A DNA stretch of 37,804 nt from an uncultured Pseudomonadota bacterium (GTDB lineage Bacteria; Pseudomonadota; Gammaproteobacteria; Burkholderiales; Thiobacillaceae). The DNA is taken from contig CAILNT010000048.1 of the NCBI GenBank assembly GCA_903835655.1, positions 1-37,804 of the forward strand, written 5' to 3'. Shown in pieces: positions 1-37,804 of this stretch. Under the pieces are notes generated by a model that searched no databases, was not told the origin of the DNA, and saw only the letters and a program-made list of their open reading frames with translations. Positions within the stretch are counted from its first letter, which is position 1, and the number at the start of each line of letters is the position of its first letter. Position numbers and translations under genes: made by a program.

Positions 1-1
1 C

Positions 2-124
2 GGCAGCTTCCTGGCGCGCAAGGGCGATGGCGAGCCGGGCGTGAAGACCATTTGGCTCGGCCTCCAGCGCGTCATGGATTTCGCCGCAGGGATCAGATTC
101 GCTCGCGAGGCTCATGCGCTATGA
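2..124 (+). CDS. IS4-family transposase, C-terminal fragment (gene enters from the left edge)
   Basis: An open frame enters from the left edge and ends with TGA at 122-124, giving about 40 residues that include GDGEPGVKTIWLGLQR. This Gly-Asp-Gly-Glu-Pro-Gly, Thr-Ile-Trp-Leu-Gly-Leu-Gln pattern is what I recognise as the C-terminal tail of IS4-type DDE transposases. The catalytic residues lie outside the window, so activity cannot be judged. I could not define the IS terminal inverted repeat to the right of the stop. The excalibur-domain ORF begins before this stop, which suggests that the element inserted next to or into that gene. Confidence 0.7.
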   Translation, partial: GSFLARKGDGEPGVKTIWLGLQRVMDFAAGIRFAREAHAL

Positions 125-350
125 GTTGTGTGTAATGGAATGGCCTAGAACAGCCACGCCTAGATCAGCCGTCGCAGCCCAATCTGCTGAGCAAACCACT
201 CCTGCGGTCTTCCAGTGCGATGGCCGAACCCATTGCTCCCAAATGACTTCCTGTGCTGAGGCCACGTACTTCTTGAAGAACTGTCCCAACGTCAAGATGG
301 ACGGGAACTACGACGGCGTTCCTTGCGAGCAACAGTGGTGCAACAATTGA
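114..350 (+). CDS. Small excalibur-domain protein, possibly truncated by the IS
   Basis: This 78-residue frame carries an excalibur calcium-binding domain over roughly residues 33-76. The domain is visible as the spaced cysteines of the CDGRTHCSQM segment, an ATYFLKNCP segment, and the calcium-loop-like DGNYDGVPCE followed by QWC. The domain is usually found at the end of secreted or membrane proteins, or of cold-shock/DUF1294 proteins, and probably binds calcium. No signal peptide or membrane segment precedes it here. The first 30 residues resemble nothing known, and the frame's first ATG lies inside the transposase tail. ATG at 135 is an alternative start. I infer that it is the 3' remnant of a gene cut by the insertion, but an intact small gene is not excluded. 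Confidence 0.5.
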   Translation: MRYELCVMEWPRTATPRSAVAAQSAEQTTPAVFQCDGRTHCSQMTSCAEATYFLKNCPNVKMDGNYDGVPCEQQWCNN

Positions 351-430
351 GCTTTCTCTCCGCTTCCTCATGCATTTTTCTCGTCCGTCAAGCTCGCGTA
401 GCGTTGATTCAGAGAGAAATAATCGCGGCA

Positions 431-492
431 CTGTAGCGCCGGCTTGCAGCCGGCTGTTTTCAAAGACGCCGGCAAGGATGCCAGCGCTACAG
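431..492. repeat. REP-like imperfect palindrome, family A
   Basis: Arms 431-454 and 468-492 are inverted copies: CTGTAGCGCCGGC on the left pairs with GCCAGCGCTACAG on the right, around a loop containing TTTTCAAAGA. One arm, read on the minus strand as GTAGCGCTGGCATCC, closely matches the reverse complement of part of the 72-bp units inside dsrN. It is probably a dispersed intergenic repeat. The rest of the 351-605 interval shows no gene. Confidence 0.65.
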
Positions 493-605
493 GGAAGGCC
501 CCGCCAGTGCTTCTCCAACACGCCTGCCCTCCTGGGGTGGGTTACATCACTACCAGGCTACCATGCTGTACCCACAAGTTGAAGCCGGCGTGAGGCATGA
601 CCAGT

Positions 606-1355
606 CTACAGATTACAGAAGGTCAATTCGAAGTCGACGTCGCGGTCGCAGGAGCGGGGTTTTTGCGCGCGGTCGGGGATCAGGAAGCGGATGTTGACGG
701 CGTATTTGTTGGCGCTGACTTCCGGCGCGCAGTCCGTGTCCAGCATCAGGCGCAGCAGTTGCGCGCTGCGTCCTCCGAGCATGAGCTGGAACAGGCCCTG
801 GGTGGCGGTGTGGCGGCTGCGGTGGCCGCTGTCGCGCAGCAGTCGCAAGACCACATCGACGGCGTTTTTCAGAGGTAGTATGGGGGTCAGCCATTCCATC
901 AGGTCGCGGTCGCGCTGGCCGGACGGCAGGTTGAGCCAGTAGTGATAGGCGGGCAGGTCGAAGCTACAGGTGCCGCCGGGAATGCCGGCACGGCTCTTGA
1001 TGCCCGAGAACCATTCGTTGTCGCGGATCTGCTGGCCGATCTTGCCGCTGATGGCATGCATCTCGGCGAGTGAGGTGGTTATGCTGGCAAGCACCGCATC
1101 GAGGCGGGTGCCGTCCACGGCCGGGTTGTTACGCAGTTCTTCCAGACTGGTTTTTTGCCGGTCCAGCTCCTGGATCAGTTCGCTCTTCAACTCGGTTCTG
1201 ACGGTCACGTCGCAAAGTTCGAGCACAGCCAGGAGTGCGGCATGATGAGCGCGCGCATCGCCGCCGCGCACGAAATACAGCGTCTTGTCGAACAGGTCCT
1301 CCAGACGCAGCCAGGTACGGATGCGCTCATTGAGGGGGAATTCGTAGACCGTCAC
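606..1355 (-). CDS. zapD: Cell division protein ZapD
   Basis: ZapD is a cytoplasmic protein that binds the C-terminal tail of FtsZ and cross-links its filaments at the Z ring. The 249-residue protein begins VTVYEFPLNERIRTWLRLE and ends in a beta-rich C-terminal half (FDLPAYHYWL, NIRFLIPD, FELTFCNL), which matches the usual length of about 250 residues and the ordering of the family. The frame stays open upstream into the coaE region, but the family match starts exactly at the GTG at 1353-1355, so I place the start there. No convincing Shine-Dalgarno is seen in front of it. It is the last gene of the pilB-pilC-pilD-coaE-zapD string, an arrangement common in beta- and gammaproteobacteria, about 100 bases after coaE. 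Confidence 0.93.
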   Translation of the reverse strand: MTVYEFPLNERIRTWLRLEDLFDKTLYFVRGGDARAHHAALLAVLELCDVTVRTELKSELIQELDRQKTSLEELRNNPAVDGTRLDAVLASITTSLAEMHAISGKIGQQIRDNEWFSGIKSRAGIPGGTCSFDLPAYHYWLNLPSGQRDRDLMEWLTPILPLKNAVDVVLRLLRDSGHRSRHTATQGLFQLMLGGRSAQLLRLMLDTDCAPEVSANKYAVNIRFLIPDRAQKPRSCDRDVDFELTFCNL

Positions 1356-1458
1356 CGGAAAGACACTAGGAAGAGCATGAGGGAAGCGCGCCAAAGGCTT
1401 GAATTGGCGGCGATTTTGCGGCCTGCGTAACGCAATGGCAATGCAACGATGGATTTTT

Positions 1459-2085
1459 TTAGTTATTCCCGGGATGGCCGAGATAGAAGGTGTGCAGTTG
1501 TCCCACCCGTGCTTCCAGTTCGGCCAGGCTGCCGCGATTTTCGATGAGGTCGTCGGCGATGGCGAGTCGCGCTGCGCGTGGACTTTGCGCTGCCAGGATG
1601 GCCCGTGCCTGTTCGTGGCTGACCCCGGGGCGGCTGGTGGTGCGCGCGATCTGCTGTCCTTCGTCGCAATCCACGACGGCGATACGCGCCAGCGTCTGGC
1701 GGTAAGCGGCCAGATTTTCCAGCAGCAGGGGCACAATCAAGAGGACGTAGGCCGCGGTCGATGCGGCAGCGACCTGGTGGAGCGCCTGGTCGCGGATCAA
1801 GGGATGCAGGATACGCTCCAGGGTCCGCCGCGCGGCAACGTCGGCAAACACGAGGCGACGCATGGCGGCGCGATCCAGGCTGGCATCCGGGGCGATGACT
1901 TCCTGTCCGAAGGTAGCGGCGATGGCGGGCAGGGCGGCACCCGCCGGGGCGGTGAGGGCATGGGCGATGGCATCGGTGTCCACCACCGCGGCGCCGAGCG
2001 CGGCGAACAGCTTGGCGGCCGTGCTCTTGCCGCAGCCTACGCCGCCGGTGAGGCCGACGCAGTAGGTAGCCAGCCCATGCTTCAT
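1459..2085 (-). CDS. coaE: Dephospho-CoA kinase
   Basis: CoaE phosphorylates the 3'-hydroxyl of dephospho-CoA with ATP, the last step of coenzyme A synthesis, in the cytoplasm. The 208-residue protein starts MKHGLATYCVGLTGGVGCGK. The P-loop GLTGGVGCGKS lies at residues 10-20, followed by the VVDTDAIAH substrate/Mg segment near residue 35, then LIVPLLLEN and VVDCDEGQQ. The ATG at 2083-2085 overlaps the pilD stop by 4 bases, which indicates translational coupling. A longer open frame exists upstream but lies inside pilD and does not resemble the family. Confidence 0.95.
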   Translation of the reverse strand: MKHGLATYCVGLTGGVGCGKSTAAKLFAALGAAVVDTDAIAHALTAPAGAALPAIAATFGQEVIAPDASLDRAAMRRLVFADVAARRTLERILHPLIRDQALHQVAAASTAAYVLLIVPLLLENLAAYRQTLARIAVVDCDEGQQIARTTSRPGVSHEQARAILAAQSPRAARLAIADDLIENRGSLAELEARVGQLHTFYLGHPGNN

Positions 2086-2927
2086 CCCAGCCAGAGTCGA
2101 AGGAGTTCGTCGCCCCAGACCAGGGCGATCAAGCCGCCCAGGACCAGCCAGGGGCCGAAGGGGATGGGTTTGGCGCGGTCGTGTCCGGCGAACAGGATCA
2201 GTCCGATGCCGACGACGGCACCGGAGAGGCTGGCGGCGAGCAGGATGGGCAGGAGCATTTTCCAGCCCAGCCAGGCGCCCAGGGCGGCGAGTAGCTTGAA
2301 GTCGCCGAAACCCATGCCTTCCTTGCCGGTGAACAGCTTGAACAGGTGGTACACCGTCCACAAGGAGAGATAGCCGGCAACCGCGCCGATGACCGCTTCC
2401 GGCAGAGGCACCAGGCCGCCATTCAGATTCACCAGGAGGCCGCACCAGGCCAGTGGCAGGGTGAGATTGTCGGGCAGCAGGCGAGTGTCGATGTCGATAA
2501 AGGCGAGTGCGGTGAGGCAGGCGAGCAGCAGCCCTACTTCTGGCGTGGTCCAGGTCGCACCCCAGCGCCAGGCGGCATAGCCGAACAGCACACCGGTGAG
2601 CGCTTCCACCACGGGATAGCGCAGGGAGATGGATGCGCCGCAGGCGCTACAGCGGCCGCGCAGAAACAGCCAGCTGACGATGGGGATGTTTTCGTACCAG
2701 GTGATCTGATGTCCGCAGCGAGGGCAGGCCGAGCGCGGTACCGCCAGGCTGTAGGGCGTGCTCGCGGTGGCTTCGCCATCCAGCCAGGCGCATTGCTCGC
2801 GCCATTCCCGTTCCAGCATGATCGGCAGGCGGTGGATGACCACGTTGAGAAAGCTGCCGACGAGCAGGCCCAGGATGACGGCGACGAAGATCATCGAAGC
2901 GGGCTGGGTGGAGAGAATTTCGAGCAA
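2082..2927 (-). CDS. pilD: Type IV prepilin peptidase / N-methyltransferase PilD
   Basis: PilD is the inner-membrane aspartyl protease that cleaves the leader of type IV prepilins and methylates the new N-terminus. The 281-residue protein has the expected parts: a first membrane segment with GLLVGSFLNVVIHRLP, a cytoplasmic loop with two CxxC pairs (CPRCGHQ and CSACG) that bind zinc, then several hydrophobic segments. The catalytic aspartates appear in AFIDIDTRLLPD and in the GxGD-type motif GFGDFKLLAALGAW. It lies directly after pilC with no gap and overlaps coaE by 4 bases. Confidence 0.96.
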   Translation of the reverse strand: MLEILSTQPASMIFVAVILGLLVGSFLNVVIHRLPIMLEREWREQCAWLDGEATASTPYSLAVPRSACPRCGHQITWYENIPIVSWLFLRGRCSACGASISLRYPVVEALTGVLFGYAAWRWGATWTTPEVGLLLACLTALAFIDIDTRLLPDNLTLPLAWCGLLVNLNGGLVPLPEAVIGAVAGYLSLWTVYHLFKLFTGKEGMGFGDFKLLAALGAWLGWKMLLPILLAASLSGAVVGIGLILFAGHDRAKPIPFGPWLVLGGLIALVWGDELLRLWLG

Positions 2928-4139
2928 TTAGACCACCGATCCCATCTTGAAGATGGGTAGATACATGGCGATGACGATACCGCCGATGAGGGTGCCGAGG
3001 ATGACCATGATGAACGGTTCCATCAGGCTGGAGAGTCCGGCCACGGCGTCGTCGACTTCGCGCTCGTAGTAGTCGGCGACCTTGGACAGCATGGAGTCGA
3101 GCGCGCCCGACTCCTCACCGATGGCGACCATCTGGATCAGCATGTTGGGGAATACCCCCGCGCCTTGCAGGCAGACGGCCAGGCTGGAGCCGGTAGCGAC
3201 CTGGCTGCGGATTTTCTGTGTGGCCTCCATGAAGACATGGTTGCCAGCGGCGCCGGCGACCGAGTCGAGCGCTTCCACCATGGGAACGCCGGCCGCGAAC
3301 ATCGAGGAGAAGGTGCGCGCCCAGCGGGCCACGGTGGCTTTCTCGACGAGCTGGCCGAACACGGGGACTTTCAACATCCAGGCGTCCATCTTGGCGCGGA
3401 AAGCGGGGTTGTGCTTCCAGGCCTGGGTGAACGCGAAGACGATGCCACCGATCCCCAGGAAGATGAGGTACCAGTAATTCACGAAAACATCGGAAATCTT
3501 CAGGACGATCATGGTGAGGGCCGGCAGCTGAGCGCCGGCCTTGCCATAGAGATCCTTGAACGCGGGTATCACGAAGATCATGATGCCCGCGGTGATGACG
3601 AAGGCCACGACCATGACGATTACGGGATAGAACAGGGCGGATTTAATCTGCCCCTTTAATGCCAGCATCTTTTCCTTGTAGGTGGCGACCCGATCCAGCA
3701 CGGAATCGAGGATGCCGGCCTGTTCGCCGGCATGGATCAGGTTGCAGTAGAGCCCATCGAAGTATTGCGGGTGCTTGCGGAAGGCGCCATTCATGCTGGT
3801 GCCGGTTTCAACATCGGATTTGATTTCGCCCAGCAGGCGTTGCAGGGCCGGGTTCGAGTGGCTGCGCGCGGAGATATCGAAGGCCTGGAGCAGGGGGACG
3901 CCGGCCTTGAGCATGGTGGCGAGCTGGCGGGTGAACAAGGCGATGTCTTTTTCCGTGATCTTCTGGTTGCGCGTGAACAACCCCTGCTTGCTCACCTTTT
4001 GCGCGGTGATGCCTTGCCGACGCAGCGACTGGCGGACGAAAGCCTCCCCGGGGGCGAGCATCTGGCCTTTTACCTTCTTGCCGCCCTTGTCCGTGCCTTC
4101 CCAGAGGAAGGGGAATTCGCTGGTCTTGGCCTGCGCCAT
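2928..4139 (-). CDS. pilC: Type IV pilus inner-membrane platform protein PilC
   Basis: PilC is the polytopic platform protein that works with the PilB and PilT ATPases to assemble pilin. The 403-residue protein carries two type II secretion F (T2SSF) domains, at about residues 70-190 and 275-400. The first begins FTRQLATMLKAGVPLLQAF and the second WARTFSSMFAAGVPMVEAL. There are membrane segments near residues 170-195, 220-240 and 375-398. Its start is 21 bases after the pilB stop and its stop abuts pilD, so the three genes are almost certainly cotranscribed. Length and domain order are normal. Confidence 0.96.
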   Translation of the reverse strand: MAQAKTSEFPFLWEGTDKGGKKVKGQMLAPGEAFVRQSLRRQGITAQKVSKQGLFTRNQKITEKDIALFTRQLATMLKAGVPLLQAFDISARSHSNPALQRLLGEIKSDVETGTSMNGAFRKHPQYFDGLYCNLIHAGEQAGILDSVLDRVATYKEKMLALKGQIKSALFYPVIVMVVAFVITAGIMIFVIPAFKDLYGKAGAQLPALTMIVLKISDVFVNYWYLIFLGIGGIVFAFTQAWKHNPAFRAKMDAWMLKVPVFGQLVEKATVARWARTFSSMFAAGVPMVEALDSVAGAAGNHVFMEATQKIRSQVATGSSLAVCLQGAGVFPNMLIQMVAIGEESGALDSMLSKVADYYEREVDDAVAGLSSLMEPFIMVILGTLIGGIVIAMYLPIFKMGSVV

Positions 4140-4160
4140 GTCGGTCTGATCCCCGTTGGG

Positions 4161-5882
4161 TTATTCGTTGGTAACGGCCAGAACTTCTTCCAGGGAGGTG
4201 AGTCCCTGCTTGACCTTGAGCAGGCCGGCGCGGCGCAGATTGCCCACGCCATCACGTTCCGCCTGCTGCGCGATTTCCAGCGTGGAGCCGTTTTTCAGGA
4301 TGATGTTGTGGATCGCCTCGGTCACCGGCATGACCTGATAGAGACCCACACGTCCCTTGTATCCTGTTTGTTTGCAGGCATCGCAGCCTTTTGCCGTATA
4401 TGCCTGCCAGGAACCGTCCAGGTCGGCTTCGCCGAAGCCGGCGGCGAGTAGCGCTTCCGGGGGGATGTCCACCGCCTTGCGGCATTTGGGGCACAGGCGC
4501 CGGCCCAGGCGCTGCGCGGTAATCAGATGCACGGAGGCGGCCACGTTGTAGCTGGGGATGCCCATGTTGATGAGGCGGGTCAGGGTCGAAGGCGCGTCGT
4601 TGGTGTGCAAGGTGGAGAGTACCATGTGGCCGGTCTGCGCCGCCTTGATGGCGATGTCCCCGGTTTCGTGGTCGCGGATCTCGCCGACCATGATGATGTC
4701 CGGGTCCTGGCGCAGGAAGGCCTTCATGGCCGCGGCGAAATTCAGGCCGGCCTTGTCGTTGACGTTGACCTGATTGATACCGGCCAACTGGATTTCCACC
4801 GGGTCTTCGACGGTGGAAATGTTCACGTCCGGCTGGTTCAGGATGTTCAGACAGGAATACAGCGAAACGGTCTTGCCGGAGCCGGTGGGCCCGGTTACCA
4901 GCACCATGCCGTAGGGACGCACGATGGCTTCGGTGAGCAACTTGAGCTGTTCCGGCTCGTAGCCCAGTTTTTCGATTCCCATGGTGGCCGACGCCGAATC
5001 CAGGATACGCATGACGATTTTCTCACCGTAGAGCGTAGGCAGGGTGGAAACCCGGAAGTCGATCGCCTTGTTGCGCGACAGCACCAGCTTCATGCGGCCG
5101 TCCTGGGGCACGCGCTTCTCCGAGATGTCCAGCTTGGAAATCACCTTGATGCGCGAGGCGATTTTTTCCTTGATCGCCAGGGGCGGCTGTGCGACTTCGT
5201 AGAGCAGGCCGTCGAGGCGGTAACGGATGCGGTAGCTCTTCTCGTAGGGCTCGAAGTGGATGTCGGAGACGCCGCTGTTGACCGCGTCCAGCATCATTTT
5301 TTGCAGGTATCGCACCACCGGGGCGTCGTCGATGTCCATCGCCGCCGCCGTGGTGGCCGCGTCGATGGCTTCCTCGTCGCTGAATTCGAGCTTGAGGTCA
5401 TCGGTCTCGATGGTCTTGAGGATGCTGTCCTCGGTCACCTCGGCGAACTGCTCCAGCCAGTGCCCGAGCTTGTCGTCCTCTACCACCACGGCTTCGACGA
5501 GCTGGCCGGTCTGGAACTTGATATCGTCCAGCGCCTGGAGATTGCTGGGATCGGAGAGCGCGACGTAGATGCGATTGCCGCGCTGTGCGATGGGCAGGAC
5601 ACGGTGCCTGGCGAGCAGTTTGGCGTCGACTGATCCTCTGGGGAGCACGGAAGGGTCGAGTGCGTCCAGGTTGAAGAAGGGCAGGCCGAAGGTGACGGCG
5701 GCAAACGCGGCGATCTGTTCGGAGCGGAAACGCCGTGAGCGCAGCAGATGGGCTAGAAAACTTTCACCATGGCTGCGCGCCTGATTCTGTAGCGACTCCC
5801 CCTCCTCCGCGGAGAGCAGGCCCTGAGTGACCAGCGCTCGGCACAGGCCGGTGAGGTTGGCACTGACGGTTACCGTGACCAT
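4161..5882 (-). CDS. pilB: Type IV pilus extension ATPase PilB
   Basis: PilB is the cytoplasmic hexameric ATPase that powers pilus extension. The 573-residue protein has an N-terminal MshEN/T2SSE-N domain (about residues 1-150) and a GspE-type ATPase domain. Walker A GPTGSGKT is near residue 330 and the Walker B/Asp-box VGEIRDHETGD near 397. A zinc tetracysteine module is formed by CPKC near 463 and CDAC near 502. The ATG at 5880-5882 has a GAGGTGG ribosome binding site in front. It is the first of the clustered pilus genes here, 70 bases after the CorC-like gene. Confidence 0.96.
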   Translation of the reverse strand: MVTVTVSANLTGLCRALVTQGLLSAEEGESLQNQARSHGESFLAHLLRSRRFRSEQIAAFAAVTFGLPFFNLDALDPSVLPRGSVDAKLLARHRVLPIAQRGNRIYVALSDPSNLQALDDIKFQTGQLVEAVVVEDDKLGHWLEQFAEVTEDSILKTIETDDLKLEFSDEEAIDAATTAAAMDIDDAPVVRYLQKMMLDAVNSGVSDIHFEPYEKSYRIRYRLDGLLYEVAQPPLAIKEKIASRIKVISKLDISEKRVPQDGRMKLVLSRNKAIDFRVSTLPTLYGEKIVMRILDSASATMGIEKLGYEPEQLKLLTEAIVRPYGMVLVTGPTGSGKTVSLYSCLNILNQPDVNISTVEDPVEIQLAGINQVNVNDKAGLNFAAAMKAFLRQDPDIIMVGEIRDHETGDIAIKAAQTGHMVLSTLHTNDAPSTLTRLINMGIPSYNVAASVHLITAQRLGRRLCPKCRKAVDIPPEALLAAGFGEADLDGSWQAYTAKGCDACKQTGYKGRVGLYQVMPVTEAIHNIILKNGSTLEIAQQAERDGVGNLRRAGLLKVKQGLTSLEEVLAVTNE

Positions 5883-5952
5883 GCCACCTCTGCCCCCGGT
5901 TTTTTACTCGATACGCGGGATGTTGCCCATCGAGCCGGGGAATGTAAAGCGC

Positions 5953-7242
5953 TCATGGGCCTGGATCGCTGCCGGCGCGGCGATGCCCGATGCGCACGGT
6001 TTTCACCATGCGCTCATGCACTTGCACGATCTCCAGGGGATAACCTGCGATCATCACGCTCACGCCCGGCTCCGGCATCGCTTCTAGCGTGTCCAGGAGC
6101 AGCCCGTTCAGGGTACGAGCGCCGTCTGTCGGCAGGTGCAGCTTCAGTTTGCGGTTGAGTTCACGCAGCGACACGGCGCCTTCCACCAGATAGCTGCCGT
6201 CTTCCTGGCGCAGGCCGGGTTCCTGATCGCCCGGGCGCAGGCTGGCGAATTCGCCGACGATCTCCTCCAGGATGTCTTCCAGGCTGACCAGGCCAAGCAG
6301 TTCGCCGTATTCGTCCACCACCAGTCCCTGCGACTGGCGCCTGGTCTGGAATTGCGCCAACTGGGTGTAGAGGTTGGTGCCGGAGGGGATGAAGTAGGGC
6401 TCGCGCAAGGCGGCGCGCAGCTCCGCCAGGTCGAAATCGTCCTCGTGGATGCGCGCCAGCACTCGACGCACATGCAGCATGCCCACCACGTTGTTGGGTT
6501 CACCCTCGTAGACCGGCAGGCGGGCGTGATGGCTGGTGGCGATCTGGTGGATGATCTCGTCCAGATCGGTGTCGCCGTCGATGTCGATGGCTTCGATCTG
6601 ACCGCGCGGGCGCATCACGTCGTCCACCGTGATGTGTTCCAGGTCGAACAGATTGAGCAGGATGCCGCGATGCTGGGCGGGCAGGAAGTTGCCGGATTCG
6701 GTTAGCAGGGTGCGCAACTCCTCCACGCCCATGCTGTTTTCCGAGGCCGCCCCGGCTCGCAGGCGTAGCAGCCGCAGCAGCCGCTGCACGAACAGGTTGA
6801 CGAACCATACCGCCGGATAGGCCAGCTTGAGCATGGGGGCGAGCACGAAACTGGCGGCTGGTGCGATCCGCTCCGGATAGGACGCGCCGATCACCTTGGG
6901 AGTGACTTCGGAGAACACCAGGATCAGGAAGGTGACCGCAAGGGTGGACAGGGTCAGAGCCACCTCGTTCTGGCCGAACAGGCGGAAGGTGATGACCGTG
7001 ACCACGGAAGCCGAGGCGGCGTTGATCAGATTGTTGCCCAACAGCACCACACCCAGGAGTTTGTCGGTGTTGGACAGCAGCCATTCCGCCAGCTTCGCAC
7101 CACGATGTCCGGTGCGGGCCAGGGTGCGCAGGCGATAGCGGTTCACCGCCATCATGCTGGTCTCGGCCATGGCAAAGAAACCGGAGATCAGCAGCAATAC
7201 GGTCAGGGCGGCAAAGAGCGCCCCTAAGGGAATCGAGTCCAA
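5953..7242 (-). CDS. CNNM/HlyC-CorC family membrane protein (DUF21-CBS-CorC_HlyC)
   Basis: This 429-residue inner-membrane protein has the three-part CNNM/CorC architecture. A DUF21 membrane domain (residues 1-190) has four hydrophobic segments, including FSEVTPKVIGASYPE. A CBS pair follows at about residues 205-330 (VDDVMRPRGQIEAIDID, GLVVDEYGELLGLVSLEDIL). The CorC_HlyC domain ends the protein (YLVEGAVSLRELNRKL). The family is linked to Mg2+/Co2+ transport or resistance, but the substrate here is unknown. The only full-length start is TTG at 7240-7242, with no clear ribosome binding site. It precedes pilB on the same strand, a neighbourhood I associate with other betaproteobacteria. Confidence 0.88.
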   Translation of the reverse strand: MDSIPLGALFAALTVLLLISGFFAMAETSMMAVNRYRLRTLARTGHRGAKLAEWLLSNTDKLLGVVLLGNNLINAASASVVTVITFRLFGQNEVALTLSTLAVTFLILVFSEVTPKVIGASYPERIAPAASFVLAPMLKLAYPAVWFVNLFVQRLLRLLRLRAGAASENSMGVEELRTLLTESGNFLPAQHRGILLNLFDLEHITVDDVMRPRGQIEAIDIDGDTDLDEIIHQIATSHHARLPVYEGEPNNVVGMLHVRRVLARIHEDDFDLAELRAALREPYFIPSGTNLYTQLAQFQTRRQSQGLVVDEYGELLGLVSLEDILEEIVGEFASLRPGDQEPGLRQEDGSYLVEGAVSLRELNRKLKLHLPTDGARTLNGLLLDTLEAMPEPGVSVMIAGYPLEIVQVHERMVKTVRIGHRRAGSDPGP

Positions 7243-7406
7243 TGCGTTGCCGGCGAGTGAAGAAGCCCTGAGTGTAGCAGTGCCGTTGTGACGCCCGCAT
7301 GTTGTCGCACGGTATCGGGCGCATCGTTACCCTGACGAGGGGCCGCTCCCCGCCGCCGTCGCAGCCTGCTGGCATGCCCCATCGGGTGAACCCTCGTACC
7401 CCCTCG

Positions 7407-7461
7407 TAGGCGCGGGTCCGCCCGCGATACAACGGTGGCCGTCGCGGGCAAGGCCGCTCCC
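7407..7461. repeat. REP-like imperfect palindrome, family B
   Basis: Left arm GTAGGCGCGGGTCCGCCCG and right arm CGGGCAAGGCCGCTCCCA form an imperfect inverted repeat around a loop containing CGGTGGCC. The same loop word and similar arms (GGAGC, GCTTGCCCGCGAT) occur at 14354-14426, so two copies of the family are present. I see no gene in 7243-7794. It holds this repeat and the regulatory sites listed separately. Confidence 0.55.
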
Positions 7462-7517
7462 ATCGGTGCGGCCAACGGCTAAGTAAGGGATGATAGTAAT
7501 TGTTTGTGCTTAACCAA

Positions 7518-7534
7518 TGTCGGAAAACTATACA
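7518..7534. promoter_or_regulatory. Candidate upstream activator site 1 for the PEP-CTERM gene
   Basis: The 17-bp word TGTCGGAAAACTATACA recurs 113 bases downstream as TGTCGGACATTTTTACA. Both begin TGTCGGA and end TACA. This copy is centred about 220 bases upstream of the inferred sigma-54 transcription start, within the usual range for an enhancer-binding activator. The activator is inferred to be PrsR-like from knowledge of PEP-CTERM systems and is not encoded in this window. Confidence 0.4.
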
Positions 7535-7630
7535 GGCCGCTGGGTTCTGGCTAACTCTTTGTATTTACGAAAGTAATTGGAGTCATCCGGGACCGGGCCG
7601 GGAATTTGGCCGGGTTCTACGGTGATGAAC

Positions 7631-7647
7631 TGTCGGACATTTTTACA
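7631..7647. promoter_or_regulatory. Candidate upstream activator site 2 for the PEP-CTERM gene
   Basis: TGTCGGACATTTTTACA is the second copy of the 17-bp word. It is centred about 108 bases upstream of the inferred start of transcription. The orientation is the same as site 1, and the conserved half is TGTCGGA. Confidence 0.42.
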
Positions 7648-7720
7648 TTTCCCTACGCTTCGCCCTGATTTCTTACCGATACTGTAAGTAACTTGTTGAT
7701 TAAAAAATATAAATGATATA

Positions 7721-7736
7721 TGGCACGGATGATGCT
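7721..7736 (+). promoter_or_regulatory. Sigma-54 (RpoN) -24/-12 promoter
   Basis: TGGCACGGATGATGCT matches the RpoN consensus TGGCACG-N4-TTGCW with a perfect -24 box, correct spacing and one mismatch in the -12 box (ATGCT). Transcription would start near 7747, leaving a leader of about 48 bases before the ATG at 7795. RpoN control of PEP-CTERM genes through PrsK/PrsR is known in other exopolysaccharide-forming bacteria. Confidence 0.72.
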
Positions 7737-7794
7737 AGATGCCGGATGAGCGACGATAAAGTCGTATTTCCGGGGTTTTACAGGGGGGTTGATC

Positions 7795-8550
7795 ATGAAA
7801 AAGAGCTGGGTAACCTGGGTTGGTGTAGCCGCATTTTCTTGCATTGGCTTGGGTGTTACGGGTGCCCATGCAACATTGCTCGTGGATCGTGGGCTGCCCA
7901 CCAGCAATCTGAACGATGCCGCGGGTGCAAACCGTAGCAATGTCGCCTGGGCCGATGGTTCCACCACCTTGTCGATAGGCGATAACTTCACGCTGGGCGG
8001 GTCCGGTGTCGTCGATGACATCCGCGTCTGGGTGGTTTCAAGCGCCACGAGTTCGTTTGCGAACAATGCGTTTCAGCTTTGGCTAGGCATCGATACCGGC
8101 TCTAGCTCGTCCGTGGCCCAGTTGGCCAACTCGACGTCGGTCATTTCCGTGACTTACAGTGACGCTTCCTCGTACCAGGGAAGTACGGGCAATATTTTAA
8201 ATATTTACCAAGTCGACTTTGGCAACCTCAATCTGGCCGAGTCCGCAGGCACCTACGCCTTCGGCGTTTCTGGGCCCAGCAGCTCCGGTCTTACGACCCC
8301 ATATCTGAGTGCTTCGAACGGACCCTTGAGCGGTTCGCCGCAGATGGGGGACGACGGTATCATCTACGGGTTCACCTCCGCCGGCGCGATGGACACCAGC
8401 AACGGTTATCCGTGGAGCAGCATCGCCGGATGGGACAAGTCCAGCGACATCAATGTCCAAGTCTATGGAACGGTTCCCGAGCCCGCCTCGCTTGCTCTTC
8501 TCGGTCTCGGACTTGCCGGCCTTGGGTTCAGCAGGTTCAAGAAGGCGTAG
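7795..8550 (+). CDS. PEP-CTERM sorting-domain protein (exported, extracellular)
   Basis: This 251-residue exported protein has a classical signal peptide (MKKSWVTWVGVAAFSCIGLG, cleavage after AHA). Its Ser/Thr/Gly-rich body is predicted to be beta-structured. The C-terminal PEP-CTERM signal is VPEPASLALLGLGLAGLGF followed by the basic tail SRFKKA. PEP-CTERM proteins are processed by an exosortase in the inner membrane and are often tied to exopolysaccharide or floc formation. I do not recognise the body domain. ATG at 7795 is chosen because AGGGGGG lies 6 bases upstream; a TTG two codons earlier is less likely. The gene stands alone and converges on rlmD with a 2-base gap. Its exosortase must be encoded elsewhere. 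Confidence 0.9.
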   Translation: MKKSWVTWVGVAAFSCIGLGVTGAHATLLVDRGLPTSNLNDAAGANRSNVAWADGSTTLSIGDNFTLGGSGVVDDIRVWVVSSATSSFANNAFQLWLGIDTGSSSSVAQLANSTSVISVTYSDASSYQGSTGNILNIYQVDFGNLNLAESAGTYAFGVSGPSSSGLTTPYLSASNGPLSGSPQMGDDGIIYGFTSAGAMDTSNGYPWSSIAGWDKSSDINVQVYGTVPEPASLALLGLGLAGLGFSRFKKA

Positions 8551-8552
8551 AT

Positions 8553-9854
8553 TCAGCGTTCGAACAGGGCGATGGACTCCACGTGCGCGGTGTGCGGGAA
8601 CATGTTGGCAACCCCGGCTGCGGCCAGGAGGTAACCCTTCTGATGGACCAGGATCGCGGCGTCGCGCGCGAGTGTGGCCGGGCTGCACGAGACGTAGACG
8701 ATGCGATGCGGCGCGCCGCTGTCCGGCAGGGACTTGACCAACTCGACGGCGCCGTCGCGCGGCGGGTCGATCAGAATCTTGTCGAAGTTGCCTAACTCCG
8801 CATAGCTTTCCGCGGTGATCTGGAACAGGTCGGCGACGCGGAAGCGGGCATGCGTGGCGAGGCCATTGAGGGCGGCATTTTCGCCGCCGCGTTTCACCAG
8901 CCCGGCCGCGCCTTCGATGCCCAGTACCTGGGCGCCGCGGCGGGCGATGGGCAGGGTGAAATTGCCCAGACCGCAGAAGAAGTCGGCGATGCGCTCTCCC
9001 GCCTTCGGGTCCAGCAGGGACATGGCGCGACGCACCAGCATGGCGTTGACGTCCTGATTGACCTGGGTGAATTCGGTGGGCTTGAACGGCATGACCAGAT
9101 CGAATTCAGGCAGACGGTAATCCAGTGCCGGAGCGTCCAGCGGGTGGAACGGGACCGCGGTGTCCGGCCCCTTGGATTGCAGCCAGAACTGGACGCCATG
9201 GGTGTCGGCGAAAGCGCGTAGCCGCGCTTCGTCCGGCGCGGAGGGCGGGTCCATCACGCGCAACACCAACACATCCACCGTGTCCCCCGCGGCCAGCTCG
9301 ATCTGGGGCAGGCGCTCGCGGATGCTCAAGCCCTCCACCAGCGTGCGTAGGTGCGGCAACAGCGCGGAGATGCGTTGCGGCAGTACCTCGCAGCCGCTCA
9401 TGTCCGCCACGAAACTGCTGCGCCGCTCGTGAAAGCCCACCAGCACGCCGCCCTTCTTCGCCACGTAGCGTACCGACAGGCGCGCGCGCCGCCGATAACC
9501 CCAGGTCGGCCCGTGGATGGGGGAGAGCATGATCTCCGGTTTCACTCGGCCGATGTGCGCGAAACAGTCTTCCAGCACCCGTTGTTTCGCCGCTACCTGC
9601 GCGCCTTCGTCCAGATGTTGGTGGGAGCAGCCGCCGCAGATGCCGAACCAGCGGCAACGCGCGGTCACGCGAAAAGGGCTGGACCGGAGTATCTCGCCGG
9701 CCTGTGCCTGCTCGAAACCGGGTTTCTTGCGGTAGCTGCTGTAGCGCACGAGTTCGCCAGGCAGAGCGCCCTCGACGAAGAGGGTCTTGCCCTCGAAATG
9801 GCCGATACCACGGCCTTCGTGGTCCAGGGATTCGATGAGGAGGGGTTCAGACAT
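8553..9854 (-). CDS. rlmD: 23S rRNA (uracil-1939-C5)-methyltransferase RlmD
   Basis: RlmD methylates U1939 of 23S rRNA with S-adenosylmethionine and carries a [4Fe-4S] cluster. The 433-residue protein has an N-terminal TRAM RNA-binding domain (residues 1-60) and the cluster cysteines in [10 protein letters not shown] plus a fourth in MSGCEVLP. Downstream are the SAM-binding FFCGLGNF, the base-binding LIDPPRDGA and the catalytic cysteine in [17 protein letters not shown] at 9852-9854 ([11 protein letters not shown]) is preferred to a TTG seven codons upstream, because the family begins at this point. Its transcription diverges from the FKBP gene. Confidence 0.95.
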
Positions 9855-9991
9855 AAAAGCAGGTTCAAGGTTCAAGGGGCAAGGAGCGGGATTGTCGCAG
9901 AGAGGCCGGCCGGCCGGCTTGCAATTGATGAATACGTCGCCATCTGCCGCGCTGGTCGTCCCGTGTCGGGGCGCTTTATCCAGGAGACGTC

Positions 9992-10315
9992 ATGAGTTTG
10001 ATCATCGAAGAACTGAGCGTGGGCGAGGGTGTGGAGGCGGTTGTGGGCAAGCAGGTGAGCGTGCATTACACCGGCTGGTTGACCGATGGAACCAAGTTTG
10101 ATTCCAGCCTGGATCGTAACGACCCCTTCGATTTCCCGCTCGGGCGCGGCCATGTGATTCGCGGCTGGGACGAGGGTGTGGCCGGCATGAAAGTGGGCGG
10201 CAAGCGCAAACTGACGATCCCGCCGGAAATGGGCTACGGCGCGCGCGGCGCCGGCGGCGTGATTCCGCCCAATGCAACCCTGGTGTTCGAGGTGGAACTG
10301 CTGGGCGTGAAGTAA
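9992..10315 (+). CDS. FKBP-type peptidyl-prolyl cis-trans isomerase
   Basis: This single-domain 107-residue FKBP isomerises Xaa-Pro bonds and has no signal peptide, so it is probably cytoplasmic. The fold is evident from [20 protein letters not shown], the [18 protein letters not shown] core with the binding-pocket Trp, then [11 protein letters not shown] and the final strand [11 protein letters not shown]. The start has a CAGGAGACGTC ribosome binding site. It stands alone, divergent from rlmD, and is followed by a hairpin. Confidence 0.94.
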
Positions 10316-10322
10316 AGCCGGG

Positions 10323-10345
10323 GCCCCCTTCCCAAAGAAGGGGGC
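10323..10345 (+). terminator. Hairpin after the FKBP gene (possible terminator)
   Basis: GCCCCCTT and AAGGGGGC form a perfect 8-bp stem around the 7-base loop CCCAAAG, 7 bases after the stop. There is no T-tract, so it may be a transcript-end or stability hairpin serving two converging genes rather than a classical terminator. Confidence 0.45.
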
Positions 10346-10352
10346 GCTACGC

Positions 10353-11852
10353 CTACTTCGTCCCCTTCACCCGCTTCAGGCCCGCTTCGATGCGGTCGCA
10401 CAGGGTTTTGATCACCTGGATGCGGGCGTGGTACTTGTCGTTCGCTGGCACCAGCGTCCAGGGGGCGAGGTCACTGCTGGTCCGGTCCACCATGTCGCAC
10501 ACGGCTTGCTCGTAGTCGGTCCAGCGGTCGCGGTTGCGCCAGTCCTCGTCGGTGATCTTGTAGTGCTTGAAGCCGGTTTGCTCGCGTTCCTTGAAGCGCT
10601 TCAACTGTTCGTCGGCGCTGATGGAGAGCCAGAACTTCACCACGACGATGCCGTACTCGGCCAACTGCGTCTCGAATTCGTTGATCTCGTTGTAGGCGCG
10701 CAGCCAGTCGTATTCCGAGCAGTAACCTTCCACCCGTTCCACCAGCACCCGCCCGTACCAGGAGCGGTCGAAGATGGCCAGACGGCCGCGCCTGGGGGCG
10801 TGGCGCCAGAAGCGCCACAAGTAGGGCTGGGCTTTTTCTTCGTCGGTGGGTGCCGCGATGGGGATGACCTGACACATGCGCGCGTCCAGGGCGCCGGTCA
10901 CGCGACGGATGCTGCCGCCCTTGCCGGCGGCGTCATTGCCTTCGAATACGGCGATGACCGAGATCTTCTTGAAGCGTGGGTCGCGGGTGAGCACGTTGAG
11001 GCGGCCCTGGTATTCCTCCAGTTTCCTCTCGTAGTCCGACTTGTCCAGTTTCTGGGCTAGGTCGAGGGACTTGAGGATGTGCAGATTGTCCACCCGCGGC
11101 AGGTTGGGCAGGGATGGGATGGAGTGGCTGGGGTTGTGCACGCTGTTGAGGCGCAAGCGCATGGCTTCGAGCACGATCTTGCCCAGCATCAGGCTGCGGT
11201 AGCGCTCGTCGCTGCCTTCGATGATGTACCAGGGCGCCTGGGCGCTGCTGGTCAGGCGCAGAGCTTCGGCGCTGGTCTTGCGGAATTTATCGTAGAGGCT
11301 GAAGTGGTGCCAGTCGCGCTCGGTGACCCGCCAGCGGGTGCGCGGATCCTTTTCCAGGGCCTTGAGGCGCTTTTCCTGGATTGGCTTGGATAGGTGGAAC
11401 CAGAACTTGAGGATCAGGGCGCCTTCGTCGGACAGCATCTTCTCGAAGCGTACGTTGCCTTCCATGGACTCTTCCAGGTCCACCTTGCGAGTCTTGCCGT
11501 AGACCCGGTCGAGCAGCGGGATGCTGTACCAGGAGCCCTGGAAGATGCCGATCTTGCCGTGGGGAGGGAGGGCGCGCCAGAAGCGCCACATGGGGGGGCG
11601 GTCGAGTTCCTCGTCGGAGGGGGCCCCCATGCCATGGGTCTCGATGTGGCGCGGGTCCAGCCATTCGTTGAGCAGGTGGACCGACTCGCTGCGGCCGCCA
11701 CCGTCGACGCCGCTGACGATGATGACGACCTGGAAGCCGCGCTTCCTGACCAGTTCATCCTGGATGTCGAGCAAGGCCTCGCGCAAGGCGGGCAGTTCCC
11801 TCTCGTAGGTTTCCTTGTCGACCTTGTGGCCGATTTCGGCGGATTCGAACAT
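10353..11852 (-). CDS. pap: Polyphosphate:AMP phosphotransferase (tandem PPK2)
   Basis: The enzyme transfers phosphate from polyphosphate to AMP, giving ADP. The 499-residue protein consists of two PPK2 domains, the layout of class II PPK2 (Pap). The C-terminal domain has an intact P-loop (VFEGNDAAGKGGSIRR, about residue 305) and the lid/Walker B region FDRSWYGRVLVERVEG. The N-terminal domain has the degenerate versions SGVDGGGRSES near residue 47 and FQGSWYSIPLLDRVYG, with the P-loop lysine replaced. This asymmetry is normal for the family. AMP is the product of APS-dependent sulfite oxidation run backwards only in some organisms, so a link to sulfur metabolism is speculative. It is the last gene of a leftward run, 49 bases after the TauD-like gene. 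Confidence 0.92.
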   Translation of the reverse strand: MFESAEIGHKVDKETYERELPALREALLDIQDELVRKRGFQVVIIVSGVDGGGRSESVHLLNEWLDPRHIETHGMGAPSDEELDRPPMWRFWRALPPHGKIGIFQGSWYSIPLLDRVYGKTRKVDLEESMEGNVRFEKMLSDEGALILKFWFHLSKPIQEKRLKALEKDPRTRWRVTERDWHHFSLYDKFRKTSAEALRLTSSAQAPWYIIEGSDERYRSLMLGKIVLEAMRLRLNSVHNPSHSIPSLPNLPRVDNLHILKSLDLAQKLDKSDYERKLEEYQGRLNVLTRDPRFKKISVIAVFEGNDAAGKGGSIRRVTGALDARMCQVIPIAAPTDEEKAQPYLWRFWRHAPRRGRLAIFDRSWYGRVLVERVEGYCSEYDWLRAYNEINEFETQLAEYGIVVVKFWLSISADEQLKRFKEREQTGFKHYKITDEDWRNRDRWTDYEQAVCDMVDRTSSDLAPWTLVPANDKYHARIQVIKTLCDRIEAGLKRVKGTK

Positions 11853-11901
11853 GCTGCGCTCCTGGGATGTCAGCCGGGCTTACCCCAGCTTGATCCGCGC
11901 A

Positions 11902-12795
11902 TTATCCGCGCAAGTGGCTCAAGTGGTCATGATAGCGGGCACGGTAGAGGAGGCGGCGGTGTTCCGCGCGGTCGGAGAAGCCGGTGCGGGTGTGCAGGAC
12001 GTTGTTGCAGAGTACGCCCATGCCGGGCTCCAGCCTCAGGCTGAAAGCGCCGGGCGGGTCTCCGCCCAGCAACGCGTCGAGCGCCTGGACCGCAGCCAGG
12101 GTGGGGGCATCCTGTTTCCAGGCGATGCTCTTGGTGCGCGCGGTGTAGCGTAAATGCAAACGGCCGTCTTCCACCGCGAAGGCGGGACCGGGCTCGTCGG
12201 GGCGGGCGATGCCGTTCGCGTCGACCCGGGCCGGGATGGTCATGGCGTCCGGGGCCATGAGCGCGCGGATGTGCGCGGGATCGGCGTCGCGCAGGGCGAT
12301 GTAGGCCAGTTCGTGGTCGTAGAGATCGTTGCTACCGCCCGTGTCGGCGGCGCGCACGCAATGCAGCGCCATCGCCCAGATGCGCCGCTTGGGCGGGTTG
12401 TAGTAGCCATCGGTATGCCAGCGGATGCGGTGATGGGTGTAAGGGATGAATTCGCCGCGTTTCTGCCCGTCCTCCTCGTGCGGCGTGAGGCTGGAAATGC
12501 CGTCCTCGTCCGCCAGCCAGTTGGCATCGAGATGGGTCAGGCCGAATTGCGCCGACAGCTGCCTCACGGCTTCCTTGTCCTCGGTTTCACCCAGGCGGGT
12601 GCGGTAGACCACCACGTTGGTCTTGACGATGCGCTGCCATAGGGCCTGGTATTCGGCGACCGTGAGTTCGCGCGGATCGCTCAATTCGACGATGAGGTCT
12701 TCGCTGCGACTGGGGTAATCCGCCAGTTTGGCCGCCCGCCAAGCCTGATAGCCGGCGCTGTTGTCGGGATGGAAGGGGGACGTCGTGGGGATCAT
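11902..12795 (-). CDS. TauD/TfdA-family Fe(II)/2-oxoglutarate dioxygenase
   Basis: This 297-residue protein belongs to the TauD/TfdA superfamily, which uses Fe(II), 2-oxoglutarate and O2. The iron ligands appear as His and Asp in IRWHTDGYYNPP (about residue 137) and the distal His in CNNVLHTRTGF (about residue 265). The 2-oxoglutarate-binding Arg lies in RRLLYRARYHD. Members oxidise taurine, alkyl sulfates, sulfonates and many other substrates, and I cannot assign the substrate here. I chose ATG at 12793-12795 (MIPTTSPFHPDN) because GGAG lies just upstream; a GTG/ATG start 11 codons earlier would put repeat DNA into the protein. The location beside sulfur genes makes an organosulfur substrate possible but unproven. 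Confidence 0.82.
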   Translation of the reverse strand: MIPTTSPFHPDNSAGYQAWRAAKLADYPSRSEDLIVELSDPRELTVAEYQALWQRIVKTNVVVYRTRLGETEDKEAVRQLSAQFGLTHLDANWLADEDGISSLTPHEEDGQKRGEFIPYTHHRIRWHTDGYYNPPKRRIWAMALHCVRAADTGGSNDLYDHELAYIALRDADPAHIRALMAPDAMTIPARVDANGIARPDEPGPAFAVEDGRLHLRYTARTKSIAWKQDAPTLAAVQALDALLGGDPPGAFSLRLEPGMGVLCNNVLHTRTGFSDRAEHRRLLYRARYHDHLSHLRG

Positions 12796-12827
12796 CTTGT
12801 TCTCCGCAGGTGGGGTTGGCGTCAGCA

Positions 12828-12872
12828 TAACCCGACATCATCCGCTGTCGGGTTACGCGCCGCTAACCCGAC
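12828..12872. repeat. REP-like element, family C
   Basis: TAACCCGAC (12828-12836) is followed by its inverse GTCGGGTTA (12847-12855) and a second direct copy, TAACCCGAC (12864-12872). The first two can pair as a 9-bp hairpin with a 10-base loop. It occupies most of the gap between the TauD-like gene and the gene upstream. Confidence 0.6.
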
Positions 12873-12891
12873 CTACATGGCTGCTTACCGT

Positions 12892-13473
12892 CTACGGATT
12901 AGCGCCTACCGGGTAGAACCCGTCCACGCTCTTCTTCACCGTGCCCATCATTTCGGGCATCTCGATGTCCATGACCTGATCCTGGATCCAGGTCTGGTCG
13001 GATCGTTCCATGACTTCGCGGATTTGCAAGGAGAGGAAGCGCAGCGCGGGAAAGCTGGCCTTTTCTTCGGGGAAAACGAATTCCGAGTAGTCGACCATGC
13101 GCCGGTTGATCAACTCGATGAAACCGGCCTGGTGGTCGTAGTCTGGATCTTTCTGGCCATCGGAAAATTCCAGGATGTTCTGTTCCATGATCTCGGCCAG
13201 GCGCACGCCCACCGCACTGACCAAATCCTGGCGCTGTTCGTCCTCCATGCGGTTGAAGGCGAGGCGGTCGACGTAATGGAGGAGAAAACAGGCCAGTTCG
13301 GCGATGATGCGAAAGCCGCGCTGGGGCGTGATGATGTCGTAGTCGGCGTGGGACAGGTTGTCGATACAACGATCGGACAAACGCCAGATGGTCGAGGCGA
13401 GCACGGTGGCGACCTCGGCGGGATCGCGTTGCTCGCCTTCCTTCTTGAACCAGGTGGTCTTGATGCGTAGCAT
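12892..13473 (-). CDS. Conserved-looking hypothetical protein (193 aa), function unknown
   Basis: I do not recognise this protein. It starts MLRIKTTWFKKEGEQRDPAE at ATG 13471-13473, with AAGGAA 8 bases upstream. The frame extends far upstream but only as a shadow of the sulfurtransferase gene. The sequence is rich in charged helices (EVATVLASTIWRLSDRCIDN, FRIIAELACFLLHYVDRLA, LRFLSLQIREVMERSD) and has no signal peptide, membrane segment or nucleotide-binding motif. It reads as a soluble helical cytoplasmic protein. It sits 16 bases after the sulfurtransferase stop, so it is probably cotranscribed with it, and this suggests a role in sulfur handling. That is inference from position only. Confidence 0.75.
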   Translation of the reverse strand: MLRIKTTWFKKEGEQRDPAEVATVLASTIWRLSDRCIDNLSHADYDIITPQRGFRIIAELACFLLHYVDRLAFNRMEDEQRQDLVSAVGVRLAEIMEQNILEFSDGQKDPDYDHQAGFIELINRRMVDYSEFVFPEEKASFPALRFLSLQIREVMERSDQTWIQDQVMDIEMPEMMGTVKKSVDGFYPVGANP

Positions 13474-13489
13474 GCGGATTTCCTTGTGC

Positions 13490-14338
13490 TTACTCGCCGG
13501 TGGCGACGGGTCTTGCGGGATCGCGTATCCATTCGCTCCACGAGCCTGGATAGAGCCGCGAGCCGGACAGTCCGGCGACTTCCATCGCCAGCAGGTTGTG
13601 GCAGGCGGTGACGCCGGAGCCGCAGGAATGGATGACCTGCCAGGGCGCGCGGCCATGCAACAGCGTCTGGTAATTCTCGCGCAGGGCCTCGGGCGGCAGG
13701 AAGGTGCCGTCGATGTCGAGGTTTTCGTCGAACGGCCAGTTGACGGAGCCTGGAATATGTCCGGCGACGGGGTCGAGCGGCTCGTATTCACCGCTGAAAC
13801 GACGGTCGGGACGGGCATCGATGATCAGGGCATCGCCCGTTTGCGAGGCGCGCAGCACATCATCGACATGGGCGATCTGGCTGGGTTCCGCAAGGCAGAC
13901 AAATTGCGCCTTGCCAGGCTGCGACTGGCTCGCCGTGAGCGGCCGCTGTTCCTTGCGCCACTTCGGGTAACCGCCGTCGAGCAGGGCCGCGCCGGGGTGG
14001 CCCAGCCAGCGCAGCATCCACCACAGACGCACGGCCATCGCGCCATAGCTGTCGTCATAGACCACGACCTGCTTGTTGACGCCCACACCCCAGGCGGAAA
14101 GCCTGGTCGCCAGCATGTGCATGTCGGGCAGGGGATGGCGCCCGGAGGTTTCCGTGATCGGCGCGGCCATGTCCTGATCGAGATGGACATAGTGCGCACC
14201 GGGAATGTGATCCTTGAGGTATGCCTGCCTCCCGGCTTCCGGGTCGGTCAGGGTAAAACGGCAATCGAGCACGACCCAGTTGGGTTCGTCGAGATGCGCA
14301 GCGAGGTCTTCGGTGGCGACGAGTGTGCTGATGAACAT
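13490..14338 (-). CDS. sseA: 3-mercaptopyruvate sulfurtransferase-type tandem rhodanese
   Basis: This 282-residue cytoplasmic enzyme has two rhodanese domains. The N-terminal, structural one (about 1-140) contains VVLDCRFTLTDPEAGRQAY, and the catalytic one (about 165-280) ends in WSEWIRDPARPVATGE. The active-site loop CGSGVTACHN is the six-residue version typical of 3-mercaptopyruvate sulfurtransferase, not the CRKGVTA loop of thiosulfate sulfurtransferase. It would move sulfane sulfur from mercaptopyruvate (or thiosulfate) to thiols through a cysteine persulfide. It lies between an RspA-like DsrC homologue and an unknown gene on the same strand, next to dsr, so feeding cytoplasmic persulfide to the Dsr/Tus relay is plausible but unproven. 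Confidence 0.9.
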   Translation of the reverse strand: MFISTLVATEDLAAHLDEPNWVVLDCRFTLTDPEAGRQAYLKDHIPGAHYVHLDQDMAAPITETSGRHPLPDMHMLATRLSAWGVGVNKQVVVYDDSYGAMAVRLWWMLRWLGHPGAALLDGGYPKWRKEQRPLTASQSQPGKAQFVCLAEPSQIAHVDDVLRASQTGDALIIDARPDRRFSGEYEPLDPVAGHIPGSVNWPFDENLDIDGTFLPPEALRENYQTLLHGRAPWQVIHSCGSGVTACHNLLAMEVAGLSGSRLYPGSWSEWIRDPARPVATGE

Positions 14339-14353
14339 GGCTGGCCTTGGTGT

Positions 14354-14426
14354 AGGAGCGTGCTTGCCCGCGATTCACGGCGGTGGCCGACAGGGCGGTC
14401 GCGATGATCGCCGGCAAGCAGGCTCC
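14354..14426. repeat. REP-like imperfect palindrome, family B
   Basis: Left arm 14354-14374 (AGGAGCGTGCTTGCCCGCGA plus T) is the near-perfect inverse of right arm 14406-14426 (ATCGCCGGCAAGCAGGCTCC plus A). The loop contains CGGCGGTGGCCG and shares CGGTGGCC with the element at 7407-7461. It fills the gap between the rspA-like and sseA-like genes. Confidence 0.65.
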
Positions 14427-14432
14427 AGTTCT

Positions 14433-14765
14433 TTAGTACCCGCCCTTGCCGAAAGGCTTGGTCATGCCGGATATCCGGGCTGCCTGGCGAGCGGGCTGGC
14501 TGGGGAAGAGTTCATAGAGCTTCTTCTTCCAGTCGGTGTCGGGATGAAGTTCGTCCAGTTCCGCGACCAGGTTGCGGAAATTCGGGGTGTGACCATCCTC
14601 CCGGTACTTCTCACGCATGAAATTGATGACTTGCCAATGCTCGTCGGTCAGGGTGATTTTCTCGGCCGCGGCGATGATCTCGACGATCTCGTCGCTGAAG
14701 TTGGCTTCCAGCAGAAAGTCCTCTTCGCCGGTTTCCAGTTCCTCACCGTTCAGAATGTAGCTCAC
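14433..14765 (-). CDS. Cysteine-free DsrC/TusE-family paralogue (RspA-like)
   Basis: This 110-residue protein has the DsrC/TusE fold signature: LNGEELETGEEDFL, then TDEHWQVINFMREKYRE, then KKLYELFPSQPARQAARISG and PFGKGGY. It contains no cysteine at all. The position of the first DsrC redox cysteine is Ala (QAARISG against QACKIAG in the dsrC gene of this window), and the penultimate Cys of the C-terminal arm is Gly. It therefore cannot carry persulfide or trisulfide sulfur. DsrC homologues lacking both cysteines have been named RspA and are thought to have regulatory or binding roles. The start is GTG at 14763-14765, with AGGAG placed 7 bases upstream. It lies 51 bases after a Cas6-like gene and could form an operon with it. 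Confidence 0.88.
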   Translation of the reverse strand: MSYILNGEELETGEEDFLLEANFSDEIVEIIAAAEKITLTDEHWQVINFMREKYREDGHTPNFRNLVAELDELHPDTDWKKKLYELFPSQPARQAARISGMTKPFGKGGY

Positions 14766-14816
14766 AGTTTCTCTCCTATTTCACAGGTTGAATAAACACA
14801 TGACCGACGTGGGCGA

Positions 14817-15470
14817 TCAGCCGGCCGACACTTCCTTGATCGACTTGTGCGGTATGAAGATGCCACAGCCCCAGACACGGTGCAGTCCCAGTCCCTGTTC
14901 CTGCACAGCCAGTGAATCCACCAGGCTGAGGTCATGCAACATCAGCGAGTGGCCGCTGATCACCCCGTCGGGCGTCCTCATTTTACGTTGCATCCCCGGT
15001 ATCAGTCCGCACTGGATGCCTCTTTCGTCGAGTAGGCGGCTCACTTCTAGCACGATTTCTGCCTCATCCAGCGAGCCCAGCGTGACCAGGTGGGAATACA
15101 GGGTGCCAAATGGCGTCAGGTTCCGCTCTTTCAAGGCGCCGATTTCCAGGTTTCCAGCACCCGGGTCGATGTGCTTTCCCACCAGAGTGCGCGCGGCTTC
15201 CAGGCAGGCGACGGGAAGTCGCAGCACCAGTTTCACGCGGCGATTGATGACGAGGTTGTCATTGCGCCCGCTCGGTGCTCCATGCACGGGGTGGACGGCT
15301 GCCTCCGCGGTGTCGGCCAGCCAGGGGAGATGGCGCAAGAGCTCGGAGTAGAGTGCCGGACCATGATCGGCGGGGATTTCCGCGCCGGCGAGATCGTAGT
15401 GACAATCCACCACCTTGGGCGTGTATGCATGGTCCTTGACGGCATCCCATTCAGGGTTGAACATGCGCAT
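14817..15470 (-). CDS. Stand-alone Cas6/Cmx6-like endoribonuclease-family protein
   Basis: This 217-residue protein resembles the Cas6/Cmx6 family (type I-MYXAN Cas6). Matching segments are VVDCHYDL, IPADHGPAL with His36 as a possible catalytic residue, LPWLADT, AVHPVHGAPSG, RRVKLVLRLP and the LMLHDLSLVDSLAVQEQGLG stretch. The Gly-rich C-terminal RNA-binding loop reads RVWGCGIFIPHK. Cas6 proteins bind and cut CRISPR repeat RNA, but there is no CRISPR array or other cas gene in this window. It starts 3 bases after the stop of the 79-residue gene, so the two are translationally coupled, and an RspA-like gene follows. I infer a host RNA-binding or RNA-processing role connected with sulfur metabolism. 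An orphan Cas6 serving a distant array is the alternative. Confidence 0.75.
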   Translation of the reverse strand: MRMFNPEWDAVKDHAYTPKVVDCHYDLAGAEIPADHGPALYSELLRHLPWLADTAEAAVHPVHGAPSGRNDNLVINRRVKLVLRLPVACLEAARTLVGKHIDPGAGNLEIGALKERNLTPFGTLYSHLVTLGSLDEAEIVLEVSRLLDERGIQCGLIPGMQRKMRTPDGVISGHSLMLHDLSLVDSLAVQEQGLGLHRVWGCGIFIPHKSIKEVSAG

Positions 15471-15473
15471 GGG

Positions 15474-15713
15474 TCAGTCCTCGGCGGCTGTGGGTAGTTG
15501 TGTCGCCAGTGGTGTGGCCCACTCCGACATGGTTTCCGCCCAGAGCTTCGCGGTGGCGGGGTCGATGTCGAAAATTGTGAAACGCGCGCCCCGTTCCCGG
15601 ATGCGCAGGCGTAGCATCGGCGTCCCGCCGGCTTCGTAGCGGGCCTCCTGCAACTCGATTTCCTGGTTGCCGAAGGGGTTGCGGAATTTGAGGAGGGATG
15701 TGATCTGGTCCAT
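15474..15713 (-). CDS. Small hypothetical protein (79 aa), first gene of the leftward unit
   Basis: I do not recognise a named family. The protein starts MDQITSLLKFRNPFGNQEIE and contains RLRIRERGARFTIFDIDPAT, then a helix (TAKLWAETMSEWATPLA). The first half looks like a short beta-sheet, and there is no signal peptide, cysteine or metal motif. The ATG at 15711-15713 has a poor ribosome binding site. It is coupled to the downstream Cas6-like gene, with 3 bases between stop and start, and its promoter region is shared divergently with dsrA. Conservation of this small gene with its two neighbours would support a common function. Confidence 0.65.
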   Translation of the reverse strand: MDQITSLLKFRNPFGNQEIELQEARYEAGGTPMLRLRIRERGARFTIFDIDPATAKLWAETMSEWATPLATQLPTAAED

Positions 15714-15751
15714 GGGGTGTTAGTATATTCCAATACGTTGATTGTTTGACG

Positions 15752-15757
15752 ATTATA
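15752..15757 (-). promoter_or_regulatory. Candidate -10 box for the leftward unit
   Basis: On the minus strand the hexamer is TATAAT, a perfect -10 match, placed so that transcription would begin near 15745 with a leader of about 32 bases. No good -35 box is seen at 16-18 bases, so it may need an activator. Confidence 0.35.
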
Positions 15758-15804
15758 GTCAGGTATTAAGGTTCTGGTTTGGATGTAGGTGCAAGGGGCG
15801 CCGA

Positions 15805-15842
15805 CCTACCCGAACGGGTAGGCCGGTGCCTACCCGAATGAG
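15805..15842. promoter_or_regulatory. Palindromic operator-like site between the leftward unit and dsrA
   Basis: CCTACCCGAACGGGTAGG (15805-15822) is a perfect 18-bp inverted repeat. A second copy of its left half (CCTACCCGAATGAG) begins 24 bases later at 15829, and a weaker third version (TTACCCCCTCGGAATG) begins near 15851. Repeated TACCC half-sites at helical-turn-like spacing suggest binding of a dimeric helix-turn-helix regulator, perhaps of the LuxR/NarL type. No such regulator is encoded in this window. Confidence 0.5.
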
Positions 15843-15991
15843 TGGCCCGGTTACCCCCTCGGAATGATGGTGGGCTGGATTAGCACTCCCTAATATCACT
15901 TCACTCGTCCCGTACGAGCGGATTGCCAACGGGCAAGTGCGATAAGTTTGTGACGACATGGTGTTGTTCAAGACTTCAAGGAGAAAGACGG

Positions 15992-17293
15992 ATGGCTAAG
16001 CAAATGATTGATACGCCGAACCTGGACGAGCTCGAGACCGGCCCGTGGCCCTCGTTCGTTACGGGTCTGAAGCGCCTGGCAAAAGACAACGACATGATGG
16101 TCGACCTGATGGGTCAGCTGGAGACCTCCTACAGGACCAAGCTGGGCTACTGGAAGGGCGGTACCGTGGGCGTGGTCGGTTACGGCGGCGGCGTGATTCC
16201 CCGCTTCACCGAGCTGAAGGACGAAAACCACAAGCCCATCTTTCCCGAGGCTGCCGAATTCCACACCCTGCGCATCCAGCCGCCGGCCGGCATGCATTAC
16301 ACCTCCGACCTGCTGCGCCAGATGTCTGATGCCTGGCTGGAAACCGGCGGTTCCGGCCTGATCGCCTTCCATGGCCAGTCCGGCGACATCATGCTTCAGG
16401 GGATCAAGACTGCGGACGTGCAGCGTTCCTTCGACAGGTTCAACGAAATGGGCTTCGATCTGGGCGGTGCCGGTCCTGCCCTGCGTACCTCGATGTCCTG
16501 CGTGGGTGCCGCTCGCTGCGAAATGTCCTGTTACGACGAAGCCCGCGCCCTGCGCATCGTCATCAACAACAACCTGGACGACATGCATCGTCCCTCCCTG
16601 CCGTACAAGTTCAAGTTCAAGTTCTCCGGCTGCCCCAACGATTGCATGAATTCCGTGCAGCGTTCCGACATGGCCACCATCGGCACTTGGCGTGACAGTA
16701 TCCGCGCCGACGAGAAACTGGCGCGTGCCTGGTATACCGCCCACAGCATGGAAGACACCATCAACATGGTCGTCAACCACTGCCCGACCAAGGCCATCCA
16801 GCTCAAGAAGAACGACGGCTCCGCAGCCGCCGAGGGCGTGACCCGCGTGGTTCTGTCCGACGAAAACTGCCTGGAAATCGACAATCACAACTGCGTGCGC
16901 TGCATGCATTGCCTGAACGTCATGCCCGGTGCGCTCCTGCCCGGCAAGGACAAGGGCGTGACCATCCTGGTCGGTGGCAAGTCCGTGCTGAAGATCGGCG
17001 CGTCCCTGGGCACCGTGGTGATTCCGTTCATGAAGCTCGAGTCGGACGAAGACTTCGAGAAGCTGAACGATCTGTCCCGCACCATCCTCGACTTCTTCGC
17101 GGAAAACGCGCTGGAGCACGAGCGTACCGGCGAGATGATCGAGCGTATCGGCCTGGTCAACTTCCTGGATGGCATCGGTCTGGAGATCGATCCCAACATG
17201 ATCAAGGAGCCGCGCGCCAACCCCTACATCCGCATGGATGGCTGGGACGAGGAAGCCGCCAAGTGGTTCGAACGCAAGCAGGCCGCCGCTTGA
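15992..17293 (+). CDS. dsrA: Dissimilatory sulfite reductase alpha subunit, oxidative type
   Basis: DsrA pairs with DsrB in the cytoplasmic siroheme-[4Fe-4S] enzyme that, in this type of bacterium, oxidises DsrC-bound or reduced sulfur to sulfite. The 433-residue protein has the coupled siroheme/cluster motif as CVGAARC (Cys170/176) with CPNDC (Cys214/218). An inserted ferredoxin domain around residues 293-307 contains CVRCMHC. I chose ATG at 15992-15994, just after AAGGAGAAAGACGG; an upstream extension of 23 codons has no homologous look. It is the first gene of the dsr operon, with a 278-base divergent region upstream and a strong stem-loop downstream before dsrB. Confidence 0.97.
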   Translation: MAKQMIDTPNLDELETGPWPSFVTGLKRLAKDNDMMVDLMGQLETSYRTKLGYWKGGTVGVVGYGGGVIPRFTELKDENHKPIFPEAAEFHTLRIQPPAGMHYTSDLLRQMSDAWLETGGSGLIAFHGQSGDIMLQGIKTADVQRSFDRFNEMGFDLGGAGPALRTSMSCVGAARCEMSCYDEARALRIVINNNLDDMHRPSLPYKFKFKFSGCPNDCMNSVQRSDMATIGTWRDSIRADEKLARAWYTAHSMEDTINMVVNHCPTKAIQLKKNDGSAAAEGVTRVVLSDENCLEIDNHNCVRCMHCLNVMPGALLPGKDKGVTILVGGKSVLKIGASLGTVVIPFMKLESDEDFEKLNDLSRTILDFFAENALEHERTGEMIERIGLVNFLDGIGLEIDPNMIKEPRANPYIRMDGWDEEAAKWFERKQAAA

Positions 17294-17307
17294 TTTGATG
17301 GCTACTC

Positions 17308-17335
17308 CGAGGGGGATCCTCCTGGATCGCCCTCG
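17308..17335 (+). other. Stem-loop between dsrA and dsrB
   Basis: CGAGGGGGATCC pairs with GGATCGCCCTCG (12 positions, one mismatch) around the loop TCCT. There is no T-tract. It lies between the dsrA stop and the dsrB ribosome binding site and could tune mRNA stability or dsrB translation. Confidence 0.55.
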
Positions 17336-17391
17336 TCGGCAGCTGCAAGATCAAACGTAGGTTTAACGATTTCATCGAGTTGGAGATAGCA

Positions 17392-18465
17392 ATGGCTGAA
17401 AGAACTCACGAGACCATTGAATCCGGTGCACCGGATCCGATGCCCTACATGCACCCCGTGATGAAGGATAACTATGGGAAGTGGGTGTTCCACTCGCATC
17501 CCAGGCCGGGCGTGCTGTATCACCGTGCCGAAAGCGGCGCGGAAATCTGGACCGTCAAGGCGGGCACGCAGCGCCAGATGGACCATTACACCATCCGCAA
17601 GCTGGCCGACATCGCCGATCAGTTTGGCGATGGCTACGTGCGCTTCACGACACGTTCCAACATCGAATACATGGTGACCGACCAGGTTAAGGTCGATCCT
17701 CTGATCAAGGCGCTGACGGATGGCGGTTTCCCCGTCGGCGGCACGGCCAACTCGGTTTCCATGATCGCCCACACCCAGGGCTGGCTGCATTGCGACATCC
17801 CGGGTACCGATGCCTCCGGCGCGGTCAAGGCCCTGATGGACGAACTCTATGAAGAGTTCATCAAGTGCGAGATGCCCAACCGCGTCAAGCTGTCCACTTC
17901 CTGCTGCGAGATCAACTGCGGCGGCCAGGCGGATATCGCCATCGTCATCCAGCACACCAAGCCACCCAAGATCAACCATGATCTGGTCGCTAATGTCTGT
18001 GAGCGTCCTTCCGTCGTGGCCCGTTGCCCGGTGGCCGCGATCCGTCCCGCGCTGGTGAATGGCAAGCCTTCCCTGGAAGTCGACGAAAAGAAATGCATCT
18101 GCTGCGGCGCCTGCTTCCCCCCGTGCCCGCCGATGCAGATTAACGACCCCGAGCATTCCAAGTTTGCGATCTGGGTCGGTGGCAAGAACTCCAACGCCCG
18201 CTCCAAGCCCACGTTCCACAAGTTGGTCGCTGCCGGCATTCCGAACAACCCGCCGCGTTGGCCCGAGGTAAGTCAAGTCGTCAAGACCATCCTGGCCGCC
18301 TACAAGGCGGATGGACGCCCGTGGGAACGCATGAACGACTGGATCGACCGTATCGGTTGGCCCGCCTTCTTCGAGAAGACCGGTCTGCCGTTCACCAAGT
18401 ACCACATCGATAACTGGCGTGGTTCGCGCGCTACGCTGAACGCTTCCACGCATATCCGCTTCTGA
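17392..18465 (+). CDS. dsrB: Dissimilatory sulfite reductase beta subunit, oxidative type
   Basis: DsrB forms the alpha2beta2 reductase with DsrA. The 357-residue protein carries the siroheme/cluster cysteines in STSCCEINCGG (about residue 167) and VARCPVAAIRP. Its ferredoxin domain is KKCICCGACFPPCPPMQ (about residues 230-245). The N-terminal segment MPYMHPVMKDNYGKWVFHSH is typical of DsrB. ATG at 17392 is preferred, with TTGGAGA upstream; an in-frame TTG four codons earlier overlaps that site. The gap from dsrA is 98 bases and contains a hairpin. Length and cysteine pattern are normal. Confidence 0.97.
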   Translation: MAERTHETIESGAPDPMPYMHPVMKDNYGKWVFHSHPRPGVLYHRAESGAEIWTVKAGTQRQMDHYTIRKLADIADQFGDGYVRFTTRSNIEYMVTDQVKVDPLIKALTDGGFPVGGTANSVSMIAHTQGWLHCDIPGTDASGAVKALMDELYEEFIKCEMPNRVKLSTSCCEINCGGQADIAIVIQHTKPPKINHDLVANVCERPSVVARCPVAAIRPALVNGKPSLEVDEKKCICCGACFPPCPPMQINDPEHSKFAIWVGGKNSNARSKPTFHKLVAAGIPNNPPRWPEVSQVVKTILAAYKADGRPWERMNDWIDRIGWPAFFEKTGLPFTKYHIDNWRGSRATLNASTHIRF

Positions 18466-18478
18466 CAGCACCCCCCCG

Positions 18479-18497
18479 GCCCCAGTGCATCGGGGCT
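18479..18497 (+). other. Stem-loop between dsrB and dsrE
   Basis: GGCCCC and GGGGCT pair (5-6 bp with one G-T) around AGTGCATC, 14 bases after dsrB. It has no T-tract and is a possible mRNA-processing or stability element. Confidence 0.4.
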
Positions 18498-18533
18498 GGA
18501 TCGATTTGGATATTCGGAGATAGGGATATTTAA

Positions 18534-18893
18534 ATGAAAATAGGCATTATGGTTAGCGAAGGGCCATACAACCATCAGGCAAGCGATACCGCGTATCTGT
18601 TCGCCCGGACGGCCATCGAAAAGGGGCACAAAGTGCCTCGCGTGTTCTTCTATCACGACGGTGTGAACAACTCGACCCGGCTCACCGAGCCGCCGACAGA
18701 CGATCGCAATGTGGTGAATCGCTGGTCCAAACTGGCGGAAGACCACGGTGTCGATCTGGTGGTTTGTATCGCCGCGGGTATGCGACGCGGCATCAAGGAC
18801 GAGATTCTGGCGCCCGGGTTCCGAATTTCCGGCCTGGGTCAGTTGGTGGAAGCCGGCATCCAGTGTGACCGTCTGGTCACCTTTGGCGACTGA
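18534..18893 (+). CDS. dsrE: Sulfurtransferase subunit DsrE
   Basis: DsrE is the persulfide-carrying subunit of the cytoplasmic DsrE2F2H2 complex, which passes sulfur to DsrC. The 119-residue protein has the DsrE/F fold, and its active cysteine falls exactly at residue 78 (DLVVCIAAGMRRGI), the position used in Allochromatium DsrE. The C-terminal part GFRISGLGQLVEAGIQCDR is also typical. The start has GGAGATAGGGATATTT upstream. It is followed by dsrF after 11 bases. Confidence 0.95.
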   Translation: MKIGIMVSEGPYNHQASDTAYLFARTAIEKGHKVPRVFFYHDGVNNSTRLTEPPTDDRNVVNRWSKLAEDHGVDLVVCIAAGMRRGIKDEILAPGFRISGLGQLVEAGIQCDRLVTFGD

Positions 18894-18904
18894 GAGGGAA
18901 CGAG

Positions 18905-19303
18905 ATGAGCGACATGATGGATGACATGGAAGGCGGCGAAGGCGTCGTCAAGAAGTTCATGTTCGTCAACCGCAAGGCGCCGCACGGCACCATCTATGCC
19001 CTTGAAGGCCTGGAAGTGGTGTTGGTATCCGCGGCCTTCGACCAGGACGTGAGCATGGTGTTCGTGGACGACGGCGTGTACGAGTTGATCAAGGGCATGA
19101 ATACCAAGGGCATCGAAGTCAAGGATTTCTCCAAGACTTACCGTGCACTGGATGGGTATGACATCGAGAAGCTGTATGTCGAGCAATCGTCCATGGACGC
19201 TCGCGGTCTGACCGAAGCCGACCTGATCGTGGACGTGACCGTGCTCGACAGCGCCGAAATGGCCAGTCTCATGGCTGAGCAAGACGTCGTCATCAGCTAC
19301 TGA
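18905..19303 (+). CDS. dsrF: DsrF subunit of the DsrEFH sulfur relay
   Basis: DsrF (TusC-like) is the structural partner in DsrEFH. The 132-residue sequence has the fold pattern KKFMFVNRKAPHGTIYALEG, VVLVSAAFDQDVSMVFVDDG and the C-terminal ending AEMASLMAEQDVVISY. It contains no cysteine, in line with the known lack of a catalytic cysteine in DsrF. The ribosome binding site GAGAGGGAACGAG precedes it. The N-terminus is acidic and Met-rich (MSDMMDDMEGGEG) and may be a small extension. Confidence 0.94.
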   Translation: MSDMMDDMEGGEGVVKKFMFVNRKAPHGTIYALEGLEVVLVSAAFDQDVSMVFVDDGVYELIKGMNTKGIEVKDFSKTYRALDGYDIEKLYVEQSSMDARGLTEADLIVDVTVLDSAEMASLMAEQDVVISY

Positions 19304-19314
19304 GGGAGAAGAGC

Positions 19315-19614
19315 ATGCTGCATATCGTTAATAAATCGGCTACCGAACGCAACTCCTTAGAGAGCTGTCTTCGTCTGGCTACAAAGGGTTCTGCTGTTCT
19401 GCTGATCGAGGACGCCGTCTATGCGGTGACCAAGGGCGGCACGGCGGCGGCGAATATCCAGGCGGCCATGGCTGACCTTCAGATCTATGCCCTGGGACCG
19501 GATCTCGATGCGCGCGGCATGTCTGCCCGCGTGCTGGATGGGGTGAAAGTCGTGGATTACGGCGGTTTTGTTGATCTCGTGGCCGAGAACAACGTCTGTC
19601 AGTCCTGGTTGTAA
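19315..19614 (+). CDS. dsrH: DsrH subunit of the DsrEFH sulfur relay
   Basis: DsrH (TusB-like) is the smallest subunit of DsrEFH. The 99-residue protein begins MLHIVNKSATERNSLESCLR, with Cys18 near the position of the conserved DsrH cysteine. It continues with SAVLLIEDAVYAVTKGG and ends YGGFVDLVAENNVCQSWL, a clear TusB/DsrH tail. It lies 11 bases after dsrF and 22 bases before dsrC, with GGGAGAAGAGC as ribosome binding site. Confidence 0.94.
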   Translation: MLHIVNKSATERNSLESCLRLATKGSAVLLIEDAVYAVTKGGTAAANIQAAMADLQIYALGPDLDARGMSARVLDGVKVVDYGGFVDLVAENNVCQSWL

Positions 19615-19636
19615 TTCTTAATTAAGGAGTATCGCT

Positions 19637-19972
19637 ATGCCTATGGTTGAAGTTGCCGGCAAATCTTTTGAAGTCGACGAGGAAGGCTACCTGACCAATC
19701 TGGCCGATTGGAACCAGGACATCGCCGGATATCTGGCGCAGGAAGAGAAGGTCGAAATGACCGACTCGCATTGGGAAGTCGTGAATTTCCTGCGTGAATA
19801 CTACGAAGAGTATCAGATCGCGCCTGCCGTTCGTGTTCTGACCAAGGCCATCTCCAAGAAGCTGGGTGCGGAAAAGGGCAACAACAAGTACTTGTACGAA
19901 TTGTTCCCCTACGGCCCCGCCAAGCAGGCTTGCAAGATCGCCGGTCTGCCCAAGCCGACTGGCTGTATCTGA
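19637..19972 (+). CDS. dsrC: Sulfur carrier protein DsrC
   Basis: DsrC is the central sulfur carrier. It takes persulfide from DsrEFH and forms a trisulfide or disulfide between two cysteines that DsrAB and DsrMKJOP act on. The 111-residue protein has both redox cysteines on the C-terminal arm: Cys99 (QACKIAG) and the penultimate Cys110 (PTGCI), 11 apart as in true DsrC. The core SHWEVVNFLREYYEEYQIAP is canonical. The ribosome binding site TTAAGGAGTATCGCT is very strong, fitting the high level of DsrC expected. Three stem-loops follow the gene. Confidence 0.98.
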   Translation: MPMVEVAGKSFEVDEEGYLTNLADWNQDIAGYLAQEEKVEMTDSHWEVVNFLREYYEEYQIAPAVRVLTKAISKKLGAEKGNNKYLYELFPYGPAKQACKIAGLPKPTGCI

Positions 19973-20044
19973 TCAATCGAGATTGATCTCCGGCGGGCTG
20001 TGCCCGCTGGGCTCCCTTGGTTTCCTGCCCCGTCTCCCACGGGG
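19971..20044 (+). other. Cluster of three stem-loops after dsrC
   Basis: Three perfect inverted repeats stand in a row. They are GATCAATC/GATTGATC (19971-19988, loop GA), GCGGGC/GCCCGC (19993-20007, loop TGT) and CCCCGT/ACGGGG (20028-20044, loop CTCCC). None has a T-tract. They cover most of the gap between dsrC and dsrM and could protect the upstream dsrABEFHC message or partly stop transcription, giving more dsrC than dsrM. Confidence 0.6.
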
Positions 20045-20073
20045 TGTGGATGGTGCCTGAAGCAGAGGAACGG

Positions 20074-20805
20074 ATGACTTCGCTGACGCTTATTTATATT
20101 GGCCTTTACTACTTCGCCGCGATCGTGCTGATCGGTGGCGTGGCGTATCGCATTGCCGAGTACAGCCGCACCCCGGCGCCTCTCAAGATTCCTACTACCC
20201 CCGCGCCGACGACGACCGGCGGCGTGGTATTGCGGATGGCACGAGAAGTCGTGTTGTTCGAATCATTGTTCAAATCCAACAAATGGATCTGGGTGTTCGG
20301 CTGGATGTTCCATGTCGGCCTCGCCCTGGTCCTGCTGCGCCATGTGCGATATTTCCAGGAACCCATCTGGTTTGTGGTCGAGTTCGTCCAGCCCTACGGC
20401 CAATATGCCAGTTTCGCGATGGTGGCGGGTCTGCTGGGTCTGTGGGCGCGTCGCTTCCTGGTCGACCGTGTGCGCTATATCTCCACGCCTTCCGATCACC
20501 TGATGCTCGCTCTGCTGCTTGGCATCGGTGCTTCGGGCATGATGCTGAGTTTCGTGAGCCATACCGACATCATCGCCCTCAAGGCCTTTGCTCTCGGGTT
20601 GGTGACTTTCGACTGGCAGCCCGTGCCTGGCGACGGGCCGCTCCTGGTGCACCTGGCGCTGGTCGCCCTGCTGATGATCATCTTCCCTGTGAGCAAATTG
20701 CTGCACGCTCCGGGTATCTTCTTCAGTCCGACCCGAAACCAGGCAGACAATCCGCTCGAAACTCGCCACATCGCCCCCTGGGCTGCGGCTGCCGAGCGCA
20801 AGTAA
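20074..20805 (+). CDS. dsrM: DsrM, haem b membrane subunit of DsrMKJOP
   Basis: DsrM is the NarI-like cytochrome b subunit that links quinones to DsrK. The 243-residue protein begins MTSLTLIYIGLYYFAAIVLI and has about five hydrophobic helices, with His residues for haem b in WMFHVGLALVLLRHVRYF and HLALVALLMIIFPVSKLLHAPG. ATG at 20074 is chosen because GAGGAA lies 4 bases upstream; an in-frame GTG 19 codons earlier would add a stretch that falls within the stem-loop region. dsrK follows after 52 bases. Confidence 0.94.
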   Translation: MTSLTLIYIGLYYFAAIVLIGGVAYRIAEYSRTPAPLKIPTTPAPTTTGGVVLRMAREVVLFESLFKSNKWIWVFGWMFHVGLALVLLRHVRYFQEPIWFVVEFVQPYGQYASFAMVAGLLGLWARRFLVDRVRYISTPSDHLMLALLLGIGASGMMLSFVSHTDIIALKAFALGLVTFDWQPVPGDGPLLVHLALVALLMIIFPVSKLLHAPGIFFSPTRNQADNPLETRHIAPWAAAAERK

Positions 20806-20857
20806 GGAAACTGTCCGGCCTCGTCCGCGACACCCATGAGAGACGCAAGGAGCAACT

Positions 20858-22381
20858 GTGGCTGGTCCTGAATTCGAAGTTCCCAAGCTGACGGAATACA
20901 CCGACGTCCCCAAGATCAAGGTGGGGGCGATGGCGCATGTCAAATCCTTCCCGGCTGCCGAAGTCACCCAGAAGTTCCTGGGTTATCCCTGGACACTGAC
21001 CGACGACTGGCAGGAGCGCGCGATTGGCCGCATGGGCGAATTGCTCGGAAAATATCGCAGCCTCCGGGTGTTCATGGATATTTGCGTGCATTGCGGCGCC
21101 TGCACCGACAAGTGTCATTATTTCCTGGGTACGGCCGATCCGAAGAATATGCCGGTGGCGCGCCAGGATCTGATGCGCCAGGTCTATCGCCGCTACTTCA
21201 CGTTGCCTGGGAAAATTGCGCCCTGGTTGGTAGGGGCCAAGGATCTCAGCAAGGAAGTGCTGGACGACTGGTACAACTACTACCACCAGTGTTCCGAGTG
21301 TCGACGCTGCTCCGTGTACTGTCCCTATGGTATCGATACGGCTGAAGTGACCATGGCCGGGCGCGAGATACTCAACACGGTCGGCATGGGCCAGAAATAT
21401 TGCAGCGAAATTCTGACCAAGGTGCAGAAGATCGGGAACAACCTGGGTCTGCCAGGCCCCGCGCTGGAAGACACGCTTTCCGGCCTGGAAGAAGACATCG
21501 AGGCGGAAACCGGTGTGGCGGTGAAGATGCCGCTCGACGTCAAGGGCGCGGAGATCCTCTTCGTCACCCCGTCCGCCGATTTCTTCTCCGAGCCTCATGT
21601 GGAGTCGCTGATCGGCTACGCGAAAGTGTTCCATGCCGCCGGTGCCTCCTGGACCTTGTCCACTTCGGCTTCGGAGGCGGGTAACTTCGGCCTGTTCAAC
21701 GGCAGTTACGAGACCATGCAGAAGATCGCCATGCGGATACGTGATGCCGCGCTGGAATTGGGCGTCAAGCGCATCATCGTCGGCGAGTGCGGCCATGCCT
21801 GGCGCGTTGCCTACAGCTTCTGGAACACACTTACCGGCATCGGCTACGGCGGCAACGATCCGTTCTCGATCGAACTGCAAAAGCAGCTCGACCCGCGTTT
21901 CGATCAGCCCATGCATATCTGTGAATACACCTGGGATCTGATCCAGAAGGGTCAGCTCAAGTTCGACAAATCGCTCAACGACCATCGCGTGATTACCTTC
22001 CACGATTCCTGCAACGTGGCGCGTGGCTCCCGTATGGGCGATGTGCCGGGCGGTCAGTTCACCATCCCGCGCAACGTCATCATGGCGGTCGCCAATAATT
22101 TCCACGACATGGCGGCGGAAACCATCGGTGAGGGTACGTTCTGTTGCGGCGGCGGTGGCGGCGTACTGACCGATGATTTGATCGAGGTGCGGGTGAAGGG
22201 CGCCCTGCCACGGATGAATGCCTTCAACAACGTGGTTCAGAACAACGGTGTGAACTTCCTGAGCTTGATCTGTGCGATCTGCAAGGCACAGTTCACCAAG
22301 GTTCTGCCGTATTACGGATTCGACCGGAGCATGGTCGGCGGCGTGCATCAGCTCGTCAGCACGGCCATCTTGCTGGATTGA
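20858..22381 (+). CDS. dsrK: DsrK, catalytic Fe-S subunit of DsrMKJOP
   Basis: DsrK is the HdrD-like cytoplasmic subunit that redox-cycles DsrC. The 507-residue protein has two ferredoxin-type clusters, CVHCGACTDKC (from Cys76) and CSECRRCSVYC (about residue 145). Its C-terminal half carries the catalytic cluster cysteines typical of CCG-type proteins (ECGHAW, DSCNVARG, CCGGGGG near residue 429, CAICKAQF). It starts with GTG at 20858-20860 behind CAAGGAGCAACT. Length and motif order are as in known DsrK. Confidence 0.96.
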   Translation: MAGPEFEVPKLTEYTDVPKIKVGAMAHVKSFPAAEVTQKFLGYPWTLTDDWQERAIGRMGELLGKYRSLRVFMDICVHCGACTDKCHYFLGTADPKNMPVARQDLMRQVYRRYFTLPGKIAPWLVGAKDLSKEVLDDWYNYYHQCSECRRCSVYCPYGIDTAEVTMAGREILNTVGMGQKYCSEILTKVQKIGNNLGLPGPALEDTLSGLEEDIEAETGVAVKMPLDVKGAEILFVTPSADFFSEPHVESLIGYAKVFHAAGASWTLSTSASEAGNFGLFNGSYETMQKIAMRIRDAALELGVKRIIVGECGHAWRVAYSFWNTLTGIGYGGNDPFSIELQKQLDPRFDQPMHICEYTWDLIQKGQLKFDKSLNDHRVITFHDSCNVARGSRMGDVPGGQFTIPRNVIMAVANNFHDMAAETIGEGTFCCGGGGGVLTDDLIEVRVKGALPRMNAFNNVVQNNGVNFLSLICAICKAQFTKVLPYYGFDRSMVGGVHQLVSTAILLD

Positions 22382-22459
22382 GGCTATCGGCCGTTGGCCG
22401 GATAGACAAATATTACACAGGCGTTACTGCCGCACGATTCTTGAGATAGGAGAGCGAAG

Positions 22460-24418
22460 ATGTCGGTCACTTCCAAAGACGTAAAGAAAACTGAAGGTCT
22501 CACGTGGCGTCGTTACAAGGAAGGCGAAACGGAAGGTAACTATCGCCGTTCCCAGGAAATGATTTTCCAGGCGAGCTGGACCCACAAATGTCCTGAATAC
22601 GTCCATTCCACGCCTCCCTGCCAGGGCTCCTGCCCGGCTGGCGAAGACATCCGCGGCTATCTCAATATCGTGCGCGGCATCGAGAAGCCCACCGGCGGTC
22701 AGAGCTGGCAGGAATATGCTTTCCGCCGCCTGACCACGGCCAATCCCTTCCCCGCCGTCATGGGTCGCGTCTGTCCCGCGCCTTGCGAGTCCGGCTGCAA
22801 CCGCAATCAGGTGGAAGAGAACGTCGGCATCAACTCCGTGGAACACTTCCTGGGCAACTGGGCGTTGGAGAACAACATTGCGTTCACTGCGGCCGCCGTG
22901 GAGACCGGCAAGAAGGTCGCCATCCTGGGTGGCGGCCCTGCCGGCCTGGCCGCGGCCTACCAGCTGCGCCTCATGGGTCACGGCTGCACGATATTTGACG
23001 ACCACGCCGAACTCGGCGGCATGATGCGCTACGGCATCCCCGGTTTCCGCACCCCGCGCGAAGTCCTGGATGGTGAAATCAAGCGCATCATCGACATGGG
23101 CGTTGAGACGCGTATGAATGTCCGTGTTGGCACGGACGTGCCGATGGCGCAGCTCGAACAGGAATATGACGCCATCCTGATCGCACTGGGCGCGCAAGGC
23201 GGCCGCACGCTGCCCGTGGAGGGCGCGGATGCCCCCAACTGCGTACCGGCGACCGCATTCCTGCGTGCCTTCAACGAAGGCCGCCTACAGCACGTCGGCA
23301 ACAAGGTCGTGGTTATCGGCGGTGGCGACACCTCGATCGACGTGGCGACCGTTGCCCGTCGTCTTGGCAAGATCACCAATGCCGCCACCACCGATCTGCC
23401 GGAGATGGTGCTAGCCGGCCACGCCGCCCACGACGTGAGTTCCATCGCGGCGCGCATGGGTGTGGAAGTGGTGCTGATCTCCCGTGCCACCATCGACAAG
23501 ATGGCTGCTAGCAAGCATGAAGTCGAGCAGGCCAAGGCGGAAGGCATCGAAATCATCGGCGGCGTGACACCGATCGCCGTGATCAAGGGCGCGGATGGGC
23601 GTGCGATCGCGCTGCGCGTGGCCCAATTCGAAATGGTCGGCAAGGAAACCAAGATTCTGGCCGGCACCGAGATGGACATCAGCGGAGACCTGATCGTTTC
23701 GGCCATTGGCCAGGCCGTCGACTTCACCGGTCTGGAAAGTTTCAACAACAACAACGGCCTGATACGCGCGGACAAGAATTACCGTTTCCCGAACAAGCCT
23801 AACATCTTCGTCGCAGGCGACGTGATCCGTCCGCACCTGCTGACCACGGCCATCGGCCACGCCCGTATCTGCGCCGAAGGCATCGATGCCTTCTTCAAGG
23901 GCGATGACGCGGCAAAGCGTCCCAAGGTCGATGTCGCGCACTGGGACATGGTACGCAAGTGGGTCGAGGCGGGTCACGATTACAAGGAACACCACGGTTC
24001 GGATCTGGGTACTTCGGAATGGAAGGACGTCCTGCACAACTATGAGGATCGCTCCGGCCGCTACGTGATTCCGTCCAGCGAGATGTTCCTCGGGCACTTC
24101 ATGAACGTCGCGCGCAACCAGCGTGGCGTGACCGTGCTGGACAAGGATTCCGCACTGGGTAACTTCGAGGACCGTCTGCACCCGCTCGACGAGAAGCAGA
24201 CCGTTGCGGAAGCCAAGCGCTGCATGTCCTGTGGCCTGTGCTTCGAATGCGACAACTGCATCATCTATTGCCCGCAGACCGCAGTGTTCAAGGTCAAGAA
24301 AAAAGATGGCCCGACGACCGGCCGTTATGTGGACACCGACTACAGCAAGTGCATCGGTTGCCATATTTGTGCGGACGTGTGCCCGACCGGCTACATACTC
24401 ATGGGCATGGGCGAGTAA
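22460..24418 (+). CDS. dsrL: DsrL, iron-sulfur flavoprotein NAD(P)H:acceptor oxidoreductase
   Basis: DsrL is the cytoplasmic flavoprotein that couples NAD(P)+/NAD(P)H to DsrAB in sulfur oxidisers. The 652-residue protein is related to the small subunit of glutamate synthase. The N-terminal cluster domain contains PPCQGSCPAGEDIRGYL and CPAPCESGCNRNQ. The FAD site is VAILGGGPAGLAAAYQLR (about residue 153) and the nucleotide site VVVIGGGDTSIDVATVARR (about 283). Two ferredoxin clusters lie at the C-terminus, CMSCGLCFECDNC (about 588) and CIGCHICADVC (about 631). Presence of dsrL with the two C-terminal ferredoxins is the hallmark of the oxidative pathway. The ribosome binding site is GATAGGAGAGCGAAG. 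Confidence 0.96.
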   Translation: MSVTSKDVKKTEGLTWRRYKEGETEGNYRRSQEMIFQASWTHKCPEYVHSTPPCQGSCPAGEDIRGYLNIVRGIEKPTGGQSWQEYAFRRLTTANPFPAVMGRVCPAPCESGCNRNQVEENVGINSVEHFLGNWALENNIAFTAAAVETGKKVAILGGGPAGLAAAYQLRLMGHGCTIFDDHAELGGMMRYGIPGFRTPREVLDGEIKRIIDMGVETRMNVRVGTDVPMAQLEQEYDAILIALGAQGGRTLPVEGADAPNCVPATAFLRAFNEGRLQHVGNKVVVIGGGDTSIDVATVARRLGKITNAATTDLPEMVLAGHAAHDVSSIAARMGVEVVLISRATIDKMAASKHEVEQAKAEGIEIIGGVTPIAVIKGADGRAIALRVAQFEMVGKETKILAGTEMDISGDLIVSAIGQAVDFTGLESFNNNNGLIRADKNYRFPNKPNIFVAGDVIRPHLLTTAIGHARICAEGIDAFFKGDDAAKRPKVDVAHWDMVRKWVEAGHDYKEHHGSDLGTSEWKDVLHNYEDRSGRYVIPSSEMFLGHFMNVARNQRGVTVLDKDSALGNFEDRLHPLDEKQTVAEAKRCMSCGLCFECDNCIIYCPQTAVFKVKKKDGPTTGRYVDTDYSKCIGCHICADVCPTGYILMGMGE

Positions 24419-24442
24419 ATGATGAATGCCCCCGAAAACCTC

Positions 24443-24525
24443 GCTACGCTCGGTTCTCCCCCCGAGCACCCGCAAGGGGCAGGCCGTGTCCGTAATGCCG
24501 CTGAAGCGGCAACGGCTACGCTCGG
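24443..24525. repeat. Short repeats and hairpins in the dsrL-dsrJ gap
   Basis: GCTACGCTCGG occurs twice (24443-24453 and 24515-24525). Between them lie GCTCGG/CCGAGC (24448-24467) and the palindrome GCCGCT-GA-AGCGGC (24497-24510). The stretch stays open in the dsrJ frame but looks like non-coding repeat DNA, which is one reason to start dsrJ after it. Confidence 0.5.
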
Positions 24526-24577
24526 GACCAAGAAACACTTGGGGCGGCCCGGCGTGTTGCTTCAAAGGATGAATGGC

Positions 24578-25024
24578 ATGGCGAGAGTGGCCAACCTGCC
24601 CGATCTGGGCAAATGGTTCCGCATTGTCGCCTGTCTCGGCGCGATGGCCTTCACGGCCATCCCGTCGATGCAGGTGGTGGCGGGAGTCGATCTTCCCAAG
24701 TTGGAGCATGGCAAGGGGGATAAATGCGTGGACGACGTGGCCTTCATTCGCCGCCACCATCCGGACCTGCTCAAGCATCACCGCGACGAGACGGTTCGTT
24801 TGGGCATCCGCACGACCAAGTACAGTCTGAAGAAATGCGTCGAGTGCCATGCGGGCAGCAAGACCGGCAGCGTGGCATCGAGCAAGGAGGACTTTTGCGT
24901 CGCTTGTCACCGCTATGCCGGCGCCAAGCTGGACTGCTGGGACTGCCATGCCACGAAACCGGGCAAGCAGGCCGCCGTGCCTGATGCAAAGCCAGTCCTG
25001 CCCCTCCATGGAGGCAGCAAATGA
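24578..25024 (+). CDS. dsrJ: DsrJ, trihaem cytochrome c of DsrMKJOP
   Basis: DsrJ is the periplasmic trihaem c subunit. Three haem-binding motifs are seen: CVECH, CVACH and CWDCH. A further cysteine in GKGDKCVDD corresponds to the unusual cysteine ligand known for one haem of DsrJ. The N-terminal hydrophobic segment WFRIVACLGAMAFTAIPSMQ acts as an export signal or anchor. I chose ATG at 24578 (MARVANLPDLGK), which has AAAGGA upstream, giving 148 residues. The frame is open back to an ATG at 24422 just after dsrL, but that extension is repeat DNA. It overlaps dsrO by 4 bases. Confidence 0.9.
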   Translation: MARVANLPDLGKWFRIVACLGAMAFTAIPSMQVVAGVDLPKLEHGKGDKCVDDVAFIRRHHPDLLKHHRDETVRLGIRTTKYSLKKCVECHAGSKTGSVASSKEDFCVACHRYAGAKLDCWDCHATKPGKQAAVPDAKPVLPLHGGSK

Positions 25025-25764
25025 GTGATTCCATGAATTCCAAGCTTGAAGACCGTCGCGATTTTCTCAAGGCGGGTGGATTGGTCGCCGGCGTTACGCT
25101 GGCCCCCGGTCTGCTCTTCTACGGCGTGGCGCAAAGCCGCGCGCCGGAAGAGGGGGCCTCCAGTCGGCAACGCTGGGGCATGCTGATCGATACTACCAAG
25201 TGTGGCGATGGCTGTAGCGACTGCGTCACGGCCTGCAACACGGAGAACGGGCTCTCCGGCAAGACCGGTCCCCAGGATAGTCAGTGGATACGCAAGGTGG
25301 ACGTCAAGGATCTGCGCACGGGTTATGTGCAGAGTCTGCCCATGATGTGCCAGCACTGCGATAATCCACCCTGTGTCGACGTCTGCCCGACCGGTGCCTC
25401 GATGAAGAGGGCCGATGGCATCGTCCTGGTGGATCGCCATGCCTGTATCGGCTGTCGTTACTGCATGATGGCCTGCCCCTACAAAGCGCGTTCCTTCGTG
25501 CACGAGCCCATGCACGACCAGAAGCCGGATGTGCCACGCGGCAAAGGGTGTGTAGAGTCTTGTACCTTCTGCGTACAGCGTGTCGACAAGGGTGAACAAC
25601 CCGCCTGTGTCGAAGCTTGCGATGCCAAGGGCCACAAGGCCATGCTCTTCGGTGACCTCAAGGATCCGCAAAGCGCGATCTTCAAGGCGCTCAAGTCGAC
25701 TGACAGTGTCGAGGTGCGCGCCGATCTCGCGCTCGACACCGGTGTTCGTTATCAAGGGATTTAA
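25021..25764 (+). CDS. dsrO: DsrO, periplasmic Fe-S subunit of DsrMKJOP
   Basis: DsrO is a periplasmic ferredoxin-like electron carrier in the complex. The 247-residue protein has a twin-arginine signal (DRRDFLKAGG, Arg12-Arg13, followed by a hydrophobic stretch). Four cluster sets follow: CGDGCSDCVTAC, CQHCDNPPCVDVC, CIGCRYCMMAC and CVESCTFCVQR with CVEAC. It is translationally coupled to dsrJ by an ATGA overlap and followed by dsrP after 3 bases. Confidence 0.96.
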   Translation: MSDSMNSKLEDRRDFLKAGGLVAGVTLAPGLLFYGVAQSRAPEEGASSRQRWGMLIDTTKCGDGCSDCVTACNTENGLSGKTGPQDSQWIRKVDVKDLRTGYVQSLPMMCQHCDNPPCVDVCPTGASMKRADGIVLVDRHACIGCRYCMMACPYKARSFVHEPMHDQKPDVPRGKGCVESCTFCVQRVDKGEQPACVEACDAKGHKAMLFGDLKDPQSAIFKALKSTDSVEVRADLALDTGVRYQGI

Positions 25765-25767
25765 GCC

Positions 25768-26985
25768 ATGGCACATGAAGTCTGCGTCAATCAGGGTGGG
25801 GGCCGCACCGTTGAGTTCTTCGCCCTGCTCGGCCTGGGGGGGGTGCTGATACTCGGCGCCTTGTTCGCCTTCTTTACCCTGGAGCACCACGGCCACGTCC
25901 TGACGGGCATGAACAATCAGATCGTCTGGGGTCTGCCCCATGTGGTCGCCGTGTTCCTGATCGTCTCCGCGTCTGGAGCCCTGAACGTCGCCTCGATCGG
26001 TTCGGTGTTCGGCAAGGATGTCTACAAGAAACGCGCCCCGCTCTCCGGTATGCTGGCCTTGGCCTTGCTCTCCGGCGGCCTGGGTGTTCTGGTGCTCGAC
26101 CTCGGCCGTCCGGACCGTCTGATCGTGGCCATGACCCACTACAATTTTCACTCCATCTTTGCCTGGAACATGATCTTCTACAACGGCTTTTTCGCCATAG
26201 TCGGTCTGTATCTGGTCACCCTGATGGAGCGCAAGTTGAAATACTGGTCCCGACCGGTAGGCTTTCTGGCGTTCTTCTGGCGTCTCGGCCTGACCACGGC
26301 GACCGGTTCCATCTTCGGTTTCATCGTTGCTCGGGCCGGCTACAACTCCGCGCTGATGGCGCCGATGTTCATCATCATGTCCTTTGCCTACGGGCTGGCG
26401 ATATTCATGGTGGTGCAGGCCTCCATGTATAGCTGGAACGACCTCACGCTCGACTTGACCATCCGTCGCCGCATGAAAAAATTGCTCGCGGTATTCGTCG
26501 GCGCTTCACTCTATTTCACCGTCGTCTTCCACCTGACCAACTTGTATTTCGCCAAGCAATGGGACTACGAACAGTTCATTCTGCTCGATGGGGGCATCTT
26601 CACCGTTCTCTTCTGGGTGGGGCAGGTGTTCATCGGCGCGGTCTTGCCTCTGAGTCTGTTGTTCATCAACCGGTCTCAGGGTGAGCACTTGGTTTCCTTC
26701 AGCGTACTTGCGCCGCTGTTCGTCGTCGTGGGCGGTCTCTGCCAGATGTACGTCACCATCGTCGGTGGCCAGGCCTATCCCCTGACCTTGTTCCCCGGCC
26801 ACGAGGTGCGTAGCAGTTTCTATGACGGCGTGGTGCATGCTTATCATCCTGGCATCTACGAATGGTTGCTCGGTCTCGGCGGCATCGGCATCGCCTTCAC
26901 GCTGACCGTGGTCGCTGTGCGGGTGTTCAAGTTCCTGCCGCAGGATGACTTCAAACCCGTGCTCATGCGCAGAAGCACGGACTGA
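25768..26985 (+). CDS. dsrP: DsrP, NrfD-like membrane subunit of DsrMKJOP
   Basis: DsrP is the polytopic quinone-reactive subunit of the complex, from the NrfD/PsrC family. The 405-residue protein shows eight to ten hydrophobic helices, beginning GRTVEFFALLGLGGVLILGA. Family segments visible are VLVLDLGRPDRLIVAMTHYN, SIFAWNMIFYNGFFAIVGLY and PGHEVRSSFYDG. It lies 3 bases after dsrO. A strong intrinsic terminator follows within 25 bases of the stop, so DsrP closes the first transcription block. Confidence 0.95.
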   Translation: MAHEVCVNQGGGRTVEFFALLGLGGVLILGALFAFFTLEHHGHVLTGMNNQIVWGLPHVVAVFLIVSASGALNVASIGSVFGKDVYKKRAPLSGMLALALLSGGLGVLVLDLGRPDRLIVAMTHYNFHSIFAWNMIFYNGFFAIVGLYLVTLMERKLKYWSRPVGFLAFFWRLGLTTATGSIFGFIVARAGYNSALMAPMFIIMSFAYGLAIFMVVQASMYSWNDLTLDLTIRRRMKKLLAVFVGASLYFTVVFHLTNLYFAKQWDYEQFILLDGGIFTVLFWVGQVFIGAVLPLSLLFINRSQGEHLVSFSVLAPLFVVVGGLCQMYVTIVGGQAYPLTLFPGHEVRSSFYDGVVHAYHPGIYEWLLGLGGIGIAFTLTVVAVRVFKFLPQDDFKPVLMRRSTD

Positions 26986-27008
26986 TCGGACTTGGATCGT
27001 TGATCACG

Positions 27009-27040
27009 AAAAGCCGACAAAAACAGTCGGCTTTTTGTTT
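27009..27040 (+). terminator. Intrinsic terminator between dsrP and dsrN
   Basis: AAAAGCCGAC (27009-27018) pairs perfectly with GTCGGCTTTT (27026-27035) around AAAAACA, followed by TGTTTT. This is a textbook Rho-independent terminator. It splits the main dsr genes from dsrN-dsrR-cysG, which then depend on read-through or an internal promoter. Confidence 0.85.
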
Positions 27041-27062
27041 TGGAGCCAGTAAAATCCAAGCC

Positions 27063-28730
27063 ATGCTGTATCTCTCCGCCGCACACAAATCATCCGGCAA
27101 GACCACACTAACCCTGGGGCTGTGTCGCGCCCTGGCGAATCGTGGACTGAAGGTACAGGCATTCAAGAAGGGGCCGGACTATATCGATCCGATCTGGCAC
27201 GGGCTCGCGGCGCGTGGGGCCAGCTACAACCTGGATTTCCACATGATGCGCGAGGCCGAGATCACGGCGTTGTATGCGCGTCATGCCGCGGCGGCCGACA
27301 TCGCCCTGATCGAGGGCAACAAGGGCCTCTACGATGGCATGGACGTGGAAGGCAGTAACAGCAACGCCGCCCTGGCCAAACTCCTGGGTGTGCCTGTGGT
27401 GCTGGTGCTCGATTGCGTCGGCATGACGCGTGGCATCGCCCCCCTGATCCTGGGCTACCAGGCGTTCGATCCTGGCGTGAAGATCGCCGGCATCATCCTC
27501 AACAAGGTCGGCGGACCACGCCATGAGGGCAAGCTGCGTGAAGTGATCGCGCGGTATACGCAGGTGCCGGTATTGGGCGCGGTCTACAAGGACGAGCGCC
27601 TGGCCATCACCGAGCGCCACCTGGGCCTCGTTCCCGGCAACGAAGCCGTGGAAGCGGATGCCCGTATCGAAATCATGGCCGCCATCGTCTCGGCCCAGGT
27701 GGACATCGACCGTCTGCTGGAGGTCGCATCCAGTTGGAACCCTACAAAGCAGGCAGGGATGCCTGCGCTACAAGGCACCGACCGTCTGCTGGAGGTCGCA
27801 TCCAGTTGGAACCCTACAAAGCAGGCAGGGATGCCTGCGCTACAAGGCACCGACAGTCTGCTGGAGGTCGCATCCAGTTGGAACCCTACAAAGCAGGCAG
27901 GGATGCCTGCGCTACAAGACACCGACCGTCTGCTGGAGGTCGCCTCCAGTCGGGACCCTTCTTTGCACAAGGAGGGCAGGGGGGATTTGTCCTCGCTAGC
28001 CGCTAGGCAGGGTGGCGCAAATTCCCCCACGCCCCCCTTCGATAATGGGGAGCGGGGGCTGCGCATCGCCTATGCGCACGACCGTGCATTCGGTTTCTAT
28101 TATCAGGAAGACTTGGACAGCCTGCGCGCGGCCGGGGTCGAGTTGCTGCCCGTCGATACGCTGGTAGAGGTCTGCTTGCCCGAAGTGGATGGCTTGCTGC
28201 TGGGTGGGGGGTTTCCCGAAATGTTCATCGAGGAATTGGCCGCCAACGTCGATCTGCGCCGCGACATCGCCCGGCGGATCGAGGCTGGGCTGCCGGTCTA
28301 TGCGGAATGTGGCGGCCTCATGTATCTGTCGCGATCGTTGCGCTGGGGCGAGCGGCAAGGCGAGATGGTCGGCATGGTTCCAGGAGACGCCGTCATGAGC
28401 GATCGTCCCGTGGGTCGCGGTTACGCGGAGCTCGAGGAAACCGCCTTCGCGCCCTGGGCGCCCCAGGAAAAAATGGTTCCCGCGCACGAATTTCACTACT
28501 CGCACCTGGAAAATCTGCCGGCCGGCCCCAACTACGCTTACCGCGTGCGCCGGGGACAGGGCATGGATGGTCGCAACGATGGTTATGTTTACCGCAATCT
28601 GCTCGCCGCTTACTGCCACCGACGTGGTTCTGGAGAGCAGGGTTGGATCGCGCCTTTTCTCGAGAAAATTTGCACCCACCGTGCCTTATTACGAAACTTA
28701 GATCCACTATCGAAAGGAAATCAATCATGA
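27063..28730 (+). CDS. dsrN: DsrN, siroheme amidase (cobyrinate a,c-diamide synthase family) with an expanded linker
   Basis: DsrN is a CbiA/CobB-type glutamine-dependent amidotransferase thought to make siroheme amide for DsrAB. The P-loop domain (residues 1-215) opens MLYLSAAHKSSGKTTLTLGL. The class I glutaminase-like domain (about 335-550) has LLLGGGFPEMF, the Cys-containing YAECGGLMYL and HEFHYSH. Between them the protein, at 555 residues, is about 100 residues longer than usual. The extra part is three copies of a 24-residue unit containing SSWNPTKQAGMPALQGTD plus a Gly-rich stretch, all encoded by repeat DNA. Both catalytic domains look intact. ATG at 27063 starts the family match; an in-frame start further upstream would include the terminator. 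Confidence 0.92.
   Translation: MLYLSAAHKSSGKTTLTLGLCRALANRGLKVQAFKKGPDYIDPIWHGLAARGASYNLDFHMMREAEITALYARHAAAADIALIEGNKGLYDGMDVEGSNSNAALAKLLGVPVVLVLDCVGMTRGIAPLILGYQAFDPGVKIAGIILNKVGGPRHEGKLREVIARYTQVPVLGAVYKDERLAITERHLGLVPGNEAVEADARIEIMAAIVSAQVDIDRLLEVASSWNPTKQAGMPALQGTDRLLEVASSWNPTKQAGMPALQGTDSLLEVASSWNPTKQAGMPALQDTDRLLEVASSRDPSLHKEGRGDLSSLAARQGGANSPTPPFDNGERGLRIAYAHDRAFGFYYQEDLDSLRAAGVELLPVDTLVEVCLPEVDGLLLGGGFPEMFIEELAANVDLRRDIARRIEAGLPVYAECGGLMYLSRSLRWGERQGEMVGMVPGDAVMSDRPVGRGYAELEETAFAPWAPQEKMVPAHEFHYSHLENLPAGPNYAYRVRRGQGMDGRNDGYVYRNLLAAYCHRRGSGEQGWIAPFLEKICTHRALLRNLDPLSKGNQS
27709..27950. repeat. In-frame 72-bp tandem repeat within dsrN (three units plus part of a fourth)
   Basis: The word AGGTCGCATCCAG recurs at 27721, 27793 and 27865 with a period of exactly 72 bases. 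A fourth, partial copy begins at 27937. The units are almost identical. Each contains AGGCAGGGATGCCTGCGCTA, whose reverse complement (TAGCGCAGGCATCCCTGCCT) resembles one arm of the palindrome at 431-492. Seventy-two bases encode 24 residues, so copy number can change without a frameshift. Confidence 0.9.
27969..28039. repeat. Second inverted repeat within the dsrN linker
   Basis: AAGGAGGGCAGGGGGGATTT (27969-27988, then G) is the near-perfect inverse of CAAATTCCCCCACGCCCCCC (28018-28037, then TT), with a short palindromic centre (GCTAGC). This G-run/C-run hairpin is of a different type from the 72-bp unit. It reads through in frame as a Gly/Ser-rich linker. Confidence 0.7.
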
Positions 28731-29086
28731 TTAGTTTGACCAAGGAAGCCGCCGAACAGGTACGCGTCTCTGCCCAGGAGTCCGGCGCCGACAGGATGGC
28801 ATTGCGTGTCGCCGCCCGCGTCAATCAGGCGGGCATGCTGGAGTTCGGCATGGGTTTCGACGATGAGCGCAGCAACGATACCCTGGTCGATTCCTGGGGC
28901 GTGACCCTGCTGGTGAATGCCGAAAGCGCGCCGATGCTGGATGATGTCACCATCGACTTTTCCGAGGTCGAGTCCGGCGAACGTCGCTTCGTCTTCATGA
29001 AGGCCAGCGCCACGAGTTGCGGCAGTGGCGGCGGTGGTGGCGGTTGTGGCTCCGGGGGTTGCGGTTCCGGCGGTTGCTGCAGTTGA
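28727..29086 (+). CDS. dsrR: DsrR, A-type (IscA-like) scaffold relative with a Gly/Cys-rich tail
   Basis: DsrR is an IscA/A-type carrier homologue needed for full sulfur oxidation in Allochromatium. The characterised protein lacks the cluster cysteines. The 119-residue body (MISLTKEAAEQVRVSAQESG to ERRFVFMKAS) contains no cysteine, so the first ligand position of A-type proteins is absent. It ends in an unusual tail of about 22 residues with five cysteines separated by Gly and Ser (SCGSGGGGGGCGSGGCGSGG, then CCS). It overlaps the dsrN stop by 4 bases, and AAAGGAAA is its ribosome binding site. The tail could bind metal or a cluster; that is inference. Confidence 0.9.
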   Translation: MISLTKEAAEQVRVSAQESGADRMALRVAARVNQAGMLEFGMGFDDERSNDTLVDSWGVTLLVNAESAPMLDDVTIDFSEVESGERRFVFMKASATSCGSGGGGGGCGSGGCGSGGCCS

Positions 29087-29114
29087 TAGACTTTGAACCT
29101 TGCCTCTGAGAAAC

Positions 29115-30551
29115 ATGGACTACTTACCGATTTTCCTTGACCTGCGTGGTCGCAAGGGCCTGGTGGTGGGCGGTGGCGATGCCGCCGCGCGCAAGGCCGC
29201 GCTCATGCTCAATGCCGGCGCCTGGGTGCATGTGGTCGCACCCGCGTTGTCGGGCGCTTTCCTGGAACTGGCCGGCGGCGATCGCCTGATCCACCTCGCG
29301 GCACCCTTCCACGAAGCCCACCTCGAGGGCATGGATGTGGTCTTTGCCGCCAGCGAGGACGCCGAACTCGATCGCTCGGTGCACGATGCGGCGCGCGCGC
29401 GCCACGTTCCGGTCAATGTCGTCGATAAGCCGGCGGTGTGCTCCTTCATCATGCCTTCCATCATCGACCGCTCACCGGTGATGGTGGCGGTGTCCAGCGG
29501 TGGCGAGGCGCCGGTGCTGTCGCGCCTGTTGCGCGCACGCCTGGAGACCCTGATTCCCGCGGGCTACGGTCGCCTCGCGGCGCTCGCCGGCCGTTTCAAG
29601 CAGGCGGTTAGGAGCAAGTTTGGTACGACCGAGCAGCGCCGAAAATTCTGGGAAAAGGCCTTCCTCTCGCCGATTTCGGAAATGGTGTTTGCCGGCCGGG
29701 AGCAGGAGGCGGAAGCGAGTCTTGCCGCCATGATCGCGAACGAAGGCAACGGGCCCGCGACGGGCGAGGTCTATCTGGTCGGCGCCGGTCCCGGTAACCC
29801 CGATTTGCTCACGTTTCGTGCGTTGCGTCTGATGCAGCAGGCCGACGTGGTGGTCTATGACCGCCTGGTCTCGCCGCCCATCCTCGACATGTGCCGACGC
29901 GATGCCGACCGCATGTACGTCGGCAAGGAGCGCGACAAGCACGCCGTGCCCCAGGACGAGATCAACATGGTTCTGGTACGCCTGGCCCGCGAGGGCAAGC
30001 GGGTATTGCGTTTGAAGGGCGGCGACCCGTTCATCTTCGGCCGCGGCGGGGAAGAAATCGAAACCCTGCGCGAGCACGGTGTGCCCTTCCAGGTGGTGCC
30101 GGCGGTGACGGCGGCGGCCGGGGTGGCGGCTTATGCCGGCATCCCGCTCACCCATCGCGACCATGCCCAGGCCCTGGTTCTGGTCACCGGCCATCTCAAG
30201 GATGGGACCATGGATCTGGACTGGGACATGCTCTGTCGCCCGGCCCAGACCATCGTCATCTACATGGGGCTGAAGGGCTTGGTGACGCTGTGCGAGCAGA
30301 TGAAGTTGCACGGCATGCCCGGGGACACCCCCGCCGCCATCGTGCAACAAGGCACCACGCCGAATCAGAAGACCGTGACCGGCACCTTGGACAGCCTGCC
30401 TGCCTTGGCCGCCCAGGCCGAACTGAAGCCGCCGACCCTGATCATCGTCGGCAGCGTGGTCAGTTTGCACGCCAAACTCAACTGGTTCCACCCCGAGCCC
30501 GCGGCGGACGACCACTGGCATACTCCGCTGGACCGGCCGGCGCAACTCTAG
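29115..30551 (+). CDS. cysG: Siroheme synthase CysG
   Basis: CysG turns uroporphyrinogen III into siroheme: two SAM-dependent methylations, NAD-dependent oxidation and ferrochelation. The 478-residue protein has the N-terminal dehydrogenase/chelatase domain ([20 protein letters not shown], with [10 protein letters not shown]) and a dimerisation part. The C-terminal uroporphyrinogen methyltransferase domain, from about residue 215, contains [20 protein letters not shown] and [17 protein letters not shown]. The start ATG at 29115 is chosen over a TTG five codons upstream. Its place next to dsrR is functionally clear, since DsrAB needs siroheme. Confidence 0.96.
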
Positions 30552-30553
30552 TG

Positions 30554-30616
30554 GCGAGTCGCGGGTTGCGAGTCGCAAGTCGCATGTCGCGGGGCTGCTG
30601 GCCCCTCGCGACTCGC
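30554..30616. repeat. Inverted repeat between cysG and the ABC exporter gene
   Basis: GCGAGTCGCG (30554-30563) pairs with CGCGACTCGC (30607-30616). Between them the word GAGTCGC or AAGTCGC/ATGTCGC recurs. It could form a long hairpin at the end of the dsr-cysG transcript; no T-tract follows. Confidence 0.5.
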
Positions 30617-30622
30617 TGACGA

Positions 30623-32413
30623 ATGGCTCGCGATCACGCTCGCTCCGATTCCATGACGACCCGCACCACGGCCGGCCAGTGGCGGGCGGCATGGTCGCTG
30701 GTGCCCTACGTCTGGCAATACAAGGCGAGGGTGCTGACGGCCTTCGGGCTGTTGCTTTGCGCCAAGTTGGCGAATGTATCCATCCCGCTGGTGCTGAAGG
30801 AAATCGTCGACCGGGTGGGTAAAGTCGATGCTGCCAGTCTGGCGCTGCCGATCCTGTTCATCGTCCTCTACGGTCTGCTGCGCTTTGGCAATACCGCGCT
30901 CAATGAATTACGCGACGCCCTGTTCGCGCGTGTTCTGCAGCGCGCCATGCGCGGCGCCATACACGACGTCTTCTGCCACCTGCATGCGCAATCCTTGCGG
31001 TTCCATCTGGAACGCCGCACCGGTGGCCTGGCGGTGGACATCGAACGCGGCGCCCGCTCGATTCGCTTCCTGATCAATTTCACCCTGTTCAACATCGGCC
31101 CTACGCTCCTGGAAATCCTCATGGTGGCCGGGGTGCTGTTCGTGAAATACGACCCCTGGTTCGGCGGCATCACGCTGATGACTCTGGTCGTTTATGTTGC
31201 TTTCACCATCGCCATCACCAACTGGCGCTTGCAATACCGCCGTGCCATGAACGAGAGCGATTCGCGCGCAAATGCCCGCGCGGTGGACAGTCTGCTCAAC
31301 TACGAGACGGTGAAGTATTTCAACAACGAGCAATACGAGTCCGATCGACTCAAGGCCGATCTGGCTTGCGCCGAGGAAGCGACGGTACAAAGCGAGATTT
31401 CGCTTGCCTGGCTCAATGTCGGTCAATCCTTCATCATCGCCGTGGGCGTCACGGCGATGATGGGGCTGGCGGCGAAGGGGGTGGCGGACAAGAACATGAC
31501 CCTGGGCGACCTGGTGCTGGTCAATGCCTACCTGATCCAGTTGTTCATCCCGCTCAACTTCCTCGGCACCATCTATCGGGAAATTCGCAACGCCTTGACC
31601 GACATGGAAAAGCTGTTCGGCCTGCTGCACCAACCCCCGGAGATCGTCGATGCGCCGGATGCTTGCGAACTGGCGGTCATCAGGGGAGAGGTGCGCTTCG
31701 AGCGGGTCGGTTTCGCCTACGATCCGCGCCGACCGATACTGGAGGGTGTCTCATTCAGTATTCCAGCCGGGTGCAAGCTCGCCGTAGTCGGCGCCAGCGG
31801 GGCGGGGAAATCCACCCTCTCCCGCCTGTTGTTCCGCTTCTTCGACGTAGGTAGCGGGCGCATCCTGGTCGACGGCCAGGACATCGGTCGGGTCACGCAG
31901 GCGAGTTTGAGAAAACAGATCGGCATGGTTCCCCAGGACACAGTGCTGTTCAATGACAGCCTCTACCAAAACATCGCCTACGGCCGGCCCGGGGCGGCCC
32001 GCTCCGAAGTGATCGAGGCCGCGCGCGCGGCCCGGTTGGATGGACTCATCGCCAGCCTGCCGGACGGCTACGACACGATCGTGGGAGAACGCGGCTTGAA
32101 GCTATCGGGCGGTGAGAAGCAGCGCGTCGCCATCGCCCGCGTCATCCTCAAGAACCCGCCTGTCATGGTGTTTGACGAAGCCACTTCCTCGCTCGATACC
32201 GCGACCGAACAAGCCATAGGCGAAGAACTCGCGCGCATCGCCGAAAACCGCACGACGCTGGTCATCGCGCATCGTCTCTCGACGGTGGTGGATGCCGACG
32301 AGATCCTGGTCCTGGAAGGCGGGCACATCGTCGAGCGCGGCAGCCACGCCGCCTTGCTGGCGGCGGAGGGCCGTTATGCCAGCATGTGGCGCTTGCAACA
32401 GGACAGCGGGTAG
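30623..32413 (+). CDS. Atm1/HMT-type ABC exporter (fused membrane and ATPase domains)
   Basis: This 596-residue half-transporter has six predicted membrane helices in residues 25-320, then an ATPase domain with Walker A GASGAGKST, Q-loop MVPQDTVLFN, signature LSGGEKQRVAIAR and Walker B VMVFDEATSSLD. The segments VDSLLNYETVKYFNNEQYE and LNFLGTIYREIRNALTDM are characteristic of the Atm1 class. That class exports glutathione-bound sulfur, metal or polysulfide compounds. It follows cysG on the same strand after a hairpin. A role in moving sulfur conjugates is possible, but the class is widespread. The start is uncertain: ATG 30623 or ATG 30653 (MTTRTTAGQWRAA), neither with a good ribosome binding site. 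Confidence 0.88.
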   Translation: MARDHARSDSMTTRTTAGQWRAAWSLVPYVWQYKARVLTAFGLLLCAKLANVSIPLVLKEIVDRVGKVDAASLALPILFIVLYGLLRFGNTALNELRDALFARVLQRAMRGAIHDVFCHLHAQSLRFHLERRTGGLAVDIERGARSIRFLINFTLFNIGPTLLEILMVAGVLFVKYDPWFGGITLMTLVVYVAFTIAITNWRLQYRRAMNESDSRANARAVDSLLNYETVKYFNNEQYESDRLKADLACAEEATVQSEISLAWLNVGQSFIIAVGVTAMMGLAAKGVADKNMTLGDLVLVNAYLIQLFIPLNFLGTIYREIRNALTDMEKLFGLLHQPPEIVDAPDACELAVIRGEVRFERVGFAYDPRRPILEGVSFSIPAGCKLAVVGASGAGKSTLSRLLFRFFDVGSGRILVDGQDIGRVTQASLRKQIGMVPQDTVLFNDSLYQNIAYGRPGAARSEVIEAARAARLDGLIASLPDGYDTIVGERGLKLSGGEKQRVAIARVILKNPPVMVFDEATSSLDTATEQAIGEELARIAENRTTLVIAHRLSTVVDADEILVLEGGHIVERGSHAALLAAEGRYASMWRLQQDSG

Positions 32414-32442
32414 GGCGGAAAGGCGCAGCGGTGTGCCCTACG

Positions 32443-33039
32443 TCACCGCCGCCGGAACCAGCCGGTGAGCGACAATCGCTGCCGCTTTGCCGGCAGGACT
32501 TCGTGCCAGAAACGCTCGGAGAGAAAAGTCACCAAGGTGCCGCCGGCTGGCAGGATCTCCAGCGGCGCATTCTCCGGGTCCGGCCAGAAGCGCAGCAGGC
32601 CGCCCTCCTCAGGCACCCAGTCAGGCGGGTTGAGATAGAGAATCACGGTCAGGCTGCGCCGGTCATCGTCGCGGAAGCGGTCGAGATGGCGCTGATAGCC
32701 GGCCCCGGGAGGGTAGACGGCGAAATGCGTTTCCAGATCGAGCAGGCCCAGGAACAGCGACCGGTTCACGGCCTGACGCAGCGTTTCCAATTCCTGCAGC
32801 ACGCCGCGCAACGCCGGGCCGGCTTCCGTTTCCTCCAGCCACAGCACCTGGTCGCCGCGCACTTCCGTGCGCACCCGCGATCGGCCCCGCCCCACCCCGG
32901 CCGCATGAAAATCCCCAGCCGAGTGCGCGTGCAGGCATTCGCCACGCAGCGCAGCCACTCCAGCTTCCGGGAGAAACCCGGCGGCCACGCACCAGCCGCG
33001 CTCAGCCAGCGTGCCGACTATCGACTCCGTGTCTGGCAC
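32443..33039 (-). CDS. 2OG-Fe(II) oxygenase, prolyl 4-hydroxylase-like
   Basis: This 198-residue protein has the double-stranded beta-helix core of the 2OG-Fe(II) oxygenase superfamily. The first two iron ligands are in YQRHLDRFRDDDRR (His-X-Asp) and the third His in SERFWHEVLPAKRQRLSLTG, with the following Arg binding 2-oxoglutarate. The substrate is unknown; relatives hydroxylate prolyl residues or small molecules. It converges on the ABC exporter gene with a 29-base gap and is next to the DUF4139 gene, with about a 1-base gap, on the same strand. Confidence 0.85.
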   Translation of the reverse strand: MPDTESIVGTLAERGWCVAAGFLPEAGVAALRGECLHAHSAGDFHAAGVGRGRSRVRTEVRGDQVLWLEETEAGPALRGVLQELETLRQAVNRSLFLGLLDLETHFAVYPPGAGYQRHLDRFRDDDRRSLTVILYLNPPDWVPEEGGLLRFWPDPENAPLEILPAGGTLVTFLSERFWHEVLPAKRQRLSLTGWFRRR

Positions 33040-33040
33040 T

Positions 33041-34474
33041 TCAGTACTTCACCCGTACCCGCCAGGCCAGCACCGTCTTGCCTTCCGCCGGAACCGGCAC
33101 TTTCCAGACGACGCTACCGGCGCTGACTGGCTTGTGCGCCAGGCTTTCCTGCAGGATCTGCCATTCGCCCGGCAGATTCTCGACGACCGTGACCACCACG
33201 TTCTCGCGCTTGGCGTTGCGGATTTTCATCTGGTAGCCACTCTCCAGCACGCCGCCACGGTTGTTGTAGGCGCCGGCCAGTTTCTGGAAGTCGGTCTGGG
33301 ACTTGTCCGCGGTGATGTCGAAGGCCTCGCCCAGTTTCAGGCGCACGGATTCGCCTCGGGGCGTGTGGTCGATGCGATCCTCGCCGATGAATTGCGCCCG
33401 GCCTGCGGCATCCCGTTTGTAGACCCGGACCACGCCACGGGGCAGCGGCATACCCAGGCTGTCGCCCTGGTTGGCAAACTCCAGCAACACTTCCGGTTTC
33501 AGCTTCCTGCCCAGATCGCCAGCCTGGGTGAGGTAGTAGGCATCCCCCCCTTGCAGTCGATATTCCTTCTCCACCGGGATTTTTTGTGCCGAGAGCAAGG
33601 CCACTTGCTTGGTCTGCTGGTTGCCCAGCGTGGTATTCCGGTCCAGGGTGTAGAGATGGTATTCGAACAGGTTTTCTTCCTGCATCTGCGCGGCGACGTT
33701 GGCCATCGCCTTCATCATCATCGGTACGGCGCGGCGTTCCGCCTGTACCCGGTTTACTTCGCCGGCGACGAGTTGCAGACGCGCATTGGGGTAGGTCGTG
33801 CCGCTGTCGTTGGTCAGTGTGACCCAGCCGTTGAGGTCGATGCTGTCTTCTGAGAGTTCGGCGACATAATCCGCCTTCCAGCTCAGGCCGCTGGTGAGGT
33901 AGGACAACTCCAGCGCATGCTCGGTCCCGGCCTGGTGAGGCACAGTGGCATCGGTCTTGAACAGCATGGACAGGGTGGGCTGGTCACGCAGATCGGCAGG
34001 CACGCCCGAGAATACGATGCGCCCGGGGATGCCGGTTTCCACCCGATCGGCGAAGCGTAATACCACGCCATCGTTGGCCGCCAGCACGCTGGCCTGCTCG
34101 GCATATTCCACGCCGGTGACCGCTTGAGTGCGGATCACCCGTACCGTATCGCCCACGGATTTCTCCAGCAGTTTTTTGGGGGTGAGCAGGTCGAAATCGA
34201 AGTTCTGCTCCAGCAGAGCCAGCTTGTGTCCATCCAGGCTGCGCAACAGCGCGGTCTCAGGCTGTAAGTGCGCCGATACGTCGCGCCAGGCCAGCATATT
34301 TTCCCCGCCGCCGAGCTTGACCCTGCGTACGTCTTTTATCAGGGCCAGGTCGCCGTTGTAGATGGTCACCGCCAGGGCGGCCTGGTCGGCGCTGCTGGTT
34401 CGGTGCTCCTCCACGGCCTGGGCGGTGGAAATGGCAGGCAGGGCGATGAACGCGGCGAGAGCGAGCAGTTTCAT
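33041..34474 (-). CDS. Secreted DUF4139-domain protein
   Basis: This 477-residue protein has a signal peptide (MKLLALAAFIALPAISTAQA) and, from about residue 190 on, a DUF4139-type region. Segments include LSYLTSGLSWKADYVAELSE, LNGWVTLTNDSGTTYPNARL and VVTVVENLPGEWQILQES. Function is unknown; such proteins are predicted to be periplasmic or outer-surface with beta-sandwich structure. A longer frame runs upstream through the pgl gene but has no similarity. ATG at 34472-34474 with CTGGAG upstream is the clear start. It overlaps the pgl stop by 4 bases. Confidence 0.88.
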   Translation of the reverse strand: MKLLALAAFIALPAISTAQAVEEHRTSSADQAALAVTIYNGDLALIKDVRRVKLGGGENMLAWRDVSAHLQPETALLRSLDGHKLALLEQNFDFDLLTPKKLLEKSVGDTVRVIRTQAVTGVEYAEQASVLAANDGVVLRFADRVETGIPGRIVFSGVPADLRDQPTLSMLFKTDATVPHQAGTEHALELSYLTSGLSWKADYVAELSEDSIDLNGWVTLTNDSGTTYPNARLQLVAGEVNRVQAERRAVPMMMKAMANVAAQMQEENLFEYHLYTLDRNTTLGNQQTKQVALLSAQKIPVEKEYRLQGGDAYYLTQAGDLGRKLKPEVLLEFANQGDSLGMPLPRGVVRVYKRDAAGRAQFIGEDRIDHTPRGESVRLKLGEAFDITADKSQTDFQKLAGAYNNRGGVLESGYQMKIRNAKRENVVVTVVENLPGEWQILQESLAHKPVSAGSVVWKVPVPAEGKTVLAWRVRVKY

Positions 34475-35154
34475 GGCAGAACTCCAGTAAGGGATGGGCC
34501 TAGCAACACATCCACCCCGGCCTCGGGCTGGATGGTCGCGGCGGGAATGGGTGCACTGTCGGCTACGCCCGCACGCCAACGCAGCAGGGCATCGCGCTTG
34601 CCGGCACCGCCGACGAGGAACAGCACTTGGCGCGCGCGGGACAGGCGCCGGGCGGAGAGGCTGACGCGCTCGGGTGGCGGTTTGGGTGCATCGAATACAG
34701 CCACGACGTCGGCGCTCTCCTCGTGGTTGCAGCCAGGAAACAAGCTGGCGGTATGGCCATCTTCGCCCAGGCCGAGGAGCACGAGATCGAAGGTCGGCGC
34801 ATTGGCCAATGCCCGCGCATAGGCGGTCGCCGCGGCGCATGCGCCCAGTTCTCCCGGGATGACATGTAGCGCGGCGAATTGTCCGGGCAAGGCCGCGCGC
34901 GCCATCACGCTGTTGCGCTGTGCATGCCCAGCCGGCAGGCAGCGTTCGTCGCCGAACCACGCTTGCCAGCGTGCCCAGTCATGCTCTTCCCGCGACAGGG
35001 CTTCGTAGAGGGCTTTCGGCGTGTCGCCGCCGGCCAGGACGATGTGGAACTCGCCGCGGGTGCGGAGCGCTTCTCGCTCGGCTAGAGCGACGAAGGCCAG
35101 CGCCGCGGCCAGCCAAGCTTGATCGGAGTCGCAAGAATGCCAGCGGGTTTGCAT
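34471..35154 (-). CDS. pgl: 6-phosphogluconolactonase
   Basis: The enzyme hydrolyses 6-phosphogluconolactone in the oxidative pentose phosphate pathway. The 227-residue cytoplasmic protein shows the family pattern: the sugar-phosphate loop VLAGGDTPKALYEAL, WFGDERCLPAGHAQRNSVMA, and LVLLGLGEDGHTASLFPG with the active-site His. The C-terminal segment VLFLVGGAGKRDAL is also typical. It overlaps the next gene by 4 bases and is divergent from the exonuclease gene. No zwf or gnd is seen in this window. Confidence 0.93.
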   Translation of the reverse strand: MQTRWHSCDSDQAWLAAALAFVALAEREALRTRGEFHIVLAGGDTPKALYEALSREEHDWARWQAWFGDERCLPAGHAQRNSVMARAALPGQFAALHVIPGELGACAAATAYARALANAPTFDLVLLGLGEDGHTASLFPGCNHEESADVVAVFDAPKPPPERVSLSARRLSRARQVLFLVGGAGKRDALLRWRAGVADSAPIPAATIQPEAGVDVLLGPSLTGVLP

Positions 35155-35215
35155 GGGGCCACGGGGGAGGGGTGGAAAGCGGATAAAATCGATCGAATTT
35201 TACGCCTCACACGCC

Positions 35216-35995
35216 ATGATCCCCGTCCTCGTCTTCGACATCGAAACCATTCCCGACATCCACGGGTTGCGTCGCCTCCACAATGTCGGCGCGGAGGCCT
35301 GCGACCATGAGGTTGGCGAAATGGCCTTCCTGATGCGCCGCCAGCAGACAGGTGGTTCCGATTTCCTGCCGCATTATCTACAGCGCGTGGTCACCATTTC
35401 CTGCACCTTGCGAGAGGGCGACCGTTTTCGCGTGTTTTCGCTTTCGGAGCCGGATGCCGACGAAGGCCAGATCATTCAGCGCTTCTTCGATGGCATCGAA
35501 AAGTACACTCCGCAGCTGGTGAGCTGGAACGGCGGCGGCTTCGATCTGCCGGTGTTGCACTATCGCGCCATGCTGCATGGCGTGACCGCGGCGAAGTACT
35601 GGGATTGGGGCGACGACGAACGCGAGTTCAAATACAACAATTACCTCAACCGCTACCACACCCGCCATCTCGACCTGATGGACGTGGTTGCCATGTTCAC
35701 CGGCCGCGCCAACGCCCCGCTGGACGAACTCGCCAAGCTCTACGGCTTTCCCGGCAAGCTCGGCATGGACGGCAGCCAGGTCTGGCCGGCCTACGAGCGT
35801 GGCGAGATCGCTCAGATCCGCGACTATTGCGAAACCGATGTGGTCAACACCTATCTGGTGTACCTGCGTTTCCAGAAGATGCGCGGCGTCCTCAGCGCGG
35901 CCCAGTACGAACAGGAAATCGCCCTGGTGCGAAGCAGCCTGGAGGAGATCGGTGCAGCCCACTGGGTCGAGTTTCTGGGCGCGTGGGCGTCGTAG
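35216..35995 (+). CDS. PolB-exonuclease-like 3'-5' exonuclease (DEDD family)
   Basis: This 259-residue protein resembles the predicted 3'-5' exonuclease related to the exonuclease domain of PolB. The DEDD metal-binding motifs are visible: Exo I VFDIETIPD (Asp and Glu, residues 6-8), Exo II LVSWNGGGFDLPVLHYRAM (about residue 105) and Exo III IRDYCETDVVNTYLVYLR (about residue 200). It lacks a polymerase domain and is of normal length for the stand-alone family. ATG at 35216 starts the match directly. It probably acts on DNA or RNA in the cytoplasm, with its exact role unknown. Confidence 0.87.
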   Translation: MIPVLVFDIETIPDIHGLRRLHNVGAEACDHEVGEMAFLMRRQQTGGSDFLPHYLQRVVTISCTLREGDRFRVFSLSEPDADEGQIIQRFFDGIEKYTPQLVSWNGGGFDLPVLHYRAMLHGVTAAKYWDWGDDEREFKYNNYLNRYHTRHLDLMDVVAMFTGRANAPLDELAKLYGFPGKLGMDGSQVWPAYERGEIAQIRDYCETDVVNTYLVYLRFQKMRGVLSAAQYEQEIALVRSSLEEIGAAHWVEFLGAWAS

Positions 35996-36165
35996 TCGAC
36001 ACGCCTCATTAGTCCTGTTTTCGCAAGATATAGATCGAAAAACAAAAGCCATGAATGTTTTAGATGGCTGTAAAGTATTGTCGCTTAGGGCCGATACCCC
36101 GAGACATGTGAAGAAGTAAATCATCCTTGTCCGGGGCAATGACGTTTGCGGACGGGGGATCTGGG

Positions 36166-36181
36166 CTCAAGAAAGAGCCGC
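36166..36181 (+). other. Leader hairpin before the repeat protein
   Basis: GGCTC and GAGCC pair around AAGAAA, 15 bases before the start codon and next to the ribosome binding site GAGGAGAAG. The 35996-36196 interval contains no other gene I can support. Upstream GTCCG/CGGAC can also pair. No known riboswitch was recognised. Confidence 0.35.
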
Positions 36182-36196
36182 ACGAGGAGAAGTAAA

Positions 36197-37804
36197 ATGG
36201 GTTCATTCGTTCTGGGTCTGACGACCGCGCAGGTCTCCGTGTTGACCACTGAGCAACTCACGGCGTTTACGACGGCGGATATGGTGGCTTTCTCCACCAG
36301 CCAGATTGCAGCCCTCAACACCACGGGCCTGGCTTCCCTGAACTCCTCTCAAGTGGCGGCCTTGGAGACGCAGGATGTCGCCGCGCTCAAGACCAGCCAG
36401 ATCATCGCGCTGACCACGAGCCAGGTGGCCAATGGTCTGACGACTGACCAGGTGCAGGCCCTCGGAACGGCCCAGGTTGCGGCCCTGACTACCAACCAGA
36501 TCGCCAATGGCCTGACCACCGACCAGATCGTGGCACTCGGCAGCGCGCAACTGACCGCCCTCTCGACCGCGCAGGTTGTCGCTCTCGGCACGGCTCAAGT
36601 CGCTGCCATCGAAACCGGCGATCTGGCCAGCCTCAAGACCAGCCAGATCGCGGCTCTCACCACTAATCAGGTCGCTAATGGTCTGACCACAGACGAGATC
36701 GTGGCGCTCACGACCGCCCAGGTCGCGTCCCTCACCACCGCCCAGGTAGTGGCACTCGGCACGACTCAGGTCGCCGCGCTGGAAACCCGTGATGTGGCCG
36801 CGCTCAAGACCACGCAGATCGCGTCGCTGACCACCAATCAGGTCGCCAATGGCCTGACGACCGATCAGATCGTGGCCCTCACGACCGCGCAGGTCGCCTC
36901 CCTCACGACCGCTCAGGTGGTTACTCTCGGCACGGCCCAGGTCGCCGCGCTGGAAACCCGGGATCTGGCTGCCCTTCAGACCGCTCAGATCGCGGTACTG
37001 ACGACTGCCGAAATTGCCGCCCTCACCACCGACCAAGTCACTGCCGGATTGACGACAGTCCAGGTTGTCGCCTTCACCACCAATCAGGCTGCCTATGGCC
37101 TGACCACCGACGAGGTCATCGCGCTCACCACTTCCCAGGTCGCGTCCCTGACCACCGCCCAGGTCGCGGCTCTCACGACCGCCCAGGTGGCCGCCATGGA
37201 AACCGGGGACTTGGCCAGCCTCAAGACCAGCCAGCTCGCGGCGCTCACCACCAACCAGGTCGCCAATGGCCTGACGACCGACGAGATCGTCGCCCTCACG
37301 ACCGCCCAGGTTGCCTCCCTCACGACCGCCCAGGTGGTGGCACTCGGCACGGCCCAGGTTGCCGCGCTGGAAACCCGTGACGTGGCCGCGCTCAAGACCA
37401 GCCAGATCGCCGTGCTGACGACCGCGGAAGTCGCCGCCCTCACCACCGACCAGGTCGCCGGCGGCTTGACGACCGCGCAGATTGCGGCCCTCACCACCAG
37501 CCAGGTCGCCTCTGGCCTGACCACCGACCAGATCGTGGCGCTCGGCAGCGCGCAACTGACCGCACTCACTACCTCCCAGGTCGCGTCTCTCACCACAGCC
37601 CAGGTCGCCGCGATGGAAACCGGAGACCTGGCCAGCCTCAAGACCAGCCAGATCGCGGCTCTCACCACCAACCAGGTTGCTAATGGCCTGACGACCGACG
37701 AGATCGTCGCACTCACGACCGCCCAGGTCGCGTCTCTCACCACCGCCCAGGTGGTGGCGCTCGGCACGGCCCAGGTTGCCGCGCTGGAAACCCGTGACTT
37801 GGCC
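36197..37804 (+). CDS. Large octapeptide-repeat protein, 5' part (runs off the right edge)
   Basis: Translating from ATG 36197 (ribosome binding site GAGGAGAAG) gives an uninterrupted frame of 536 codons up to the window end, starting MGSFVLGLTTAQVSVLTTEQ. Apart from the first few residues it consists wholly of eight-residue units of the type LTTxQVAA, with a 9-residue variant containing VANG. Units group into larger blocks marked by ETGD/ETRD, spaced 57 or 82 residues apart. There is no signal peptide and no cysteine. Helix-capping Thr-Thr-x-Gln followed by Val-Ala-Ala-Leu suggests a regular solenoid. Function is unknown; a very large surface, adhesin or filament protein is possible. Minus-strand frames in this region are shadows of the repeats. 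Confidence 0.85.
   Translation, partial: MGSFVLGLTTAQVSVLTTEQLTAFTTADMVAFSTSQIAALNTTGLASLNSSQVAALETQDVAALKTSQIIALTTSQVANGLTTDQVQALGTAQVAALTTNQIANGLTTDQIVALGSAQLTALSTAQVVALGTAQVAAIETGDLASLKTSQIAALTTNQVANGLTTDEIVALTTAQVASLTTAQVVALGTTQVAALETRDVAALKTTQIASLTTNQVANGLTTDQIVALTTAQVASLTTAQVVTLGTAQVAALETRDLAALQTAQIAVLTTAEIAALTTDQVTAGLTTVQVVAFTTNQAAYGLTTDEVIALTTSQVASLTTAQVAALTTAQVAAMETGDLASLKTSQLAALTTNQVANGLTTDEIVALTTAQVASLTTAQVVALGTAQVAALETRDVAALKTSQIAVLTTAEVAALTTDQVAGGLTTAQIAALTTSQVASGLTTDQIVALGSAQLTALTTSQVASLTTAQVAAMETGDLASLKTSQIAALTTNQVANGLTTDEIVALTTAQVASLTTAQVVALGTAQVAALETRDLA

Follow-up and report, generated by a model that had tools for sequence, protein, structure and literature searches.

Gene layout at the locus

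The window, by which we mean the whole 37,804-nucleotide stretch analysed here, contains a group of leftward-read genes that diverges from dsrA (Table 1). An ORF check confirmed both the coordinates and the spacings that an earlier note had given for the first three of these, which encode a DUF6967 protein, a Cas6/Cmx6-like protein and an RspA-like DsrC paralogue, all divergent from dsrA: 3 bases separate the DUF6967 gene from the Cas6-like gene, and 51 bases separate the latter from the RspA-like gene, which starts with GTG at 14765. The same note had described the DsrC homologue as cysteine-free, and the window protein indeed has 0 cysteines. RspA is the name that we take to belong to cysteine-free DsrC relatives of this kind. 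Farther along the cluster, a family search with the P153 protein (153 aa queried) found nothing significant in Pfam or NCBIfam.

Table 1. Features of the window around the divergent cas6 and dsr genes
Feature	Position	Strand	Basis or remark
TauD/TfdA-family dioxygenase	11902-12828	-	PF02668 E 1.9e-17
P153, start approximate	12892-13473	-	no confident family match; recurs in relatives
3-mercaptopyruvate sulfurtransferase-like protein, two rhodanese stretches	13490-14338	-	PF00581; NF008557 below its cut-off
RspA-like cysteine-free DsrC paralogue, 110 aa, C-terminus KGGY	14433-14765	-	PF04358 E 1.3e-30
Cas6/Cmx6-like protein, 217 aa; His36, Arg78, Arg84, Gly-rich C-terminus	14817-15470	-	PF09559
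DUF6967 protein, 79 aa	15474-15713	-	PF22295 E 5.6e-28
Inverted repeat CTACCC-GAAC-GGGTAG, divergent promoter	15806-15821	.	alignment of five close relatives
dsrA, first gene of the dsr operon, divergent from the cas6 unit	15992-17293	+	ATG 15992
Canonical DsrC, two C-terminal Cys	19637-19972	+	PF04358 E 1.7e-48
Hairpin after dsrC, candidate Cas6 target, specific targeting unsupported	19990-20010	+	structure and sequence comparison

The AlphaFold model of the DUF6967 protein (pLDDT 89.0) has four strands and one helix. Its Foldseek matches are weak (best E 0.1), with PUR-alpha repeats at ranks 1-10 and a PC4 homologue at rank 18; this resemblance hints at single-strand nucleic-acid binding, which we regard as a lead only. 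A viral fold library gave no meaningful match.

Fold and conserved residues of the Cas6-like protein

The 217-aa protein matches PF09559 with 175.3 bits against a cut-off of 26.7 (E 1.8e-51) and the NCBIfam Cas6/Cmx6 model of type I-MYXAN, TIGR02807, with 143.4 bits against a cut-off of 98.85. Its AlphaFold model, computed from 35 sequences of the window and its GTDB relatives, has a pLDDT of 90.5. The best solved structure in a Foldseek search is 8fcu_B, a type I-B transposon Cas6 (TM 0.82), and PDB ranks 1-45 are all CRISPR entries: Cas6, Cse3, a RAMP protein and Cascade complexes. The protein is thus predicted from its model to be a full-length Cas6 with the two-domain RAMP fold, and not a fragment.

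The window protein has both His36 and the Gly-rich C-terminus RVWGCGIFIPHK that the earlier note had pointed out. We aligned 174 Cas6-like rows (91 from the class draw described below, the window included, 80 GTDB contigs and 3 loci from a phylum draw), a set in which some genomes are counted twice (L031 and L171, for example). His36, whose alignment the note had proposed as a check, is present in 168 of the 174 rows. It lies in the first helix and, by analogy, would be the catalytic residue. Arg78 and Arg84 occur in 174/174 rows each, Glu136 in 172/174, and Gly193, Gly195, Gly201 and Gly203 are each kept in 169-172 of 174; position 155 is K or R in 151/174 rows and position 209 in 172/174. 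Six rows depart from this: His36 is replaced by N or S in L132-L135, four rows of Thiobacillus type, by N in L074 and by Y in L195; L151, also titled Thiobacillus, retains the histidine. The solved transposon Cas6 itself carries Asn here, so an Asn need not mean that function has been lost.

In the dsr group each of Arg78, Glu136, Gly159 and an N-terminal Trp is kept in 88-91 of 91 rows; at these positions three genuine type I-MYXAN Cas6 proteins have other residues or gaps. Since the window protein lacks both the N-terminal Trp and the NGW.RP segment, we regard it as a divergent member of the group. The dsr-linked proteins have a median pI of 6.3 (quartiles 5.76 and 8.24, calculated from approximate starts) compared with 9.3-9.4 for three cyanobacterial proteins (L113, L114 and L115, the rows that also serve as the tree outgroup). 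The lower pI is unusual for a generic RNA binder.

These properties bear on the main rival explanation, which operates at the protein level and involves no RNA: the Cas6 fold would be an adaptor that assembles, loads or gates DsrAB/DsrC, and the RspA-like protein, having no reactive Cys, would occupy the DsrC site. We consider this rather unlikely. The pI below that of the three cyanobacterial proteins and the replacement of His36 in 6/174 rows would suit such an adaptor, but the near-invariant residues include those typical of an RNA-binding Cas6 (His36, Arg84 and the Gly-rich loop) together with Arg78 and the basic positions 155 and 209, and the model is that of a complete Cas6 fold.

Co-occurrence with dsrA

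We compared the distributions of the Cas6-like gene and dsrA (counted at E 1e-60 or better) in 274 genomes drawn evenly from the gammaproteobacteria in the GTDB sense, which includes the betaproteobacteria. The Cas6-like gene is present in 91 genomes and dsrA in 93; 87 genomes have both, 4 have only Cas6, 6 have only dsrA and 177 have neither (Fisher 1.5e-58, uncorrected for phylogeny). Each of the four Cas6-only genomes (G067, G093, G127 and G186) has less than 2.5 kb of sequence upstream of the gene. In five of the six dsrA-only genomes (G070, G079, G110, G123, G207 and G211), the contig runs out at or close to dsrA on its cas6 side; in G123 the break falls inside a gene that in some relatives comes before Cas6. 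In G211, about 4.7 kb beside dsrA contain no Cas6. A search of the dsrA-only assemblies with a larger profile, A3, found no Cas6-like gene apart from one match at noise level. Because the contigs end near the cas6 and dsrA sites, most of the exceptions may be assembly breaks.

The association with CRISPR is of a different order. A cas1 match is found in 105 of the 274 genomes. Among the Cas6 carriers 43 of 91 have one and 48 have none, compared with 62 matches in the 183 other genomes. The resulting odds ratio is 1.75 (p 0.035), a mild association compared with the odds ratio of 642 for Cas6 and dsrA, and dsrA itself is equally associated with cas1 (1.77). Three genomes of 1.0-1.1 Mb (G039, G142 and G255) retain the Cas6-like gene with no cas1 match. 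The Cas6-like protein tracks dsr, not CRISPR.

Outside the class the picture changes. A phylum draw of 349 genomes, all searched with profile A1, contained 52 with dsrA and 4 with Cas6, all 4 of them in the window's own order. Profile A3, run on 5 of the 48 dsrA genomes from outside the class, detected the protein in 0/5 of these rdsr genomes. The Cas6-like protein is a conserved component of rDsr genomes in the gammaproteobacteria, not in all bacteria.

A scan of GTDB contigs returned 276 relatives. The best 80 of these, which we analysed further, include Thiobacillus, Sulfuritalea, Thioploca, Sedimenticola, Chromatiaceae, Acidiferrobacter and a Lucinoma symbiont. With 91 of 274 class-draw genomes and 276 GTDB relatives carrying it, the gene is clearly conserved beyond the genome of the window. 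No relative was found in viral contigs or phage records, and the seven plasmid matches are all cyanobacterial and annotated as Cas6/Cmx6. Our search of published work, whose coverage excluded most subscription papers, found no description of a Cas6 in a dsr locus, and the main text of two papers on Dsr evolution (PMC11406059, PMC10504309) mentions neither CRISPR nor cas6. A Cas6-family protein is a real, widespread and, as far as we searched, undescribed standing part of gammaproteobacterial reverse-Dsr genomes.

Position and neighbours of the Cas6-like gene

The neighbourhoods examined extend as far as 8 kb to either side. In 66 of the 91 class-draw loci dsr genes lie near Cas6, with dsrA divergent upstream in 65. 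Of the remaining loci, 12 have less than 5 kb upstream and 13 have at least 5 kb upstream and no dsr gene. All 13 genomes with such an unlinked Cas6 carry dsrA elsewhere, indicating that the coupling is not mere adjacency. Among the best 80 of the 276 GTDB relatives, 70 have dsr genes within 8 kb, and just 2 of the other 10 contigs have at least 5 kb upstream. These counts, which the earlier note had called for, place the Cas6-like gene beside dsr in most loci of both sets.

The common gammaproteobacterial order is dsrA, a divergent TauD gene, a protein of about 60 aa, sometimes a protein of about 235 aa, Cas6 and the RspA-like gene. A TauD-family dioxygenase is encoded on the Cas6 strand in 66/91 loci and in many relatives is the first gene divergent from dsrA. 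The ~60-aa protein occurs in 74/91 loci by one-step phmmer, and the two examples searched have no Pfam or NCBIfam match; the ~235-aa protein, likewise unnamed, occurs in 34/91. Thiobacillus/Sulfuritalea-type loci and the window instead have DUF6967, Cas6 and the RspA-like gene, followed in part by rhodanese, P153 and TauD.

The RspA-like gene comes next after Cas6 in 67/91 loci and is not adjacent in 22/91 that have at least 1.5 kb downstream. The three-gene unit proposed in the earlier note therefore holds as far as the Cas6/RspA-like pair is concerned, but the trio does not: DUF6967 is a lineage-specific neighbour, adjoining Cas6 in 4/91 class-draw loci and in 19 of the best 80 GTDB contigs. 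Its presence in only 7/274 class-draw genomes led us to reject it as part of a universal trio.

The loss of cysteine extends beyond the window in part. All 141 DsrC-like neighbours of Cas6 lack the penultimate cysteine, but in 16/141 another of the last 20 residues is a cysteine, which in 12 cases corresponds by eye to the upstream DsrC cysteine. The KGGY tail is found in 140/141 (one reading frame ends PEAD), and canonical DsrC has two cysteines in its last 20 residues in 107/107 cases.

Four rdsr loci from outside the class (L244-L247), alphaproteobacterial by our reading, combine TauD with the ~60-aa protein, DUF6967 or both. Neither Cas6 nor RspA was found in the loci examined, nor Cas6 in the genomes. 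Given this absence, the gammaproteobacteria seem to have added the pair Cas6 + RspA to a TauD-DUF6967 group that already existed.

A box, TAYCCC-N4-GGGRTA, is present with at most one mismatch in 80/136 loci compared with 4/136 shuffled ones. This box of other gammaproteobacteria resembles the inverted repeat of the window. It was not found upstream of the unlinked Cas6 genes (9 loci) and therefore gives no sign of co-regulation there.

Four of the 13 unlinked loci (L053, L070, L082 and L117) keep TauD adjoining Cas6; among the neighbours in the other nine, no cas gene was recognised by eye. In two related genomes (L076 and L088) the unlinked Cas6 adjoins an RNase III-like ORF, and in L107 an RNA-methyltransferase-like ORF lies beside it, identities that were assigned by eye. 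These neighbours would be in keeping with a more general role in RNA metabolism, in which the protein acts on tRNA or rRNA through the TusBCD-TusE relay and balances tRNA thiolation against sulfur oxidation, and TusBCD-TusE is homologous to DsrEFH-DsrC (PMC3397948). Such a role is improbable, however, given that Cas6 was undetected in the 177 class genomes without dsrA, where tRNA must nevertheless be present.

Evolution of the dsr-linked proteins

The Cas6-like proteins of the dsr group form one clade (support 0.954) apart from the three outgroup rows L113, L114 and L115; L116 fell below the score threshold. No cas genes are annotated around L113, which makes it an uncertain CRISPR control. 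Cas6 distances follow those of DsrA across 107 loci, with a Mantel r of 0.616, uncorrected for phylogeny, compared with a null maximum of 0.16. In nine pairs the pN/pS of the Cas6-like gene is 0.105-0.58, indicating purifying selection, and it exceeds that of DsrA in 8/8 comparable pairs.

The frequent adjacency of Cas6 and dsr could in principle reflect a functionless neighbour that merely travels with dsr. Purifying selection, retention in the reduced genomes and the location of 13/13 unlinked copies in dsrA genomes together refute this explanation, to which we give practically no credence.

CRISPR in the home genome and at the loci

The earlier note had reported neither a CRISPR array nor another cas gene. 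This is correct for the window, where no CRISPR was seen and none of cas3, cas8, cas7, cas5, cas1 or cas2 was found among the 6 scanned ORFs around Cas6, but not for the home genome, which has repeats, cas1-cas2 and a second Cas6 elsewhere. One other contig carries an array with a 36-base repeat together with cas1-cas2. The 24-base core of that repeat recurs 4 times on a third contig. Three matches to RAMP families lie on this contig too, and its PF10040 Cas6 match ends about 140 bases from the repeats. The home CRISPR locus is type III-like. Because the PF10040 Cas6 adjoins the repeats, crRNA processing in this genome appears to have its own enzyme.

Array-like repeats were seen in only 2 of the 174 Cas6 loci, with none in the other 172, and the search recovered six positive controls, L114 and L115 among them. 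The array-like match in the window is a 72-bp tandem repeat inside dsrN; the other is a 3-copy repeat in L097. The gene is thus not found mainly beside CRISPR arrays, and one of the two exceptions is explained. True type I-MYXAN systems (L114-L116), by comparison, have cas genes annotated beside cas6.

A crRNA-processing enzyme serving a CRISPR system elsewhere in the genome is what the family name and the passing of the TIGR02807 cut-off would suggest, and both the repeats of the home genome and the mild cas1 association (odds ratio 1.75) agree with it. This explanation is largely refuted by the 48/91 carriers without cas1. The dedicated Cas6 match next to the home repeats, the rarity of array-like loci and the retention of the gene in three ~1 Mb genomes without cas1 also oppose it, and we regard it as highly improbable.

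Search for an RNA target

Cas6 binds and cuts hairpin RNA. The earlier note had suggested the stem-loops between dsrC and dsrM as a target, and these hairpins are real. In most loci a strong hairpin follows dsrC (n=106; median z -2.37, with 68% below -1.5), and a perfect stem of at least 7 occurs in 80/106 dsrC-dsrM regions compared with 22/106 mono-shuffled ones. A T-rich stretch follows in only 13/93. The 5' arms tend to be G-rich and the 3' arms C-rich (up to 0.52 bit), a shared bias that might lend slight weight to a common binder.

Other properties of the hairpins do not fit a specific target. Their loops vary, their 3' flanks reach at most 0.16 bit, and the hairpin sequence is not common to three aligned close relatives of the window. 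The dsrC-dsrM region is likewise structured (z below -1.5) in 3/5 dsr loci that lack Cas6, and in the three reduced genomes, which keep Cas6, no more than weak, AT-rich stems follow dsrC. For these reasons the dsrC-dsrM hairpin is not supported as a specific target, and the suggestion did not hold up in that form; the Cas6-like protein may still cut hairpins generically.

The dsrA leader and the spacers after Cas6 and after TauD have median structure scores near zero. The spacer after RspA gives a weaker signal (median z -1.24) that appears terminator-like by eye, and the structure signal after dsrA is present without Cas6 too. Only some loci, about 10 by eye, have a hairpin that spans the dsrM start codon (CAGAAAC-ATGTC-GTTTCTG). 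An Rfam search of 7 loci found no family. That the searches of dsr spacers and Rfam gave no target RNA favours the RNA-free adaptor considered above, as do the retention of the gene in ~1 Mb genomes, where little regulation is expected, and a coupling that follows the presence of dsrA even when the genes are unlinked.

Two reports on A. vinosum are pertinent to expression along the operon. In one, dsrC is "relatively unchanged" (log2 -1.25) while dsrAB (-4.7, -4.5) and other dsr genes drop (PMC11267869); in the other, dsrEFH and dsrC transcripts are cited as exceeding dsrA on sulfide (PMC3397948). Both fit unequal control along the dsr operon, and Cas6 is not involved in either.

A role in the reverse-Dsr system

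The dsr-linked protein combines a Cas6 fold that is intact in the model with near one-to-one co-occurrence with dsrA, presence in genomes that lack cas1 and at loci with no array close by, and a clade of its own. Our preferred reading, which we hold tentatively and at somewhat less than even confidence, is that it is a Cas6 that left CRISPR, or shares its ancestor, and became an RNA-acting standing part of the gammaproteobacterial reverse-Dsr system. The RNA mechanism is our best guess: we infer that the protein binds RNA and probably cuts it. It would bind, and where His36 is kept would cut, a specific structured RNA made during sulfur oxidation. The RspA-like partner may be a non-catalytic DsrC mimic that reports sulfur load, and together they would adjust dsr expression or stoichiometry post-transcriptionally. 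Several observations run against the preferred reading: the searches of dsr spacers and Rfam yielded no conserved RNA, the median pI is low, His36 is replaced in 6/174 rows, the RspA-like gene does not adjoin Cas6 in some loci, rdsr loci of other classes have no Cas6, and Cas6 shows the mild association with cas1.

A stronger form of this proposal is possible, though we find it doubtful. A CRISPR-type endoribonuclease would have been domesticated once, early in the gammaproteobacterial sulfur oxidisers, RNA processing by it would be obligatory for reverse Dsr, and the dead DsrC would sense how far the pool of sulfur carrier is filled, so that sulfur oxidation would have a layer of control at the RNA level.

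If the preferred reading is true, a major pathway of the sulfur cycle, present in free-living and symbiotic oxidisers, contains an overlooked core protein that is annotated as a CRISPR gene. Cas6 would then be employed in metabolism and would offer an entry point to dsr gene control. A TIGR02807 match in a sulfur oxidiser is by itself no evidence of CRISPR, which calls for caution in CRISPR surveys.

Comparison with known systems

Solo Cas4 nucleases outside CRISPR loci provide a precedent for cas genes beyond CRISPR-cas (PMC5704561); Cas4 is a different protein, and the opening of the abstract mentions no metabolic locus. The RspA-like protein belongs to the same family as DsrC and TusE, PF04358, and differs from them in its tail, which reads KGGY where DsrC/TusE has GCI or GCV. 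The Cas6/Cmx6 of type I-MYXAN (TIGR02807, PF09559) resembles the dsr-linked protein in profile family, in the position of the histidine and in the Gly-rich C-terminus, whereas the latter is distinguished by its linkage to dsr, by the absence of arrays or cas genes seen beside it and by its lower pI. The closest solved relative is the Cas6 of type I-B CRISPR-associated transposons (8fcj, 8fcu), which matches over nearly the full length (profile E 1.2e-30, TM 0.82-0.83) but is part of a Cascade complex and carries Asn where His36 aligns.

A palindromic box in the dsrA promoter and other repeats

The intergenic region between dsrA and the divergent operon contains a palindromic box, which near kin carry with small changes in the alignment. 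In the form TAYCCC-N3-5-GGGRTA, an exact match is present at 40 of 136 loci (dsrA upstream regions), and when up to one mismatch is allowed the motif is found in 80/136 dsrA upstream regions versus 4/136 shuffled sequences. The control, dsrB coding sequence, gave 1/115. At four reverse-dsr loci outside the window's class, the motif is matched with 3-5 mismatches. The box is probably a site for a dsr regulator.

A second inverted repeat, CAGAAAC-ATGTC-GTTTCTG, forms a hairpin that encloses the dsrM start codon, so that the leader pairs with coding sequence (∼10 loci counted by eye, e.g. the compared loci L037, L058 and L069). A repeat scan can mistake the tandem repeat in the dsrN region for a small CRISPR array. 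At the window's end, ALTTAQ repeats make up a long protein (PF20080, 19 stretches) that continues past it.

Repeat features of the window
Feature	Position	Location	Description
Palindromic promoter box	15806-15821	between dsrA and divergent operon	CTACCC-N4-GGGTAG
72-bp tandem repeat	27707-27959	dsrN region	3.5 copies, 96% match
ALTTAQ-repeat protein	36146-37804	window end

Neighbors of Cas6 genes

Upstream of Cas6, L058 and 73 other dsr loci of the class draw encode an unnamed ∼60-aa family (MLWLSEVLLQ...MDVKPPF.DTPEDWEDRLEAAF), two examples of which had no match in Pfam or NCBIfam; in some loci an unnamed ∼235-aa family comes next. In two related small genomes (L076 and L088), a Cas6 gene without dsr genes nearby divergently adjoins genes that, by sequence reading, are RNase III-like and Era-like. 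A Gloeobacter plasmid (L113, a Cas6/Cmx6 comparison locus) carries Cas6/Cmx6 at 8974-9765 without annotated cas neighbors and near a phosphoadenosine phosphosulfate reductase family gene, and is possibly another case of a solo Cas6.
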